Part shown: positions 1 to 64,000 of the stretch, one piece after another
Numbering within the stretch: the stretch's first letter is position 1
How the letters are laid out: each line of letters begins with the position of its first letter
Origin: Fimbriimonadia bacterium
Lineage (GTDB): Bacteria > Armatimonadota > Fimbriimonadia > Fimbriimonadales > JABRVX01
DNA: 64,000 bases
Direction of reading: 5' to 3'
Assembly (NCBI GenBank): GCA_039961735.1
Contig: JABRVX010000002.1
Location: forward strand, 1 to 64,000
Made by a program: the position numbers and the translations under genes
Notes under the pieces: model-generated
Told to the model about the DNA's origin: nothing
What the model saw: the letters and a program-made list of their open reading frames with translations, nothing else
The model's database searches: none

Positions 1-230
1 TCATTCCGAGCGCAGCGAGGAATCCCTTTCTCCCCCAACCGGTGCGTGTGTATCAAGGCGGAGGGGCGATGGCGGAGGACCTTAGGATGCGGCAGGTGGG
101 AGGTTCGGAAAGGGGCTCCTCGGCTTCGCCTCGGAGTGACAGCGGGAGGGTGGCGGTTGCCGTTTCTCCCTCGCCATACCCGGCGGCTCCGGCCAGCGGA
201 ATGGAAGCATTCCTGGATTCCCGCCTTCGC
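1..230. repeat. Repeat-rich intergenic edge
   Basis: No convincing gene. Bases 1-26 carry a motif (attccgagcgcagcgaggaa) of a dispersed palindromic type. A diverged opposite-orientation partner lies near 119-142 (cggcttcgcctcggagtgac). Bases 210-237 hold one arm (gattcccgccttcgcgggaa) of a second dispersed family that recurs at 371-400 and at 41190-41270. The short reading frames here come from repeat sequence and have no ribosome-binding sites. Confidence 0.6.
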
Positions 231-388
231 GGGAATGACAATAGCATACCGATGTTGGGATGATGAGAACGCGCCGAGGATGAGTAGTCCCTGTTATTTC
301 CGCGAAGGTGGGAATGACAATAGCATACCGATGTTGGGATGATGAGAACGCGCCGAGGATGAGTAGTCCCTGTCATTTCTGCGAAGGC
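231..388. repeat. 79-bp tandem duplication (two copies)
   Basis: Two near-identical 79-bp units run 231-309 and 310-388. Each starts gggaatgacaatagcatacc and continues through gatgagaacgcgccgaggat. The copies differ at a few positions (ttatttc versus tcatttc, gaaggtg versus gaaggcg). Unit ends coincide with the gggaat edge of the dispersed palindrome family, so the duplication probably arose by recombination between repeat arms. The second copy overlaps the 3' end of the gene on the minus strand. Confidence 0.85.
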
Positions 389-1647
389 GGGAATCCAGTG
401 CCCTTCGTTTGCAGGCCAAGGGCTTTTGCCAGCCAGTCGTTGGCTTTCGCCCACTCTGCCTCGTGGAAGGGGACGATCACTCGGCCGGTGTCCCCGTCCA
501 CTAGCAGCATTGCGGGTGCCCGTGTCACCCCCAGGCGTCGGGCGACAGGCCCCGAAAGGCCCGTGCCCTCGAAGATGTGCGGCGCGTTCGGAAGTGTCAC
601 GGGCAACACTCGTTTCACAGCATCCCTCTGCTCCTTGCCGTCCAGGTTGATGCCGATAACCCGCAGGCCTGTGTCGGCGAGGCGGTCCTGCATAGCCGAT
701 AGCTGCCGCATGATGGGCGGACAGTCTTGGCGCAGGCTGGACCAGGTCATGAAGAGCACCTTCTTACCCTTCACGTCGTCCGGAAACCTAAGCGTTTTGC
801 CGTCGAGCAGCGGGGCTTCGAACGGAGCGATCGTGTCTCCCTTGGCCGTCCCCCAGAAGTTGGGGCTGTTTTCGGTTGCAGCAGCCGCATCGCCGCCCCC
901 GAGCACTAGGCGTGTGCCCGACCGGTTGATGCTAGTCACCCGATATGCCGAGCCATCCAGATGGAAGGCGCCGTCCAGCGGAAGCTTCTCGAAGAAGGGG
1001 TTGAAGTGTCCGTCCCCGTCCAGGTCGATCAGCAGCTCCAGGTCGGCAGCAGCGTTGCCACCCAGAGTGAAGTGGCCGTTCACCGCAGGGTCGTCCAACA
1101 CGAGGTCGTATTCGCGCTGGCCGATCTTGGCCTTGCCGGCACGCATGTAATCGCGCACGACGATGATGGTGTCCTTTGGGGCTGGGGATGTCGGCGCGGG
1201 CTGGGCGATGGCGAGCGTAAGAGGATAGGCCAGCCTTTGGTCATCCTGGGTGCGGTATAGAGTCGTCTGCGCGACCACCGTGAACATGTCGAACGGCTTT
1301 CCATCCGTCCCTACAGCCTTGGTCTGTGCTCGGTTGGTGACCAGCCTCTCCCCGTCTCCGAACTCCCCGTTCCGGTCCGAATCCAGGTAGATCGTCCAGT
1401 CCTCGGGCTGGTCCATCGAGACGGCCACGACGAAGTCATCGCCATCGAGGCGCAGCGTCCCGTACTTTACGACTCCTGAGATAGGTTTGCGCAGGAAGCT
1501 TGGAGGTTCGCCGAGCAGGATTCCCTGGGGCTTACCTTGTCTGCGTTCCTTCTGCACTCCCTCGAGCACCGGCTTCATCTCGACGGTCACCGAAGTGTTG
1601 CGGTTGGCCGAGACAAGGAGTGCGGCAGCTAAAAGTGGAATCAGCAT
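373..1647 (-). CDS. Exported redoxin-fold (TlpA/AhpC-TSA-like) protein
   Basis: 424 aa. The start at 1647 is preceded by GGGAGG ten bases upstream and begins a signal peptide (MLIPLLAAALLVSA). The reading frame stays open to 2346, but that extension lies antisense to three good genes. Residues about 30-270 are an unrecognised beta-rich region. The last 140 residues look like a thioredoxin-fold redoxin (KGKKVLFMTW, then LRVIGINLDG, then RAPAMLLVDGDTGRV). At the usual CXXC site the sequence is WSSLRQDC, so only the second cysteine (about C309) remains and ordinary dithiol exchange is unlikely. The C-terminal residues TGFPPSQK and the stop codon lie inside a dispersed repeat. It is transcribed divergently from the membrane operon that begins at 1729. 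Confidence 0.75.
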   Translation of the reverse strand: MLIPLLAAALLVSANRNTSVTVEMKPVLEGVQKERRQGKPQGILLGEPPSFLRKPISGVVKYGTLRLDGDDFVVAVSMDQPEDWTIYLDSDRNGEFGDGERLVTNRAQTKAVGTDGKPFDMFTVVAQTTLYRTQDDQRLAYPLTLAIAQPAPTSPAPKDTIIVVRDYMRAGKAKIGQREYDLVLDDPAVNGHFTLGGNAAADLELLIDLDGDGHFNPFFEKLPLDGAFHLDGSAYRVTSINRSGTRLVLGGGDAAAATENSPNFWGTAKGDTIAPFEAPLLDGKTLRFPDDVKGKKVLFMTWSSLRQDCPPIMRQLSAMQDRLADTGLRVIGINLDGKEQRDAVKRVLPVTLPNAPHIFEGTGLSGPVARRLGVTRAPAMLLVDGDTGRVIVPFHEAEWAKANDWLAKALGLQTKGTGFPPSQK

Positions 1648-1728
1648 CGGAACGAATCCTCCCAGGAGAACCTGACGCGTCGTGTCATGCAAACGTCTAG
1701 CCAGATTGTAGGTCAGTCGGAGAGCAGA

Positions 1729-2157
1729 ATGCCAGAGGAGCCGCCGGTGCTGGAATGGACGGTGTCGCTTTCGTCGCAGCAGCCGGAGAAGGTTGCCGCC
1801 GTGCTGGTCGCAGCGGCATTCGCGGGTCTGGTGGGCTTCTTCGTGGCCGGTTCGGTTGCACTGGCGGTCGTCGGTCCAGCGGTCGTGCTCGGCGCAACGT
1901 CGGAGTTTCTTCTGCCAGTTCGATACCGGATTGCGGAGGACGGCGCAAGCGCGCGGTGGGGCATTAACGTGACCCACATTGCGTGGAAGGATGTGAAGCG
2001 AGCCAGAGCCGACGCGCATGGAGTAAAGCTGTTGCCTCTCGAGAAGCCGAGCCGACTCGAAGCTTTCCGCGGCGTTTATCTTCGATTCGGCGACCGGAAG
2101 CAGGAAGTCGAACGGGCTGTGGGGTATTGGTACCGGAACGATGCGACTTTGGGATGA
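1729..2157 (+). CDS. Small membrane protein, PH-like; first gene of membrane operon
   Basis: 142 aa from the ATG at 1729, chosen because GGAGAGCAGA precedes it; an upstream in-frame ATG at 1687 has no ribosome-binding site. Residues about 22-55 form two closely spaced hydrophobic segments. A soluble C-terminal part follows with the pattern of bacterial PH-like membrane proteins (VRYRIAEDGASARWG, then HIAWKDVKRARAD, then GVYLRFGDR). The PH assignment is tentative. The gene overlaps the next one by 17 bases, indicating translational coupling, and heads a six-gene membrane operon reaching 6279. No function can be stated. Confidence 0.7.
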   Translation: MPEEPPVLEWTVSLSSQQPEKVAAVLVAAAFAGLVGFFVAGSVALAVVGPAVVLGATSEFLLPVRYRIAEDGASARWGINVTHIAWKDVKRARADAHGVKLLPLEKPSRLEAFRGVYLRFGDRKQEVERAVGYWYRNDATLG

Positions 2158-2461
2158 GCCGCTCTCCGAAGAAGACAAGGATAGGATAACCGAACTGCTC
2201 GCCTCTAAGGTGGAGCGCTGGGGGCTCACTGTCCCGGCAATCCTTTGGCTCGAGATGCACAAGCCCATCGCCCGAGTCGCCGCGAACGCCGCAATCGTCG
2301 TTTCTCCGTTCGTCGTCCCCTTCAGCGGCATGACCGCCTTCGACAACTATACGCAGTTCTTCGAAGACCGGGACAACATCGAGCGTCTGATCCGAAGGCT
2401 CGAAGAAGGCGCTGCTGCGAAGAGGGGGCCAGAAAAGGACACAGCGAATGCAACACGCTGA
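2141..2461 (+). CDS. Small hypothetical protein of membrane operon
   Basis: 106 aa, not recognised. It starts at an ATG inside the end of the preceding gene and overlaps the following one by 14 bases. An acidic, charged N-terminus (RLWDEPLSEEDKDRI) is followed by a weakly hydrophobic stretch at about 45-65 (VAANAAIVVSPFVVPFSG), which could be one membrane helix or a hairpin. The C-terminal tail is charged (DRDNIERLIRRLEEG). Tight coupling to both neighbours suggests a subunit of the same membrane assembly. Confidence 0.65.
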   Translation: MRLWDEPLSEEDKDRITELLASKVERWGLTVPAILWLEMHKPIARVAANAAIVVSPFVVPFSGMTAFDNYTQFFEDRDNIERLIRRLEEGAAAKRGPEKDTANATR

Positions 2462-3281
2462 TCAGAACTGGTTCATCGTCATCCTGTACGGGTTGTTCGC
2501 CATCTTCATTCTGTCCATGATCACCCTGGCGAAGCGTGGCAAACAGCTCTACATCCGCCGCATCGCAGGCTTGACGGCCATTGACGAGGCCGTGGGACGC
2601 GCCCTGGAGATGGGCCGTCCCATTCTTATGGTGCCGGGCATCGGCGGGCTAAACATCATCTCCGTCCAGGCACTCCAGATCTTCGCGTACATCACGAAGA
2701 CGGCCGCGCGTTATGGCAACCCGATCCGACTAACCTGCATTGACGCAGCGGTGTATGCGGTCGCTCAGGAGATTGTCCAGGACGCCTACCGGGCTGAGGA
2801 CCGAGCGGAAGCCTACGATCCCGATTCGGTTCGGTTCATCGCCGCTCAGCAGTTCGCATTCGCCGCCGGTGTCGCGGGTCTCATCCAGCGCGAACGGGTG
2901 GCGGCAGCGTTCCTGTTGGGTGAGTTTTTTGCGGAGTCTTTGATTCTGGCCGAGTCGGGCAACATCGTAGGCGCGATACAAGTCGCAGGTTCTACCCAGA
3001 CCACACAGACGCCGTTCTTCGTCGCCGCCTGCGACTACGTGATCATCGGAGACGAGTTCTACGCAGGCAGCGCGTTTCTTTCGCGAGAGCCGGTGCTGAT
3101 GGGAAGCATCGTGGGGCAGGATCTTTGTAAGGCGCTCATCCTGCTGAGCATCCTGGTCGGCGTCATATGTGTCTCCATCGCCACGTTCACTGGAAACGAA
3201 GAACTGATGAAGTTCAAAGGGCTGTTCGGCCCGGGTGGCTGGGACGCGCTGTTCGGCGCGTCGCCCAAAGGGGGGTCGTAG
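2448..3281 (+). CDS. DUF6754-like membrane protein
   Basis: 277 aa. One N-terminal TM helix at about 8-26 (WFIVILYGLFAIFILSMITL) is followed by a cytosolic domain starting KRGKQLYIRRIAGLTAIDEA. The next segments (EAVGRALEMGRPILMVPG, then IDAAVYAVAQEIVQDAY) match, from memory, the family catalogued as DUF6754. A second TM helix lies at about 233-252 (ALILLSILVGVICVSIATF). The biochemical role of this family is unknown to me. Residues 105-215 contain small-residue-rich hydrophobic stretches that may pack into the membrane. The next gene begins at the base after this stop. Confidence 0.75.
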   Translation: MQHADQNWFIVILYGLFAIFILSMITLAKRGKQLYIRRIAGLTAIDEAVGRALEMGRPILMVPGIGGLNIISVQALQIFAYITKTAARYGNPIRLTCIDAAVYAVAQEIVQDAYRAEDRAEAYDPDSVRFIAAQQFAFAAGVAGLIQRERVAAAFLLGEFFAESLILAESGNIVGAIQVAGSTQTTQTPFFVAACDYVIIGDEFYAGSAFLSREPVLMGSIVGQDLCKALILLSILVGVICVSIATFTGNEELMKFKGLFGPGGWDALFGASPKGGS

Positions 3282-4619
3282 ATGGGGCGCAGATTGCTCT
3301 TCTCCCGTTATCTTTCTGTCGTCCTCGGCTTGTTGTCCATAGGCTTCTTCACCGCTGCTCTGGCCCAGGGCCCCGAGGAAGAGTCGACGATTCGTGCAGG
3401 CGACAGGCTTTACATCAACATCGAGGGCAAGGTCGCCCAATACACAGTCGGGCAGGATGGCACCGTTGATGTCCCACCGTTCGGTAGGCAACAGCTTGCC
3501 GATAAGAAGCCGTCCGAAGCGGCCGAGATGCTCGCAGAGCTGGGCAAGCAACGCAAGTACGCCGAGCAGCCAGAGTTCCGCCTAGAAGGCCTCCAGCTCG
3601 ACGACGAAGGACGCATCGTCTCCAACGGTGAGGTGCGGGTTTTCGTCGGCGGTCAGCAATATACGCGCCTGGTCAAGATGGACGGGGTGCTGGAGGTTCC
3701 GCAAGTGGGGCCTGTACGTGTAGCGGGTCTGACACCGGCAGAGGCGATCGCTTCCATCGCAGAGTCGTGGCAGGCAGCCCAGGCCTTTCGCGTGCACGTC
3801 ACCTTCGTGAACGGTTTCATCCTCCATGGGGCAATGTGGTGGTTGGCCGTTATCGGCATCCTCATTGTCTCCCTGATCATCATTCTGCTGCTGGCGCGTG
3901 TCGGCACCCGGTTCCGACGTTGGATCATCGCAACTTGTGTGTTTCTGGCCGGTCTGTTCTGGGCGACCGAGTTCTTCTTCCCGACAGGTACATTCGGGTA
4001 TCCCGAAGGTCAGAACTTCCTAACACCGCGTATATCCGACACCATCACTCCCATGACGAACGTGATGGCGGGTCTGTTGCTCGGATTAGGTGTGTATTCG
4101 CTGCTGCGAGTGCACGGCAGCAGGATACGGAAACGCGGCGAGAACTGGGTGTTCAGTTTCGTTCTGCTGTTGTGCATACCGGTCATGGCGTTCATAGTGC
4201 TCCAGTATCGCAGCCCTGACAACCCGTACTCTGCGCCTCAGTTCTTCCAGGACGCACACAAGCTTCTCTTCGAGAACATGTTCGCTCAGATGGAAGCTGC
4301 TATGTTCTCGATGATTGCGTTCTTCATCATGTCCGCCGCGTATCGGGCGTTCCGACTACGCTCGATAGAGGCTTCCATATTGATGCTGTGCGCGCTAATC
4401 GTGTTTCTCGGCCTCCTGCCGCTCGGCCAGTTCCTGACTAGCTTCATCCCCGCCGATACGCTCGTGGGATCGCTGAGGCTGGAGAACGTGGCCCAGTGGC
4501 TGCTTACTGTCATCAACACGCCGGCACTGCGTGCCGTCGAGTTCGGAATCGGTGTCGGCCTATTGGCCATGTCATTGCGCATCTGGCTGAACCTGGAGCG
4601 CGGTGCACTGTTCGACTAG
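3282..4619 (+). CDS. Poly_export/SLBB-like modules fused to multi-TM membrane domain
   Basis: 445 aa, ATG directly after the previous stop with GGGGGG upstream. A signal peptide (about 1-28, cut after ALAQ) precedes an extracytoplasmic N-terminal half. That half has two modules resembling the beta-grasp repeats of Wza-type polysaccharide-export proteins. Module 1 has IRAGDRLYINIEGK and VGQDGTVDVPPFG; module 2 has VKMDGVLEVPQVG and VAGLTPAEAIASI. About seven TM helices follow (near 184, 212, 257, 290, 338, 365 and 412). Classical Wza-type exporters are secreted lipoproteins without such a membrane domain, so this is an unusual fusion. It may connect a periplasmic ligand or glycan-binding surface to a membrane complex made by its operon partners. 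Confidence 0.7.
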   Translation: MGRRLLFSRYLSVVLGLLSIGFFTAALAQGPEEESTIRAGDRLYINIEGKVAQYTVGQDGTVDVPPFGRQQLADKKPSEAAEMLAELGKQRKYAEQPEFRLEGLQLDDEGRIVSNGEVRVFVGGQQYTRLVKMDGVLEVPQVGPVRVAGLTPAEAIASIAESWQAAQAFRVHVTFVNGFILHGAMWWLAVIGILIVSLIIILLLARVGTRFRRWIIATCVFLAGLFWATEFFFPTGTFGYPEGQNFLTPRISDTITPMTNVMAGLLLGLGVYSLLRVHGSRIRKRGENWVFSFVLLLCIPVMAFIVLQYRSPDNPYSAPQFFQDAHKLLFENMFAQMEAAMFSMIAFFIMSAAYRAFRLRSIEASILMLCALIVFLGLLPLGQFLTSFIPADTLVGSLRLENVAQWLLTVINTPALRAVEFGIGVGLLAMSLRIWLNLERGALFD

Positions 4620-4629
4620 GACGTGTAGC

Positions 4630-5547
4630 ATGGAAATGCAGACCGAAAACCAAACCCATCCTCTCACGACGTGGGAGAAGCTGCAGACTATTGACCGCAG
4701 GATCCTCTATTTGATCCTGATTATCGTCGTGTCCGTTTTCATCGTATATCCGGTATCCCTGCCCAATCAGCCACTTCCCCAGTCTCGGAAGCTGTTCGAT
4801 CTGATCAACGACGCGCCGGACGGTAGCCTGGTCTTTATCTCCTCGGGCTGGACCATGTCCTCGCGAGGCGAGACGCTTCCGCTCTACCAGGCCCTGGTAC
4901 GGTTGTGCATGAGGAAGAACCACCGGATTGCGGTGATTTCGCTCACCGAGCCGGCGGCCGCGGGCTTCGCGCTGAGTTCTCTAGTAGAGGTGGCCCGAGA
5001 ACCACACCATCCCCCGTACATCGAGGGAAAGAACTGGGTCAGTCTAGGGTTTATGCCGGCCGGCGATGCGTACATTCAGTCGCTTACCAGCAATATCCGG
5101 GGCGCGCTGGACAAGGCCGAGGTGCGCGGACAGCCCGCTACCAAGTCCGAGATGCTCAAGGACGTCCAGTCGTTGAAGGAGTTCATTGTGGTAGTGGACG
5201 TCTCGGCATCGGCTAGCTACCTGCTATGGGTGGAGCGGGTGCACGGCATCGTTCCGATGGGACTGATGTGCACCGGCGTCATGTTTCCAGAAGCTCTTCC
5301 ATACCAGAAGTCCGGTCAACTCGCAGGCGTCGCCTTCGGTGCGCGTGGAGCCTATGACTTCGAAACGATGATGGCCGAGGACCGGAAGCTGAGTCCGACT
5401 GAGGACGCGTCCAAGATGGCCTACGGGCTGGGACGGGAGTATATGACACCGCTCACAGCGGCCATGATTCTGCTGACACTCGCCATCATCGTGGGCAACG
5501 TCGCAATGGTCATGGCACGTAAGAGTGCTGAGACGAGGGGAGCGTAG
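4630..5547 (+). CDS. Bitopic membrane protein with large soluble domain
   Basis: 305 aa, not recognised. I use the ATG at 4630, eight bases after AGGA; an in-frame start at 4603 lies inside the upstream gene. One TM helix near the N-terminus (about 25-45, ILYLILIIVVSVFIVYPVSL) and one near the C-terminus (about 272-292, LTAAMILLTLAIIVGNVAMV) bracket an alpha/beta-looking soluble domain of about 220 residues. Its features include GSLVFISSGWTMSSRGE, RIAVISLTEPAAAGFAL and FIVVVDVSASASYLLW. I saw no known catalytic motif. Its position between the SLBB-like fusion and another membrane gene makes it a likely core subunit. Confidence 0.65.
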   Translation: MEMQTENQTHPLTTWEKLQTIDRRILYLILIIVVSVFIVYPVSLPNQPLPQSRKLFDLINDAPDGSLVFISSGWTMSSRGETLPLYQALVRLCMRKNHRIAVISLTEPAAAGFALSSLVEVAREPHHPPYIEGKNWVSLGFMPAGDAYIQSLTSNIRGALDKAEVRGQPATKSEMLKDVQSLKEFIVVVDVSASASYLLWVERVHGIVPMGLMCTGVMFPEALPYQKSGQLAGVAFGARGAYDFETMMAEDRKLSPTEDASKMAYGLGREYMTPLTAAMILLTLAIIVGNVAMVMARKSAETRGA

Positions 5548-5550
5548 AGA

Positions 5551-6279
5551 ATGCTGGGGAACTTCCTTGCTATCGAGTTGCAACCGATGTTCAGCAAGGA
5601 GTGGTGGTTCGTGACTGCGGGCGCCATCTCCACGATCGGTCTGTACTCCATTCTGTATCGTGAGAACAAGTTCTACAGGCTGGTGGAGCACATCTTTCTC
5701 GGGCTGGGTGCCGGTACCGTCATCGCGCTCGTTTGGACCGAGGAGCTGCGGCAGCTATGGTGGATCCCTTTCTACGACAGGGGCTACTATCTGTGGGTGC
5801 TACCGGTTCCCGTGGCCTTGCTAGGCTTCACGGTCTTCTCCCGTAAGCACGGGTGGCTCAGTCGCATCCCTATCGGTATCTTTCTCGGCTTGTGGGCCGG
5901 CCAGCAGTTCAAGGCATGGTCCAATCGGTGGTTGCCGCAGGTGCAGGATTCTATGGTGCCGATAGTGCCAACGCAATGGCAGTTGGTCCAGCCTGAGGTG
6001 GTGCAGCCCGACCAGGTTTTCATTTCTACTGCCATCAACAACCTGATACTAGTTGCTACCACGGTGTGCGTGTTGACCTACTTCTTCTTCTCGTTCGAGC
6101 AGAAGTTCAAGGCGGTACGTGGCACCGCCCAGATGGGTAGGTGGCTGCTGATGATCGCGTTCGGTGCGATCTTCGGATCGACCATCATGAACCGCTTCAT
6201 CCTGATGATTGACCGCATGTACTTCCTGCTCATCGAATGGCTGCAGCTCCGTGCACTGTTAGACATCGGTCCGCACTGA
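5551..6279 (+). CDS. Polytopic membrane protein, last gene of membrane operon
   Basis: 242 aa, starting three bases after the previous stop. Five or six predicted membrane segments lie near residues 20-36, 44-63, 80-96, 106-122, 158-178 and 195-215. The N-terminus reads LAIELQPMFSKEWWFVTAGA and the C-terminus is aromatic and hydrophobic (MNRFILMIDRMYFLLIEWLQ). There are no signal peptide or enzyme motifs. I do not recognise the family. It closes the operon; a palindromic repeat pair follows in the intergenic region. Confidence 0.65.
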   Translation: MLGNFLAIELQPMFSKEWWFVTAGAISTIGLYSILYRENKFYRLVEHIFLGLGAGTVIALVWTEELRQLWWIPFYDRGYYLWVLPVPVALLGFTVFSRKHGWLSRIPIGIFLGLWAGQQFKAWSNRWLPQVQDSMVPIVPTQWQLVQPEVVQPDQVFISTAINNLILVATTVCVLTYFFFSFEQKFKAVRGTAQMGRWLLMIAFGAIFGSTIMNRFILMIDRMYFLLIEWLQLRALLDIGPH

Positions 6280-6313
6280 GGTTGGCATAAGTACGTCACG
6301 GCGAACCTGCAAT

Positions 6314-6421
6314 CGTCATGCCGAGCTTGTCGAAGCATGACACTAGGTGCCACATGCCCATCGCCTACGACGTGAACCGCAGCGAAAATCCAGAGCATGC
6401 TTCGACAAGCTCGGCATGACG
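6314..6421. repeat. Paired 26-bp inverted repeat (palindrome family A)
   Basis: Arm 1 at 6314-6339 (core tgccgagcttgtcgaagcat) and its exact reverse complement at 6396-6421 are separated by 56 bases. The same arm type recurs at 16237-16343 and in several copies at 52370-52600. The two arms could fold into one long hairpin in the 222-base gap between the membrane operon and murJ, which is convergent. Confidence 0.9.
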
Positions 6422-6501
6422 GAATGGGCTGTTACCGACCGCCGCGGCGACAGTCTGGTCTATGCCTCGTTCTACACTCGCTGATGAGAGTGTTCGTGCG
6501 T

Positions 6502-8121
6502 TTAGCTCGTAGGTGGGCCCTCGTCGGGCTGCTTTCGGGTGCCGAAGCGGCGTGCTACCATGCTGAGCGCGTACTTCGTCTCCTCCAAACCGAGCAGTTT
6601 GCCAATCCATAGGTACATCACTGCGATGCAACAGAGGCACGTTAGGGCCGCGAGGGCGGACGCCACGTTCGGTTGTCCCACACTCTGCAGCAGTGCGGTT
6701 CGCACCAATCCTGCCAGGAGTACCCCGATGCCGGACGCGAGGGCTGCGGCTGCCAGCGATCCACTTAGCAGGCCGGTCAAGCGCCGTCCCTCCAGAGTCC
6801 CGATCTTCCTGCGAATGCCGACCAGCATCAGCACGAACAGGAGCGTTGCGGACAGCGATACCCCCAGCGCCAACCCAGCGTAGCCGATCTCGGTGTGCAT
6901 AAGCGCCCAGCTGAGCGGCAAGAAGATTGCAGTCGTCACCGTGCCGAGAATGACAGGTGTTAGTGTGTCCTGAAGCGAGAAGAACCCGCGCATCAACACC
7001 GCTTGCGCCGACCATGCGGGCACGCCGATAGCGAATAGGCGCAGCGCCGATGCCGCGTACTCGGTGTCTTCCGGTCGGAACTTCCCATATTGCAGCAGCG
7101 TGCGCAGAATGTCTTCCGGCACGGCTAGGAGAAGGGCCGAGGCCGGGATAGTCAGGAAGAGCACTACCCGCAGACTCCGATGCAGGGTCGCCGAGAAATT
7201 GTCCCACTCCTTGCGTGCGGCAAAAAGCGAGAGACTCGGGAACACTGCGAGTGCGAGCGCCTGACCGAAGATGCCGAGCGGAGCTTGCATGATCCGATTC
7301 GCGTTCTCCACGGCTGCGACGGAGCCGGGGTCGGCAGTGGAGGCCATCGCGCGGACGAGCAATGCATACACTCCCGGCAGCGACAGGCCTAACACCACGG
7401 GCAGCATCAGCTTGAACACCTTTACCACGCGGGGGTCCTTCAGGTCGAGGCCTGGCTTGTACACGCCACCGGTCCTGCGAAATACCCACACGGGGATGAT
7501 GAGGCTGCCTACCATCGCTCCTGCGAGCGCGCCCCACATGAGGGCAGACACGGGCGGCTCGACGACGGGCACCAGGAAGAGGGCCCCACAAATGATGCCC
7601 AGGTTGTAGATGTTCGGCGCGAGCGCCGGCGTCAGAAAGTGATTGCGCGCATAGAAGGTTGCGAACAGCAGCCCTCCGAGGAAGAATGCGAACTGTGCCG
7701 GCAGGACGATTCGGCTGAGGTAGGCCGTGGTAGCAGCTTGCTCCGGGCCGAATCCCGGGGCCACCACACGAACCAACTCGTAGGCGAACACTTCGGTGAG
7801 GATCACGAAGCCGCCGACGACTAGACCCATGAACGTGGCCATGATGCCGAAAAGCCGCCATGCCTCTTCCTTACGATCCGTGTGGAAGTATTCCGAGAAC
7901 ACCGGGATGAATGCAGAGGAGAGAGCGCCACCCGCTATGAGGAAGAAGAGGAGGTCGGGTACCGAGAAGGCCGCGCGGTACATGTCCGCATCCACGCCCT
8001 GTCCGAACCGGAAGGCGATGACCGTCTCCCGCGCCTGACCGAGAATGCGGGAGAGAAGGATCGCGGCGATCATGATGCCGGACGCGCGGGCTACGGTAGT
8101 CCCGCCGGGAACTTGCGACAC
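6502..8121 (-). CDS. murJ: Lipid II flippase MurJ (MviN)
   Basis: 539 aa, close to the usual length of 500-530. MurJ is the inner-membrane MOP-superfamily flippase that moves lipid II outward for peptidoglycan synthesis. Diagnostic sequence includes ASGIMIAAILLSRILGQARE in the first helix, then VDADMYRAAFSVPDLLFFLI with GGALSSAFIPVFSEY. Later come APNIYNLGIICGALFLVPV and the conserved LLQYGKFRPEDT loop. About 14 hydrophobic segments run along the whole length. It stands alone on the minus strand. A strong hairpin lies just upstream of its start, so it probably has its own promoter. Confidence 0.95.
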   Translation of the reverse strand: MSQVPGGTTVARASGIMIAAILLSRILGQARETVIAFRFGQGVDADMYRAAFSVPDLLFFLIAGGALSSAFIPVFSEYFHTDRKEEAWRLFGIMATFMGLVVGGFVILTEVFAYELVRVVAPGFGPEQAATTAYLSRIVLPAQFAFFLGGLLFATFYARNHFLTPALAPNIYNLGIICGALFLVPVVEPPVSALMWGALAGAMVGSLIIPVWVFRRTGGVYKPGLDLKDPRVVKVFKLMLPVVLGLSLPGVYALLVRAMASTADPGSVAAVENANRIMQAPLGIFGQALALAVFPSLSLFAARKEWDNFSATLHRSLRVVLFLTIPASALLLAVPEDILRTLLQYGKFRPEDTEYAASALRLFAIGVPAWSAQAVLMRGFFSLQDTLTPVILGTVTTAIFLPLSWALMHTEIGYAGLALGVSLSATLLFVLMLVGIRRKIGTLEGRRLTGLLSGSLAAAALASGIGVLLAGLVRTALLQSVGQPNVASALAALTCLCCIAVMYLWIGKLLGLEETKYALSMVARRFGTRKQPDEGPPTS

Positions 8122-8167
8122 GAAGGCAGTGTACCTGTCACACCTCGACTCGTGGCCGTTCGATGTC

Positions 8168-8196
8168 GAAGCCCCGGCGAGCTTCGCCGGGGCTTC
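8168..8196. terminator. 13-bp perfect hairpin, probable terminator
   Basis: Arms gaagccccggcga (8168-8180) and tcgccggggcttc (8184-8196) pair perfectly around a three-base loop. It lies between the end of the PEP-CTERM gene and the start of murJ, both on the minus strand. No clear U-run follows on that strand, so it may end transcription of the upstream gene or only act as an mRNA end barrier. Confidence 0.55.
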
Positions 8197-8303
8197 ACAA
8201 CGTTTCTATTCGTAGCCAAAGTCTGCGCAACTCGGGACGGCCAACGCACACTGATAGAACGGGGGAGCGGCGCGGCCCCTGAAACGACAATCGAGCGAGC
8301 CTG

Positions 8304-8843
8304 CTAGCGTGCCCGTCGGCGGGCGAGCGCAGCGAGGCCCACGATGCCACTTGCCAACGCGGCGAGGGTCGAAGGCTCCGGAACCGGTGTCGGGTAGAAG
8401 CAGACACCGAAGTTGACGTGATCCGGGTTGACGTTATAGACGCTGAGCGTTACTGTCTCGCCAACCAGAACCGGATCACTCCAGAAGTACAGGTCCAACG
8501 TCGCACCGGTTGGCGGAGCGTTGTCCACCACCCAGTAGTCGAAGTTGCGGCCCTGCGGCTCATAGGGCGGATCCACGACCCAATCCACGTTCGAGACGTC
8601 CTGTCCCGTGGAGAAGATCTTGAAGTGAAAATCTCCCCACGCAACGTCGCTCTCGTTCGTAACCGTAACAATGACCCAGCCCGCCCACGGGGCTTCGTCC
8701 ACGTGCTCCAGGAACACAGCGGCGTCCTCTCCCGTGGAGGTAAACGAGCCGGTCCAGTACGCGTTATGCGCTCTCGCCTGGCTGGTCAGGCCGAGCGACA
8801 GAACAGACGCGACTAATAGCGACATGAAGGCAGTTCGCCTCAT
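8304..8843 (-). CDS. PEP-CTERM exosortase-substrate protein
   Basis: 179 aa. The start at 8843 is preceded by AAAGGAGG. A signal peptide (MRRTAFMSLLVASVLSLGL, cleavage near SQARA) is followed by a beta-rich secreted domain (YWTGSFTSTGEDAAVFLEHV, then VTVTNESDVAWGDFHFKIFS). The C-terminus is a classic PEP-CTERM sorting signal: VPEPS, a hydrophobic helix with LAALASGIVGLAALA, and a final Arg cluster. Exosortase (EpsH/XrtA family) would recognise this signal for surface or exopolysaccharide-linked sorting, but no exosortase is in the window. A TATAAT box on the minus strand (8946-8941) may be its promoter. Confidence 0.85.
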   Translation of the reverse strand: MRRTAFMSLLVASVLSLGLTSQARAHNAYWTGSFTSTGEDAAVFLEHVDEAPWAGWVIVTVTNESDVAWGDFHFKIFSTGQDVSNVDWVVDPPYEPQGRNFDYWVVDNAPPTGATLDLYFWSDPVLVGETVTLSVYNVNPDHVNFGVCFYPTPVPEPSTLAALASGIVGLAALARRRAR

Positions 8844-8940
8844 AAGTCGCCACCCTCCTTTTGATCTCATCCAGCGACAATCAAAGTGGGGCCAAACAAT
8901 GCACACGCGGCCCGACGTTCAGATGCGTCAGAGCAAAACC

Positions 8941-8946
8941 ATTATA
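8941..8946 (-). promoter_or_regulatory. Candidate -10 box for PEP-CTERM gene
   Basis: The minus strand reads TATAAT here, about 98 bases upstream of the start at 8843. No good -35 hexamer is seen at the expected distance, so the call rests on the -10 match and position alone. Confidence 0.35.
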
Positions 8947-9130
8947 ACCGGATTCCTGCCGAACACAGGGTCTTTTAGCGGGGGACTCACGACGTTTTCA
9001 CACTTCGGTCCCGGAAGCGGGGTGGTTTCCGAGCCGATGCCTCGGGCGCAGGGCGGATTCAGTACCAAAGTACCATCACTCGTTGGGCTCGACCGGCCCG
9101 GTGTCAGCCGGTCGCCCATCGGACCCTCGG

Positions 9131-9136
9131 TATAAT
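9131..9136 (+). promoter_or_regulatory. Candidate -10 box for rpiB-glyA
   Basis: A perfect TATAAT ends 14 bases before the rpiB ATG at 9151. Transcription would start around 9143, giving a leader of only about eight bases, and no Shine-Dalgarno is visible there. This suggests a very short-leader or nearly leaderless message. Confidence 0.45.
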
Positions 9137-9150
9137 CCGGCGGACCGAAC

Positions 9151-9591
9151 ATGAGAATCGCACTCGGCAGTGACCACGCTGGATACGAACTGAAGGAGCG
9201 AGCCAGAGCATGGCTGGCGGATAGGGGCTTCCAAACCGAGGACCTCGGCCCGAGCGGGCTCGAAGCCGTGGACTATCCGGACTTCGCGCACGCTGTATGC
9301 GACCGTGTAACCGGCGGCAAAGCCGACCTGGGAGTCTTGGTGTGTAAGACCGGGATCGGCATGTGCATCGCCGCAAACAAGCTGCCCGGAATCAGAGCAG
9401 CGCACCCGGCGAACGAGGAGGAAGCATTCCTCGCGCGGAGCCACAATAATGCCAACGTGCTGTGCCTAGGCGGTGGGACCACCGACCCCGACGCGGCTAT
9501 CGCTGTGCTGGACATGTTCGTTAGCACGCCATTCTCCAACGAGGAGCGACACATTCGCCGATTGGCGAAGATAGAAGCCCTCGAGCAATGA
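9151..9591 (+). CDS. rpiB: Ribose-5-phosphate isomerase B
   Basis: 146 aa, the usual RpiB/LacAB size. The enzyme interconverts ribose-5-phosphate and ribulose-5-phosphate in the pentose phosphate pathway. Visible motifs are the N-terminal [14 protein letters not shown] (Asp/His substrate-binding), the cysteine base in LVCKTGIGM (C65), and [31 protein letters not shown] follows. It overlaps a weak upstream reading of glyA by four bases. The functional glyA start lies 20 bases downstream of the rpiB stop, so the two form an operon, a pairing seen in many bacteria. Confidence 0.95.
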
Positions 9592-9611
9592 AGCTCGAGG
9601 AAGGAGGAATT

Positions 9612-10889
9612 ATGGAATCCGCATACGCCAACGCCGACGTTGAGCGACTTCGCACCGCGTCACTTGCTGAGACCGACCCCGAGGTCTATGCTGCCATCGA
9701 GGCCGAGAAGAAGCGACAGGAGCGCAACTTAGAGCTGATTGCGAGCGAGAACATCGCAAGCCGTGCCGTGCTGGAGGCGCTTGGCTCGGTCATGACCGAC
9801 AAGTACGCGGAGGGGTATCCCGGGAAGCGCTACTACGGCGGGTGCGAAAACGTGGACGTGGCAGAAAACCTGGCCATCGAACGTGCGAAAAAGCTGTTCG
9901 GTGCACAGCATGCCAACGTCCAACCTCACAGTGGCGCGCAGGCCAACATGGGTGTGTACTTCACGGTGCTGCAGCCGGGCGACACCATGATGGCCATGAA
10001 CCTCGCTCACGGCGGCCACCTAACCCATGGTAGCCCGGTCAACTTCAGCGGCATATTCTACAACGTCATCCCCTATGGCGTGCGAAAGGACACCGAGGTA
10101 ATTGACTACGACGAGCTGCGCGATCTAGCACTCCGCCACAGGCCGAAGCTGATCGTGGCGGGCGCAACCGTCTACCCGAGGGTGATTGACTTCGCACTGA
10201 TCCGGCAGATCGCGGACGAGACAGGTGCGCTGCTGATGGTGGATATGGCTCACCCGGCCGGCCTCATCGCTGCAGGTGAGTACCCGAGCCCCGTGCCTCA
10301 CGCACATTTTGTTACCTCTACCACGCACAAGACGCTGCGTGGACCACGAGGTGGGTTGATCCTCTGTGGAGAGGAGCACGCCGCGGCCATCAACAAGACT
10401 GTGTTCCCCGGCGTACAAGGCGGGCCGCTGATGCACTGCATCGCTGCCAAAGCGGTGGCTTTCGGAGAGGCGCTGCGCCCCGAGTTCAAAGCTTATCAGC
10501 GTCAGGTTCGGCTGAATGCACAAGCGTTGGCCGAAGGGATGAAGGAAGAGGGTTTTCGCATCATCGCGGGCGGGACGGACAGCCACCTCGCGCTGGCGGA
10601 CGTAACACCGTTCGGCTGCACGGGCAAGGAGGCGCAGATCGCGCTGGACGAGGTCAACATTACCACGAACCGCAACATGATCCCCTTCGACACGCAGAAG
10701 CCGTTCGTCACCAGCGGGATCCGCGTGGGTACTCCTGCCGTTACCACACGAGGGATGAAGGAAGCCGAGATGCGCCAGATCGCGTCGTTGCTAGCACGCG
10801 GCCTGCGCCACCGTGCGGACGAGGCTGTGCGAGCGGCTCTTCGCGAAGAGGTTCAGGCGCTCACCGCTCGCTTCCCCGTGCATGGATAG
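9612..10889 (+). CDS. glyA: Serine hydroxymethyltransferase
   Basis: 425 aa, typical. The ATG at 9612 is chosen because AAGGAGGAATT precedes it. GlyA is a PLP enzyme converting serine and tetrahydrofolate to glycine and methylene-tetrahydrofolate, the main one-carbon source. The PLP lysine is in [15 protein letters not shown] (K240). The PLP-ring aspartate is in MVDMAHPAG (D211). [24 protein letters not shown] and [10 protein letters not shown] are all canonical. It is co-transcribed with rpiB. Confidence 0.97.
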
Positions 10890-11148
10890 CAGGTGGTTTC
10901 GCGTTCCCGGCGACAGGAGGTTGTGATAAGCCGGGCGGCGCGGGCAGGGACCAGGCGCTCTCGATGTCTCCGAACACCTGGGGTTCTATGTCCCCTGTCC
11001 AAAAAAGAGTCGGAGGGAGGGCGGAACGCTTCGGTTGCGGCGTCTAGTCGGAAACCAACCGGTCCAGAGGGAGTGTGGCTGCGACCGTACAAATGCGTTG
11101 CGGCCCGGCTTTCTGGCCGGGCCGAAGAGCGAAGAGAAGAGCGCTGTC
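10890..11148. other. Intergenic region between glyA and aldolase gene
   Basis: Convergent gene ends flank this 259-base gap. A hairpin with arms cggcccgg (11101-11108) and ccgggccg (11117-11124) could serve as a terminator, but it lacks a U-run on either strand. I see no coding sequence with a plausible start. Confidence 0.4.
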
Positions 11149-12069
11149 TCAGCGGCTGTAGCGCAGAAGTATCTCTCGGAACCGAGCCACGATATTCATC
11201 GCCTCCGGCCAAGGTCGCTGCCATACGTTGCGACCGAAGATGAGGCCCGTCGCGCCGGCTTCCATCGAAAGCTCGACCTTCCGCACTACTTCCTCGTCCG
11301 TATCCTTCGAGCCGCCGGATATGATCACGAACTGCTTGCCTGCCGAGGCGATCACGCGGCGGATCATCTCCGCATCGCTCTCCTGAAGCTCGTTGTAGGG
11401 CTTGGGCATCATCGCCTGTTTCTCGGGCGAGACCTTCTTCGGGAAGTTGATCTTCACGACGTCGCTGCCCAGCTCACAGGCCACGCGTGCGGCATAGTCA
11501 ATCGCGTACACGCTTTCCGCGCCACCCTTTTTGTCCACGTATTCGCCGCGCGGGTAAGCCCAGACGATGATCGGGATGCCGAGCTGCTCCGCCTCCCGCC
11601 GCACCTGCTGGAAGTTCGCGAAGTCCTCGTACTGATTCGGCGAGCCGACATACAGCGTATAGCCGACAGCGTCTGCGCCCAAGCGGCATGCGTCCTCCAC
11701 GCCGGCAATCATGCAAGAGAGAGCGGCATCGGAGGGCGGGATCTCGGTCTTACCGTTCACCTTGAGTACCAGCGGAACGTGGCCGGCGTACGAACGCATG
11801 TACTTCTCGGCGAGGCCGTACTGAAAGACGATTGCGCTGAAGTTGCCTTCCTTCGCCAGCTTCAATTCGTACTCAGGGTCGGCAGAGTCTGGGTTCGGGA
11901 AGAAGTCGCGCGGTCCGTGCTCTAGGCCTTGGTCAATCGGCAGGAGCAGCATCGTGCCGTTGCCGGGTCCGTGCCGATACATGAGCCTTCGCAGCCGAGC
12001 GACCTTACCCGTCCCATGCTGGTCCATTTCGTCGAGCGTCCAGCGCTTGACCGGTGCTAGTGTTGCCAT
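11149..12069 (-). CDS. Class I (DhnA-type) fructose-bisphosphate aldolase
   Basis: 306 aa. It belongs to the archaeal/bacterial DhnA (FbaB) Schiff-base aldolase family, which cleaves fructose-1,6-bisphosphate to dihydroxyacetone phosphate and glyceraldehyde-3-phosphate. Key features are LLLPIDQGLEHGP, the barrel strand GSDVVKINFP with the Schiff-base lysine candidate K206, and the phosphate-binding VIISGGSKD. The C-terminal strand GATGLIFGRNVWQR is also present. Start by ATG at 12069 with GGAAAGG upstream at somewhat long spacing. It is monocistronic on the minus strand. Confidence 0.93.
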   Translation of the reverse strand: MATLAPVKRWTLDEMDQHGTGKVARLRRLMYRHGPGNGTMLLLPIDQGLEHGPRDFFPNPDSADPEYELKLAKEGNFSAIVFQYGLAEKYMRSYAGHVPLVLKVNGKTEIPPSDAALSCMIAGVEDACRLGADAVGYTLYVGSPNQYEDFANFQQVRREAEQLGIPIIVWAYPRGEYVDKKGGAESVYAIDYAARVACELGSDVVKINFPKKVSPEKQAMMPKPYNELQESDAEMIRRVIASAGKQFVIISGGSKDTDEEVVRKVELSMEAGATGLIFGRNVWQRPWPEAMNIVARFREILLRYSR

Positions 12070-12578
12070 CTACACCACAACCTTTCCATGAGAGTTGGAG
12101 CCTCGAGGGTTGGGACGATTGTACCTGCAGCCATCTTTGCATCGGACCTAGATCGGGGTAGGGCGGGCCCGAGGGCGCCCTGCGTTAAAAAAGGAAGCCG
12201 AGGGTCAGCTCGGCAGGTGTAGGTCAGAGTCTAATCGAGTTCTCCCACAGAATGAGAACCATGTCAGGTCTTGATTGTTATTTGTTTGTTTGCTTGGTCA
12301 GAACTCACCATCAGGTTAGGGACTTATGTGTGTCCTTATGGAGGGCAGGCTTTGCTCTGCCCTTCTCTCGTTGCAGAGGACGTGCCGAAGGTCCCGAAAG
12401 GTTCACGGCCAAGACCGCTGCACCCGAAGAAACCGCCGGTCACGGGCCCCCTGCTAAACGGTCTCCTACAGTGTACCGCGGTCTTTGCCATTTGGCCACC
12501 CAGCAAATGCGCTTGGCCTGCAACGTTTCCTCTCGCTCGAGTATTGCGTAGCCCATGAGCCGACGTCCCGAACCGCGG
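12070..12578. other. 509-base intergenic region
   Basis: No supported gene. A local AT-rich patch (tgttatttgtttgtttgctt, about 12275-12294) and a hairpin with arms agggcag (12342-12348) and ctgccct (12357-12363) are the only structures seen. The region lies upstream of the aldolase gene and downstream of the DUF3857 gene, so it should hold the aldolase promoter, but I cannot pick one with confidence. Confidence 0.4.
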
Positions 12579-14513
12579 TTATTTGCCGGCTGGCACACGC
12601 AGTACAACCTTGCCTTCGGAGGCTTTCCGCCAAGCTTCTTCCGCTTCCAGCACCTTGTCTAGGTCGGATGCCGGGAGCCTCGCTTCAAAGTACTCGGTAC
12701 GCGACTTGATTCGGATCCACTCGCCATCCCTGGTAACGGTGCGCGTCCAGCGCATTCCGGGTCGAGTCAACTCGAGAGGCTTTAGGCACTCGACCACTTC
12801 CCAGCCCGGAGGCACTCGCACCTCGATCTCGTCTTCCTCGGGGTCGTCGGCAACGAACACGAAAGGATGATCGCGTTTGCCATTCTTGCCGACATAGTCT
12901 TCCATGTCTATCTCCGTATCCTCGGCCTCCTCGGTCAACACGTCGAGAAGGAGCATGTCGCCGATCCGTGTGCCGACCTTCGACGCTTTGCCCTTTACGA
13001 CGACTTCCCCCATCTGACCCAGCTTATCCGGATCCGATATCTCGACCACGACGCCCTTAACGGTGGGGAAGAGGCTTTCCAGCATGGTCTTGAACACTTG
13101 ATCGAAGTACTTCTTGCTGTCCTCCACTTTCGGGTCGTCGATTTCTCTGCGGATGCCTGGAGGAGTCTGGATGCGCACCATCACGTTCGCAGCCCCGTCT
13201 TCCATCAGCTCGATAGACAGCACGCTCCGCGTGCTGTCCGGCTCGAAGTCGTTGCGCTTCGGCGCGGTCACCACCGAGCCACCGCTCTCGTCTACCAGCA
13301 GCACGGGGACGCCGCGGACCGACTCCGGCACCAGTCCGAACAGCGACTGACCGGCGGCCGGGTCGAGCCAATAATCCTGCCCATCCACCTTGGCCACGAC
13401 GACGACATGGTCGAAGCGGTGGATGTTCGGCAGAGAATCGTCGAATTTGCGCTTCTGGCTGGCGGCGAGTAAGGCAAGCTGCGATTGGATTCCATGTTTC
13501 TTCAGTGCCGCAGCCAGGAACACGCTTTGGTCTTTGCAGTCGCCGAACTGCCGCTTGAAAGTCTCGTCTGGCGGAACCGGCTTGTGCGTACCGTCACCCA
13601 GAGCAGTGGAAACGTAGCGAAGGTTTTTCGTCACCCAGTCCCAGATCTTCTCCGCCTTCGTCAGAGGCTCCGTGGCGTCTCCGACTGCTACCTTCATGGC
13701 TTGTTCCGCTTCGTTGCCGAGGGTCATCATCGGGGAGGTGACACCCCAATACCACTTTGAGATGTCCGACCATGCTGCGGTGGTCGTGTACTCTGTGAAC
13801 GGGCACATCTCGTCGGGCGGCGGCATCCAATGTTCCTTGTCCAGTTTCTCCAAGCGTTCCATCTGCCACGTCTTTCGAACTCGCTTGCCGCCATCGATCA
13901 TCTCTGTGCTTTCCTGTGGCGAGCCGTTCACGTGTCGAATGCGGAGGGCCGTCTCGGCGGGGGATTCGATAACCAACGTGCTGCGGACTACCGGGGTACC
14001 GCTCCAGTACCTCCATGAGCCTGCAAAATGCCCCGGCATCACTTCGCGCTCGTACTCCTCCACATAGGCGTAGTACAAGATGGCTCCTACGGTGACGCGA
14101 GGAAAGTCGAAACGGATCGAGCCGCGCCCCTCCTGCACTACGGAACGACGAATGTCCGACTGCTTTACCGCTACCACTTCGCCGTCGGGCAGGAGGGTGC
14201 GAGCCTCGAAGAAGGGGACTTTGGAGTAGAAGCTGTTATAAGATACGTAATCGCTCTCCCAGCCCTCGTTCAGCCCCGTCTCCTTCGAAATCTTCACAGC
14301 GTGCTGCGTGACCTCGTAAGACTTGCCGTCCTTGAACAGCACCACTACCGTTCGATCGAGCACTACCGCGGACGGCGCGTCCGAGTCTTCGGGGACCGTC
14401 GCAGCCAACTGTCGTATCTGCTCGTCGGCCACCATCTCGTCCTGCCAGAAAGCGTGCTCCTGGCTTCCGAGATGGGCTACGGCTGACAGAACGAGCATCG
14501 CAAAACCGATCAT
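12579..14513 (-). CDS. DUF3857 plus transglutaminase-like exported protein
   Basis: 644 aa from 14513, chosen for AGGAGAAGTCCT upstream and the signal-peptide-like MIGFAMLVLSAVAHLGS. Residues about 55-215 look like DUF3857 (VVVLFKDGKSYEVTQHAVKI, FPRVTVGAILYYAYVEEYER). A transglutaminase-like core follows with the apparent triad intact: C326 in FGDCKDQSVFLAAAL, H369 in FDHVVV and D384 in YWLDPAAG. The remainder to 644 is beta-rich. The family usually sits in the periplasm with an unknown cross-linking or peptidase activity. It is divergent from the HEXXH lipoprotein gene. Confidence 0.85.
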   Translation of the reverse strand: MIGFAMLVLSAVAHLGSQEHAFWQDEMVADEQIRQLAATVPEDSDAPSAVVLDRTVVVLFKDGKSYEVTQHAVKISKETGLNEGWESDYVSYNSFYSKVPFFEARTLLPDGEVVAVKQSDIRRSVVQEGRGSIRFDFPRVTVGAILYYAYVEEYEREVMPGHFAGSWRYWSGTPVVRSTLVIESPAETALRIRHVNGSPQESTEMIDGGKRVRKTWQMERLEKLDKEHWMPPPDEMCPFTEYTTTAAWSDISKWYWGVTSPMMTLGNEAEQAMKVAVGDATEPLTKAEKIWDWVTKNLRYVSTALGDGTHKPVPPDETFKRQFGDCKDQSVFLAAALKKHGIQSQLALLAASQKRKFDDSLPNIHRFDHVVVVAKVDGQDYWLDPAAGQSLFGLVPESVRGVPVLLVDESGGSVVTAPKRNDFEPDSTRSVLSIELMEDGAANVMVRIQTPPGIRREIDDPKVEDSKKYFDQVFKTMLESLFPTVKGVVVEISDPDKLGQMGEVVVKGKASKVGTRIGDMLLLDVLTEEAEDTEIDMEDYVGKNGKRDHPFVFVADDPEEDEIEVRVPPGWEVVECLKPLELTRPGMRWTRTVTRDGEWIRIKSRTEYFEARLPASDLDKVLEAEEAWRKASEGKVVLRVPAGK

Positions 14514-14678
14514 AGGACTTCTCCTGCCACTCGTGTGCGAGCATGTTACCTTGCAATAGCGGTTCACGAGGGTACTTTTGCAGTCGAACCTCGCTGAGAG
14601 CACACGTTGTTTTCCTGAGTGTACACTAGGCGATGGATTCGTGCGCCGGTTTCGGCATGTGAACGAGTTAGGAGGGGC

Positions 14679-15821
14679 ATGACAGCTTTTCGCGCGCTTG
14701 GCATTCTCGCGGCACTCTCGGGCGTCTGGCTGGTGGGCTGCACGTCGGAGCGCACTGCTGCAGCCAGTCCGTTGGCTTTCCCAGAGAGCACGCAGGCACG
14801 TGTCGTGGATACCCGCGTAGCGGGCGAGCGGCTGATCGTTCGCACGGCGATGAAGGAGGTCCCTCATCCGATTTCCGATCCCACCGATCCTAAGACGGTG
14901 TACGCCTTTCTCAGCACCGGATACGCCCGCAGAGCAGACGCCGCCGCTGGCATGCAGGCTATCCTTCGCGTAGAGGTGTTTGCGGAGCAGCGCGAAGACC
15001 TATCTTACGCCGATCGGGTATGCCTCTACCTACTGCGGCTGTGGGACATGCTCTCTGGGCGACTGGACATGGACCACCCGCTGCAATACCGCCGCACCGT
15101 GAGCGTGTTCCTCAAGCGTGATGGCAGACCGGGTGGCGAACAGCGGATCACGGTGGGCCCCGACGAAAACGGACGCCCTATCAAGAGAAACACCATTCAC
15201 ATCTACGACATCGCTTCCCTCACGGACCCGATGCAGATCTGCAGGGAGCTCGCACACGAGTACGGGCACGCCGTGCTTCCCGCCATCGGTGGCTTTCGGG
15301 AGCCGGAAGAGTGGATCAACGGACTGATGGGCGAGCGCCTCTTCTTGAGATGGCTGCTCGAGGAGATGGAGGCCGGGCGCATCCCGCCCGCCGAGGCCTT
15401 CGACCTGCAACCGGATACGCTGAAGACCTGGCTCGCCCCGCGAGTGGACCGCCTTAGCGCGGAGGTCTTATCGAAGGGAATCTCATCTCCGGCGGAGCTC
15501 CGCGAGTCGGACCGTTTCTTGGGGTTCGTGTTAGCAGTCGACTCGGTGTACGGGGCAAAACTGTTGGGTCGCGGATTGATGCTCGCGAATGGCAATCGGC
15601 CGGAAGATGTGCTGAAAGGCATCACGCAAGCCATCGGCGAGCATGAAGAGCGGAAGCTGAATGTGCCGAAGGAGGCGAATGGGAAGCCTTTCTGGACGCT
15701 GCTCCCAGGCTCGGGATGGAAGCTCGAAGGAGCCAAGCTGATCGAAGCGCGAGACGGCGGGTGGGTGCGGATCGAACCGACGTCCAGCGTGATCTCGGTG
15801 AAACGACCTACCAAACCATGA
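14679..15821 (+). CDS. Lipoprotein with HEXXH metallopeptidase-like motif
   Basis: 380 aa. The start at 14679 has GGAGGGGC upstream. The lipobox LVGC places the lipid-modified cysteine at residue 21. A helical region leads to ICRELAHEYGHAVLP, an HEXXH zinc-peptidase signature at H193-H197, followed by EPEEWINGLMGERLF where a third ligand could lie. The acidic residues after it make a gluzincin-like fold plausible, but I do not recognise the family. It overlaps acpS through ATGA, so the two are translationally coupled even though no functional link is obvious. Confidence 0.7.
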   Translation: MTAFRALGILAALSGVWLVGCTSERTAAASPLAFPESTQARVVDTRVAGERLIVRTAMKEVPHPISDPTDPKTVYAFLSTGYARRADAAAGMQAILRVEVFAEQREDLSYADRVCLYLLRLWDMLSGRLDMDHPLQYRRTVSVFLKRDGRPGGEQRITVGPDENGRPIKRNTIHIYDIASLTDPMQICRELAHEYGHAVLPAIGGFREPEEWINGLMGERLFLRWLLEEMEAGRIPPAEAFDLQPDTLKTWLAPRVDRLSAEVLSKGISSPAELRESDRFLGFVLAVDSVYGAKLLGRGLMLANGNRPEDVLKGITQAIGEHEERKLNVPKEANGKPFWTLLPGSGWKLEGAKLIEARDGGWVRIEPTSSVISVKRPTKP

Positions 15822-16174
15822 GCGTGCGTGGCATTGGCATGGACGTGATCGAGATCGGTCGCATCCGACTGGTCCGAGATTCTCTGCCTCGGTTCGCGCG
15901 CCGGATATGCACGGAGAGGGAGCTGACAGCCATAGGCCCCGACCCGTTGGCGCAATCGTTGGCGGGCAGGTTTGCGGCTAAAGAAGCGGTGGCAAAGGCG
16001 CTCGGGCGGTCCTTCCGTTGGCACGACGTCGAGATCTTGCCGGATGCCATGGGAAAGCCAATGGTAGCTCTGAGCGGTCCGGCGCGGGAGATGACCGGAG
16101 GTGGCGAGGTGCTGGTCAGCATCACGCACACGCGAACCGTCGCAGCCGCCACTGCGCTGTGGGTGGAGGAGTGA
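15818..16174 (+). CDS. acpS: Holo-[acyl-carrier-protein] synthase
   Basis: 118 aa, a normal AcpS length. It transfers the 4'-phosphopantetheine group from CoA to acyl carrier protein, needed for fatty acid synthesis. Motifs are RGIGMDVIEIGRI with the metal-binding Asp (D9), then AGRFAAKEAVAKAL with the conserved Glu and Lys. VLVSITHTRTVAAATAL closes the fold. The ATG overlaps the upstream stop (ATGA); a second in-frame Met at residue 8 is a possible alternative start. Confidence 0.95.
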   Translation: MSVRGIGMDVIEIGRIRLVRDSLPRFARRICTERELTAIGPDPLAQSLAGRFAAKEAVAKALGRSFRWHDVEILPDAMGKPMVALSGPAREMTGGGEVLVSITHTRTVAAATALWVEE

Positions 16175-16236
16175 GCGGGAATGCCCATGAATGGTAGTCC
16201 GTCAGTCTTCACGTTCCTATCGGTACCCATGAAGTC

Positions 16237-16343
16237 CGTCATGCCGAGCCTGTCGAAGCATGACGCCGACTGCCGCGATGGTAGTATCCGAAGTCGGGAG
16301 CGTACTATCCGAGAAAGCATGCTTCGACAGGCTCGGCATGACG
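16237..16343. repeat. Paired 26-bp inverted repeat (palindrome family A)
   Basis: Arms 16237-16262 and 16318-16343 are exact reverse complements (core atgccgagcctgtcgaagca) separated by 55 bases. It is the same family as 6314-6421 and the repeats near 52500. It occupies the 311-base gap between acpS and purN, where nothing else is seen. Confidence 0.9.
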
Positions 16344-16485
16344 CGCTCCTCAGCACGTTCTACTCCGCAAAGCGCTCTCCGCAGTCCGCGTTCCACCTAT
16401 CCCTCACCACTCGCAGTCGTGCGGGTTCGTGCCCTCTTACGGGGCCATGCGGTGCCAGAAGCACGATAAAAGTAGGTAATAGGTG

Positions 16486-17103
16486 ATGAACGGTAGACGT
16501 GCTCGACTCGTGCTGATGGCTTCCGGCGTGTCGCGCGGCAGCAATATGCGAGCGATCATCGCCGCGACGAGGGACGGTCGCGTGAGCGCAGACGTGGTAG
16601 GTGCCATCCTAACACGCTCCGACTCCCCCGCGCTCACGATGTTGCAGGAGCACGACGTGCCCGTCACCATACTGTCTCCCAAAGAACTCGGTGAGCAATA
16701 CGGGGCTCGGCTGCTCGAGACACTCGCATCCATGCAGCCTGACCTGATATGCCTCGCGGGGTACATGCGGCTCCTACCGGAGGCCGTCGTCCGCTCCTAC
16801 CCCCAACGCATTCTCAACATCCACCCTGCGCTGCTGCCGAAGTACGGCGGCAAGGGAATGTATGGCGAAAGAGTGCACGAGGCGGTAATCGCAGCGGGGG
16901 AGGGCGAGTCGGGTTGCACGGTGCACTACGTGGACGAAGAGTACGATCACGGCGAGATCTTGCTGCAGACGAGAGTGCCGGTTCTGCCGGACGACACGCC
17001 CGAGTCGCTGGCGCACCGAATCCTTCCGATGGAGCACGAGACGTACCCGAGGGCCATCGCTATCGCGCTCGAACGGCTTGACTCGCCCAGCGCGTCTCGG
17101 TAG
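16486..17103 (+). CDS. purN: Phosphoribosylglycinamide formyltransferase
   Basis: 205 aa. PurN formylates GAR with 10-formyl-tetrahydrofolate in purine synthesis. Catalytic residues are in place: N111 and H113 in ILNIHPALLPKYGGKGMYG and D150 in VHYVDEEYDHGEIL. The N-terminal MASGVSRGSNMRAII replaces the commoner SGNGSN loop but keeps GSN. The ATG at 16486 is preferred; an in-frame GTG lies one codon upstream and AGG sits just before both. No other purine genes are nearby. Confidence 0.93.
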   Translation: MNGRRARLVLMASGVSRGSNMRAIIAATRDGRVSADVVGAILTRSDSPALTMLQEHDVPVTILSPKELGEQYGARLLETLASMQPDLICLAGYMRLLPEAVVRSYPQRILNIHPALLPKYGGKGMYGERVHEAVIAAGEGESGCTVHYVDEEYDHGEILLQTRVPVLPDDTPESLAHRILPMEHETYPRAIAIALERLDSPSASR

Positions 17104-17137
17104 ACTGGGCCTATCTGGCCCGCGAAGGGGGAGTGAG

Positions 17138-17356
17138 ATGCGACAGAAGGTTGGAACTGTCACTGCGGCACTGGTGATCTTTGGCGTCCTCTTGTGTGCC
17201 GTGGCGGCGTACTACTGGTTCGGACAGCGCAAGACTGCACCGGACAAGGAGCCCTCCATGATCTCTGCGATGGGCAAGCTGCAGCAGCTCACTCCCGAGC
17301 AGCGCAAAGAAATCGGGCGCAAGGCGGAAGAGGCCGCGAAGCAATATGGTAAGTAG
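17138..17356 (+). CDS. Small single-pass membrane protein
   Basis: 72 aa with GGGGGAG four bases before the ATG. One TM helix (about 8-28, VTAALVIFGVLLCAVAAYYW) is followed by a charged soluble tail (LTPEQRKEIGRKAEEAAKQY). Not recognised. It overlaps the prepilin-like gene by 11 bases, so the two are probably co-translated and may be co-functional at the envelope. Confidence 0.65.
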   Translation: MRQKVGTVTAALVIFGVLLCAVAAYYWFGQRKTAPDKEPSMISAMGKLQQLTPEQRKEIGRKAEEAAKQYGK

Positions 17357-18152
17357 GCGCGGCTTCACCCTGATCGAGCTGCTGGTGGTGGTTGCCATCA
17401 TCACCCTGCTCGCAGGCATTCTGTTCCCCGTGTTCGCCCGTTCGCGAGAAGGAGCACGGAAGACAACCTGCGTCAGCAACTGCGGCCAGCTCGGCAAGGC
17501 GGTGCTGCTATACGCTCCCGACTTCGACGAACGCTTCCCGACCGCCGAGTCCCAAGGCGACCAAGGCAATGCACACTTCGTGGAAGGGGGATCGCGTTAC
17601 GATCACCCCGAAGACAAGTGGTGTCTGGCCGATGCGATTGGGCGCTACGTAAAGGGAGACGATGCGTTCCGGTGTCCGACGCTAACTGCGCGGGTGTATC
17701 GAGGCACCGCGCATGGCATAGGGGGCAAGACGGTGACAGGCCCCGGCTCGGACCCGAAGGCCAACTACGGCGGCTCTTATATGTACTTCTGCGCACACAT
17801 GACGGTGTTCAACGAGACCGCCTCGCCCTTCGCACTGATCTGGTGGGCGCTGTACATGGCAGGGCGCGACATCGCGCCGTGGATACAGAACGGCGACACA
17901 CCAGAGATGTACTTCGTGTGTGGGAACAAGCTTTCGGCAGTGGCTTCGACAGCCACCAAGCCCTTGCTGATGGAGCGGGCATGGGGTAGCACCCACGAGG
18001 GCATCCCCGCCGACAAGGCGTTCGAGATGTTCATCCCGCCGGGCACTGCCGTGCTCGGCTTCCCCACGGCGTATGCGGACGGACACGCACGCTACGAGAA
18101 GCTCGACTTCCCCCGTGCCGTGGCGCTGTGGGGACGAAGAAACCGCGATTAG
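17346..18152 (+). CDS. Prepilin-type N-terminal domain secreted protein
   Basis: 268 aa. The N-terminus SRRGFTLIELLVVVAIITLL has a type III (prepilin peptidase) cleavage site after the Gly, with Glu at +5, then the hydrophobic stalk. The body (TTCVSNCGQLGKAVLLYAPD, DERFPTAE and the closing AYADGHARYEKLDF) resembles the large pseudopilin-like family abundant in Planctomycetes and Armatimonadota. No pilus assembly gene is nearby, so the secreting machine must be encoded elsewhere. It could be a surface protein rather than a pilus subunit. Confidence 0.85.
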   Translation: MVSRRGFTLIELLVVVAIITLLAGILFPVFARSREGARKTTCVSNCGQLGKAVLLYAPDFDERFPTAESQGDQGNAHFVEGGSRYDHPEDKWCLADAIGRYVKGDDAFRCPTLTARVYRGTAHGIGGKTVTGPGSDPKANYGGSYMYFCAHMTVFNETASPFALIWWALYMAGRDIAPWIQNGDTPEMYFVCGNKLSAVASTATKPLLMERAWGSTHEGIPADKAFEMFIPPGTAVLGFPTAYADGHARYEKLDFPRAVALWGRRNRD

Positions 18153-18206
18153 CTCCGCCAAGCCATGCCGAGCTTCGGGAACTGCGAAGCGTGGAGCGGA
18201 GTATGC

Positions 18207-18212
18207 TATATT
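18207..18212 (+). promoter_or_regulatory. Candidate -10 box, leaderless start of efflux locus
   Basis: TATATT ends seven bases before the GTG at 18220, where transcription would begin at or next to the start codon. There is no ribosome-binding site between them. No convincing -35 is seen. Confidence 0.4.
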
Positions 18213-18219
18213 CGTCAAG

Positions 18220-18666
18220 GTGAAGCGCTCGGTACGCATTCTCGCACTCGCGCTCCTATCGCTGGCCGTGGGCTCGGCGAGCGTGCCGTCTCGCATGCCG
18301 GAAGCCGAGTGTGCGGTGCGTGGCTGCGAGATGGGTTGCGGCGCCGCAAGGCACCAGGCGCTGAAGCCGAGTTGCTGCGGCGCCCTCGCCGGATTCGGTG
18401 TTTCCGACGCTGAGCATGCCGCACAACGATGGGCTACGGGTCCAGGGCCCGAATGCCGCTGCATGCGTGCCCTACCGATCGGCGTTCCCGCGATAACCGA
18501 GCCCGTTCCGCTCCCCGCCGCCCACGTGGACTGCACCGCCGCGTCATTGGTTGTGTTCATCCCCTTCGTTGCGCGCGTTCCCGTCCCCTTCGCGTCGGAC
18601 TCGTCTCCGCCGAGTGCTGCCTCGCACCGGCAACCCTCTCTCCGTGCTCCTCCCATCACCTCCTAG
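18220..18666 (+). CDS. Cys-rich small exported protein upstream of efflux genes
   Basis: 148 aa from the GTG at 18220; the frame extends upstream to 18073 but that part is antisense-like and lacks a start signal. A signal peptide (about 1-24, RSVRILALALLSLAVGSASV) is followed by eight cysteines (AECAVRGCEMGCG, then KPSCCGAL, PECRCMRA and VDCTAAS). The C-terminal part is Pro/Ser-rich. Cys clustering beside a metal-efflux operon suggests a periplasmic metal-binding or sensing role, but this is inference and coding status is not certain. Confidence 0.55.
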   Translation: MKRSVRILALALLSLAVGSASVPSRMPEAECAVRGCEMGCGAARHQALKPSCCGALAGFGVSDAEHAAQRWATGPGPECRCMRALPIGVPAITEPVPLPAAHVDCTAASLVVFIPFVARVPVPFASDSSPPSAASHRQPSLRAPPITS

Positions 18667-18829
18667 GCGCGTCGCATAGCCCTGCGCGGGTTGTGCACCG
18701 CCTAATCCCCGTCTGCTGAAGCATTCCCATCATCTCGGCGTCTTCGTGTCGCCGGGCTGGCTCGCTCCGACGGCCCACCTCGCGCCCGGTGGCGGCCTGC
18801 TATGCACAGAGAGAATTGGAGGTAGGAAC

Positions 18830-20830
18830 ATGGGAGTTGGTTTGGCGTTCTTGCGCCGTCAGTGGATTACGCTCATGCTGCTCGCAGTGAGCGTGCTGGT
18901 TGTTCGCTGGATCGTGAGTACTCAGCGCGCGCCCGGGGCGATGACCATCGTGGAAGCTCAAGCGATGGACATGACAGCGATGAAGGCGCCTGCTGGCGTT
19001 TTTCCGGTCGCTGTAGAAGAGGCAGCTTTTCGCGCGCTCGGAGGCACGTCGGAGTATCCCGGCATCGTGTCTGCCCTACAAGAGGAGGTGGTGGTGTCCC
19101 GTGTTGCCGGACGTGTCGTGAGGGTCCCCGTCTACCCCGGCGACCGCGTCTCTACCGGTCAGGTGGTTGCCGTGCTGGACGCCGAGGAGCTCGCAGCCCA
19201 GAGCGGTGCAGCCCGGCAAATGGCAGCGGCGAAGGCCGCAATGGCTTCGGCGAGCAAACAGCTGATTCGCGACCGCGCAGCGATGATCGAGGCCGCACGA
19301 GCGAAAGCCGTTGCAGCCAGCAAGGCTGTGCTCCGTGCCGAGAGCGAATTGGCCACAGCGGTCGCCGAGCGCGCGAAAGCCGCGGAGGAAGCCCGTATGG
19401 CCGATGCCGAGGTGGATGAGCGACAAGCGGAGCTTCGCTATGCGGAGCAGGCGCACGAACGCGAGCGCAGGCTTCATAAGTCCGGCGCAGTTTCGCTCGA
19501 CGACCTTCAGGTGGCGGAGCGCGAGCGAGACGCCGCATTCGCTCGGCTGCAAACGGCGCGTGCGAAGGCCAAGGCTGCCGAGCAGGGCATCGAGGTGACT
19601 GATCGGCGCATGAGCGTAGCGCAACGAATGGTGGAGGAGGCCGCCGCGATGGCTCGCGAGGCGAACGAAGAGATAAGCCGAGCGGAAGCAGGCCTCGACC
19701 AGGCGCGTGAGGAGGCCAGGGCGCTCCAAGCCGAGGCGAGAGCAGCACGCTCGGATGCAACAGCGATGGCGACGATGGCAGCATACCGCACGGTGAAGGC
19801 CCTTTCGTCCGGAGTGGTGGCCGAGCGGGTCGCTGCTCCAGGAAGCGTCGTGATGATGGGAGACCCACTCGTGCGCCTCGCTGTCGTGGATCGAGTACGA
19901 GTGCAAGCGGACCTTCCGCAATCCCTCAGCCGGGACGTGCGTGTAGGTAGCGGGGTAGAGATCTCGAGCGGGCCCGTTCGAAAAAAGGCGAAGATAACCT
20001 CGGTCTTTCCGGTACTGAACCCGCAGACGCGCACCTACCGCGTGGAAGCAATCGTGTCCAATGCCGACCGGGCGCTGATGCCCGGGATGTTCGTCTCGGT
20101 ACGCGTCCAAACCTCGCGCATCGCCGACTCGCTCGCCGTCCGTTCGTCTGCCGTCAGGACGGACGCAGAAGGCAGACGCTATGTGTGGCTTGCGGTCGAG
20201 CGGGGCGAGCCTGGGAAGCCGACGGACTGGACCTGCACCATGCACCCAGAGGTGAGTAGTCCCGGTCCCGGTACTTGTCCCAAATGCAAGATGGACCTCG
20301 TGCCTCGCGAGCATCAGGGAAAGTACGTGGCAACGAGGCGCCCGATCACCCTCGGCCCCTCCGACGGAGAGTACACGGCCATCACATCGGGGCTCAAAAC
20401 GGGGGAACTGGTGATTTGGGCCGGCCACGAGGACCTCTTCGAGGGGGCCCCGGTACAGCCCACCGAATGGGGGAACGACGGTCCAGAACAACTTCCCGCG
20501 GGCAACGGGTCTCCCGGACCCGGTCAGCCACACGACTCTTCTGAGCATCGCCACACGGTGAAGCCAGCCCCAAAGGCCGAGAAACCAGCTCGTGTTCCGG
20601 AGGACCTATGGGCGTGCCCGATGCACCCGGAGGTGACTAGCAACGGGCCTGGTACTTGCCCGAAGTGCAAGATGGATCTGGTCAAGAAGTCCACCCCTTC
20701 TGAGCCGAAGTCCGCTGCCCCAAAGGAGGTTTGGGCGTGCCCGATGCACCCGGAGGTGAAGAGCGACAAGCCGGGCACCTGCCCTGAGTGCAAGATGGAT
20801 CTCGAGAGGCAGTCGGGGGCGTCCCGATGA
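18830..20830 (+). CDS. RND efflux periplasmic adaptor with three heavy-metal-binding domains
   Basis: 666 aa; ATG at 18830 after GGAGGTAGG. One N-terminal TM helix (about 12-30) is followed by a membrane-fusion (HlyD/CusB-like) body. The biotinyl-lipoyl-like half motif VVSRVAGRVVRVPVYPGDRV is followed by an unusually long Ala/Glu/Arg coiled-coil hairpin (about 130-320). The returning half and beta-barrel contain PGSVVMMGDPLVRL. Three copies of the heavy-metal-binding module lie at about 467-490, 594-617 and 635-658. Each has CxMHPEV then GTCPxCKMDL, four metal-ligand-type residues. Adaptors of this kind usually have one. The stop overlaps the permease start (ATGA). Confidence 0.9.
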   Translation: MGVGLAFLRRQWITLMLLAVSVLVVRWIVSTQRAPGAMTIVEAQAMDMTAMKAPAGVFPVAVEEAAFRALGGTSEYPGIVSALQEEVVVSRVAGRVVRVPVYPGDRVSTGQVVAVLDAEELAAQSGAARQMAAAKAAMASASKQLIRDRAAMIEAARAKAVAASKAVLRAESELATAVAERAKAAEEARMADAEVDERQAELRYAEQAHERERRLHKSGAVSLDDLQVAERERDAAFARLQTARAKAKAAEQGIEVTDRRMSVAQRMVEEAAAMAREANEEISRAEAGLDQAREEARALQAEARAARSDATAMATMAAYRTVKALSSGVVAERVAAPGSVVMMGDPLVRLAVVDRVRVQADLPQSLSRDVRVGSGVEISSGPVRKKAKITSVFPVLNPQTRTYRVEAIVSNADRALMPGMFVSVRVQTSRIADSLAVRSSAVRTDAEGRRYVWLAVERGEPGKPTDWTCTMHPEVSSPGPGTCPKCKMDLVPREHQGKYVATRRPITLGPSDGEYTAITSGLKTGELVIWAGHEDLFEGAPVQPTEWGNDGPEQLPAGNGSPGPGQPHDSSEHRHTVKPAPKAEKPARVPEDLWACPMHPEVTSNGPGTCPKCKMDLVKKSTPSEPKSAAPKEVWACPMHPEVKSDKPGTCPECKMDLERQSGASR

Positions 20831-23800
20831 GCGAACAGGCCGGGGCCCCCCATGAAGGCTTCAACATCGTACGATGGTCGGTAGACCACCCATACGCGGT
20901 ACTGGCCTTCTATCTTGCGATGTTAGTGCTCGGCGCGTTAGCTATGACTTATACCATGCCGCGCCGATTCATGCCGTACGTGGAGAGTCCGTTGCTCGGC
21001 ATCGTAACGGAGATGCCAGGCCTTTCCGCAGAGGAGATGGAGACGTATTTTTCCTCTCCCATCGAGCAGCGGATGGTAAACATCCAAAACGTGCGCTATA
21101 TCCGCTCCATCAGCCAAGAGGGCTTCAGCATGGTAGTGTTGGAGTTCCCGTACGGATCGGACATGCGTGCCGCGCAGACCGAGGTCCAGAGCCTGCTGAA
21201 CATGGTGCAGGCCGACCTGCCGATGACAGGTGCCAACCTGAAGCCCAGTTGGATTCTACGCGTAGACCCTCTCAACCTGCCAGTACTCTCCTTCAGCCTG
21301 ACCGGTGATCCCGACAAGGGCTGGACGCTGCCTCGCCTGAGAGAGCTGGCAGACAACGAACTGCTGAACCGCTTCAAAGCAGCGCATCGCAATGTGTACA
21401 CCGTATCCACCTTCGGCGGGTACCGACGGCAGATGCAGGTGCAAGTGGATCGCAGCCGACTCGCATCGTACGGCCTCTCGATACTCGACGTTCGTGAAGC
21501 GATCGACCGGTACAACGTTGCGAAGCCTGCCGGCCTGATTACGTCCGGCCCGAAGGAAACAATACTGCGTCTGGACACCCTCGCACGAGGGGTCGAGGAT
21601 GTAGCAGCGTTTCCCGTCATGGCCGAGGGTGATAAGGTCGTTCGCGTCGGCGACGTGGCGGATGTGCGTGACACGGTTATCGAGAATCGCTCCGCGTTTC
21701 ACCATCTACACGGTGACGAGGTCGAGAAGGGTGTTTTGATAAACATCCTGCAGAATCCCGACGCAGGGTCGCCTCAGACGGTGTCGGCTATGCTGAAGAC
21801 CGCGGCAGAGTTGGAGAAGGAGTACCCGGGTATCGCGCTGACCGTTGCGTATAACAACGCCTCGTTCGTGGACGTGTTGTTCGGCAACATGATCCACGAG
21901 TTGATCCTCGCTATCATACTAACCGCGCTGGCCGTGCTGTTCTTTCTCGGTGAGACTCGCGGGACGCTCATCGCGCTGACGGCGATCCCCACGTCGCTCG
22001 GCATGGCGGTGCTGGCAATGGCGCCGTTAGGCATGAGTCTCAACTCGAGTACGCTCATTGGTCTGCTGGTGGCTATCGGGCGACTCGTAGACGACGCGAT
22101 TCTCGATGTGCATGCCGTGGAGCGTCACATGCGCATGGGCAAAGACCGACGCACGGCCACCATCGCTGGCATTGCGGAAGTGCGAAGGTCGATAATCGCT
22201 GGCACCGCGGTGTTAGTCATTGCGCTGATACCACCGATGGTCAGCGGTGGTATCACACAGCTCATGTTCGAGGGGCTCTGTTGGCCTATCATCTTCGGTC
22301 TCGTCGCTTCCACTCTCGTTTCGATTACGCTCACCGCCGTACTCTGCTCACGATACATGGTGCTGCCAGACGAGCGAACGCGCACATGGTTCAGCCGCCT
22401 GGTGCTGGCGCGCTGCGAAAGGTGGTTGACTGGGCTGGAGGAAGGGTATGAGCGCCTAATACGCTGGTTGCTGAGGCATCGCTTCGCGAATTTCGTCCGC
22501 ATCGGTATCACCGTCATCCTCGGCTTTGCGCTGTATTACTTCATCGGGTCCGAGATGATGCCACTCGCGGACGTGGGGCAGGCCAGCCTGCAGATGGAAA
22601 TGCAGCCGGGCACCAGCTTTGAGGCTACGGAAGATGCGGTACGCAAGCTCGAGAAGATCATGATCGAGGAAGGGGGAAGGCAGGGATGGATCCGACAAGC
22701 CGCCTTCGAGATCGGCTCCGAAGGCGGCCCCGGCATGACCACGGGCGGAGCCTACTTCACGGGGTACCAGATGGGACAGGTGAATTCCGCTTCCGCCATG
22801 ATCACGCTAAGTGATAAAGACTCTGGGCGCCCTGATGTGTGGAGCATCATGGATCGGATCCACGAAAGAGCGATGGTGGAAATACCTAACATCCGCCGAA
22901 TTCAGCTCAAAGAGATGGGCTCGGACGTCATGGCTACGGCGGCCGCTCCGGTCTCGTTGATCATCTACGGCAAAGACCTGCACATGCTAGACAGTATGGG
23001 ACGCCAGGCTCTGCGCATCGCACAGGAGAAGAGCCTCAACCCAGCTACGGGGAAGCCCGACATGGCACAACCCTACCTGAGCTGGGAGATGACAAAACCT
23101 ACCTACTCCTTGATCGTGGACAAGGCGAAGGCTGCCAGGCATGGGCTCGCCTCCAACGAGATCGCGGAACAGGCATACTACGCCTTGCGTGGCGGCTTCA
23201 CAATGGAGTTCTATCGCCTCGACAACAAGCGTCCTACCACCGTGCAAGTTCGCTATCGCGAGGATCAAAGGCAGGACCCGAGCGACCTCAGCGGTGTGTA
23301 CCTCACGGGTGCGAGCGGAGAGCAGGTACCCCTCACTGAACTGGTCAGTGTAGAGGAACGCCTAGCACCCACCGCCATCGAACACGACCAACTGCGTCGG
23401 GTGATATCTCTGAACGGCTACTACCGCAAGGACGGACGCCCCAGCATGGACGTCGCGATGGACGTGCAGATGCGCGCAGCAGCAGAGATGAACTGGCCGC
23501 CGGGCTACGGAATCGAGGCGCGCGGCGACATGACGCAGATGATGGACAGCTTTCGCGTCATGCTGCTCGGACTGCTGGTAGCGCTGGTGCTCATGTACTT
23601 CATCCTGGTGGCGCAGTTCGGAGGGTTCGTTCAGCCGTTGCAGATGATAGCAAGTCTGCCGCTGGAGCTGAGCGGCGTGTTCCTCATGCTCTGGCTCACG
23701 CACCAGGCGTTCTCCACCGTCTCCATTCTGGGTGTCATCATGCTGAGCGGAATGGACGTGGTGACGGCCATCCTGATGATCGACATGATTATGAGCTATC

Positions 23801-24108
23801 GCCGGCAGGGTCTACCGCGGAACGAGGCTGTTGCGCGGGCCTGTCCGCAGCGACTGCGCCCGATCCTAATGACCTCGCTGATCACCATCCTCGTCATGTC
23901 GCAGATCGCCTTCTCGCCGAAGTTCGGTCTCGATGCCTACCAACCACTGGGGACGGTGATCGTCGGAGGCTTGCTCGTCGGCACAGTGCTGTCGCTTCTG
24001 GACATACCCATCATGCACACATTGGTGGATGACATCGTGCGGTGGTTCCGAGTACGCATTCGGCGCGAGGACCCGGCCTCGCTGCCACCCATAGAGGAGC
24101 AATCATGA
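20827..24108 (+). CDS. RND-superfamily efflux permease
   Basis: 1093 aa, full length for AcrB/CusA-type proton-driven pumps. It has two halves, each a TM helix, a large periplasmic loop and five more helices. The TM4 proton-relay acidic pair is visible in GRLVDDAILDVHAVERHM, and the second half has the helices near 900-1060 (MYFILVAQFGGFVQPL, GVIMLSGMDVVTAILMIDMI). The sequence looks closer to the hydrophobe/multidrug branch than to CusA. The metal-binding adaptor, however, suggests a metal or metal-complex substrate. Coupled by ATGA overlaps to both the adaptor and the TolC gene. Confidence 0.92.
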   Translation: MSEQAGAPHEGFNIVRWSVDHPYAVLAFYLAMLVLGALAMTYTMPRRFMPYVESPLLGIVTEMPGLSAEEMETYFSSPIEQRMVNIQNVRYIRSISQEGFSMVVLEFPYGSDMRAAQTEVQSLLNMVQADLPMTGANLKPSWILRVDPLNLPVLSFSLTGDPDKGWTLPRLRELADNELLNRFKAAHRNVYTVSTFGGYRRQMQVQVDRSRLASYGLSILDVREAIDRYNVAKPAGLITSGPKETILRLDTLARGVEDVAAFPVMAEGDKVVRVGDVADVRDTVIENRSAFHHLHGDEVEKGVLINILQNPDAGSPQTVSAMLKTAAELEKEYPGIALTVAYNNASFVDVLFGNMIHELILAIILTALAVLFFLGETRGTLIALTAIPTSLGMAVLAMAPLGMSLNSSTLIGLLVAIGRLVDDAILDVHAVERHMRMGKDRRTATIAGIAEVRRSIIAGTAVLVIALIPPMVSGGITQLMFEGLCWPIIFGLVASTLVSITLTAVLCSRYMVLPDERTRTWFSRLVLARCERWLTGLEEGYERLIRWLLRHRFANFVRIGITVILGFALYYFIGSEMMPLADVGQASLQMEMQPGTSFEATEDAVRKLEKIMIEEGGRQGWIRQAAFEIGSEGGPGMTTGGAYFTGYQMGQVNSASAMITLSDKDSGRPDVWSIMDRIHERAMVEIPNIRRIQLKEMGSDVMATAAAPVSLIIYGKDLHMLDSMGRQALRIAQEKSLNPATGKPDMAQPYLSWEMTKPTYSLIVDKAKAARHGLASNEIAEQAYYALRGGFTMEFYRLDNKRPTTVQVRYREDQRQDPSDLSGVYLTGASGEQVPLTELVSVEERLAPTAIEHDQLRRVISLNGYYRKDGRPSMDVAMDVQMRAAAEMNWPPGYGIEARGDMTQMMDSFRVMLLGLLVALVLMYFILVAQFGGFVQPLQMIASLPLELSGVFLMLWLTHQAFSTVSILGVIMLSGMDVVTAILMIDMIMSYRRQGLPRNEAVARACPQRLRPILMTSLITILVMSQIAFSPKFGLDAYQPLGTVIVGGLLVGTVLSLLDIPIMHTLVDDIVRWFRVRIRREDPASLPPIEEQS

Positions 24109-25379
24109 GAGCTGTTAGTATGATCGTGTCGCTGCTGGTGTGCGGTGTTAGCCTTGGGCAGTCCACCACTAGTGTGAGCCAGGCTGTTGAGCGAGCCGTC
24201 CGCTTGCATCCCATGCTGAGCGTGGCACAGGCGGATGTGCAGGGCGCGAAGGCGAGGGCGGCCATGCTCGAGGTGCCCTACGTACCGCAGGTCTCGCTGA
24301 ATGCAGTTGGCACCGCAGGCGAGGGGGCGATGACCTTCGCCTCGACGGTGATGCCCATCAACTACTGGCGGACGGAACGCGGCTCGAGCGGTGTGCTGAA
24401 CGCTTCGCTGATGTGGCGTCCTTGGTCCTTCGGGCGGGAAGCTGCGGCACGAGGCATTGGTCGGGAGGAGGTGCTGTCGGCGGAGGAGACTTTGGCGGTG
24501 GTACGGCAGAACGTCGCGCTGTCTGTACGCCTAGCATTTGCGGAGGCGCTGCTGCGTCGTGAGACCGTGGAGGCGAACAAGGCGGCAGTGGAGAGCGCCC
24601 GCGAGGTAGAGCGCGTCACGCGGGAGCAGTACGAGGCCGGCAAGCTGCCGGAGGCGTTCCTGTTTCGCGCTGCGGCCGATACCGCTGAGATGGAGCGGGA
24701 GCTCGCGATGGCTGAGGCCGAAGCCGCCTCCGCGCTAGCGATGCTACGCGAGACGATGGGCATGGATCAGGTGGAGATGTTCGCACTGGGTGACTGGGAC
24801 ATCCCGCTGGAGGCACCGGCATCTCTCGCAGAGGCTCTGGCGCAGTCGGAGGCGAGGCCGGAGATCGCAGCGATCCGCCACGCCCGCGAGGGGCAAGAGC
24901 TGCGGGCGCGCCTGGCGGAGCTCTCCACCCGACCCGACCTAGCGTTGATGGTGATGGGGGATTGGATGGGCACGAGGGGGATGGCGGGCGAAACCGGCTC
25001 CAAGGTCGGATTGGTCGTCAGTTTCCCGCTGGCGGACGGGGGCGAGCGCCGCGCGACCCGTGGTGAGGCCAGGGCGATGGCGGGCAAGATGGATGCCGAG
25101 ATGCGCTCAATCCGACTAGCGGTAGAGGCGGAGGTTGCCGCAGCGTGGGCGGCATGGCAGGCGCAGCCGGCTGTGTCGAGGGCGGCTCGTGCGGGTTTGG
25201 AGTCCTCGTCGGAAGCCTATCGGGTTGCGCTCCTGCGGTATCAGGAGGGAAAGGCCATCCTCGCCGAGGTGACGGATGCCCGGGCGCGCCTCGTGGCCGC
25301 TCAGCGGTCCATCGCGGAAGCCGAAGCCTACGCCCGCACCGCCTGGTCCAAACTCCAGCGCGCGATGGGTAGGGATTAG
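24105..25379 (+). CDS. TolC-family outer-membrane efflux channel
   Basis: 424 aa with GAGGAGCAATC before the ATG and a signal peptide (about 1-18, cut near SLGQ). Two outer-membrane-factor repeats are visible, each rich in Ala/Glu helices: SVSQAVERAVRLHPMLSVAQ with RREQYEAGKLPEAF-like segments, and later ALAQSEARPEIAAIR with VALLRYQEGKAILAEVTDAR. It completes the tripartite pump with the two preceding genes. The operon end lies four bases before the convergent M28 peptidase gene. Confidence 0.9.
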   Translation: MRAVSMIVSLLVCGVSLGQSTTSVSQAVERAVRLHPMLSVAQADVQGAKARAAMLEVPYVPQVSLNAVGTAGEGAMTFASTVMPINYWRTERGSSGVLNASLMWRPWSFGREAAARGIGREEVLSAEETLAVVRQNVALSVRLAFAEALLRRETVEANKAAVESAREVERVTREQYEAGKLPEAFLFRAAADTAEMERELAMAEAEAASALAMLRETMGMDQVEMFALGDWDIPLEAPASLAEALAQSEARPEIAAIRHAREGQELRARLAELSTRPDLALMVMGDWMGTRGMAGETGSKVGLVVSFPLADGGERRATRGEARAMAGKMDAEMRSIRLAVEAEVAAAWAAWQAQPAVSRAARAGLESSSEAYRVALLRYQEGKAILAEVTDARARLVAAQRSIAEAEAYARTAWSKLQRAMGRD

Positions 25380-25383
25380 GAGC

Positions 25384-26319
25384 CTAGTTCTCCTCCCGTA
25401 GCACGGCCTCCACCAGCGTGCCAACCTTGTGAAGGGAGTCGGCTGACACCTTGTCCAGCGTATCCTCCAGCGTGTGCCAGTAGAGGTACTCGAAGTCTAT
25501 CAGGTCAATCGTCGGCACGCCGGCTTGGTTCATGGGCACGTGGTCGTCAATCACTTGCGTGCCTAGCTCGAAGGGGAAGGTCTTAGACATGCCGAGTCGC
25601 TCCGCCATGCCGTACACCTTCTTCACGATGTCCTTCGCCACTTCGTAGCTGTATGCCTCGACCGGGATGCGCAGGTCCTTGTCGCCCACCATGTCCAGCA
25701 ATATGCCGTAGTCGGGCTTAGGACTCGTCAGCTTCTGGCTCCAGTGCTTAGCCCCTAGCAGCATGTTGTCAATCGAAGGCCCCAGGTCCTCACCATCGAA
25801 GAACACGAGCTGCACCCCGATGCTCGGTGGACGCTTCGAGAACACCCGTGCCAGCTCCAACAGCACGGCCACACCGGACGCGCCATCGTTGGCGCCGTCT
25901 ATCGGCTTGTTGCGGAACTGCAGCCGCGGTTCCTCGTCCGCCGTGGGTCTCGTGTCCCAGTGCGCGGCGATCACCACCTGCTTTTTCGCATCGGGGTTGA
26001 AGCGAGCGATCACATTGGTCATGCGCAGCGTCTTGCCTTTGTAGGTACCGGTGAATGGCTGCGTCTCGACGTGCGTGGTGTACTGCTTGAGTGTGGCGAC
26101 CATCCACTCCAAGCACTTCGCGTGCGCATCGCTGCCGGGCACGCGCGGCCCGAACTCCACCTGCTTACGCAGCATCTCGAAGGCCAGCTTGCCGTCGAAG
26201 TCGGTCTTCGGGACGGCGGCCGGCTTCGGCTTCTCGACGTCCTGCTGGGGTGACGCGGAGGTGGCACACCCGCCAAGCGTCGCGAGCAGGCAAAGCAGAA
26301 GCAGCCTAGTCGCCGACAA
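25384..26319 (-). CDS. M28-family zinc peptidase / glutaminyl-cyclase-like lipoprotein
   Basis: 311 aa with a lipobox (LGGC, lipidated Cys 18). Metal-ligand motifs of M28 aminopeptidases and glutaminyl cyclases follow in order: the first His in VVIAAHWDTRP, the bridging Asp in IDGANDGASGVAVLLELAR and the catalytic Glu in VFFDGEDLG. The last ligands are an Asp further on and a His in FEYLYWHTLEDTLDKVS. Exact activity (aminopeptidase or pyroglutamate formation) cannot be separated here; WDTRP and the WHTxxDTLDKV ending fit the glutaminyl-cyclase-like branch. It overlaps the upstream gene by 14 bases, giving an operon with prfB. Confidence 0.88.
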   Translation of the reverse strand: MSATRLLLLCLLATLGGCATSASPQQDVEKPKPAAVPKTDFDGKLAFEMLRKQVEFGPRVPGSDAHAKCLEWMVATLKQYTTHVETQPFTGTYKGKTLRMTNVIARFNPDAKKQVVIAAHWDTRPTADEEPRLQFRNKPIDGANDGASGVAVLLELARVFSKRPPSIGVQLVFFDGEDLGPSIDNMLLGAKHWSQKLTSPKPDYGILLDMVGDKDLRIPVEAYSYEVAKDIVKKVYGMAERLGMSKTFPFELGTQVIDDHVPMNQAGVPTIDLIDFEYLYWHTLEDTLDKVSADSLHKVGTLVEAVLREEN

Positions 26320-26923
26320 GGCGGTCCTGCTCTCCGAGCGGCCAAGTGCTCTTGCCGTCCAGCAGCCTTCGCACCGCCGTTTCGACGGTTACCCCGGTCT
26401 GCTCCGATATCTGTTCGCGCTGCCACACGGTGAAGTAGCCAAGGGCTCCCCTTGCGAGCGTTGCGGGCATGGCGACGCGGTAGGTCTTCCCGGCATCGAG
26501 TGCCTTGCCCTCCACCAGCACTCGTTTCACCCGCGAGTTCGCAGCCGCCTTGGCCGAGTACTCGACCTTCAATCCGGATACTTGAAGAAATGCGCGGTTG
26601 GATTGCGGCAGCAGGCTGAGCGAGCGCTCCAGTGCCTTGGTTATCTGGTCGCCGGTAAGCGAGAGGACGTAGATCTCCTCGCCGGGATAGGCAAGCAGCT
26701 TGTTCAACTTCTCGGCGCTCGGCGGGCCGTCGAGCGAGCCGGAGACGAAAAAGCCCGCAGCGATAAACGCTACGTCCGCACTGGCCGCCGCCCGCATGGC
26801 GTCGGCCACCATCTGCGCGACTGGGCTGGGCCCGGAACCCGGCTCGGAGAGGCTCAGCGTTTGCCCACAACCGAACGCGGCCACCCAGAAGCTCGCCATC
26901 GTAACGATCGTCCTGCTAACCAC
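26306..26923 (-). CDS. Stand-alone 5'-nucleotidase C-terminal domain protein
   Basis: 205 aa from the GTG at 26923, three bases after the prfB stop; an ATG at codon 9 is the alternative. After a signal peptide the protein matches the substrate-specificity C-terminal domain of UshA-type 5'-nucleotidases. Visible segments are SPVAQMVADAMRAAASADVA, then FVSGSLDGPPSAEKLNKLL, GEEIYVLSLTGDQITKALER and FLQVSGLKVEYSA. The metallophosphatase domain that normally precedes it is absent, so phosphohydrolase activity is unlikely. It may bind nucleotides or have been split from a catalytic partner. Confidence 0.8.
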   Translation of the reverse strand: MVSRTIVTMASFWVAAFGCGQTLSLSEPGSGPSPVAQMVADAMRAAASADVAFIAAGFFVSGSLDGPPSAEKLNKLLAYPGEEIYVLSLTGDQITKALERSLSLLPQSNRAFLQVSGLKVEYSAKAAANSRVKRVLVEGKALDAGKTYRVAMPATLARGALGYFTVWQREQISEQTGVTVETAVRRLLDGKSTWPLGEQDRLVGD

Positions 26924-26926
26924 TCC

Positions 26927-28040
26927 TCACTCCTTGCCCCCCGATGCCGAGCAACGGAGAAACGCTTCGATGAAGCCGTCGATCTCTCCGTCCAGCACGC
27001 CGAGCGTGTCTCCGGTCTCGAACCCGGTCCGATGATCCTTCACCATAGTATAGGGGTGTAAAACGTAGGACCGTATCTGATGTCCCCATTCGGCGGGCGG
27101 AACTTCTCCCCTCAGCAACTTCAGCTTCTGCTCTGTCTTGTCTCGTTCCAGCTCCGCCAGCCTCGATTCTAGGACGCGCAACGCCACCGCGCGGTTCTTG
27201 TGCTGCGACCTTTCGTTCTGGCACGTCACCACGATGCCCGTAGGGATATGCGTGATGCGCACCGCCGAGTCGGTCTTGTTCACGTGCTGCCCGCCCGCGC
27301 CGCTGCTGCGAAACGTGTCCACCCGAAGGTCCTCGGTGCGAATCGACACCTCGCCCTCCGCGACCACCGGGATAACCTCCACCATCGCGAAGGAGGTGTG
27401 CCGCCGCCCCGACGCATCGAAGGGCGAGATGCGAACCAGCCGGTGCACGCCGCGCTCCGAGCGCAAGTTTCCATACGCATACGGGCCCTCGATAATGCCC
27501 GAGACGTTTCGATACCCGGTTACGTCGCCCGGCGTTTCGTCGCCTATCTCGAAGCTGAAACCGCGTCGCTGCGCCCACCGGGTGTACATGCGGAGCAGCA
27601 TCTCGGCCCAGTCGCAGGACTCCGTCCCGCCCGCACCCGCGCTGATGGTGAGGATGGCAGGATCCGGGTCGTGAGGGCCGCCGAGAAGCGTCTGGATCTC
27701 CAGCGCGTCGAGGTCTTTCAGCACCTGGCGGGCACCTGCGACGAGCTCCTTCCGCATAGCAGGGTCTTCGTCGCCCTCGAGCAGGGATGCGAGCTCTTCG
27801 ATGTCCTCAAAGCGCTTCCTCAGGTCGCGGTACGGCTCGGTCCTTCCGCGGAGTTGGGAGAGCTTACGGACGGTCTCTTGGGCCTTGGTGGGGTCGGACC
27901 AGAAGTCGGGTTCCTGCTGCAGGCGCTCGAGCGCCTCGGTCTCTCGTTCTAGGCGAGAGACCTCAAAGATGTTCTCCGATAGCGTCCAGGCGTGGCTTAG
28001 CCTTGGACAGCGCTTGTAGGAGGTCGGGGATCGCTTCCAT
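26927..28040 (-). CDS. prfB: Peptide chain release factor 2, programmed +1 frameshift
   Basis: 370 aa encoded as 28040-27966 joined to 27964-26927, skipping base 27965. The first 25 codons start at an ATG with AGAGG upstream and end in CTT TGA, the canonical RF2 recoding site, with a GGAG Shine-Dalgarno-like element five bases before CTT. Reading then continues in the +1 frame (LEVSRLERE). RF2 releases peptides at UGA and UAA, and low RF2 favours the frameshift. The stop-codon recognition tripeptide SPF ([15 protein letters not shown]) and the catalytic GGQ ([20 protein letters not shown]) are intact. It heads an operon with two exported-protein genes. Confidence 0.95.
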
Positions 28041-28287
28041 GGAGATAACCTCTGACGGGAGCAGTGTACCCTGCGCGCGAGGTGCATGCACTCTGCCGCC
28101 CGGGGACTGTGCCGAGACGACCTTATTGCGCTCTCTGCGGGCTCTGCGTGAAATCCCATCCCGACGGCGTGCTGCAGCCGCTTCGCAGCAGGGCATCACC
28201 GGGGTACGGCACGGAGTGTCAACACGGGGTTCGCTAAGGGGTCGCCAAGATCGCATAGGGACACCGGGCAGCCACTCGCACGGACCC

Positions 28288-28326
28288 TCTCACCCCAGCC
28301 CTCTCGGAGACGGGGAGAGGGTGAGA
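28288..28326. repeat. Inverted repeat in prfB/lptD-like gap
   Basis: ccctctcaccccagccctct (from about 28286) is followed closely by gggagagggtgagag (about 28312-28326), which is largely its reverse complement. A related motif appears at 43782-43812. It is a dispersed GC-rich palindrome, probably folding in the divergent intergenic region; no function is evident. Confidence 0.6.
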
Positions 28327-28382
28327 GCCTCCACCTCGAACGGCGGAGGCATGAGGGCCGTGGCAGGGGGGCGGGGGGCGCC

Positions 28383-29981
28383 GTGGAACCTCAGGTTATG
28401 CTCCTCCGGACCTGCATCGCGGTTGCGGCGTCCCTTGTCCTCGTCTGTGCATGGGCGCAGCTGCCGCTCGGGGAGCCCTTCGAAGCCATCTACTCTTCTC
28501 TCAAGATCACGGCGCTGCCTGACCGGCAGCCCATCGTCGGACCGCTCGCGAAGTGGGTGCCGACGAGACTCGACCCTGGGGCCACGAACCGCTATCAGGT
28601 CGTTCTCACCGACCCATTGCTCCGGTACGGACCGACCTCCATCACGGCGGACGTGCTCGAGGTCGACACCGATGCAGGCACCTTGATGGCGCGGGGAAGC
28701 GTGTTCGTGGAGGACCCCATCGGCGTGCTTTACGCAACCGAGATGCTCTATCACTACAAGGCCGCGGAGGGTCGCGCCTTGGGAGTGTACGGGAACGCGC
28801 AAGGTGCCTACCTTCGTGCCGAGGTTCTGGAGTTGCGTAGGGGCGAGTGGAGCGCGATGCGCGGCGAGATTACCACGTGCTCCGAGGTGCCGGCACACTA
28901 CGCGGTGCGCTTCGACCGCGTGAGCATCCGTCCAGGCTCGCGGGCACGTGCGTACAAGGCGGCGCTTTCGATTGCAGGCGTTCAGGTGGCGCAGCTCGCC
29001 TGGCTAAGCGTTCCGCTGGACCGGCGCACCAACCAGTTGACCGCTCCCACCATCGGCTACAACAGCCGCCAAGGGTTGGCGCTCGCCTGGCGCAACGAGT
29101 TTCGAGTTGCGCGGAAGACCAGCCTCCTGGCGGAGACCGGCACCTTTCAACGTGCGTTGCCCGAGTGGCGAGGCATCTTGTCCTACAGTCTGCTCGACCC
29201 GCGCACCGCAGGCGCTGTCGGAACCCCGGACACCGAGGAAGGCGAGCGTTTCACTAGCTCCTACATAGACAACGTCTCCGTAGAGAGCCCGGAGAGCGAG
29301 GAGATGCGGCTGCGGACCCCGCGCTTCGTGCTCTTCTTCGAGAACTCGACCAACCTGCCCGTGTCGGCTCGGCGAGAGCCCGACGTGATCATCTCGAAGA
29401 ACTGGGAGCTGGGCACGCAGTGGAGCATCGAGCGGGGGCCCCTTTTCGGGAGCCTAGCGGTTCGCTATGGGCAGATCGCCGAGAAACCCTCGCTGCAGAA
29501 GGTATCGCGCAGCACGGTACAAGGCGTCTTCGCGGGCAGCCCCGTGCACATCGCTCCAAACGCATCGCTGCGGTTTCGTCTGGACGGAGGGCTCTACGAC
29601 TACGACGGTCAAGACCAGTATGGGTGGGTTCGTCCAGCCGGGGTCTTGGTGCTGGAGCCGGACCCGCGGTTGCGATTGGGGTTCAGCTATTTGCGTACGT
29701 TCGAGTCTGGGAACGCCGCTTTGGAACTGGATCGTCCCAGGGAGCTGAGGGCACTGCACGGGCGCATGGACCTGATGCTCGGAAAGACCTCCTTTTCCTT
29801 CCTGGCCAAGTACGACCTGGACCGCAACGACCTCTACGACATCGAGTTGGCGTTCCGGCAGACCGTTCACTGTGTGGAGCCGCACATCGTGTGGCGACGG
29901 GACCCCGGCGTGTTCCGGATCGGCGTGCGAATTCCGACCGTGGACCTTCTGGGCAACCTCATACGGAATCGCTTCCGCTAG
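28383..29981 (+). CDS. LptD/OstA-like outer-membrane protein
   Basis: 532 aa. The GTG at 28383 has a G-rich ribosome-binding stretch about seven bases upstream; an ATG at 28398 is an alternative but its AGG is too close. A signal peptide (LLRTCIAVAASLVLVCAWAQ) is followed by an OstA-like beta-jellyroll with ITADVLEVDTDAGTLMARGS and ATEMLYHYKAAEGRALGVYG. After that come alternating amphipathic beta strands typical of an outer-membrane barrel. LptD inserts lipopolysaccharide in the outer leaflet. Here the barrel is short compared with proteobacterial LptD (about 780 aa), so the exact substrate is unsure. Confidence 0.75.
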   Translation: MEPQVMLLRTCIAVAASLVLVCAWAQLPLGEPFEAIYSSLKITALPDRQPIVGPLAKWVPTRLDPGATNRYQVVLTDPLLRYGPTSITADVLEVDTDAGTLMARGSVFVEDPIGVLYATEMLYHYKAAEGRALGVYGNAQGAYLRAEVLELRRGEWSAMRGEITTCSEVPAHYAVRFDRVSIRPGSRARAYKAALSIAGVQVAQLAWLSVPLDRRTNQLTAPTIGYNSRQGLALAWRNEFRVARKTSLLAETGTFQRALPEWRGILSYSLLDPRTAGAVGTPDTEEGERFTSSYIDNVSVESPESEEMRLRTPRFVLFFENSTNLPVSARREPDVIISKNWELGTQWSIERGPLFGSLAVRYGQIAEKPSLQKVSRSTVQGVFAGSPVHIAPNASLRFRLDGGLYDYDGQDQYGWVRPAGVLVLEPDPRLRLGFSYLRTFESGNAALELDRPRELRALHGRMDLMLGKTSFSFLAKYDLDRNDLYDIELAFRQTVHCVEPHIVWRRDPGVFRIGVRIPTVDLLGNLIRNRFR

Positions 29982-30138
29982 TCCGCTAGGCAGCCGACCC
30001 ATTTGGCAGATTGTTCCGGTAACACTCCCGGCAAGACGGTGCAAGTTGTGATAAGATGATGGGCGAGGGCTGGTGGCGTCTGCCGCTTTTGCGCCAGGCG
30101 GCCCCCCGTGTTGTTTTGCTAGAAATGGAGGAGTAGAC

Positions 30139-30675
30139 ATGAGGGCTCTTTTATCGGCCAAACTCGCCGCTGTCTTCCTGCTGCTCGGTATAGCGATTGC
30201 GAGCACGACTGGGCGCGCCGAAGCGCAACCCATCCAGTTCACGGTTCCCCTGGACTCCTGTCTTGCCGCGCCCGGCACGCTGATGCCTGGAACGCTCGAG
30301 ATCTACACCCTTACTTGCGAGCGTGTAGACGGCGGCGACGGCCTGCTAGCATTCGGTCAGGAGAATCTCTTCGTTGCCGGCGTCGGGCCTGGCACGTATC
30401 ACATCCGCGTGAAGGTCGCCAACTGGCTCACCGTTTGGGTCCGCAACGTGACGATGGGTTGGAGCGGCGCAACACTTACCTTCCCGACAGCTGTCAATGG
30501 CGACGTGAATGGAAACGATGTCGTGGAACTTGCGGACGTCAGTTCGATCCTCGTGAACTTTGGCAACACAGGCGCACCCGGGATTGTCGGAGACCTGAAC
30601 TGGGATGGGACGGTTACGCTTCAGGACGTCACCATTTCGCTGCTCAACTTCGGGAAAGCCGGGGAGGGCTGCTAG
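30139..30675 (+). CDS. Secreted dockerin-repeat protein
   Basis: 178 aa; ATG at 30139 with GGAGGAGTAGAC upstream. A signal peptide (about 1-30) is followed by a beta-rich middle with GTYHIRVKVANWLTVWV. The C-terminus is a two-repeat dockerin type I-like calcium-binding region: NGDVNGNDVVELADVSSILV and GDLNWDGTVTLQDVTISLLN, each with Asp/Asn at EF-hand-like positions. No cohesin gene is present in the window. In this group of bacteria such tails are often general adhesion or anchoring modules and do not imply a cellulosome. Confidence 0.8.
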   Translation: MRALLSAKLAAVFLLLGIAIASTTGRAEAQPIQFTVPLDSCLAAPGTLMPGTLEIYTLTCERVDGGDGLLAFGQENLFVAGVGPGTYHIRVKVANWLTVWVRNVTMGWSGATLTFPTAVNGDVNGNDVVELADVSSILVNFGNTGAPGIVGDLNWDGTVTLQDVTISLLNFGKAGEGC

Positions 30676-30843
30676 TTCGCGTCTTTGCCGGCACGCGGGC
30701 CGGGGCGTTGGGGATGGGCCCCGGCCTGGCAGCGTCGGCTTGGGCCGATGGCCAGGAGTGCTACCACACACCACTGTGGGATGTTCGATCAGTGACGAGG
30801 CATGCGCACTGCCACCCTGATCGTGGACATGCATTAGGACGGG

Positions 30844-31047
30844 TCAGCGGGCAAAGGACGCCTCGAACTCCCAGGCGCTCTCCGAGTTCAGCGAGCGGTC
30901 CGGGGTGAAGGCATCCATGCCCTTCTCTTTGTAGCTCTACGCCCAGCGGTCCAGGAGACTGGGCGACAGGTCGTGCTCTCTGCGGCGTGGGTCTTGGTGA
31001 CTCGACCGAACACCACCTGTTGGCAGAGCAGTAGTTCTTTTCCTCAT
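30844..31047 (-). pseudogene. Transposase OrfA-like remnant
   Basis: Minus-strand reading from an ATG at 31047 gives MRKRTTALPTGGVR, then HQDPRRREHDLSPSLLDRWA, an in-frame TAG, then SYKEKGMDAFTPDRSLNSES. The pattern REHxLSPSLLxRW followed by YxEKGxxAFTP resembles the helix-turn-helix OrfA of IS3-like transposases. The internal stop, the short length and the lack of an OrfB or terminal inverted repeats show that it is dead. It sits in the 513-base gap between the dockerin gene and the ECF module. Confidence 0.5.
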
Positions 31048-31127
31048 AGGGGACACGCTTGTAACTTCTTGTTCTATCGGTCGAGGATGTATGTCTACAA
31101 ATCGGGTGGCAGTCCAAAGTCGCAAAG

Positions 31128-31163
31128 GGCGTGGCGCCCGGCCATTCGGCCGGGCGCCACGCC
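31128..31163 (-). terminator. 16-bp perfect hairpin downstream of ECF module
   Basis: Arms ggcgtggcgcccggcc (31128-31143) and ggccgggcgccacgcc (31148-31163) pair perfectly around a four-base loop. It lies 26 bases past the stop of the Spy-like gene on the minus strand. The following sequence (CCTTTGCGACTTT) has only short T runs, so termination may be partial. Confidence 0.65.
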
Positions 31164-31188
31164 GAAGACGCTGCGCATCGAGGTGCAA

Positions 31189-31698
31189 TCACCGGATTGG
31201 AGCCCGACCGAACGGGCAAATTCCCGTCCCGCGACCGTAGCCCATGCCGGGTCCGAAGCCGCCCTGGCCGCGTCCAGCCCCCATACCGAACCCGCCGCGA
31301 TTGCGGCCGCGCGGCATGGTCTGCATCAGCTCCTGCTTCAGGTCGCGCGAGTTGAGCTGCAGTTCGTGCAGGTCGCTCCGAAGCGCATCCAGCTTTGCCA
31401 GCAGCACTTCTCGCTGAGCCGGGTCAGTCGTTCCCGCGAGTTCGAACTGCACGGTGCGAATCTCGTTGTGCAGCCGGATCACCTCGTCTAGGAACGCTTG
31501 CTGCTCCGGGGTGCTGGGCGTCACTCGGGTCCACCATCCGCCTGCGTTAGGATTCGGAGTGGTGTATCCGTAGGGGCAGACCCAGCTTCTCTGGGCGCCT
31601 CCGTTCCCGTTGCCTTGGCCCTTGCCCTGGCCCACGGCGGCCAGTCCCATTCCGATCGCCACTACCACTGCCAGGCCGATCACCACAAACCGTTTCAT
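31189..31698 (-). CDS. Spy/ZraP-like small exported protein
   Basis: 169 aa; start at 31698 after GAGGAGG. A signal peptide (MKRFVVIGLAVVVAIGMGLA) is followed by a Gly/Gln/Lys/Asn-rich stretch. A helical hairpin follows (EQQAFLDEVIRLHNEIRTVQ, then QREVLLAKLDALRSDLHELQ) that resembles the LTXXQ-type Spy/CpxP/ZraP family of envelope-stress chaperones or metal-binding regulators. The C-terminal tail is Gly/Arg/Phe-rich. Its position downstream of an ECF sigma, anti-sigma and RseB-like gene fits an envelope stress operon. The Spy/ZraP assignment is by pattern only. Confidence 0.65.
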   Translation of the reverse strand: MKRFVVIGLAVVVAIGMGLAAVGQGKGQGNGNGGAQRSWVCPYGYTTPNPNAGGWWTRVTPSTPEQQAFLDEVIRLHNEIRTVQFELAGTTDPAQREVLLAKLDALRSDLHELQLNSRDLKQELMQTMPRGRNRGGFGMGAGRGQGGFGPGMGYGRGTGICPFGRAPIR

Positions 31699-31779
31699 CT
31701 CGTTACCTCCTCTTGCGCTTGCGTTCTGCGCTTTCACCCATACGGACGACCGCGCGCGGATTCGATTCCCTGATAGGGA

Positions 31780-32796
31780 CTACTTGAGGCCTGCGGCGAT
31801 GCGGTCCAGTTCGGACTTGGGCAGATCGCCGAGCACGAGGCTGGTCACGCCGTCCTTCGTCACGACCGCTGCGTTGGCCGAAGTGCGCATCGGCGAACCG
31901 CAGAGCCCCCTGCCCTTGCCTTGGCCGTATCGGTGCTGTTGACCTCTCCCCTGCGCTCCGCTGCCTGTCGCCGTCCTACCGCACTGCGGACACACCTCGT
32001 GGCGTGAGATGATGGATACGGACGCGAGACCATCCACGTAACGCGCGAGGCAGTAGGGCACCCCACCCGAGCACTGCGATAGGTGGTACCCATCGAAGAC
32101 GAAGCCGCGTGGCATGTAGGTGGGAGCCGGCACCCGGAAGCCCACTCTTCGCGAGATCTCGTCCCGCGTGTAGTGCCGGGTCGTATCCGAGGCGACTTCC
32201 CGTACCGTCCAGCCTTGTGGCACGCGGAATAGATCCGGAGCGAGCTTGGCCTGGTAGTCAACGCTAGAGTACACGGTCTGTGCCGTCAGCCGGCCAGATG
32301 CATCATGGGAGTCGCTCCTCAAGATCAGGGCCGTCTCTCTATCCACCCAAACTTTTCGCGAGGGGCTGCCCGCCCTTTTGCTGCGCACCGAAATAACGTC
32401 ACACTCCCGCCCGGCAACCGTGGCCTTGCCCGTGATTGTCACATCGTAGTTGGCCAGCAACGTCTCGATGCGGCTGGGTTCTCGGGTCGGCGAGGCCTTG
32501 ATGGCAGTCTTCGTCGTGGCATCCAGTTCGTACAGGTGTTTGCCGTCGTCCAGTACTATCCGCTGCTTGCCCCCGGGCAACACGTACAGGATTCGGGAGA
32601 GAGGGCCCTTCTGGTAGACCGTCGCCTGCACGGTGCTCCTGGACCCTTGGCCGGCGCCCAGGGTCTGCACACGTGCCGTGTACGATAGTGTGGTCCTCGC
32701 CTTCTCCGCTTGCCGCAAGCGTTCGGCAGCGCTCTGGCCCGAGGCGCCCACCACCAGCGCGAGTAATCCAGCGACCAGGCTAAGGCGCATCGCCAT
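31780..32796 (-). CDS. RseB/MucB-like regulator with Cys-rich insertion
   Basis: 338 aa; GGAGGCAACCG precedes the ATG. After a signal peptide, the N-terminal half has the LolA/RseB fold pattern (RTTLSYTARVQTLGAG, RIVLDDGKHLYELDATTKTA, KVWVDRETALILRSDSHDAS). The second half has PTYMPRGFVFDGYHL, matching the MucB/RseB C-terminal domain that shields the anti-sigma factor. A Cys/Gly/Gln-rich stretch (CSGGVPYC, then CPQCGRTATG at about 269, then GLCGSP) interrupts that domain. This could add metal or redox sensing. It overlaps the anti-sigma gene by 17 bases. Confidence 0.8.
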   Translation of the reverse strand: MAMRLSLVAGLLALVVGASGQSAAERLRQAEKARTTLSYTARVQTLGAGQGSRSTVQATVYQKGPLSRILYVLPGGKQRIVLDDGKHLYELDATTKTAIKASPTREPSRIETLLANYDVTITGKATVAGRECDVISVRSKRAGSPSRKVWVDRETALILRSDSHDASGRLTAQTVYSSVDYQAKLAPDLFRVPQGWTVREVASDTTRHYTRDEISRRVGFRVPAPTYMPRGFVFDGYHLSQCSGGVPYCLARYVDGLASVSIISRHEVCPQCGRTATGSGAQGRGQQHRYGQGKGRGLCGSPMRTSANAAVVTKDGVTSLVLGDLPKSELDRIAAGLK

Positions 32797-33238
32797 CGGT
32801 TGCCTCCAGCCCCACCAGGCCGAGGTGCACCCTATCGGCGAGTGGGTCGTTCCAGCCTAGATAGGCGTGCTGGCGCTCGTAGCCGACCTCGAAGTCCTCC
32901 TCTACCAACTCGGTAGGGGTCAGCACGACGCGCGGCCACATCAACCAGACAACCGCCGCCAGCGCAGCAACACCCACGGGCGCCCAGGCGTACCGGAGGA
33001 GATACGTGCGCTTCGGCTGAGGGGCTTTCAGGTGCGGTTCGATGCGCGCCCACAGATCGGGAGGCGCTTCCTCGCGCAGGGTCGAGAAGAGACGGGTGTC
33101 GGCCACCTCCAGTGCCTTCAGTTCCTCCGCGCAGGAGACGCACGTGGCGAGGTGCTGCTCGACCGAGCGGCGAAGCCGCGGGCTGAGCCCACCGAGCTGG
33201 TACTCCGGAAGCAGAATGCGCATGCGCTCACACTGCAT
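32780..33238 (-). CDS. Anti-sigma factor, zinc-finger (ZAS) type
   Basis: 152 aa. The N-terminal anti-sigma zinc motif is visible as C3, then HLATCVSC (His-x3-Cys-x2-Cys). One TM helix follows at about 84-102 (WAPVGVAALAAVVWLMW), then a periplasmic tail. Such proteins hold their ECF sigma factor at the membrane until a signal releases it. It overlaps the sigma gene (33228-33791) by 11 bases and the RseB-like gene by 17, matching the rpoE-rseA-rseB arrangement. Confidence 0.88.
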   Translation of the reverse strand: MQCERMRILLPEYQLGGLSPRLRRSVEQHLATCVSCAEELKALEVADTRLFSTLREEAPPDLWARIEPHLKAPQPKRTYLLRYAWAPVGVAALAAVVWLMWPRVVLTPTELVEEDFEVGYERQHAYLGWNDPLADRVHLGLVGLEATDGDAP

Positions 33239-33791
33239 CGCCGGTCACCTCCGGGCCCAGCGCTACCGCGCTCGACAGCGAGCGGCGCAGCGCATCCCGA
33301 GCGCGTGCGAGGCGAGAGACTACGGTGCCTCTCGGCAGGCGTAGGATGCGCCCGATCTCCTCCACCGACATCTGCTGGCCGTAGTAGAGGCTGATCACCT
33401 GCCGATGCTCCTCGCTGAGTGCGTCAATCGCGCCGTGAAGTGCATCGGCGCGGGCGCGCTCCATCGCCTGCGACTCGGGCCCTGGCGTGGGGTCTTGAAG
33501 CTGAGGGGGGATGGGCTCGGTCGGACGCGAGGACTTGCGGAAGTCCTGTACCTGGCGCACCGCTATACGGAACAACCACGTCTTGAACGCCTCGTTGTCC
33601 CTCAGGGCATTCAATCCATTCCACGCCTTGGCGAACACTTGCACCGTAAGGTCCTCTGCGTCTTCTCTTCGGGGCAACATCCTGCGAACGAATCCGAAGA
33701 CCCCGGTGGCATAACGCCGGTACAACCGCTCGAAGGCTGCCCGGTCGCCCGAGCGCGACTGCTCGACAAGCACGCTGTCGGGTATTTCCAT
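33228..33791 (-). CDS. ECF sigma factor (RpoE-like)
   Basis: 187 aa. The sigma-2 region spans about 10-80 (AAFERLYRRYATGVFGFVRR, DAEDLTVQVFAKAW, AFKTWLFRIAVRQVQDFRKS). Sigma-4 spans about 118-170 (ALSEEHRQVISLYYGQQMSV, EEIGRILRLPRGTVVSRLAR). There is no extra C-terminal domain. It leads the four-gene module sigma, anti-sigma, RseB-like and Spy-like. A possible ECF promoter lies at 33831-33856. Confidence 0.92.
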   Translation of the reverse strand: MEIPDSVLVEQSRSGDRAAFERLYRRYATGVFGFVRRMLPRREDAEDLTVQVFAKAWNGLNALRDNEAFKTWLFRIAVRQVQDFRKSSRPTEPIPPQLQDPTPGPESQAMERARADALHGAIDALSEEHRQVISLYYGQQMSVEEIGRILRLPRGTVVSRLARARDALRRSLSSAVALGPEVTGDAV

Positions 33792-33830
33792 TCGCTCGAC
33801 AGGCTATTCCCACATGTCACGGACGACGGG

Positions 33831-33856
33831 GACGCCCCTCCGATTCCCTAAGTTGC
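33831..33856 (-). promoter_or_regulatory. Possible ECF-type promoter of first sigma module
   Basis: On the minus strand GCAAC (33856-33852) is followed after 17 bases by CGTC (33834-33831), then further CGTC copies. It resembles the GGAAC/CGTC pattern of ECF-dependent promoters but the -35 is one base off and spacing one longer. The leader to 33791 would be about 30 bases. Confidence 0.35.
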
Positions 33857-33864
33857 GGCGCAGG

Positions 33865-35187
33865 TTATGGTTTTCCCTTCAAGGGTTGGCCGCAGAAGGG
33901 GCAGTAGCGCCATAGAGGGCCAAGGTGGGGGCGGCCGCACCAAGGGCATACAGTGTCCATCGAGTGGCTCTGCTGCATCATCAGGTTGCCTTCGCGCATC
34001 TGCTGGCTGAGCGCCCTGACTTGTTTCGTGGAGGCTTGCTCCTGAGTTCCCCTGCCGGCCTTCGCCACTGTGGGGTCGGTAATCAACGGCGAGATCACCA
34101 CGCGGTCCTTCTCCGCCTTCCACTCCGTTTCGGAGGCCAACGCGATGTTGGCGAGGGCTAGCCCGAGCTGAACTTCGGACAGGTGCACGGTGATGACTTG
34201 GCTCTGTGCTGTTTCCCTCACCTCGACCGGGACCGCAGCTTGTTGCGAGATCGCCTTGGAGAGAACACCCAACGTGCCGGTCTCGCTCAGGGTAATCAAT
34301 CGGTCCAGGTATGCGGGCCTCCCCGACCACTTTCTTTCTTTGCCCAGATCGAAGGACAGCTTCGTCCCGTCCTGTTCGACGATGGAGACTCGATTGGAAG
34401 CATCGAGTTCAGCGACTGCCAGCACCTTGCCGTCGTCCGTCAGTGCGGTGACCACAGCCTGAGTCTGGGTTTTGTCTGCTGCAGCCCGGAAGCCTCCTCC
34501 AGCACTGCCCCGAGACCCGCCGACGAGGCCGCCGTCGCCGAGTGTCTCGCTAGGTGGCGTGCCGGCAGTGCTCGGAAGGAAAGGGTTGGTCTCCGTGCCC
34601 GCCTCGGTTTCCCGAAGCGGGGGGGGCTTCGACTGGGGCAACACGTTGCCCCGTCCTAGGTTCACCCTCGGCTCCGGGCGCGGCCGCACCGACTCGCGAG
34701 CTTGCTCCATCTCTCGCATCGAACCGGCCGAGCCGGGTACCGGGGCTTCCACGCCGGTGGTGGGCCGCTCGGCGACGCTGCCTTCGTCGGTCGGCGCAGC
34801 CTCGGCCTTCTCCAGAGCGCTAGGTGCGGCACTGTGCTCCAACGTGCTGCCCGTGGGGGCGGAACCTCGTCCTCCGGCAATCCGAAACACGCCGAAAGCG
34901 ACAAAGGCCAAGACCGCCACCCCCGCCACGGTTGCCGGCCAACGCCAACGTGCTGCCAAGCCGGAAGCAGGTTGCGGCTCCCACCTCGGCGGGCGAGCGG
35001 TCTCAGGGGCGGCGAGAGGCCGCTGAGCTCTCACTTTCGCGAATAACTCTCGGTCGCTCGTCGCGCGAGCACGGCACGCCTCGCACTCCGACAGATGGCG
35101 CTCCACTTCGACTCGGCGGCGCTCGTCCAGCAGGCCTTCCTCGTATTCCCACAGCAAGCGGGGGCTGAAGCGGCAGTCCGTCTTCAT
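33865..35187 (-). CDS. Anti-sigma factor fused to STN domain and C-terminal zinc ribbons
   Basis: 440 aa. The N-terminus is a ZAS-type zinc motif (HLSECEACRARA, residues about 30-42). A TM helix (about 82-102, WPATVAGVAVLAFVAFGVFR) and a long Pro/Ser/Gly-rich linker (to about 260) follow. Residues about 290-375 look like an STN (secretin/TonB short N-terminal) domain: LITLSETGTLGVLSKAISQQ, AQSQVITVHLSEVQLGLALA. The last 30 residues hold two CxxC knuckles (CPWCGRPHLGPLWRYCPFCG). This combination is unusual and would place a ribbon and STN fold on the far side of the membrane. It overlaps the ECF gene by four bases. Confidence 0.75.
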   Translation of the reverse strand: MKTDCRFSPRLLWEYEEGLLDERRRVEVERHLSECEACRARATSDRELFAKVRAQRPLAAPETARPPRWEPQPASGLAARWRWPATVAGVAVLAFVAFGVFRIAGGRGSAPTGSTLEHSAAPSALEKAEAAPTDEGSVAERPTTGVEAPVPGSAGSMREMEQARESVRPRPEPRVNLGRGNVLPQSKPPPLRETEAGTETNPFLPSTAGTPPSETLGDGGLVGGSRGSAGGGFRAAADKTQTQAVVTALTDDGKVLAVAELDASNRVSIVEQDGTKLSFDLGKERKWSGRPAYLDRLITLSETGTLGVLSKAISQQAAVPVEVRETAQSQVITVHLSEVQLGLALANIALASETEWKAEKDRVVISPLITDPTVAKAGRGTQEQASTKQVRALSQQMREGNLMMQQSHSMDTVCPWCGRPHLGPLWRYCPFCGQPLKGKP

Positions 35188-35771
35188 CGTCCCGCCTCCG
35201 GGTTGAGCGAGCGATACAGCTCCTTGAACCTCTCGCGAGCGCGGAACAGGCGGGTCTTCGCCGCGGCGTGCGAGCAGCCGACGATCTCGGCAATCTCAGG
35301 CAGTGCAAGGTCCTGCCAGTAGTAGAGAGTGACCAGAGCTCTATCCTGCGGAGCCAGCTCTGCCAACGCTTTCAGGATAGCGGGGTCGTGGTTGTCCGAG
35401 CGGTTGGTCTGCGACTCTACGGCTAGGTCGCCACTGAGAGGCACCGTCTTCGGCCGGGCCTTCGCCTTTCGGAGCGATTGGATGGACGAGTTGACCGCAA
35501 TCCGGTAGAGCCACGTGCCGAACCGCGACCGTCCGTCGAAGCGGTGAATGTTCTGATACACCAGCGAGAAGCAGTCCTGTAGGGCATCGAGGGCGTCGTC
35601 CGGGTTGCCCATCACGCCGAGACAGACCGAGTAGACCCTGTCTTTGTGTGTGCGGAACAGCTCATCGAAGGCAGCGGTGTCGCCGGAGCGGCACCGTTCG
35701 ATGAGGCTATGATCCCGGTCTACGGCGACCTGCCCAGAAATGGCCATGGCGATCGAACTGCATTCTGGCAC
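35184..35771 (-). CDS. ECF sigma factor (second module)
   Basis: 195 aa from a GTG at 35771; an ATG at 35747 (MAISGQ) is an alternative and neither has a perfectly spaced ribosome-binding site. Sigma-2 is visible as AAFDELFRTHKDRVYSVCLG with DALDALQDCFSLVYQNI and GTWLYRIAVNSSIQSLRK. Sigma-4 reads LAPQDRALVTLYYWQDLALP and EIAEIVGCSHAAAKTRLFRA. It is followed by the STN-type anti-sigma gene and preceded by a strong ECF-type promoter motif, consistent with autoregulation. Confidence 0.9.
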   Translation of the reverse strand: MPECSSIAMAISGQVAVDRDHSLIERCRSGDTAAFDELFRTHKDRVYSVCLGVMGNPDDALDALQDCFSLVYQNIHRFDGRSRFGTWLYRIAVNSSIQSLRKAKARPKTVPLSGDLAVESQTNRSDNHDPAILKALAELAPQDRALVTLYYWQDLALPEIAEIVGCSHAAAKTRLFRARERFKELYRSLNPEAGR

Positions 35772-35806
35772 ATCCCCTTAGATGCCAGAACGCGCTCCAA
35801 TAGTTA

Positions 35807-35831
35807 CACGTATGGGGGCCCTCTCGGTTCC
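35807..35831 (-). promoter_or_regulatory. ECF-type promoter of second sigma module
   Basis: The minus strand has GGAAC (35831-35827), exactly 16 bases, then CGTG (35810-35807). This is the spacing and sequence pattern typical of ECF sigma promoters. Transcription would start about 30 bases before the sigma gene. It lies in the divergent gap with trpB, whose own -10 candidate is only 18 bases away. Confidence 0.55.
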
Positions 35832-35848
35832 GCTCGGTTGTCGGCGAG

Positions 35849-35854
35849 TACAAT
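35849..35854 (+). promoter_or_regulatory. Candidate -10 box for trpB
   Basis: TACAAT ends nine bases before the TTG start at 35864, with no ribosome-binding site between. Transcription would begin near 35861, giving a leaderless or nearly leaderless message. Confidence 0.4.
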
Positions 35855-35863
35855 CGTTTCGAG

Positions 35864-37045
35864 TTGGCGTACACATACCTTCCCGACGAACGCGGACGCT
35901 TCGGCGCCTTTGGCGGCCGATTCGTTCCAGAGACACTCGTACCGGCCCTGGACGAGCTGGCCGAAGCTTTCGACTCGCTTTGGCCCACCGAGGAGTTCCA
36001 GGCAGAGCTACGAGGCTACCTCAGCGAATACGCAGGCCGCCCGACACCACTAACCCACCTGAACCGTGCGTCCGAGGACTTGGGTTTCGACCTGTACGCG
36101 AAGCGCGAGGACCTGTGTCACACCGGAGCACACAAGATCAACAACGCGCTGGCTCAGGCGATTCTGGCGAGGCGGATGGGCAAGCGAAGGATTATCGCGG
36201 AGACGGGCGCCGGGCAGCACGGCGTTGCCACTGCCACCGCGTGCGCGCTGTTCGGCCTGGAGTGCGTCGTGTACATGGGCGAGGAAGACGTCCACCGTCA
36301 GGCTCTGAACGTATTTCGCATGAGGCTGATGGGTGCTCAGGTCGTCCCTGTGACCGCCGGCACTCGAACGCTGAAGGACGCTACCAACGAAGCCATGCGC
36401 GATTGGGTGACCAACGTGCGGACGACGCACTACATCATCGGCTCCTGCGTGGGCCCCCACCCGTATCCGAAAATCGTGCGCGAGAGCCAGCGTGTGATCG
36501 GAGAGGAAGCACGGGTTCAGATGCGGGAGAAGATAGGACGGCTGCCGTCGGCGGCCGTCGCATGCGTAGGCGGGGGCAGCAACGCTATCGGCCTCTTCGC
36601 CGCGTTTCTGGACGATCCGGTGCGGCTGATAGGAGTAGAGGCAGCGGGAGAAGGCATCGAGAAGGGGCGACACGCTGCCACGCTCGTTGCCGGGTCCCCC
36701 GGTGTGCTGCACGGCTCGGCGAGCTATCTGATACAGGATGCGGATGGGCAAGTGGTGCCCACGCACTCCGTGTCCGCCGGGCTGGACTACCCAGGCGTCG
36801 GGCCGGAACACTCTTACCTGAAAGAGACAGGGCGGGCGGAATACGTGACTGCCACCGACCAGGAGGCGTTGGATGCCTTTCGTTGGCTAGGGGAACGGGA
36901 GGGTATCGTCCCTGCTCTGGAGACTGCCCACGCGTTCGCCTACTGCCGAGCACAGGCCGGGCGGATGGAAGGCCCTGTGCTCGTCAACCTCTCGGGTAGG
37001 GGGGACAAGGACATGGAGACTGCTTCTCGTCTGCTTGCCCTGTAG
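35864..37045 (+). CDS. trpB: Tryptophan synthase beta chain
   Basis: 393 aa, the normal TrpB length. It condenses indole and serine to tryptophan using PLP. The PLP lysine is in [15 protein letters not shown] (K91), the glycine loop is [14 protein letters not shown], and the phosphate site is [12 protein letters not shown]. The reading frame can only start at TTG (35864) to keep the conserved N-terminus [13 protein letters not shown]; no in-frame ATG or GTG precedes it with a proper signal. No trpA or other trp gene is adjacent, so the pathway is scattered. It is followed 11 bases later by a kinase gene. Confidence 0.95.
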
Positions 37046-37056
37046 TGGAGGTATGG

Positions 37057-39393
37057 ATGGAAGAACTCCTGGAGCGGTTTCGCCAAATTGCCGACTCGCT
37101 TCCCGTCCTCGTAGACGGGTTCACCGAGGACCTTACCTTCGTCCTTTGGAACACGGAGTGCGAGCGAGTCACGGGATACTCTCGCGACGAGATCCTCGGG
37201 CGGGCGGACTGCTTCGACCGTCTCTACCCGGATCTGGAAGAGCGCGCCCATGTGTTGTCGGAGTGGGAACGCCGCGGCAGGAACGTTCGAGATTTCCGGG
37301 TGGCACTCGTCTCCAAATCCGGCGAGCGAAAGCACATCTCGTGGTCTTCGGTGGTGCTATCCGATTTGACCCACAGTAATGTGTATGTGTTCGTTGGCGT
37401 AGACCAGACCGACCGTGTGGTAGCCGATGAGGCGCTAGGTCGCGCCCAGGAGCAGGCGAGGAAGCTGTGGGAGCAGGTGTCGGACGCACTCGTTCTGCTC
37501 GACGAGCAATCACGCGTCGTCATCTCCAACCCTGCCGCCGAGACGCTGCTTGGCTTCACTTCCTCTGAAATGCACGGGAGGCTTTTCCTCGAGTTGTCAC
37601 CGGATGATGTGGGGGCGGTGCTGGAGCGCGCGATCGACAGAGCGCGCGAGGAGGGAGTTGCGAGCAATCTTCTGATCGAGCTAACGGTAGCTGACCGACC
37701 ATCGTGGTTCAGCGTGCGGGTCTCGCCCATGCCGGAGCGGAGAGTTGCGTTGCTCTTTACGAACGTAGACGCGGTGCGGCGTGCAGAAGAGGAGCGGCTG
37801 CGACACGAAGAGCACTACCGCAACCTAGTACAGCAGCAGGGTACGGCGTTCGTGCGGATCTCTCCCGATGAGCAGTTCCTGTACCTTAGCCCTCAGTGTG
37901 AGACATTGACCGAATACAGCCTGGACGAACTCCGTGCCATGGGCCCTGCGAAGGCCTGCGAACTCGTGTTCCATACGTCGGATACCGGCGCGCAGCATGC
38001 TCTTCAACGGGCTCGCGAGGAAGGTTCCGGTAGGACCGTGGAAGCCGAGGTGCGGGTCCTCTCGAAGACCGGTAAGCTGAAATGGGCCCTGGTACGCCAA
38101 GTCCCCGTTCTGAACGCCCGGGGCCAGGTTCTGTACTACGACCTGATGTTGCTAGACCAGACGGAGCGCAAACTGCTCGAGGAGCAGCTCCACCAGGCAC
38201 AGAAGATGGAAGCGGTCGGCACGCTCGCGGGGGGGCTTGCCCATGACTTCAACAACCTGCTGACCGCGATGATAGGCAACGTGGAGTTGACTCTCGCCGA
38301 GCTGGAGCCCGAGCATCCGTGCCGCAGGCGTCTCGTCGCAGCCCAGAATGCTGCTGAGCGTGCAGCCGCGATCACTCGTCAGCTCCTGACCTTTACGCGC
38401 AGAAACTCGCCGCGGCCCGAAGTGCTGGACGTGTGTCAGGCAGTAAGTGAGACGCTGGACATTCTGCGGCAGTCGCTGCCTCCGAACATCCGGATCGAAC
38501 AGAAGAAGCCGGAGGGTCGCCTCTACGTGGCTGCCGATCCTGTGCAGCTCGGGCAGGTGCTGCTCAACCTATGCGTAAACGCGAGGGATGCTATGCCGGA
38601 CGGCGGCTTGCTGACCATCCAGTGCGGTGAGACGGAGGTTGACGAGGCGTCGCTGCCGAGCGGCCGCGGGTTTCAGCCGGGGCCGTATGTAAGGATCGCC
38701 GTCTCGGACACCGGCATCGGGATGACGCCGGAAGTGCTAGAGCGTGCATTCGAGCCATTTTTCACCACGAAGGATGTGGGGCAGGGCACCGGGCTGGGGC
38801 TGTCCGTTGCGTACGGGATTCTTCGCAATCACAGGGGCTGGATCACGGCCGAAAGCACTCCGGAAGTCGGAACCACGTTTACCGTGTACCTTCCTCGTAT
38901 ATCCGAGGAGGCCGCCGAGGCTACGGTGGCTGCGCCACGCGAGTGTGTGCCCGGCAACGAAGGCATCCTGGTGATAGACGACGAGAAAGCTCTGCGCGAC
39001 CTGACTCGGGAGCTGCTGGAGAACTGCGGCTATACGGTGTTCGAGGCAGAGGAAGGGGCCGAAGCGTTCTCGGTGCTGAGCCGAGCGCACGGCCGAATCC
39101 ATTTGGTCCTGCTGGACCTGATGATGCCCGGAATGCCGGGAGACGAGGTGCTAATGCGCCTTCGCGAACTCTATCCGGAAATCCCGGTGGTGGTAGCCAG
39201 CGGTTACCATGTCGAAGCCAAGGAAGAGTTGATGGCCGGCGGGGCGGTTGCGTTCGTGGAGAAGCCCTTCTCCCGCGCCTCGCTCACCCACGCGATCCGC
39301 CAGGTGCTGGACGGCAAGGGCAGAGCACAAAGTGGAGCGTCGCACGAGGAATCGACCGACGGACCTGACGAATCGCCATGGCGACCCGTCTAA
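37057..39393 (+). CDS. Hybrid PAS-domain histidine kinase with receiver domain
   Basis: 778 aa; ATG at 37057 with GGAGG five bases upstream. There are no membrane helices, so it senses in the cytosol. Three PAS-like domains cover about 8-125, 135-245 and 255-375. The histidine kinase follows with the phospho-acceptor H396 in [15 protein letters not shown]-box [13 protein letters not shown], and G-boxes DTGIGM and [14 protein letters not shown]-terminal receiver has IDDEKALR and phospho-acceptor D687 in [14 protein letters not shown]. No response-regulator gene is adjacent, so output probably goes through a phosphorelay to a partner elsewhere. Confidence 0.93.
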
Positions 39394-39408
39394 AGGAGTG
39401 AAGCACGA

Positions 39409-40158
39409 ATGTGCGAGCAGGATGAACCCACGGTGCCGAGTGCAGAGAGAGTACGAGACAGCTATACGGCTCAGTTCGCGGTGCGGGAAGGCCGACCCGT
39501 GGACGAGGAGCCGCTGCCTGCCGAGTTCCAAAGCCGGTTCGAGACGCAGACCGACTACGAGTGGAAGCGCGTCTATCCGGCCCCCGAGAGCGAGGAGGCA
39601 CTGCGCGAGTACCGGGAGGGGAACCGAGCCTTTCGGGAGGATCGTGTGCTGGACGCTATAGACGCCTACCGACGCTGCCTCGAGATCGAGGACTACGCGC
39701 CCGCGCAGCAGAACCTCGCGGTCGCCTACCTTCACGAGGCATCTGCGGAGGCCTGGCGCGAGTGCGAGAGCATCCTCGAGGAACTCATCACCCGCTTCGA
39801 GCCGCTCATTGCCGATGAGGAAGCTCGCAAGAAGGCCGGGTTGACCCTCGATCAGGCGGCGTCTGTGCTCGCTCCGGCGTATAGAAACTTGGCGGAGCTG
39901 TATGCGCAGCGGGGAGTCGGAGCACATTCCAGAGACAAGCTGGTGGAGGCTGCAAGTCTGACCCGCCGGGCGCTGGCCCTGATGCCGCAGAATCTGCCTT
40001 GGCTGCTCGAACTTTGGGGCATCCACCACGTCCTGGACAATGCCGACGAGGCGGCCGCCGCTTTGAAGCAGGCGGCGGAGATGGAAGGCTTCGACACGTT
40101 GGTCGCTCACGCGAGAGAGAAATACATCGCGCTGAAGGTGAAGTATCATGCAGGCTAA
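39409..40158 (+). CDS. TPR-repeat protein
   Basis: 249 aa. After a 65-residue acidic N-terminus, TPR-like helices appear: EALREYREGNRAFREDRVLD, then AIDAYRRCLEIEDYAPAQQN and LAVAYLHEASAEAWRECESI. Later ones include LAELYAQRGVGAH with ASLTRRALALMPQNLPWLLE and IHHVLDNADEAAAALKQAAE. It is probably a cytosolic scaffold. It lies 15 bases after the kinase gene and just before a small exported-peptide gene and a sigma-like gene, so it may help connect sensing and output, but there is no direct evidence. Confidence 0.8.
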   Translation: MCEQDEPTVPSAERVRDSYTAQFAVREGRPVDEEPLPAEFQSRFETQTDYEWKRVYPAPESEEALREYREGNRAFREDRVLDAIDAYRRCLEIEDYAPAQQNLAVAYLHEASAEAWRECESILEELITRFEPLIADEEARKKAGLTLDQAASVLAPAYRNLAELYAQRGVGAHSRDKLVEAASLTRRALALMPQNLPWLLELWGIHHVLDNADEAAAALKQAAEMEGFDTLVAHAREKYIALKVKYHAG

Positions 40159-40168
40159 GGAGGCCACC

Positions 40169-40309
40169 ATGAAAGCCTTGCGTTTGATTCTTGCCACGGT
40201 CGTCGTTTGGGCGGGCGTCTGCTTGGCGTTCGCTCAGCCCGACACGGACTACTCCTCTTGGCAGCAGGTCGAGATCTCCAAGAAGGACGGAGACATCATC
40301 GGCGACTAG
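40169..40309 (+). CDS. Small exported peptide, 46 aa
   Basis: A short gene with AAGGAGGCCACC directly before the ATG at 40169. The product starts with a signal-peptide-like MKALRLILATVVVWAGVCLA and cleavage near AFAQ. A mature acidic peptide of about 22 residues remains (PDTDYSSWQQVEISKKDGDI...). The strong ribosome-binding site, overlapping operon context (10 bases after the TPR gene) and clean signal sequence support it as real. No homologue is known to me. Confidence 0.65.
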   Translation: MKALRLILATVVVWAGVCLAFAQPDTDYSSWQQVEISKKDGDIIGD

Positions 40310-40345
40310 CGCCGGCGGAACGGAGGGAGACCTGAGGAGTAGCTG

Positions 40346-40969
40346 ATGGGTGAAATAGGAGAGTCCAGATATGCGTCCTTAGCCGCAGCGATCCGTGCGG
40401 GCGGTGAGGGCGCTCGGCGCGCTATGGACGACCTGGTGCGCGCAGAGCGCAGCCACCTGGCGCGTACGCTGTGGCGGGAGTTCCCCAAACTTCGTGACGA
40501 GATCGAGGATGTCGTCGCCGAAGCCTTCGAGCGGGTATGGCGCGGCGCCGAGAAATGCGACTGCTTCTCGCCGCAAGGCACCTATGCCGGTTTTCGCGCG
40601 CTGGTGGCCAAGCAAGCCTCCTACTTGGCACTGAGCGCGGCGCGAAAGGCTGCGGTGCGGGGCGCCCGAGCTGAAGTGGTAAGCCTGGACGAGCCTTCGT
40701 GGGACGGCCGGTTCTGCGACCCTTCGGCAGAGGAAGATTGGGAGCGCGCGGTGATAGGTGAGATCGAGGCCGAAGCGGTGATGACGCGGCTGACGACTAA
40801 GATGGGATCGCTCACCGATCGGCAGCGCATTATCGCACGCATACTGCTTCAAGAGGGCGAAGAGGACGCGAACGCAGCGATCGTGGATGCCTTGGGTTGT
40901 TCCGACGGCGCCGCGCGCGAGGCCAAACGTGCCGTCCGCGAACGCCTAAGGCAACTGCTGCATTCCTAG
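40346..40969 (+). CDS. Sigma-70 family (ECF-like) factor
   Basis: 207 aa. The N-terminal half resembles sigma-2 (DDLVRAERSHLARTLWREFP, then LRDEIEDVVAEAFERVWRGA and GTYAGFRALVAKQASYLAL). The C-terminal half resembles sigma-4 but is shorter and diverged (LTDRQRIIARILLQEGEEDA, then LGCSDGAAREAKRAVRERLR). No anti-sigma gene follows. It ends the run kinase, TPR, peptide, sigma-like factor. Assignment as a sigma factor is likely; its promoter specificity is unknown. Confidence 0.75.
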   Translation: MGEIGESRYASLAAAIRAGGEGARRAMDDLVRAERSHLARTLWREFPKLRDEIEDVVAEAFERVWRGAEKCDCFSPQGTYAGFRALVAKQASYLALSAARKAAVRGARAEVVSLDEPSWDGRFCDPSAEEDWERAVIGEIEAEAVMTRLTTKMGSLTDRQRIIARILLQEGEEDANAAIVDALGCSDGAAREAKRAVRERLRQLLHS

Positions 40970-41189
40970 TCAACGTCTTCGCTGCTGGCTCATACATCTG
41001 CCATGCGCCCCGCATTGGATTCCCCCTCCCCGCTGGCAAGTAGCCTCTATGCCCTGGCCCGCGTCCGCCAACAGGCCTCCGCTGAAGTCATGGCACGAAC
41101 CCAAGGACCGCGCCGGGGCACCACGGGTAGTTTCACCGTCCCGGCGATTGCCTGCTGTCGGGCGGGGCTAGGTACCAACAAGAACCATA
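40970..41189. other. Intergenic region after sigma-like gene
   Basis: No supported gene. The stretch runs into the palindrome pair at 41190-41270, and the gap to the mannosidase stop is 371 bases in total. I see no promoter, RNA gene or terminator with confidence. Confidence 0.4.
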
Positions 41190-41270
41190 CTGGATTCCCG
41201 CCTCCGCGGGAATGACATATCACACACAGTTCACTCAGTAGTTGTCATTCCCGCGGAGGCGGGAATCCAG
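41190..41270. repeat. Paired 28-bp inverted repeat (palindrome family B)
   Basis: Arms 41190-41217 (core ggattcccgcctccgcggga) and 41243-41270 are exact reverse complements with a 25-base centre. The same arm type, with ttcg in place of tccg, occurs at 210-237 and 371-400 and there forms the 3' end of a coding sequence. Confidence 0.9.
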
Positions 41271-41340
41271 AAACCTGAATCCGAGCCTGACACAGTACCA
41301 GACCCGACTGGCGTAGTGACGTGTCCGCTGGTTGCCCGAG

Positions 41341-43749
41341 CTACGTTACTCGCTCGAGCAGGTCCACTTCTTCGACGGTCCTGCACTGCACATCCACCCG
41401 CCACGTGCGGATCTCGTGGGGGCCGAATGCCACACACCACTCGACACCCGCCGACGGAAGTGCGACTCGTGCGCCGGTGGCAATGCCGGCAGTCTCGTAG
41501 CCTCTCACTACCAGCCCCTGACCGTCCTCGGCTCTCTTCAGCACCGAAAGTAGTATATTGCTAGGTTCCGCGTAGAGCCCCGCCCACACGGCCGGAAGCG
41601 TGCCGGCGTGCGTATACTCGTTCACACAGAAGGGTGGGCAGTTCAGCTCCCATGCCAGACGCGGCAGATCCGCTTCCTGCCATGTGCCTGCGTGGGGTAC
41701 CAGTCGGAAAACGAACTCATGGCTGCCGGTATCCTGATAGCGGTGCCGCTGCGAGGCATCGGGTTCGGTAGGGTGGTGGTGCGCGAAGATAGGACTGCGC
41801 AGGAGAGTCGCACGCATAGCAGCGCCTTCCGCATCGAACCCGTACACCCCGTCGTTCAGCAGGCCGAGTCCGTATGGCATGCTAGAACCATCGAGGGAAG
41901 TCGCCGCGCCACTCAAGTCCACCCACTGGCCGCCAGGCTGCTCCGTGCCATCGCAGGGTCTCGATGCGTGACCGTACGGCACCTCATAGGTAGCAGTAGG
42001 CTCGCCCAGGGCGAGTGGAAGGACTAACTTGAGCGCCTTTCGCGGCTCGCGCCAATCCACCGACAGGCGACATTCTATAACGTCGAGATCTGCATACACA
42101 TACCATCGCTGTGTGGCAATTGACCGTCCGTAGGCACTTTCGACACGCAGGCAGGCCCGCACCGGTCCTCGCTCCTCTACCGCCACCTCCGCGCCATCGA
42201 ACCGCCCGATGGTGGACCCGAGCGAGTCGTAGCCATGTCCCCACGTGTCGCCCCGATCGTCCAGCACGCACAAGCCGACAGGACCGCTGAGTGCAGCGAC
42301 CCCATGCTCCTTGTCGAGCAGGTTTACCAACCCACCCTTGCGCGGGTCGAACTCCAACACCCATCGCTCGCTCTCTACGCAATAGGGTGTTACCGTTAGC
42401 TCGATGTCTGGCTCGCCCCGCGCCAGTTTGCGGTACACGCGATAGCCCAGTGGGGGGAGATCGGCCACGAAGCAACTTCGCTTCCTGCGTGTTACCGTTT
42501 CGCTCTGCACTTCCTGAATCGGTACTGGATTGCCGTTCTCATCCGCGAGTGCTGGGTCGAGCCCTTCCACCTCGACAGGTGTGCGGACCGGCCACGGTAG
42601 GCTATTGAATACTATCAGCGCCTCGCCCTCGCCACGAGTGTCAACCAGTCCTGCGATCGTGTGCCCGGCGAGCACCATCTCCTTGTATGCCTGGCCGGCC
42701 GCGGCTCCGAAGATGTCGCGCGAGTCCTGATAAGCCGAAGGAAGACTGGTGCCTGCCAGCACGTCGTGGAACTGGTTGGTCAGCAGGTGTTGCCATGCTA
42801 CTGTTAGGTCTTGTGGCTCCCTACCCACAACGAGGTAGGCCGCACAGGAGAGGCGCTCCGCAGCCATCAGCAGGTGCTCCACCCTTCGGTTCTGACGCTT
42901 CGTTTCGGAGTGAGCCGAGTAGCACCCGCGTGCGTGGTACTGCAGTTCTCCCTGCACGACCGTAGGTTCGATGTGGCTGTCACGTATGGACTGCTCCAAG
43001 CCCGATAGTGTTCCGAACTCCACCGGTTTCCCCTCCGCTCGCATTCGCTGGAGAAACTCGATGTGCCGCTTGGTAGGCCCTCCGCCGTGATCGCCCACGC
43101 CGTAGCATAGGGCGTAGTCGCCATCCCATGAGTGCGCATGGTGCAGGGTGTTCTCGTAGTATTCGAACCAGTCGGTCTCATCCGACTGGTCCAATGCCGC
43201 CATCCACGGCGAGTTGTAGTCGTACAGTCTTATCGCTAACACTTCGGACCCGTCCGGGCCGCGCCACGTGAACACCGGTGGTAGGTCCATCTCGTTAGGT
43301 CTGGGGCGCATGAACACATAGGTGGTATAGCCCGACTTTGCCAGTATCTGAGGTAGCGTAGCAGGATGGCCGAAAGTATCCGGGTTGAAGCCGACTCGCA
43401 CATCCACCCCGAACTTCTCGGCGAAGTACGTCTTCCCGCACAGAGCCTGCCTTACGAGCGACTCGCCGCAGGGGATGTTAGCATCCGGCTCCACCCACCA
43501 CCCGCCCGCAATCTCCCATCGCCCCTCTCGCACCCGCTCGCGGATCTCGGTGAACATCTGCGGGTCCGCCTCTGCGATCAGGCAGTAGAACCAAGCCGAG
43601 CTCGCGGAGAAACGAAAATCGGGATACTCCTTCATACGCTCCAACGCCGAGCGCCACGTGGCGCGAATGGTTTCGAGGCCCTCCGGCCAGCGCCAAAGCC
43701 ACACGGGGTCTATGTGCGCGTGGCCAATTGCATGCAGTTTCTTCGCCAT
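41341..43749 (-). CDS. GH38 alpha-mannosidase
   Basis: 802 aa. The start at 43749 is chosen because AAGGAGG lies six bases upstream; the in-frame ATG at 43755 touches the ribosome-binding site. Zinc ligands are in HAIGHAHIDPVWLWRW (H10, H12 region, D14). The catalytic nucleophile is in RVGFNPDTFGHPATLPQIL (D124). C-terminal beta-sandwich regions match GH38 (LIVFNSLPWPVRTPVEV, RWVLEFDPRKGGLVNLLDKE). It has no signal peptide, so it hydrolyses alpha-mannosides in the cytosol. Convergent to the sigma-like gene and divergent from gpmA. Confidence 0.93.
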   Translation of the reverse strand: MAKKLHAIGHAHIDPVWLWRWPEGLETIRATWRSALERMKEYPDFRFSASSAWFYCLIAEADPQMFTEIRERVREGRWEIAGGWWVEPDANIPCGESLVRQALCGKTYFAEKFGVDVRVGFNPDTFGHPATLPQILAKSGYTTYVFMRPRPNEMDLPPVFTWRGPDGSEVLAIRLYDYNSPWMAALDQSDETDWFEYYENTLHHAHSWDGDYALCYGVGDHGGGPTKRHIEFLQRMRAEGKPVEFGTLSGLEQSIRDSHIEPTVVQGELQYHARGCYSAHSETKRQNRRVEHLLMAAERLSCAAYLVVGREPQDLTVAWQHLLTNQFHDVLAGTSLPSAYQDSRDIFGAAAGQAYKEMVLAGHTIAGLVDTRGEGEALIVFNSLPWPVRTPVEVEGLDPALADENGNPVPIQEVQSETVTRRKRSCFVADLPPLGYRVYRKLARGEPDIELTVTPYCVESERWVLEFDPRKGGLVNLLDKEHGVAALSGPVGLCVLDDRGDTWGHGYDSLGSTIGRFDGAEVAVEERGPVRACLRVESAYGRSIATQRWYVYADLDVIECRLSVDWREPRKALKLVLPLALGEPTATYEVPYGHASRPCDGTEQPGGQWVDLSGAATSLDGSSMPYGLGLLNDGVYGFDAEGAAMRATLLRSPIFAHHHPTEPDASQRHRYQDTGSHEFVFRLVPHAGTWQEADLPRLAWELNCPPFCVNEYTHAGTLPAVWAGLYAEPSNILLSVLKRAEDGQGLVVRGYETAGIATGARVALPSAGVEWCVAFGPHEIRTWRVDVQCRTVEEVDLLERVT

Positions 43750-43938
43750 CGGCATCCTCCTTGGCCTCCCTCTGCCCGCCTCGGGGAGAGGGTCGGGGTG
43801 AGGGGCAAGCTGCGAGTGCGGGAGCGCGCTCACGCTTTGGCTTCCCGTGGTACCAGGGGCCCCTCTCGGCCTCGCCCATTCACCCTTCGCGGTATCATTC
43901 GTTCGGACCTTCACAGTCCCTAACCAGGAGGCGCGACG

Positions 43939-44688
43939 ATGTACAAGGTGGTTCTGCTTCGGCACGGGGAGAGCATCTGGAACAAAGAGAACCTGTTCAC
44001 CGGCTGGACGGACGTGGACCTTTCGGAAAAGGGCTACGAAGAGGCGCACGAGGCCGGACGCACGCTGAAGCGAGAGGGGTACGTGTTCGACATCGCCTAC
44101 ACCTCCGTGCTGAAGCGGGCCATCCGCACGCTTTGGATCGTGCTGGACGAGATGGATCTGATGTGGATTCCCGTCATCAACTCGTGGCGTCTGAACGAGA
44201 GGCACTACGGCGCGCTGCAGGGGCTGAACAAGTCGCAGACCGCCGAAAAGTATGGCGAAGAGCAGGTAAAGATCTGGCGTCGCAGCTATGACGTACCACC
44301 TCCCGCGCTGGACCCATCGGACGAGCGCTTCCCCGGTCACGATCCGCGCTATGCGGACCTAACAGACGAGCAGCTACCACGCGCCGAATGCCTGAAGGAT
44401 ACGGTAGCGCGATTCCTACCACTTTGGCATGAGACCATCGCGCCGACGGTGAAGTCGGGCAAGCGTGTGATCATCGCCGCACATGGTAACAGCCTGCGTG
44501 CACTGGTGAAGTACCTGGACGAGGTGTCGGACGAGGATATCGTAGGGCTGAATATCCCGACGGGCATCCCGCTGGTGTACGAGCTGGACGCCTCGCTCCG
44601 TCCCACCGACCGCTACTACCTCGGCGATCCCGAGGCCGTCGCCGCCGCCCAAGCCGCCGTCGCCGCCCAGGGCAAGGCAAGGGGGTAG
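43939..44688 (+). CDS. gpmA: 2,3-bisphosphoglycerate-dependent phosphoglycerate mutase
   Basis: 249 aa, standard length, with AGGAGG upstream. It interconverts 3- and 2-phosphoglycerate in glycolysis. The phosphohistidine is in [20 protein letters not shown] (H9). [20 protein letters not shown] and [19 protein letters not shown] carry the other catalytic His and Glu residues. The C-terminus ends in an Ala-rich tail, somewhat longer than usual. Confidence 0.96.
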
Positions 44689-44918
44689 GCTTGTGGCGCG
44701 GTCGGCCCCGGCTAGTGCGTCCCCTGCGCCACTGCGATCACAACAGGCCCCAAGAGGAAAGGCTGCGCATCCGGGCCGTGCGGACTTGCGCCCAGTCCGC
44801 CGAACACGGTAGCACGTGTGAGGTGGACTGGCGAGGTTGTCCCTCCAGGAATGAAGGAATCGGGAAGTCAGCCTAGAATGGTCTGGCGTAATCTGGGAAA
44901 CGGAGGCATTGTACTGGA
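44689..44918. other. Left boundary of defence-like island
   Basis: A 230-base non-coding gap between gpmA and the first island gene. No integrase, tRNA, att-like direct repeat or IS end is visible. It should contain the island promoter; I cannot assign one. Confidence 0.4.
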
Positions 44919-45719
44919 GTGGAAGCAGGCGACCTATTCGAGTCCCACACCGTGGCCGAAGGTGAGCTACGCCTCGAGCCCGTTCTCACCGAGCTAGAAG
45001 AGGGTCTCAAGGATGCAACGATGCAAGCTAAGAAGGTCGAGGCCGCGCTCAGGCGATGGCGGAAGGCCTGCTCGGTTGGGCACGTGGCGGACCTGAAAAA
45101 GCACGGCGATGCCGCTTGCGACGCGCTGAAGCGGCTCGGCGAGACGTTGGAACGGCTGGCCGAATGGCGGTTCGACGACCAGCGGTATCTCCAGGAGGGG
45201 CACTGGCAGCGCGAGATCGCCGACCTTCTCAAAGAGAAGCACGCTATCCGAGCTCGCATAGAGGGGCGTGAACTGGTCTGCTCTCCGACCGCGCTCAGAG
45301 CCCGGCCTGCAGATAGAGTTCTCACTCAGGGGAAGAAGGCGGTGAAAGGAATCAGGCCATCTTGCGTCGCAGAAATGCTGGCATCAGCACGCCATCGTCT
45401 GCAGGAAGCCAAGACAGCGGAATTGCTTGAGTGCCTGTATCTTGCGTGGAAGGCAAGGCGACACCCGGAATCTACCCTCATCAGCCTGAAGGACGCTTAC
45501 GAGACGTTCTGCTTGGCTCCCGGTTGGAAGAAGGAGAACTCTGAGTCGGCTTTTGCGGAGAGTGTCCTAGCACTGCATCAGTCCACCGAGCGGATCACTC
45601 GGGATGGGCGCCGACTGCAGTTTGAGTTTCAACAGGGTACCGCAAAGCCTCGCGACCTCATCATAGTCCGTGATGCGGAAGGACGTGAGTTGCGGTTCCT
45701 GGGTGTGCACTTTGTTTAG
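44919..45719 (+). CDS. Defence-island protein of unknown function, helical
   Basis: 266 aa from a GTG at 44919; GGAGG lies 12 bases upstream, a long spacing. The first half is strongly helical with coiled-coil character (TELEEGLKDATMQAKKVEAA, LGETLERLAEWRFDDQRYLQ). The second half has SCVAEMLASARHRLQEAKTA, AYETFCLAPGWKKENSESAF and a beta-rich tail (RDLIIVRDAEGRELRFLGVH). I recognise no family. It is the first gene of a same-strand group with the BREX-like ATPases and the helicase-nuclease, 17 bases before the next gene, and is best seen as an accessory subunit of that group. Confidence 0.65.
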   Translation: MEAGDLFESHTVAEGELRLEPVLTELEEGLKDATMQAKKVEAALRRWRKACSVGHVADLKKHGDAACDALKRLGETLERLAEWRFDDQRYLQEGHWQREIADLLKEKHAIRARIEGRELVCSPTALRARPADRVLTQGKKAVKGIRPSCVAEMLASARHRLQEAKTAELLECLYLAWKARRHPESTLISLKDAYETFCLAPGWKKENSESAFAESVLALHQSTERITRDGRRLQFEFQQGTAKPRDLIIVRDAEGRELRFLGVHFV

Positions 45720-45736
45720 GTCGGAGGCAACATCAC

Positions 45737-46840
45737 GTGGACATAGCAGATAGCATGCGCGTTCCCATTAGTGAATGGGAAAACGTGCTTTATGGAGATT
45801 ACCTTTCGGACTACATACCCAGTGGCGGCTCTGCGGTGCGGTTCATCAGCGGGACCGAGGACTTGGTGGATGAGGTAGCAGAATCACTGACCAAGCGAGC
45901 AGCGTCGCAAGGCTATCATGTCGCCAAACTAGACCCAGCACGACCTGGTCCAGATGGCAAGAGTCCAGGTTATCACCAGATAGACAAACTCTATTTCGGC
46001 ATTTCTCGGACGTTCAACTGGAGTGCTCTCGCTGAAAGTCATCTCTTGAGCAAGATGAAGGAATTGGGTTGGGCTATGCCGCCTGGCTGGAAGCCGGGAG
46101 GCGACCTTAGCGAATTCCTTAGGCTGAACCAGCTTGATTGGGACCCGTTCGTCCACGAGATGAAGCGCGCAGTGCAGGTAGACGTCGTCCGAGACAGAGC
46201 TATGACCTTGGAGTTTCGATCCGCCGTGTCAGCACTGGCATTTCACCTGATAGTCCCGGACTCGCATCTTCCTTCAACGGAAGAGGTGGTTATGCGTTGG
46301 CTACGTGGTGAGAAGGCGCAGCCTGGCGACGCACAGGTTCTGAAGAGATACCAAATCTATGGCCGTATCAATCGCTCGAACGCTCGGCACATGCTGGTGT
46401 CGCTATGTCATTGGGTTGTCAAAGCCGGATACCTGGGTACTGTGGTAGTGTTTGACTTTCGGCCCTATGAATACTTCAAGCTGGGGCGATCTGCGTTGGA
46501 TCGGCAGCTTCTCGAGCGTCTAAGAGTGGCCATCCAGCAGGGCGTGCCTACGGAACAGCTCCAGCAGTTGCTCTGTGACGAGAGCCACAGGGAGCCTGAG
46601 ATTGCCTATAGCAATCAAGCATACATACACATGGTCCACCTACTCCGCGCATTTCTTGACGAGATAGAAGTGTTCGAGAAGTTCGTGCTATTGGTACTTA
46701 CTACGGATGAGTACTATGATTCAGAGAGGCCTAGAAACTATCGCAACTACGATGCGCTCCACACGCGGATTGCGAACGAGGTTCGAGGAGAGCGAGCGAA
46801 CCCAGAAGGCATCTTGTGTCATCTGAAGGAGGATGTATGA
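45737..46840 (+). CDS. BREX-like (DUF2791-type) protein with lost Walker A
   Basis: 367 aa, GTG start with GGAGG ten bases upstream. The N-terminus (ENVLYGDYLSDYIPSGGSAV) matches, from memory, the start of BrxC/BrxD-type DUF2791 ATP-binding proteins, in which a GxGxGKTH P-loop follows. Here the corresponding stretch is RFISGTEDLVDEV (about 35-47), with no GKT/S, so nucleotide binding is probably lost. A Walker-B-like strand (FEKFVLLVLTTDEYY) remains. The next gene is a related protein with an intact P-loop, so this may be the inactive half of a heteromeric ATPase. It overlaps the next gene at ATGTATGA. Confidence 0.7.
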   Translation: MDIADSMRVPISEWENVLYGDYLSDYIPSGGSAVRFISGTEDLVDEVAESLTKRAASQGYHVAKLDPARPGPDGKSPGYHQIDKLYFGISRTFNWSALAESHLLSKMKELGWAMPPGWKPGGDLSEFLRLNQLDWDPFVHEMKRAVQVDVVRDRAMTLEFRSAVSALAFHLIVPDSHLPSTEEVVMRWLRGEKAQPGDAQVLKRYQIYGRINRSNARHMLVSLCHWVVKAGYLGTVVVFDFRPYEYFKLGRSALDRQLLERLRVAIQQGVPTEQLQQLLCDESHREPEIAYSNQAYIHMVHLLRAFLDEIEVFEKFVLLVLTTDEYYDSERPRNYRNYDALHTRIANEVRGERANPEGILCHLKEDV

Positions 46841-48073
46841 CCGCTGAAAGGTTGCTTGCACGCAGGGCAATTGAGGCTCTCCGTGCTGGTGTCGCGACCC
46901 CAAGCGTTGTTGCGACATTGGGTACCTCCCAGTTTGAGATTGAGCGAAGGGCACTGTCAGACCTAGATGACTGCGCCGAAGGTAAGGGCGTGACTCCGTT
47001 GGTAATCGTGGGTGGCTTTGGCTTGGGTAAGACACACATGCTCAACTATATTGCTGCAAGAGCCTCAGGGAAGAGCTTTGTGACAAGTATCGTCGCTACA
47101 AGCCCCGAGACCCCTCTAGGCAATCTGCATGTCGTTCTCAAGGCTCTATCGGAAAGCTCTAGGGCTCCAGGTTACACCGGTAAGGCGCTACGGGAGCTGA
47201 TGGCTAAGTACGGTTCAAAGTCGCCCGGTTTTGCGCAGGTTCGAGCGTGGGCTAGCGGGCGCGAGGACATCCATGACCGATTCGTAGCCATGCTTCACCT
47301 ATACGAGGTGATCACCGACGGGGAGTTCCAGAGTAAAGAGTAAGATCCTTGCCGACTTCGAAGGCAGCCCTATTGTTAAGACCGAGATTAAAGCCCGTCT
47401 AAAGGAAGTCGGTCAACTTCAAGGCTACGATTTGAGTCACCCAAAGAATAGGTTTCTGGCGCCGGAACGCATCCTCTTGCTAGCACAGCTCTACCGAGCT
47501 TGTGAGTGCAAAGGGTGGGTGGTGATGTTTGACGAGGTTGAGCGGTTAGCCTACTTTCCGAGAAAGCAGCGGATCGAGGCCTATCGTGCTATAGGTTGGT
47601 GGCGACGTCAGGCTGAGCAGGGTTCTGGCATCTACCCGGTCTTTGCATTCACGCCCGGAGCAATTGATGAGATGTGGCGCAAGTACCAGGACGACCGTTA
47701 TCTGGACGAGACACTGGCATCGTCGCTGTTTGAAGAGCATGAAGACCTTGCCCGCCACGGGCTGGACCTGCTAGCCAACTGCCGAATTCCTCTGAAGGAA
47801 CCTGATGACGAACAGCTCCAGAGAATCTATTACGCTATCCGCGAGCTTTATGGCAGAGCTTACGACTGGGCTCCGCCAGACACACCATCTGCACAGGAAG
47901 CCCGGGCATTTGTATCCGTCCGCTCACAGATCCGACGCTGGATAACAGAGTTCGACCTCAATCGCGTCTACGGAAGAGCTGGAGAGATCGTAGATGAAGG
48001 CCTAATAATGGACACAACTGAGCTATCGGAGGACCAGATCGCGAGTGACGACGATGATTCGGCTGCGGAGTAA
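46837..48073 (+). pseudogene. BREX-like P-loop ATPase (BrxD/DUF2791-type), frameshifted
   Basis: ATG at 46837 overlaps the upstream stop and has GAAGGAGG before it. The first part reads to a TAA at 47341-47343; the second part continues in the next frame to 48073. Removing one copy of a 7-bp tandem duplication (agagtaa, 47330-47336 and 47337-47343) restores one 409-residue protein across the junction EFQSKILADFEG. Walker A is intact: LVIVGGFGLGKTHMLNYIA (K65). Walker B reads WVVMFDEVERLA after the junction. BREX ATPases of this type support phage defence in other systems. The gene may be truncated, phase-variable, or wrongly sequenced at this point. Confidence 0.8.
47330..47343 (+). repeat. 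7-bp tandem duplication causing a frameshift
   Basis: Two direct copies of agagtaa lie head to tail within the ATPase gene. The second copy creates the in-frame TAA and shifts the frame by +1. With only one copy the frame is open through the whole gene. Slippage could gain or lose the copy. Confidence 0.85.
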
Positions 48074-48079
48074 AAGCCT

Positions 48080-48598
48080 GTGCCTATACCGTACCATCGC
48101 GTTCCGCCTTCAACCTCAGGCCCGCTAGCAGCATACCTGCTCAGTACTGCGGGGAAAACTCCCAAGGAGTTGTTGGGAGGTCTGTTAGTGATCGATGGCC
48201 GGGGGCAGCCGGTGGAATTTGTACATAACTGCATCGAGGTGCCAAGTGGTCTCCTTTGGCCTGCTCCGGGGGTCGAAGCGGCTGGTTTCGCAGCACTAGC
48301 TCATTCACTATTCGAGGCGTGTCGGGCCCAACCCGACCTGTTAGTGATAGAGCATGGATTGGGAACTCCACATTACATCCGGGAAAAGGTTGCGCCCCTT
48401 ATCCCAACTTGTATCGTCTCTCAGAGCCAAGAAGATAATCCGAGCACCTATGCCTGGGTCAACGAGGCGCCTGCTATCGGGACTTCGGCTCATCTACTCA
48501 TAGAAGAGTTGGCCGAACGAGGCTTCCTGCACGAGCCGTTCGACCGAATCCGCCGCGCACTTGCCGAGACCTACGGGACGAACGAGCCTGGAACGTGA
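48080..48598 (+). CDS. Defence-island protein of unknown function
   Basis: 172 aa from a GTG six bases after the ATPase stop. The pattern of strands and helices (LLGGLLVIDGRGQPVEFVHN, then GFAALAHSLFEACRAQPDLL, VIEHGLGTP, TCIVSQSQED) looks like an alpha/beta fold. No catalytic motif is certain. I do not recognise it. It overlaps the helicase-nuclease gene by four bases (GTGA), suggesting a subunit made in step with it. Confidence 0.65.
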   Translation: MPIPYHRVPPSTSGPLAAYLLSTAGKTPKELLGGLLVIDGRGQPVEFVHNCIEVPSGLLWPAPGVEAAGFAALAHSLFEACRAQPDLLVIEHGLGTPHYIREKVAPLIPTCIVSQSQEDNPSTYAWVNEAPAIGTSAHLLIEELAERGFLHEPFDRIRRALAETYGTNEPGT

Positions 48599-50772
48599 TA
48601 CGATCAGAGCGTCAGGATTTCTGCGTACGGCCACGTTGGAGAGTGCTTGGACTTGTCAGAGACTGGCGGCCGAGCCCCTCGGAGCCGATACGAGTCAGCT
48701 GCGTAGCGGCTGGCACGCCCGTGCCCAACCGATTGGATCTGGCACTGCCACCGTGCGGACCAGCAGCGCGCATAGGTGTGGACCTGCTGTCTGCTCGTCC
48801 TGCTGCCAGCCACAGGATCGGATGGTTCGATCTGGCGAGCGGGGAGCGCATACTGTTGAGACGCCCCGGTCAGGGTGACCTGGTGGAGACGCTGAGCGAT
48901 ACCCGAGATGACTCTGCGTTTGAGTTCGAGCGCAGATTAGCGGCCATCCTGCAACCACCTCTGCAGGCACTTCTTGCACCATCCGGCGTGCTAGATTGGC
49001 CTGCGCCCCTGTTGCCGTTCCAACAAGATGGAGTGAAAGCTCTGTTGGAGAGACGTGAGCTACTACTGGCAGATGACATGGGTCTTGGCAAGACCATCCA
49101 GGCGATCGCCGCCTTGAGAATCCTTTTTTACAGGAAGGAGGTTGACCGTGCACTCATTGTTGCGCCGGCAGGACTTGTGGGGCAGTGGCTACGCGAGTTC
49201 GACTTCTGGGCACCAGACCTTAGGGTTGTTCCGGTGCGGGGTGACCCGTCAGCCCGCGGCACACTATGGCGTTTGCCCGCTCACGTCAAGATCGTCGGAT
49301 ATGAGACTTTGCGCGAGGATGTCATTGGTTTAGAGCACAGCCCGGTGCTTCGCGAGGAGTGGGATGTCGTGGTTCTAGACGAGACGTCTAAGATCAAGAA
49401 TAGGGAAACCGGAGTGTCCATTGCATGCAAGCGCATCCCTGGCAAGCGACGGTGGGCTCTCACTGGCACCCCACTGGAAAACCGGGTGGACGACCTACAC
49501 TCCATTCTTGACTTCCTCCTGGCCGACGGTGGGCGGCGCCTCGCGCGGTCTCCGGAGTTGGGAGATCTGCGCGAGACATTGGCAAGAGTGCAGTTGCGGC
49601 GAAGAAAGGCAGACGTATTGCAGGACCTTCCGCCCAAGATCGTGGTTGAAGTGCCAGTTTCACTACTACCAATGCAGAGGCAGACCTACGATCGCGCAGA
49701 GCAAGAAGGCGTTATTCAGCTTCGAGGCAATGCTGCTGTCACCGTGACGCACGTACTGGAGCTGATCATGCGTCTGAAGCAGATCTGCAACTGCGATCCG
49801 TCCTCTGGTGAGTCCGCGAAGTTGGACGACATAGCCCAGCGGCTTGAGACACTGTGCAGTGAAGGCCATCGTGCCCTGCTCTTCTCCCAGTTCACCGATG
49901 AGCGCTACGGCGTCGGTCTGCTCGCACACCGCCTTGCCAAGTTTCAGCCTCTCACTTATACAGGCGCCATGTCTAGCGCCGAAAAGAGCAGAGCAATCGA
50001 AGCGTTCCTTGGTGGCGATCGTCATAAGCTGCTGATTCTCTCGTTGCGCGCGGGCGGTTTTGGCCTCAATCTTCAGAGTGCCTCGTACGTCTTTCACTTT
50101 GACCGGTGGTGGAATCCAGCCGTTGAGGACCAAGCAGAAGGCCGCGCGCACCGGATGGGCCAGACCTACCCAGTCACCGCGATCAAGTACGTCTGTACTG
50201 GCACAATCGAAGAGCGCATAGAGGCGAAGCTGCGGGAGAAGCGCCAGCTATTCAAGGATCTAGTTGACGATACGTCCATGGAGCTGTCAGCTGTTCTGAG
50301 TGAGACCGAGCTGTTTGGTCTGTTTGGGCTTGAGGCTCCCGCACGCACGACAAGTGCACGGCGGTACCAAACCAGTGAGCAGTTTGAGGAGTGGCTCGCC
50401 GAGCGCCTTCGCGACCAGGGCTTCGACGTGACACTGACACCTCGCTCTCGGGATGGTGGAATCGATATTGTGGCCGAGCGGTGTGATGCCATCGGTGTAG
50501 AAACAAGGCTGATGATACAGTGTAAGAACCTATCCCAGCCTGTAGGTGTTGCCGCGGCGCGAGAGCTACGCGGCGTCGTTCCCGAGAGGCAAGCGGGCAC
50601 AACGCCAGTGATCGCGTGTCCCGCAGGCTTTACCGCAGACGCCAGAGCCTTCGCAAAGGATAACGGGATTGTCTTGTGGGGGAAAGCCGAACTGGACGCT
50701 CTAGCGGGAAATGACCAAGGCGGGCGATCCCTGCCTCATACTGAACGAACTGACGGGAAGGTGGAAACCTAG
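48595..50772 (+). CDS. SNF2-family helicase fused to Mrr-type nuclease
   Basis: 725 aa, GTG start overlapping the previous stop. After about 115 residues the SNF2 ATPase begins. Motif I is LLADDMGLGKTIQAIAAL (K166), motif II is VVLDETSKIK (DE followed by TS in place of the usual DEAH/DExH), and the helicase C domain has LILSLRAGGFGLNLQSASYV with WWNPAVEDQAEGRAHRMGQ. The last 130 residues are a PD-(D/E)XK restriction endonuclease-like domain: FEEWLAERLRDQGFDVTLT, D624 in SRDGGIDIVAE, then Q642-C643-K644 in MIQCKNLSQPVG. The family cuts modified or foreign DNA. It is the likely effector of the island. Confidence 0.9.
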   Translation: MIRSERQDFCVRPRWRVLGLVRDWRPSPSEPIRVSCVAAGTPVPNRLDLALPPCGPAARIGVDLLSARPAASHRIGWFDLASGERILLRRPGQGDLVETLSDTRDDSAFEFERRLAAILQPPLQALLAPSGVLDWPAPLLPFQQDGVKALLERRELLLADDMGLGKTIQAIAALRILFYRKEVDRALIVAPAGLVGQWLREFDFWAPDLRVVPVRGDPSARGTLWRLPAHVKIVGYETLREDVIGLEHSPVLREEWDVVVLDETSKIKNRETGVSIACKRIPGKRRWALTGTPLENRVDDLHSILDFLLADGGRRLARSPELGDLRETLARVQLRRRKADVLQDLPPKIVVEVPVSLLPMQRQTYDRAEQEGVIQLRGNAAVTVTHVLELIMRLKQICNCDPSSGESAKLDDIAQRLETLCSEGHRALLFSQFTDERYGVGLLAHRLAKFQPLTYTGAMSSAEKSRAIEAFLGGDRHKLLILSLRAGGFGLNLQSASYVFHFDRWWNPAVEDQAEGRAHRMGQTYPVTAIKYVCTGTIEERIEAKLREKRQLFKDLVDDTSMELSAVLSETELFGLFGLEAPARTTSARRYQTSEQFEEWLAERLRDQGFDVTLTPRSRDGGIDIVAERCDAIGVETRLMIQCKNLSQPVGVAAARELRGVVPERQAGTTPVIACPAGFTADARAFAKDNGIVLWGKAELDALAGNDQGGRSLPHTERTDGKVET

Positions 50773-50809
50773 AATGGCTTGGTACGTCGGACTCCCCGGT
50801 GGTGGGTAG

Positions 50810-51376
50810 GTGCAGGCGGTTTCGATGGGTATCGCGTTGCTGCTCGCAGTCGCAGTTTGGGGACAGACGCCCGGCTCTGTGACGGTGGAGGGGGAGGGGG
50901 TGCCGGTGCGGCAGGTGCTGGACAGCCTCTTCCAGCAGGCGGGACTGCAGTACGTGTTGGACCCCGCCGTGCAGGGCGACGTCACGGTGAAGGTGAAGGA
51001 CGTGCCCTTCGAAACGGCCCTGCGCCTGGTGCTCCGGCAGCTCAGGCTCACGTACAGCGTGGAGGGCGGCGTGTACGTCATCGGCCCCGCGCCCGCCGAG
51101 CCCCCGCCCATAATCCAAGCTCCCGAAGAGCCCAACCTCGCGCCCGGCGAGCGACTGGTGAAGATCAAGGTGCACAACGTGCCCGCCTCGGTGGTGTTGA
51201 TGATGCTGATGGGCTATCGCCGCGACACGTGGTTGGGGCCGATGAACCGCCCGCCCGACGGCTACATCTTCGGCGGGGGGCGCTGGATGATGTATGGCGC
51301 GCAGGGCTTTCTGGGTTGGATGGGCTACGGCGCGTTCCTGCCCGTGTGGACGGGCGGCGGCTGGCCTGGAAGGTAG
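50810..51376 (+). CDS. STN-domain exported protein
   Basis: 188 aa from a GTG at 50810; an ATG five codons later is the alternative. A signal peptide (about 1-19, cut at WGQ) precedes a secretin/TonB N-terminal (STN) domain with VTVEGEGVPVRQVLDSLFQQ, AGLQYVLDPAVQGDVTVKV and DVPFETALRLVLRQLRLTYS. A Pro-rich linker and a Gly/Trp-rich tail (FLGWMGYGAFLPVWTGGGWP) follow. It lacks a secretin pore, so it may bind a periplasmic partner. A related STN domain occurs in the anti-sigma factor at 33865-35187. Confidence 0.75.
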   Translation: MQAVSMGIALLLAVAVWGQTPGSVTVEGEGVPVRQVLDSLFQQAGLQYVLDPAVQGDVTVKVKDVPFETALRLVLRQLRLTYSVEGGVYVIGPAPAEPPPIIQAPEEPNLAPGERLVKIKVHNVPASVVLMMLMGYRRDTWLGPMNRPPDGYIFGGGRWMMYGAQGFLGWMGYGAFLPVWTGGGWPGR

Positions 51377-51643
51377 GGCGCGCTACGGTTCTACGACTTC
51401 TTTCCCCGCACCTGCGACTCGGGATGCACGCTTTCGGGTCTACTTGTGAAGCCGAGGGGCGTACCGACACCGTGCTACCGAGTCATGCCCGGCGCGGTTC
51501 TCAGGCTCTCGGCGTGCGTTTGGCGGATGGAGTGGAGCCCAGGACCTGGAAGCCTCCGCCCTGTCGGATTCGCGAAACGGGCGGTTGACGCAAGAACGTA
51601 TCCTAGACTGAGCGGCCTAGAGGTCGCGTGGAAGGTAAGAACC
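51377..51643. other. Intergenic region without recognised features
   Basis: A 267-base gap between the STN gene and the next exported protein. The reading frame of the downstream gene is open back to 51446, but there is no start signal before 51644. I see nothing else. Confidence 0.4.
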
Positions 51644-52252
51644 ATGATACTCCCAGTCGTTTGTTGCTTCTGGCTGCTGACACAGCAGCAGGCCGTGTCG
51701 CCGCTAGCCATGACCGTGACGACGGACAAGCAGACGTACATCTCTGGTGAGACGGTACGGGTTGTCATTTCACTCGAGAACCGGACTGACAAACCGATCG
51801 TAATCGCCAGAGTTATCTGGGATGGAGCGATCGCAGCCGGTTGTCGCCCAGTGCTGACGCGTGGCGGACAGCGCATCGAGACCGAGAAGGGCTCCACCTG
51901 CCCCGCCGTGCAAGTATGTGTCTCACCGTCCGTGACCGAGGACCGCTTCCTCACCCTGGCACCGGGCAAGAAGGTAGCCGTGTACCGTGAGTGGTTTTCG
52001 GAGGAGCGCGACTTCCATGGGCACAGTCCGAATCTGAAGGCGAGCTTCCGATACATGACCACCGCGCCTCTGTCGCCTGGCGAGTATGTTATCGAGGCGA
52101 AGTACCACTTCGGCAGGGACAAGGGAGCATGGATGATGGAGGGTTCGAACTGGGAGTTCCAGTCCGAACGGGCGAAGAAGCTGTTCTACTCTGCTTGGAC
52201 AGGGGAGTTGGCTGCGTCAACAGGCTTTCGGGTGCTGCCAAAGCCCGAGTAG
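51644..52252 (+). CDS. Exported beta-sandwich protein (BsuPI/Ig-like)
   Basis: 202 aa; start at 51644 with GGAAGG eight bases upstream and a signal-like MILPVVCCFWLLTQQQAVS. The body has beta strands with ALAMTVTTDKQTYI-like spacing (MTVTTDKQTYISGETVRVVI, SLENRTDKPIVIARVIWDG, LSPGEYVIEAKYHFGRDK). This is the pattern of small Ig-like or proteinase-inhibitor-like secreted domains. Function unknown. It borders the repeat zone at 52353. Confidence 0.65.
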   Translation: MILPVVCCFWLLTQQQAVSPLAMTVTTDKQTYISGETVRVVISLENRTDKPIVIARVIWDGAIAAGCRPVLTRGGQRIETEKGSTCPAVQVCVSPSVTEDRFLTLAPGKKVAVYREWFSEERDFHGHSPNLKASFRYMTTAPLSPGEYVIEAKYHFGRDKGAWMMEGSNWEFQSERAKKLFYSAWTGELAASTGFRVLPKPE

Positions 52253-52352
52253 ATAGCTGCGGCCCGTCGGCGAGACACATCGAAGGGTGTCCGTACTAGC
52301 GAGGTGGGACAGCCGCAGTCTTAGTCTGCTTAGTGTTCGCCCGCCCGCCTGC

Positions 52353-52523
52353 GAGATTACGCCAGTGGTACCCGTCATGCCGAGCCTGTCGGAGCATGGT
52401 GCTACACGTGAGATTACGCCAGTGGTACCCGTCATGCCGAGCCTGTCGAAGCATGGTGCTACACGCGAGATTACGCCAGTGGTGCCCGTCATGCTGAGCC
52501 TGTCGAAGCATGGTGCCACATGC
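52353..52523. repeat. 57-bp repeat, three copies
   Basis: Units start at 52353, 52410 and 52467, each beginning gagattacgccagtggt and containing one family-A palindrome arm (catgccgagcctgtcgaagc or a one-base variant). The copies differ by only a few bases, implying recent tandem duplication of a palindrome arm plus its flank. Confidence 0.85.
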
Positions 52524-52593
52524 CGCATGGCATGGCCTTCCGATGTTACGTTCACGACGACCGCTTGCATGCTTCGACAGGCTCAGCATGACG
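52487..52593. repeat. Paired 26-bp inverted repeat (family A) joining the two arrays
   Basis: Arm 52487-52512 lies in the third 57-bp unit. Its exact reverse complement, 52568-52593 (core gcttcgacaggctcagcatg), starts the 31-bp array. The two arrays therefore grew outwards from one palindrome. Confidence 0.85.
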
Positions 52594-52926
52594 GTTCTAG
52601 TACCGTGATAAGCTCGGCATGACGGTTCTGGTACCGTGATAGGGTCGGCATGACGGTTCTGGTACCGTGATAGGGTCGGCATGACGGTTCTAGTACCGTG
52701 ATAGGGTCGGCATGACGGTTCTGGTACCGTGATAGGGTCGGCATGACGGTTCTGGTACCGTGATCGGGTCGGCATGACGGTTTTGGTACCGCGACAGGGT
52801 CGGCATGACGGTTCTGGTACCGTGATAGGGTCGGCATGACGGTTCTGGTACCGTGATCGGGTCGGCATGACGGTTCTGGTACCGTGATCGGGTCGGCATG
52901 ACGGTTTTGGTACCGCGACAGGCTCA
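52586..52926. repeat. 31-bp tandem array, eleven units
   Basis: Units start every 31 bases from 52586 to 52896 with no spacers. Each begins gcatgacggtt and contains ggtacc or agtacc. Variation is at a few sites (tctgg/tctag/tttgg, gataggg/gatcggg/gacaggg). Units 7 and 11 share the tttgg...gcgacagg variant, suggesting duplication of a four-unit block. Because 31 is not a multiple of three, open frames across it on the minus strand are artefacts. Confidence 0.9.
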
Positions 52927-53018
52927 GTAATTGTGTGCGGGAGCTGCGTTACGTGTCAGTCCCGAGTCCCCGTGGCCGCACCGAGGAAGCACAATCATGC
53001 CGCTCCCGGCCAACCCTA

Positions 53019-53492
53019 CTACTTCTTCTTCGTCCACTCCCACAAGCCGTAAAGTGCGGTGTCGTCGGGTTCCATGTCGTGGATGCGCAGCGTCAACTCT
53101 ATCTGCGCGCGGTGGTGGGCGTCGTGAGCGACAGCGTAGGCGAAGAACATGAGCGGCGGGGACCTGCGAGCCTTGTTCTCCTCAGCCAATTCGCGAAGGT
53201 ACTCTGCCATCTGTTCTGACGAGCGAACGAGGCCGTCGCGAATCTCTTCCCGTGACGCCGTCTTGAAATCCAACTTGGGAATCGTGTCCGACCGCCGTGA
53301 GCTACGCCTCTCGAGCCAAGCACGGCGGCACCCGATGATGTGGACGAAGTGCGAGCGTACGGTCTTGCCCTTTCTCGGCTTCAAGTCCAACGTCTCGTCC
53401 GGGCAAAGGTCCAGCAGCTCCAGGCAGATAGCGTTGTTCACTCGCCACGAATCGAGCATGTCCTCGACTGGGAGGCTAGCATCGGTACTCAT
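53019..53492 (-). CDS. DinB-like (DinB_2/DUF664-type) protein
   Basis: 157 aa; start at 53492 with GGGGGTATACG upstream. A four-helix-bundle pattern with the DinB-family metal-ligand histidines is seen: VRSHFVHIIGCRRAWLER (first His pair region) and AYAVAHDAHHRAQIELTLR. Family members are metal-dependent enzymes, some using bacillithiol or mycothiol; substrates are mostly unknown. It lies 17 bases downstream of the AMP-forming ligase gene on the same strand and is probably co-transcribed. Confidence 0.8.
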   Translation of the reverse strand: MSTDASLPVEDMLDSWRVNNAICLELLDLCPDETLDLKPRKGKTVRSHFVHIIGCRRAWLERRSSRRSDTIPKLDFKTASREEIRDGLVRSSEQMAEYLRELAEENKARRSPPLMFFAYAVAHDAHHRAQIELTLRIHDMEPDDTALYGLWEWTKKK

Positions 53493-53509
53493 CGTATACC
53501 CCCGAGAAG

Positions 53510-55198
53510 TCACTCCCGGAACTGCGTTCCTCGCCACTGGGCGAACAGCGGCTTAAGCTTGTTTCGCTGATATTTCCCTGTCGATGTGACCGGGAACTCC
53601 TCTCCGAACACTACTACTTTCGGCCTCTTGTTGAATGGCAGAGCTGCGGCGCATGCTCGCAAGATGTCGTCCTCGGTCAGTGTAGCACCCTCTTCCAAAA
53701 CCACGTACGCACCGATCTCCTCGCCGTACATGTCATTCTCGAATCCCACCGCCATGCCCGCCTTTACCCCTTCGATCGAGTTGATCACCTCGTCGATCTC
53801 GAGCGGGCTGTAGTTGACGCCGCCACGTATGATTAGCTCTTTCAGACGGCCGGTGATGAAGTAGTAGTCCAGGCCGTCTTCTCCGCGCACCCAGAAACCT
53901 TCGTCACCGCTGCGAAACCACTGATGCTTGAAGGTATCACGGTTCGCATCCGGGCGCTTGAAGTACCCCTTCATCACGCAGTGTCCACGGATAACGATCT
54001 CGCCCCGTTCCTTCTCTGGTAGAGGGCGCCCATCCGGATCGTGTATCGCCATCTCGTTGCAGGAGATCGGGCAACCTATACTCGGGAAACCGTAGTCACG
54101 CATCCAGTGGTTGTGAACATCCTTCGGTTGACCCAGTGGTAAGAAGCAGTCGTAGCATGTGGTCTCGCTCAACCCGTACCCGTGTTGGATCACCTTATCG
54201 AACTGCTCCTCGAAGCGCTTGCCCAGTTCCACCGTGAGCGGTCCCGCGCCGCATATGAAGTGACGAAACGCGCCAAAGTCGTATGCCGAGATGTCTTCGT
54301 TCTTCTCGCACAAGAACGCTAACACCGTCGGCACGACGCTGACTACCCCGACGCGATACTGCGACAAGGTCTTCCAGAAAGAGGTGGCACTGAACCGCCG
54401 ATGCAGCAGCACCGAGCCGCCATAGTATAACGGCGTGCAAAGCGTGACAATGATGCCGTTGACGTGATGGATCGGCAGCACGCACATCATGCGCTCGCCT
54501 TCGCTCATCCGGTGCCACTCTGCTATCGAGTGTGCATCGGCTAAGTGGTTGTACTGCTCCAGTACGACTCCCTTTGGCGGTCCTGTCGTGCCGCTCGTAT
54601 ACACTACCAAGCTCTCGGTCTCAGGGCCGTAGTCGGGTCGCGCAAACGGCACCGGGTGAGGGGCTATCGCCTCGCCCATCTGGACGTAGTCGGCTCGAGG
54701 CTCACCCATCATCTGCACGAAGTGTTCTATGGAATTCTCGCCGCTTCTTAGGGCGGCGTACCGGTCGATGTAGTCCGGCATTACGAAGATGGCACGTGCC
54801 TCCGCGTTCGCTTGGATGTACTGGATGCGCTCGTCGTCCTCCGAGGCGTTGATGGGCACCACGCACACGCCAGCCAGCCACGCAGCGAAGTACACCTGCA
54901 CCGTCAGCGGGTGATTGTACGAAAGCAGTGCGATGCGGTCGCCGACACCGAGACCCAGATCGTATCGCAAGAAGCCCGCGGTGTGACATACGTCTCGATA
55001 GAACTCGCCGTAGGTGTAGCTGCCCGCCTCGCCATCTTGGTAGTACGTAAGCCAGGGCTTGTCGGTCAGGCGAGTGGCCTGCATCTCGATCAGCTCGCCC
55101 AAGGTCTCCACCTTGGTCATGCGCTGCTCGAAGGGACGGTGGCTCATGTCTCGAGCGGCCCGGATGTTCTCGCGCGTCGTTGCGTCAAGGTCTTCCAT
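53510..55198 (-). CDS. Class I adenylate-forming enzyme (acyl-CoA synthetase/ligase)
   Basis: 562 aa; ATG at 55198 with TTGGAGG upstream. It activates a carboxylic acid with ATP. The P-loop-like A3 motif is LVVYTSGTTGPPKGVVLEQ, A5 is HGYGLSETTCYDCF, and the hinge GRLKELIIRGGVNYSPLEID and the A10 lysine region TSTGKYQRNKL are all present. Substrate cannot be read from the sequence; acyl-CoA ligase is most likely, with an acyl carrier or peptide pathway less so since no carrier protein gene is near. Operon partner of the DinB-like gene. Confidence 0.88.
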   Translation of the reverse strand: MEDLDATTRENIRAARDMSHRPFEQRMTKVETLGELIEMQATRLTDKPWLTYYQDGEAGSYTYGEFYRDVCHTAGFLRYDLGLGVGDRIALLSYNHPLTVQVYFAAWLAGVCVVPINASEDDERIQYIQANAEARAIFVMPDYIDRYAALRSGENSIEHFVQMMGEPRADYVQMGEAIAPHPVPFARPDYGPETESLVVYTSGTTGPPKGVVLEQYNHLADAHSIAEWHRMSEGERMMCVLPIHHVNGIIVTLCTPLYYGGSVLLHRRFSATSFWKTLSQYRVGVVSVVPTVLAFLCEKNEDISAYDFGAFRHFICGAGPLTVELGKRFEEQFDKVIQHGYGLSETTCYDCFLPLGQPKDVHNHWMRDYGFPSIGCPISCNEMAIHDPDGRPLPEKERGEIVIRGHCVMKGYFKRPDANRDTFKHQWFRSGDEGFWVRGEDGLDYYFITGRLKELIIRGGVNYSPLEIDEVINSIEGVKAGMAVGFENDMYGEEIGAYVVLEEGATLTEDDILRACAAALPFNKRPKVVVFGEEFPVTSTGKYQRNKLKPLFAQWRGTQFRE

Positions 55199-55286
55199 CT
55201 TCGACTTTCCTCCAAGATACTGTTCGACAGAGAACAGGTGTGACCTGCCGGCAGTGCCCGGCTCAACCTCTTGGCCACCTCGTCCG

Positions 55287-55292
55287 TATTGT
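55287..55292 (+). promoter_or_regulatory. Candidate -10 box, possible leaderless start
   Basis: TATTGT ends five bases before the ATG at 55298, with no ribosome-binding site between. This is the same layout as at 18207, 35849 and the minus strand near 58605. Confidence 0.3.
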
Positions 55293-55297
55293 CCGAC

Positions 55298-56020
55298 ATG
55301 AAGGCTACGACGGGCACAGTCATTGCCGTGTTGGCGGTTCTCGCCGCGTTCCAGGTGGCGCTCGTGACCGTCGTGTTGTGGGGAGACGCGGTTTCGCGTG
55401 CCACGATGCTGATGGTCTCTGGGCTCTACCTTCTGTGGATACTGGGGTTCGGGCTGGTCAGCCGACTCGGCCGAGATCGCGTTCGGGCCGTCATCTCTCG
55501 TATGCGCATGTCCCGCGGCCTAAAGTTCACCCTATTTGCCACGCTGCTGGCTTTGCTCGAAGAGGCCGTCACTACCGGTATGACCAACCTCGCGCCGCTC
55601 TTCGGCGTATCCGTCGGAGCGGCATTCATCACGGCATCCACCAACTACCTCGACGTGGTTCTCGGCCACAGCGTGGTCGTGTTCGTGCCGATGTTCGCTG
55701 CTTGGGCTTGGATGTTGGGGCGGCGGGCGTTCACTCCGAACATGGTCCTGATAACTTTCGGTCTCACGGGGATGCTAGCAGAAGCGATGTCCTTTGGCAT
55801 CCAGAATCTGGCCTCGGCCCCCTTTTGGATCTTGGTGTACGGGCTGATGGTGTATCTGCCCGCGTACTGCCTCGGCCCTGGAGAGCGAGCGGAGCCGCCG
55901 AGGGCTCGAGACTACGCGCTTGCCCTCTTCCTTCCCATCTTGGCAGCGATCCCGGTGGCTGCAGTCGTCGGTTCACTGCATCCCGGCCCACACCATTTCG
56001 GACCGGGCAACGGGCCCTAG
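55298..56020 (+). CDS. Polytopic membrane protein of unknown function
   Basis: 240 aa; the ATG at 55298 is preferred over a TTG at 55271. It has about six membrane helices (near residues 5-25, 35-53, 72-95, 102-125, 150-175 and 195-218). ATLLALLEEAVTTGMTNLAP carries paired glutamates within a helix, a feature seen in CPBP-type intramembrane proteases, but the other motifs of that family are not clear. Its stop overlaps the atpH stop on the opposite strand within the palindrome CTAG at 56017-56020. Confidence 0.7.
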   Translation: MKATTGTVIAVLAVLAAFQVALVTVVLWGDAVSRATMLMVSGLYLLWILGFGLVSRLGRDRVRAVISRMRMSRGLKFTLFATLLALLEEAVTTGMTNLAPLFGVSVGAAFITASTNYLDVVLGHSVVVFVPMFAAWAWMLGRRAFTPNMVLITFGLTGMLAEAMSFGIQNLASAPFWILVYGLMVYLPAYCLGPGERAEPPRARDYALALFLPILAAIPVAAVVGSLHPGPHHFGPGNGP

Positions 56021-56565
56021 GCCTGTATCAAGACGTCGCGATAAAGGCGCTCTCGCAGGCCGTCCAGGTTGCCCCGGATGGAGCCGTCCATCAGCGTATC
56101 CCGCAAGACGACTTTCACACCGCCGATGATCTCTGGGTCAACGGAGAATGTGGCCTGAATCCTCATTCCCGTTTTGCGCTCGAGGTAACCGATGACCCGC
56201 CGTTGCTCATCCTCGGACAGCTCGGTGGCGGTGATCACCTCGGCGTCTGCCACCCCCTCGAACTCCTTGCGAAGCAGTTCGAACTCCTCTTGGATCTCCG
56301 GAAGGGCATCCTCACGGCGCTTGTGGATGAGCAGCGAGAGGAGGTCGCGGGTCAGGTCCGAGACCCGACCCGACAGTTTCTCCATGCTCGCCCCTTTGCT
56401 TACGACGTCTCCTACAGGGGAGAGGAGAAGGTTGCGAAATGCCTCATCCGTGGCAAACAGGTTTGCCAACACCCCGAGGTCATCTGCCACAGCCGCCAAC
56501 ATGCCCTTGTCTCGAGCGGCGTGGAAGAGTGCCCGAGCGTATCGCTTCGCAACCCGCCGGCTCAT
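56017..56565 (-). CDS. atpH: F-type ATP synthase delta subunit
   Basis: 182 aa, typical. It links the F1 head to the peripheral stalk. The N-terminal helix bundle (RRVAKRYARALFHAARDKGM) and the C-terminal part (LERKTGMRIQATFSVDPEII, GGVKVVLRDTLMDGSIRGNL, LDGLRERL) are diagnostic. Here it is the last gene of the operon on this strand: the F1 genes atpA, atpG, atpD and atpC do not follow, because an opposite-strand gene converges and shares the stop-codon palindrome. Confidence 0.92.
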   Translation of the reverse strand: MSRRVAKRYARALFHAARDKGMLAAVADDLGVLANLFATDEAFRNLLLSPVGDVVSKGASMEKLSGRVSDLTRDLLSLLIHKRREDALPEIQEEFELLRKEFEGVADAEVITATELSEDEQRRVIGYLERKTGMRIQATFSVDPEIIGGVKVVLRDTLMDGSIRGNLDGLRERLYRDVLIQA

Positions 56566-56568
56566 CGG

Positions 56569-57105
56569 CTATGCGGCCCCCGATTCCTCGACGAACGCGC
56601 TTACGAGCTTGCGATGGCGCTCGTCGGACATGGTCTCGCGCGTCACCTTCTCGGCGGCGCGCAGGGCGAGGTCCACGACGTGTGCGCGCAGCTCCAGCAT
56701 CATCTTCTGCCTCTCTTGGGCCATCTCCGCGTGGGTGCGTTCTTCGATCTCCTTGGCCGTGGCGCGCGCTTCGGCGATGATGCGATCTTTCAGAGCCTGC
56801 GCTTCCGAAACGGCGGCGTGGATGCGCTCGCGGGACTCGGCCTCGGCTGCCGCCAACTTTTGTTCGTAGTCGTCCCGTAGTCGTTGCATCTCGCTCTTCA
56901 GGTTTTCCGCATCCGAATAGGTATCTTCCAGATAGCGCGTTCGGTCGTCCAGCGCTTGGCGCAACGGTCGGAAGAAGATGCGGCTGACCAAGAAGAGCAT
57001 AATCAGCACGGCAATCAACTGTGAGATGATCGTGCGCAGATCAATGCCCAAATCGCCGAGCAGGTTGCCGTGGCTCAGCTCGCCGAGCCTATCCCACCAC
57101 TCCAT
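56569..57105 (-). CDS. atpF: F-type ATP synthase b subunit
   Basis: 178 aa. One N-terminal TM helix (about 26-46, TIISQLIAVLIMLFLVSRIF) is followed by FRPLRQALDDRTRYLEDTYS and a long charged coiled coil to the end (EMQRLRDDYEQKLAAAEAES, then IIAEARATAKEIEERTHAEM). It forms the peripheral stalk. Lies three bases upstream of atpH. Confidence 0.92.
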   Translation of the reverse strand: MEWWDRLGELSHGNLLGDLGIDLRTIISQLIAVLIMLFLVSRIFFRPLRQALDDRTRYLEDTYSDAENLKSEMQRLRDDYEQKLAAAEAESRERIHAAVSEAQALKDRIIAEARATAKEIEERTHAEMAQERQKMMLELRAHVVDLALRAAEKVTRETMSDERHRKLVSAFVEESGAA

Positions 57106-57136
57106 CAGTACCTCTCCTTGTGTCGCTATGCGGCGC

Positions 57137-57460
57137 TTAGCCGGCTAGCGGGAAGCTGGGTGCATCCGCAGCGAGGGGCGCGGAGTAGTGTGCGGTAGCC
57201 TTTTCAGCGTCGATGACGTCCTTCGGCGCGGGCAGCTTGCCCAGCAGAAGGAACGCGATGAGCAACGTGAACAGGATCAAGGACTCGACGAACGCGAGGG
57301 CGATGATCATCGAAGTCTGAATCTTGCCCTGCAGTTCTGGCTGTCGCGACATACCGTTCAATGCTCCGTTACCGATGTGGCCCTGGCCGAGTGCGCCGCC
57401 CAGGACGGCGAGTCCCAACGCTAGGCCGACGGCGAGTGCGATTCCGTATAGTGCTAGCAC
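57137..57460 (-). CDS. atpE: F-type ATP synthase c subunit
   Basis: 107 aa, longer than the usual 70-90 because of a C-terminal tail after the second helix (KLPAPKDVIDAEKATAHYSA and more). Two helices surround the polar loop NGMSRQPELQGKI. The ion-binding glutamate is E59 in ALAFVESLILFTLL. Q26 in GALGQGHIG occupies the place of the Na+-type glutamine and S60 follows the glutamate, but the Thr and Tyr of strict Na+-binding c subunits are replaced (Leu, Phe). Proton use is therefore more likely but not certain. Confidence 0.93.
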   Translation of the reverse strand: MLALYGIALAVGLALGLAVLGGALGQGHIGNGALNGMSRQPELQGKIQTSMIIALAFVESLILFTLLIAFLLLGKLPAPKDVIDAEKATAHYSAPLAADAPSFPLAG

Positions 57461-57475
57461 CTTTCGGTGACCTCC

Positions 57476-58204
57476 TTAGTGCGCCGCCGCCGTCGCGGCG
57501 TGCGCGTGTTCTTCCTCATGTTCGTGCGGGCTCATAAGCGCGAGATAAATCGTTGTCAGCATGGCGAATACCAATGCCTGAATGAGCGAAGTGAAGATGG
57601 CCAGCAGCAAGATGGGCGCCTGAAGAGGCAACGGGAAGCCGCCGACGGATACCAGGTTGCCGAAGACGTGGCTCACCTCGTGTTCGCCGTGCACGTTGCC
57701 GTAGAGTCGCAGAGAGAGCGAGATGATCTTCGCGAACTCGCTGACTACTTCTACGAAGAGCATCAGCGGTCCGATCAGCGCCATCGGCCCCCAGAAGTGC
57801 TTGATGTAGCCGAGGATGCCGTTGTTGCGAATGCCCTCGTACTGCACGTACACGAAGACCGTGATGGACAGGCCGAGGTTGATCGCGAGGCTGGCCGTCG
57901 GCGTCGGAAGCCCGAGAAGCCCCCACAGGTTCGAGCACAAGATGAAGATGAACATCGTGCCCACGAACGGAACGTACTTGCGCCCCCGAGGGCCGATGAC
58001 GTTCACACACATGTTCTCGATGAAAACGTAGATGTGCTCGGCCAACCGGAACAAGAGACCCCGCGGTACCCTTTCGGTCCGGCCTCTCTGGATGGCCGTG
58101 CCGAAGACCGCAAGGAAGAGCCCAATGATGATCAGGCCCCACAACGGGAGCGCCCAATAGGCAGGTCCCGTCCCCGCTCCGGCAGCTACGAACGCTATCT
58201 GCAA
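57476..58204 (-). CDS. atpB: F-type ATP synthase a subunit
   Basis: 242 aa from a TTG at 58204, with AGGTGAGGAAGGG upstream; no in-frame ATG gives the full N-terminus. Five or six TM helices are visible. The essential arginine is in KIISLSLRLYGNVHGEHEV and the preceding ALIGPLMLFVEVVSEFA is conserved. It forms the ion half-channels beside the c ring. The C-terminus is His-rich (HEHEEEHAHAATAAAH). It follows the atpI-like gene by 13 bases. Confidence 0.93.
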   Translation of the reverse strand: MQIAFVAAGAGTGPAYWALPLWGLIIIGLFLAVFGTAIQRGRTERVPRGLLFRLAEHIYVFIENMCVNVIGPRGRKYVPFVGTMFIFILCSNLWGLLGLPTPTASLAINLGLSITVFVYVQYEGIRNNGILGYIKHFWGPMALIGPLMLFVEVVSEFAKIISLSLRLYGNVHGEHEVSHVFGNLVSVGGFPLPLQAPILLLAIFTSLIQALVFAMLTTIYLALMSPHEHEEEHAHAATAAAH

Positions 58205-58217
58205 TGCCCTTCCTCAC

Positions 58218-58598
58218 CTACTCGCGCGAACGCAGGGACCGTAGGGCCCCTGCGGCCATCGCCAAGTATACCGAAACCGCGCCGAGTACGAAACAGGCCG
58301 CCGGAACGAGCCCGAGCGAAGCCGCGCCGAACGCAGCGAGACCGAACACGGGGAACTTGACGGCGCCGAGACCGAGCAGGCGGGCGTGCCCATCCACAAG
58401 GCGCGAGTCCGTCCGTATCCACCGGGGAAGCAAGCTTGCGCTGAGCAACAGGGAACCCGCCGCAACGCCCCAGCCCAGGCTCAGGCCCAAGGCCTCACGC
58501 CACCCCAGCAGCAACAAGACCCCTAGGAGGGCCGGAACCACGAGCCACAGGGCATCCAGCCCGGCTCTCCCTACCCAGTACCCGGAAGGTTCTCGCAC
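58218..58598 (-). CDS. AtpI-like small membrane protein
   Basis: 126 aa from a GTG at 58598. Four hydrophobic helices (near 15-30, 38-55, 75-93 and 98-115) and its place just before atpB fit an AtpI (ATP synthase subunit I) type protein, which aids c-ring assembly or ion uptake. Sequence alone is too diverged for certainty. No Shine-Dalgarno is seen; TATCGT ends six bases before the GTG on this strand, so this may be the leaderless start of the operon. Confidence 0.65.
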   Translation of the reverse strand: MREPSGYWVGRAGLDALWLVVPALLGVLLLLGWREALGLSLGWGVAAGSLLLSASLLPRWIRTDSRLVDGHARLLGLGAVKFPVFGLAAFGAASLGLVPAACFVLGAVSVYLAMAAGALRSLRSRE

Positions 58599-58604
58599 GA
58601 AGCA

Positions 58605-58610
58605 ACGATA
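58605..58610 (-). promoter_or_regulatory. Candidate -10 box of atp operon
   Basis: The minus strand reads TATCGT six bases upstream of the GTG at 58598. There is no ribosome-binding site and no clear -35. Same layout as other leaderless candidates in this window. Confidence 0.3.
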
Positions 58611-58783
58611 CCGCGTCGCGGCGGTCAGGCATCGCTATAGAGCCTTCGGAACCCACCAGCACGGCTCTCGGGTTCGAGGCCCGGAACACCCGGTGCGCCT
58701 TGCCATCGAGGGTTTTGTGCGGCACGTAGGTAGACGACGATGCACCCGACGCTACGCTGTGGTGGAGTATCGTCCTGTTGCAG

Positions 58784-59371
58784 CTAGACCAGGCTGAGGG
58801 TCAGGGAGCGGAGGCGGCCCACCGTGAGGCGGTCCAAGTCGCCGAAGCGGACGAGCATCTTGTGGTTGAGCTGACCCACCGCCTTGACGGCGTCCACGCG
58901 GCCGGGCAGTATCAGATGCTCCGCGCGGCTGAGCGGGATCTCGGCAAGCACCTGCGTCTTCGGCTCGAGCGACTCGGCACCGAACTGCAGCAGCCCGTCC
59001 GGTGATAGCTTCACGCACCGGCCATCGGAGACGATGGGAGTCATCGTCATCGTCGAGAGCTTACAGGGGAGGTCGCACTGACGCCAGGCCTGGTCGTCCA
59101 GCCGCTCTAACCGCACCTGTGCGGGGGCAGCGAGTAGCAGGAGCGCGCCCCGTCGTCCCAACAGGTCCGTGTGCACTACTGCCACCGTCTCGCCCGAGCT
59201 GACCTCTAGTGTGAGGTCGGGTGGCGGGTTGGTGTGGTCCAGGGCGTACCACTCACCCCACCGGCACTCGAAGATGAACACCTCGGTGTGATCCAGAATC
59301 GCACCGAACATCTCCTGTTCCCCGGAGTTCCACGAGAGGCGTGCCAGCTTGCCCTTGTAGTTTGTGATCAT
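58784..59371 (-). CDS. Hypothetical protein
   Basis: 195 aa, not recognised. No signal peptide or membrane helix. It is mostly beta-strand (EVFIFECRWGEWYALDHTNP, LTLEVSSGETVAVVHTDLLG, KTQVLAEIPLSRAEHLILPG). No catalytic pattern is evident. It lies alone between the atp operon and the tricorn gene on the same strand. The 185-base gap after it (58599-58783) holds no recognised feature other than the atp promoter candidate. Confidence 0.6.
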   Translation of the reverse strand: MITNYKGKLARLSWNSGEQEMFGAILDHTEVFIFECRWGEWYALDHTNPPPDLTLEVSSGETVAVVHTDLLGRRGALLLLAAPAQVRLERLDDQAWRQCDLPCKLSTMTMTPIVSDGRCVKLSPDGLLQFGAESLEPKTQVLAEIPLSRAEHLILPGRVDAVKAVGQLNHKMLVRFGDLDRLTVGRLRSLTLSLV

Positions 59372-59450
59372 AGCGGTTGGACCGAGTGGTATTTTCCCGG
59401 CGGTTCATTCCGCAATGAAGACGAGGGCGAGCCTCGCACGTTGTACTAGA

Positions 59451-62400
59451 TTAGCTCCCAGACTTCCGTTTGCGCAGCTCCTCCATACACTCCTTCACGG
59501 CGCGCTCGAGCTGTATGTCCTTACGGTTCAGGATGTCTCTCACCCCGATAGGTACCAGGACGTCTGGTTGTACCGCGGTGTTCTCCATCGTCGTTCCGTC
59601 CAGCCTGCGCACCCACACGAAGGGCACGCGAATCGTCGTCCGCCCGTCGAACAGCGTACGATCGCTGGTGCCGATCACCCCCGCGGCAGTCGGGGTGCCC
59701 ACGATCTTGCCGAGTCCGAAGTCACGGAACCCCGAGGCGAAAATCTCCGAGTTGCTCGCGCTGCCTTCGTCAATCAGCAGCACGGTGGGCTTCCGCCATA
59801 CACGCGAGGGTGAGACCTCCAAACGCTCCTCACCGCGGTTCTGCCGGTAGGCGTATGCTCGCCGCTCCAACGCTTCTAACAGGAAAGTCGCAATATGCCC
59901 GCCGCCGTTGCCCCTAACATCCAGGATCAGTCCTTCGTAGGGTGCGGCATCACGCCACAGCTCCCGCTCGAACCGCTCCAGGGATGGGATGTTCATGCTC
60001 TGGATGTGCATGTAGTACAGCTTGCCGCCGGACTGTTCTAGCACCGTCTGGCGACAGGTGTCCACCATGTTCTCGTAGCGTGCGTTCGAGAGGGCCGAGC
60101 TACTGATCGGCCGAATGCGCACGTCTCGCGTTTCGCTGCCACTGGAGACCTTGAGCCGCACTACTTTGCCGACGGTGTCGTCTAGCAGCTCGTGCAAGGA
60201 CTCGTTATGCCGCACCGGCTTACCGTCCACTTCCAGGATCGTGTCACCCGGTGACAGGAGGCTTTCCGGCTTGGCGGCAGGTGTTCGCTTCACCACTTCC
60301 ACTACTCGTGCGCCGGGTCCCGTGTACGCTTCGTCGAGCAACACACCGAGGTTGCCAGTGGCACGTGGCGAGTCCTCGGGGATGCTGAAACCGAGGTGGC
60401 TCGCCCCCAGTTCACCCAGCATCAGCGTGAAGAAGTAGGTCATGTCCTGCGAGTGATAGGTTCGTTCCATGAAGGGCTCGTACACCGCTCTCACGGCATC
60501 CCAATCCACTCCGTGCATGCCCGGGTCGTAGAAGTAGTGCTTCAGGATCCAATAGCCCTGATGAAACAGCGCCTTCGATTCCTCCTGCCTATTTATCGTA
60601 ATCTCTGCAGTGAAGCTAACGCGGCCCGTCGAACCGTCCAGCGAGACCGTCTGGATACTGCCACCGCTGCCGATGTAGTACACCTTCTTGCCCGACTTGT
60701 CGGGGATTAGACTACCACTCACGCTGGTAGCGGTGGCCAGAGGCTTCAGGTTCTCTCCACCCACTCCCACCGAGTAAAAGCGGCGCGTGCCGTCCGGCGC
60801 TGCTACGAACACGACGGTCTTTCCGTCGGGCATTACCGCGAACTCGTGTTGCTGACCGGCATAGGAGGCTATCTGACGAGCACGTGTGTGGATGTCTTCC
60901 CAGTCCACCGCGATCGGCTTGTCTTTCTCCTTGTCCTTCTCGAGTTCCTCGGAGGGTTCGTCTTCTAGCTTGTCCGGCTGGCGCTCGAGGGATAACACGT
61001 GGATGGCAGGGTCCAGTCCGCGTCGCCAATTGTCACGATACACGTAGGCGATTTGGCGTCCGTCCCCTATCCAGCGGACGTAGCTGTTGTAACCGGGCCT
61101 GCGCGTGATGTTGATGGGCTGAGCGGAAAGATCGGTGGGCATTAGCTCTACGTCCCACGACTCCCGAATCTCACTACGCGAGACGAGTAGCCACTTACCG
61201 TCTGGCGACACGGCCCAGCTATCCAGCGATGGGCCGGCACGAACCTTCTCGGCGGGTCCGCCCTCGGTAGACACTCTCCAGAGCGCCACGCCGTTCGGCC
61301 CCTCGACGAAGTACACCTGCTTGCCGTCTGGCGAGAAGCCTACGTCCTCCTTTGGCCCGCCACCTGTGCTCAGCTCTCGTAGGTTGCTGCCGTCGGTGTC
61401 CATGATGCATACCTGTGGGGTGCCGTTGCGCTCGCTGAGGAATGCTATCTGCTTGCCGTCCGGGCTGTATGCGGGGTCGGAGTCCACCTCGGGGCCACGG
61501 GTCAGTCGCTTCGCCACACCGCCATCCGCCGACACGGTGTAGATGTCTCCATACAGCGCGAAGGCCAACCGCTTGCCGTCGGGTGACACTGCCAGGTCGG
61601 ACGCACCCGATGTGAGGGTTCGGCGCTCGGTCAGGTTGAATGGATCGTCGGTCGAGGCTTGGAGAGCGATCCGCTTCGGCTTCCCACCGGGTGGGAGGTG
61701 GTACAGGTCCGGACCGTACTCGAAGACGATGTCCCCCGACTTACGCGCGATAGAGGGGAAGCGTACCATGCCCTCGGCAAACGTCGTCAGCTGTCTCGGG
61801 TTGCTTCCGTCAGAGGACATGCGCCAGAGGTTGAACGTTCCGGACCGCTCGCTCACGAAGACGACGTTCCGACCGTCCGGCGTCCACATCGGCCAGTGGT
61901 CCTGCCCCTCCCAGTCGGTCAATCGTACGTACTCGCGGGCGTTGGGCGAGTAGGTGTAGATATCGAACTGCCCTCCGCCCTTATAGCGTTTGCGATACCA
62001 TGCTGCAGCGCCGCGCGTGATGGCAACACGCCTGCCGTCCGGCGACGCGCTTGCGGCATAGCAGTACTGATAGTCCTCGTCCGTCAAGCGAGTGGTGGCG
62101 CCGGTCTCGACGTCCACGGCATACACGGCGGTGCGCCGGGCCTCGCGGTTAGATAGGAAGAGCACCTTCTTGCCATCCGGGGTCCAGTCGGTCACCATGT
62201 CCGATGCCGAGTGGTAGGTTAGGCGTTTCGGCCTCCCCCCCGCCGCATCCATCACATACACATCGTAACCGCCTTCTCGGTTGCTGGAGAAGGCAATTTG
62301 CTTTCCATCGGGAGAGAACTGGGGGCGCATCTCGTGACGCACGTGCACGGTGACGCGCGTGGCACGTCCGCCCGAAGTCGGCGCTGTCCAGATGTCGCCG

Positions 62401-62510
62401 AGGTAGGAGAAGGCGACGGTCTTCCCGTCGGGCGAAAGAGCGGGCGTTCTTGCTCCGATCACCGCGTCGGGGCTGAGCGACAATGCGAAAAGGACTACCG
62501 CGAACACCAT
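59451..62510 (-). CDS. Tricorn protease homologue (S41-type)
   Basis: 1019 aa with AAAAGGACGG before the ATG and a short signal peptide. Two PD40/WD40-like beta-propellers cover about 20-290 and 310-500 (repeats such as PQFSPDGKQIAFSSNREGG and AYSPDGKQIAFLSERNGTPQ). A linker, a C1 domain, a PDZ domain (about 720-815, TGPGARVVEVVKRTPAAKPE, SLLSPGDTILEVDGKPV) and an S41 protease domain follow. The nucleophile serine lies in IDEGSASNSEIFASGF (about residue 919). Tricorn enlarges peptide products for downstream aminopeptidases; this bacterial form is probably exported. Confidence 0.92.
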   Translation of the reverse strand: MVFAVVLFALSLSPDAVIGARTPALSPDGKTVAFSYLGDIWTAPTSGGRATRVTVHVRHEMRPQFSPDGKQIAFSSNREGGYDVYVMDAAGGRPKRLTYHSASDMVTDWTPDGKKVLFLSNREARRTAVYAVDVETGATTRLTDEDYQYCYAASASPDGRRVAITRGAAAWYRKRYKGGGQFDIYTYSPNAREYVRLTDWEGQDHWPMWTPDGRNVVFVSERSGTFNLWRMSSDGSNPRQLTTFAEGMVRFPSIARKSGDIVFEYGPDLYHLPPGGKPKRIALQASTDDPFNLTERRTLTSGASDLAVSPDGKRLAFALYGDIYTVSADGGVAKRLTRGPEVDSDPAYSPDGKQIAFLSERNGTPQVCIMDTDGSNLRELSTGGGPKEDVGFSPDGKQVYFVEGPNGVALWRVSTEGGPAEKVRAGPSLDSWAVSPDGKWLLVSRSEIRESWDVELMPTDLSAQPINITRRPGYNSYVRWIGDGRQIAYVYRDNWRRGLDPAIHVLSLERQPDKLEDEPSEELEKDKEKDKPIAVDWEDIHTRARQIASYAGQQHEFAVMPDGKTVVFVAAPDGTRRFYSVGVGGENLKPLATATSVSGSLIPDKSGKKVYYIGSGGSIQTVSLDGSTGRVSFTAEITINRQEESKALFHQGYWILKHYFYDPGMHGVDWDAVRAVYEPFMERTYHSQDMTYFFTLMLGELGASHLGFSIPEDSPRATGNLGVLLDEAYTGPGARVVEVVKRTPAAKPESLLSPGDTILEVDGKPVRHNESLHELLDDTVGKVVRLKVSSGSETRDVRIRPISSSALSNARYENMVDTCRQTVLEQSGGKLYYMHIQSMNIPSLERFERELWRDAAPYEGLILDVRGNGGGHIATFLLEALERRAYAYRQNRGEERLEVSPSRVWRKPTVLLIDEGSASNSEIFASGFRDFGLGKIVGTPTAAGVIGTSDRTLFDGRTTIRVPFVWVRRLDGTTMENTAVQPDVLVPIGVRDILNRKDIQLERAVKECMEELRKRKSGS

Positions 62511-62615
62511 AGTGCCGTCCTTTTCCGCTTCCCCGCTCCCCGCTCCTGCCTCAGAGCCCGATCACCGTCGGCAACTCGGGTTCCTCGTACGGGGATTGGT
62601 GGGCCAAAATAGGCC

Positions 62616-63998
62616 ATGCCCCGAGCTGTCGTCATCGTCTTGCTATGGCTCACCGCTGCAATCGTCAGCGCCGACCTGGCGGCCGGAGTCGCCCGGGTCG
62701 GTCTCACACCGGATCCGAGTGCGGAGAAGGTTCCGTTGGGCGGCTACACGGCCCGAGGCAACAAGAAGGCCATCGGCGTGCGCGACGAGGTCGGCGCGAC
62801 CGCTTTGGTGCTCTCCTCGGGCGGGCAGCGCTTCGCCATCGTGTCGTGCGACCTGCTCACCGTCCCCGCATCCCTGTCAGAAGCGGTTGCGGCGCGTCTC
62901 CCCAGCTGGTCGGAGCAGGACCTCGTCCTATGCGCCACTCACACCCACTGCGCGCCGGACAGCCAGCGCCTCAACCGCCGAATGAGGTTTCCGGTGCCCG
63001 GCATCGCCACCTTCGACGCGAAGGCACTGGACTGGACCGCCGAGCGCATCGCTGCAGCCATCCGACAGGCGGAGACTTGCCTCGAGCCCGTGACGCTCTG
63101 GACCGGCTCTGCCGCAGCGGACCTCAGCCGGGGCAGGCGACCAGCAGAGACCGCACTGCCGAACTGCCGCGGGCCAATCGTCGGTCGCATGCCGCAGAAA
63201 CTCCGCCGTCAAGCTGCGCCACATCCCGAGCCGGACGTTTTGCACGTCGCCGAGTTCCGGCGAGGGGACGGAACTCCCCTGGTCCTTCTGGTCAACTATG
63301 CGGCTCACCCCACGATCTTCGGCGACAAGATGCTGCAGATATCCGCCGAGTGGCCGGGAGAGTTGGCCCGTTGCTGGGAAAGGCGCAACCCCGGAACGCC
63401 CCTCCTGTTCCTGAACGGCGCACTGGGCGACCGTTCTCCGGTCGCCGATAGAGGCACGGATGACGACGAACGGGTGGCTCTCTACGCCCGCTCCCTGCTG
63501 AGAGTGATCGCAGGTGCCATGGGCAACCTGTCGCCCGTGAGTCGCGGCCCGATGGAAGCGGATGGGCACGGGCGACAGGTTGCCCATGGCACCTCTCCTG
63601 GGCCCTCTCCGGAGCACATGCTCGTCCGCTACACCGTGGCCTCACTGCCCGCTGCGCAGCCGCATCCCGAGCTTGTTCGGGAGATGGCCGCCCAGGGCAT
63701 CCCCAAAGGGTTACTCGGCCAGGTAGTGCAGGGCTTTGCTCCACCCGCGGCGCCCATGCGCTTGTTGCAAGTCGGCGGCTGGCGCGTTCTGTTCGTGCCC
63801 GGCGAGCCCACCACCAAGGCGGGCGCGGAGCTTCGGCGGGCAGCACGGGCCGACTTCGTCGCCTCCTTCGCCAGCGAGTGGGTGGGATACGTGCTGACGC
63901 CCGAGGAGTACGCCCAAGGTGGGTACGAGGCCACCGTCTCCTTCCACGGCCCGCACCTGCTGGACGTGCTCCTCGCCGCTGCGCGTTGTCTTCGCTAG
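62616..63998 (+). CDS. Neutral/alkaline ceramidase-like exported protein
   Basis: 460 aa. A signal peptide (about 1-19, cut near VSA) is followed by the ceramidase N-terminal-type domain. Visible features are the metal-site region VLCATHTHCAPDS, VLLVNYAAHPTIFGDKMLQI and FLNGALGDRSP, where the Ser in GDRSP matches the nucleophile site of known ceramidases. Many bacterial members lack the C-terminal domain and have uncertain substrates. Residues about 299-327 (AGAMGNLSPVSRGPM...) are encoded by an inserted palindrome (63512-63594) that keeps the frame. Complete just inside the window end; divergent from the tricorn gene. Confidence 0.8.
   Translation: MPRAVVIVLLWLTAAIVSADLAAGVARVGLTPDPSAEKVPLGGYTARGNKKAIGVRDEVGATALVLSSGGQRFAIVSCDLLTVPASLSEAVAARLPSWSEQDLVLCATHTHCAPDSQRLNRRMRFPVPGIATFDAKALDWTAERIAAAIRQAETCLEPVTLWTGSAAADLSRGRRPAETALPNCRGPIVGRMPQKLRRQAAPHPEPDVLHVAEFRRGDGTPLVLLVNYAAHPTIFGDKMLQISAEWPGELARCWERRNPGTPLLFLNGALGDRSPVADRGTDDDERVALYARSLLRVIAGAMGNLSPVSRGPMEADGHGRQVAHGTSPGPSPEHMLVRYTVASLPAAQPHPELVREMAAQGIPKGLLGQVVQGFAPPAAPMRLLQVGGWRVLFVPGEPTTKAGAELRRAARADFVASFASEWVGYVLTPEEYAQGGYEATVSFHGPHLLDVLLAAARCLR
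63512..63594. repeat. 83-bp palindrome inside the ceramidase-like coding sequence
   Basis: Arms 63512-63539 and 63567-63594 are exact 28-bp reverse complements (core tgccatgggcaacctgtcgc) around a 27-base centre. The frame is unbroken and the element adds about 27 codons. Its arm sequence is not the same as families A and B elsewhere in the window. Confidence 0.9.
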
Positions 63999-64000
63999 CC

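Follow-up and report, generated by a model that had tools for sequence, protein, structure and literature searches.

Do the six closely spaced genes on the plus strand at positions 1729–6279 of the window encode the subunits of one envelope complex and, if so, of what kind? The window is the 64,000-nt stretch of DNA analysed here (positions 1–64,000 of contig 2 of the 3.2-Mb genome G000, the only genome of its family in our sample). The closest relatives with names are Fimbriimonadaceae and Chthonomonas, which would place G000 in the phylum Armatimonadota. An earlier note on this DNA had proposed one unnamed envelope complex from six tightly packed genes, here called g1 to g6, all but one clearly encoding membrane proteins. 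The packing is as it described, with successive spacings of -17, -14, 0, +10 and +3 nt from g1 to g6 (negative values are overlaps), and the doubtful membrane protein is g2, which has a single weak hydrophobic stretch. Promoter and terminator scans gave signals no more than in shuffled sequences. The proposal of one complex is strongly supported by the order of the genes in about 30 families, by a four-gene core found across phyla and by the complementary topology of the products. We conclude, with a probability of roughly 60%, that these genes specify the membrane portion of an envelope complex that is coupled to an ATPase and has not been described before.

Architecture of the six subunits

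The best-conserved subunit, g3 (2448–3281), had been described as DUF6754-like and proves to be a full member of that family, matching PF20539 over nearly its whole length (E = 1e-89, 300.5 bits against a gathering cut-off of 27). Its AlphaFold2 model (pLDDT 91.2, pTM 0.84) consists of a transmembrane (TM) helix, an alternating helix-strand domain of Rossmann-like type and a second TM helix. The same layout is found in g5 (4630–5547, alternative start 4603; pLDDT 93.7, pTM 0.89), in which the presence of a large soluble domain between two TM helices had been correctly noticed. The order of secondary-structure elements is common to both proteins. We do not claim common descent, because a profile comparison of g3 with g5 is not significant (probability 1%). 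Foldseek comparisons with the PDB gave weak Rossmann-type matches only, with query TM-scores of at most 0.42 for g3 and 0.34 for g5 among the top 50. PDB sequence searches with g3, the N-terminal part of g4, g4, g5, g6 and the two partner proteins described below (MutL and BSH) gave only chance or FN3 matches, and a Pfam search with 62 g5 members found no family apart from one chance match.

The two Rossmann-like domains are predicted to lie on opposite faces of the membrane. Lysine plus arginine counts over the g3 homologues are 3.6 after TM1 and 0.8 before it, compared to 1.3 after and 3.6 before in the g5 homologues. Together with the models, this charge bias would place the g3 domain in the cytosol and the g5 domain outside the cytoplasm. 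In many homologues of g3 the N-terminus is FN3-like and has a signal peptide, as expected if g3 is oriented N-out. Across 55 g3 sequences, 29 residues are invariant, including Glu54, Arg148, Glu163, Glu169, Gln178, Gln187, Asp196, Glu203 and Asp225. These positions suggest that g3 may have a site for ligand binding or catalysis on its cytosolic side.

The polytopic core subunit, g4 (3282–4619), consists of a signal peptide (residues 1–30), a Poly_export-type region (residues ∼32–165) and seven TM helices (residues ∼187–436). Of the Wza-type β-grasp modules previously read in front of seven TM helices, the Poly_export domain (PF02563, E = 9.4e-19, in two stretches) and the seven helices are present, but SLBB (PF10531) gives no match at E-values up to 1. 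A weak EpsE/PEP-CTERM stretch is located at residues 128–164, and the signal peptide has no cysteine lipobox. The lysine and arginine bias predicts that g4 is oriented N-out/C-in; in combination with the signal peptide, this would place the Poly_export part in the periplasm. The description of the operon as built around an SLBB-TM fusion does not hold, as this N-terminus is a local addition: among about 100 g4 homologues, including 24 that were aligned, it occurs in the window's g4 only, and the homologues align to the profile from about residue 167 on, or later. Outside Armatimonadota, g4 lacks the first TM helix and starts at the second helix of the window's protein, so that the core comprises six helices. 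Different long inserts, none with a Pfam assignment, are found in g4 of other loci (L023, L045, L054 and L060). Because the Poly_export domain is unique to the window's g4 and other lineages carry different inserts, the outward modules look like swappable accessories.

The remaining subunits, like g5, have no meaningful match to a Pfam or NCBIfam family. Two TM helices followed by a β-rich C-terminal domain make up g1 (1729–2157, alternative start 1687; 142 residues). Its profile matches 32 open reading frames in the loci of the phylum and 40 in the named loci, and Trp10, Trp86 and Gly115 are invariant in its alignment (A5). A match to bPH_6 in one of 21 g1 members (E = 0.005) offers a weak lead that the C-terminal domain may be a bacterial PH domain. 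The small conserved protein g2 (2141–2461, 106 residues) carries the motif PAixxLExxkPl. The second polytopic membrane subunit, g6 (5551–6279), has the signatures LYkENpfYRfaEH and FGAxFGxTVMaR and 17 invariant alignment columns (A6); sequence searches of Pfam and the PDB found no relative.

Conservation of the cassette and its partner genes

DUF6754 is present in 173 of the 201 Armatimonadota genomes and in none of 14 well-known reference genomes used as controls. Nearly all of 40 loci, spanning about 30 families of the phylum, have g1-g2-g3-g4-g5-g6 in one order and orientation, the exceptions being loci with g1 or g2 missing, with a tandem g3, or representing second copies. The second copy in the window's own genome (contig C5, locus L023) is a g3–g4 pair alone. 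The earlier note had named scattering of the genes in relatives as evidence against its proposal; the conserved-neighbourhood analysis shows instead that g1–g6 are a conserved collinear unit.

A scan of 84,980 genomes with the g3 alignment, in which phyla were taken from record titles and some metagenome-assembled genomes (MAGs) may be mislabelled, identified relatives in Armatimonadota, WOR-3/Stahlbacteria, Zixibacteria, Latescibacterota, Aegiribacteria/Fermentibacteria, Poribacteria, Eisenbacteria, Edwardsbacteria, Cloacimonadota, Phycisphaerae (Planctomycetota) and Symbiobacterium. Of the loci, 64 extend far enough past g3 for the comparison; they come from Armatimonadota and some ten further phyla. 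In 62 of them g3-g4-g5-g6 are consecutive on one strand, and in 31 all six genes are in order. As these loci were fetched by g3 alone, the presence of g4–g6 is independent evidence, and g3–g6 is a multi-phylum core. The whole g3–g6 cassette is tandemly duplicated in four loci (L130, L134, L137 and L139) and L116 is similar. DUF6754 occurs in 54 of 60 genomes of the WOR-3 phylum (that of L108), in up to six copies, in 22 of 79 genomes of the phylum of L119 (Phycisphaerae) and in 4 of 61 genomes of the phylum of L132 (a Symbiobacterium MAG). Downstream of the cassette, ExbB/ExbD/TonB genes are found in WOR-3 and Fermentibacteria/Aegiribacteria loci and not elsewhere; they are not counted as parts because of this restriction to certain lineages.

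Two further genes accompany the cassette. In several phyla, and in two armatimonad loci (L047 and L048), they lie between g2 and g3, and g2 is followed by the first of them in several other phyla. This first gene encodes a MutL-like ASKHA ATPase of about 600–610 residues with a full-length match to PF13941 (4e-124 to 9e-124), a C-terminal extension of about 110 residues and the ATPase motifs DCGSTTTK and GVDIGGATTD, which were read directly. The second encodes a protein of about 375 residues with a barrel-sandwich-hybrid (BSH) N-terminus; its C-terminal part, which has no database match, is KOW-like in our reading. All eight genes form one block of about 9 kb in L132. In the window's genome, the MutL gene (C20:97798–99603, product 57% identical to that of L048) and the BSH gene (C36:23145–24266) are on other contigs and neither adjoins the operon. 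Among the places compared, the distance between DUF6754 and MutL is at most 8 kb in 20 armatimonad genomes, and that between DUF6754 and BSH in 31, in one of two linked layouts, MutL-BSH-g3 or after g6.

The three genes are also shared in their absences. Among the 201 genomes, DUF6754 and MutL are jointly absent from 17 (p = 2e-13), DUF6754 and BSH from 17 (p = 2e-15) and MutL and BSH from 18 (p = 7e-21), although these Fisher p-values ignore kinship and overstate the strength of association, because related genomes are not independent. The joint absences are spread over several families; among the genomes concerned are G181 and G185, both of 1.5 Mb and both from the order to which the window's genome belongs. 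Eleven genomes have MutL and BSH and no DUF6754 match; most are fragmentary, but completeness reaches 90% or more in three (G023, G055 and G106). MutL is present in all 16 cassette-bearing genomes tested in the named set. Gene order and shared presence and absence show that the MutL-like ATPase and the BSH protein belong to the same system as g1–g6.

A published description (PMC4682846) presents MutL/GlmL as a chaperone in the reactivation of glutamate mutase. MutL scores above cut-off in 179 of the 201 genomes, compared to a single, weak match to glutamate mutase (PF06368), and the mutase is absent from the window's genome. A role for MutL as a glutamate mutase reactivase was thus rejected here. 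The MutL of the window's genome also scores below the GlmL equivalog cut-off (NF040745, 224.8 versus 475) and the subfamily cut-off (TIGR01319, 170.9 versus 204). MutL is therefore probably not in its textbook role in these bacteria, and the near-absence of the mutase and the low GlmL scores point to the membrane cassette as its usual partner in these phyla. This suggests that the annotation "glutamate mutase MutL" is misleading there, and the likely true partners can now be named.

A possible mechanism and its alternatives

We hold a fuller picture tentatively, at a little under even odds: an envelope machine of eight subunits, undescribed so far and powered by ATP, whose membrane core has a Rossmann-like domain on each face and is driven by an ASKHA ATPase of the MutL type. 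Such a machine would be found almost throughout Armatimonadota and would be common in uncultured phyla. According to the models and the charge bias, g4 and g6 would sit in the membrane with the g3 domain in the cytosol and the g5 domain facing outward. The nucleotide cycle of MutL may act on the DUF6754 domain in the cytosol through the BSH protein, an adaptor between the two, and the resulting change could be relayed through g4 and g6 to g5 and to the optional outward modules. These modules (FN3 in the case of g3, Poly_export or long inserts in that of g4) might make contact with a polymer or solute of the envelope. One ATPase may serve several cassettes, by analogy with a shared energising or reactivating module, as a WOR-3 genome (G202) has six DUF6754 copies and one MutL. 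We lean towards transport or assembly at the envelope as the first choice of function, with sensing second.

A signal-sensing complex has perhaps one chance in a few. In this reading, a ligand would be bound by the outward g5 domain or by accessory modules, the signal would be given by the DUF6754 domain in the cytosol, and the ATPase would act as regulator. It would account for the presence of a Rossmann-like domain on either side of the membrane, for the variable outward modules and for the several cassette copies. Also in line with sensing, the genes after g6 in WOR-3 loci encode a DUF4388 protein and two proteins that appear Roadblock-like by eye. However, output domains, kinases and regulators do not recur from phylum to phylum, and an ATPase of this kind is atypical for sensors.

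We regard it as improbable that the system maintains an enzyme, with MutL as a reactivase-type chaperone for an enzyme of the radical or corrinoid type, the membrane proteins being that enzyme or its supply of reductant. The described chaperone activity of MutL/GlmL, the RnfC_N-type barrel-sandwich domain of the partner (6e-7) and the many invariant polar residues of DUF6754 would suit such a role, but the best-known client, glutamate mutase, is confined to one of 201 genomes, and g1–g6 contain no cysteine clusters and no flavin or B12 families.

Less probable still is a polysaccharide-export machine with a fused Wza/OPX-like system. The PF02563 match in g4 (9e-19), behind a signal peptide and so periplasmic, speaks for it, yet no other g4 homologue examined has this domain, whatever the phylum, and the window's g4 has neither a lipobox nor a PF10531 repeat. 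In addition, no glycosyltransferase, Wzc or Wzx/Wzy gene recurs in the clustered neighbourhoods, nor do any glycan synthesis genes recur among the neighbourhood clusters of L063–L142. A polysaccharide exporter centred on an SLBB fusion was rejected, as the domain occurs in one genome only. That g1–g6 are no more than housekeeping neighbours inherited together, whose products do not form a complex, is very hard to reconcile with an order kept in about ten phyla amid otherwise different surrounding genes and with tandem duplication of the whole g3–g6 cassette.

The order-conserved unit is present in almost all genomes of Armatimonadota and of a WOR-3-type phylum and absent from the 14 references, and it probably has a basic role unseen in model organisms. 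The proposed partnership is testable in cultivable species such as Chthonomonas calidirosea, of which one MAG carries the genes (L077).

Comparison with known systems

No paper naming DUF6754, PF20539 or PF13941 was found in the literature searched, subscription literature aside. OPX/Wza proteins have a conserved N-terminal Poly_export domain followed by one to eight SLBB repeats (PMC1796856). The window's g4 shares the signal peptide and the Poly_export domain with them, but it has seven TM helices in place of a PF10531 match and, without a lipobox, is neither lipoprotein nor outer-membrane protein in type; the other g4 proteins lack Poly_export altogether.

The resemblance to Rnf/NQR is confined to several polytopic subunits and the RnfC_N domain of the BSH partner, which in the window's genome is above cut-off (6e-7, 29.9 bits, cut-off 25.6). 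In contrast, neither g1–g6 nor the BSH partner contains Rnf-Nqr, flavin or Fe-S families, and the BSH protein scores 15.7 against rnfC, for which the cut-off is 246. A relationship with Rnf/NQR was rejected, with the BSH domain alone in common. The partner ATPase resembles MutL/GlmL (PF13941; NF040745, TIGR01319) in its full-length PF13941 match and its ASKHA phosphate motifs, but differs in its C-terminal extension, in scores below the GlmL cut-offs and in a phylum with almost no mutase.

In PilM-PilNO and MreB-MreCD, a cytosolic ATPase with an actin-like fold is linked genetically to inner-membrane proteins. By analogy, an ASKHA ATPase genetically tied to inner-membrane proteins is what we find here, although no PilN/O/P or MreC/D family was matched among the subunits. 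DUF6754 and MutL are known families, whereas the system as a whole departs from each known system considered in one or more defining features, and we rate it as new.

Additional copies and absence of the system

The cassette encoding the DUF6754 protein (g3), the polytopic subunit (g4), the TM-flanked Rossmann-like protein (g5) and the polytopic g6 is duplicated in tandem in loci L116, L130, L134, L137 and L139. The genome of the window carries a second g3-g4 pair (contig C5, 20999-23475, corresponding to 7991-10491 of the fetched locus L023), which is without g5 and g6. The g4 of this pair contains a long outward insert of ~320 residues, for which a Pfam search gave no match; repeats within the insert appear propeller-like in the sequence when judged by eye. 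DUF6754, the ASKHA ATPase MutL and the barrel-sandwich-hybrid protein are jointly absent from G181 and G185, two 1.5-Mb genomes of the window's order, which probably reflects loss in these small genomes.

Dispersed palindromes in the window

The palindromic repeat GCTTCGACAAGCTCGGCATGA is present in 8 copies at ≤3 mismatches, compared to 0 expected by chance (6316-6336/6399-6419, 16239-16341 and 52375-52591). Its copies frequently form inverted pairs spaced by ~60 nt, and g6 is located directly 5′ of one pair. A second palindrome, TGGATTCCCGCCTTCGCGGGAATGAC, is dispersed in 4 copies (0 expected; 214-239, 372-397 and 41191-41269).

Genes downstream of g6 in other loci

In WOR-3-type loci (L108, 10808-15929; L113, 6792-12285), the genes after g6 encode a DUF4388 protein, two proteins judged Roadblock-like by eye and two small membrane proteins, as well as ExbB, two ExbD proteins and TonB. 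In L141, g6 precedes a TonB-dependent receptor and ExbB/ExbD/TonB.
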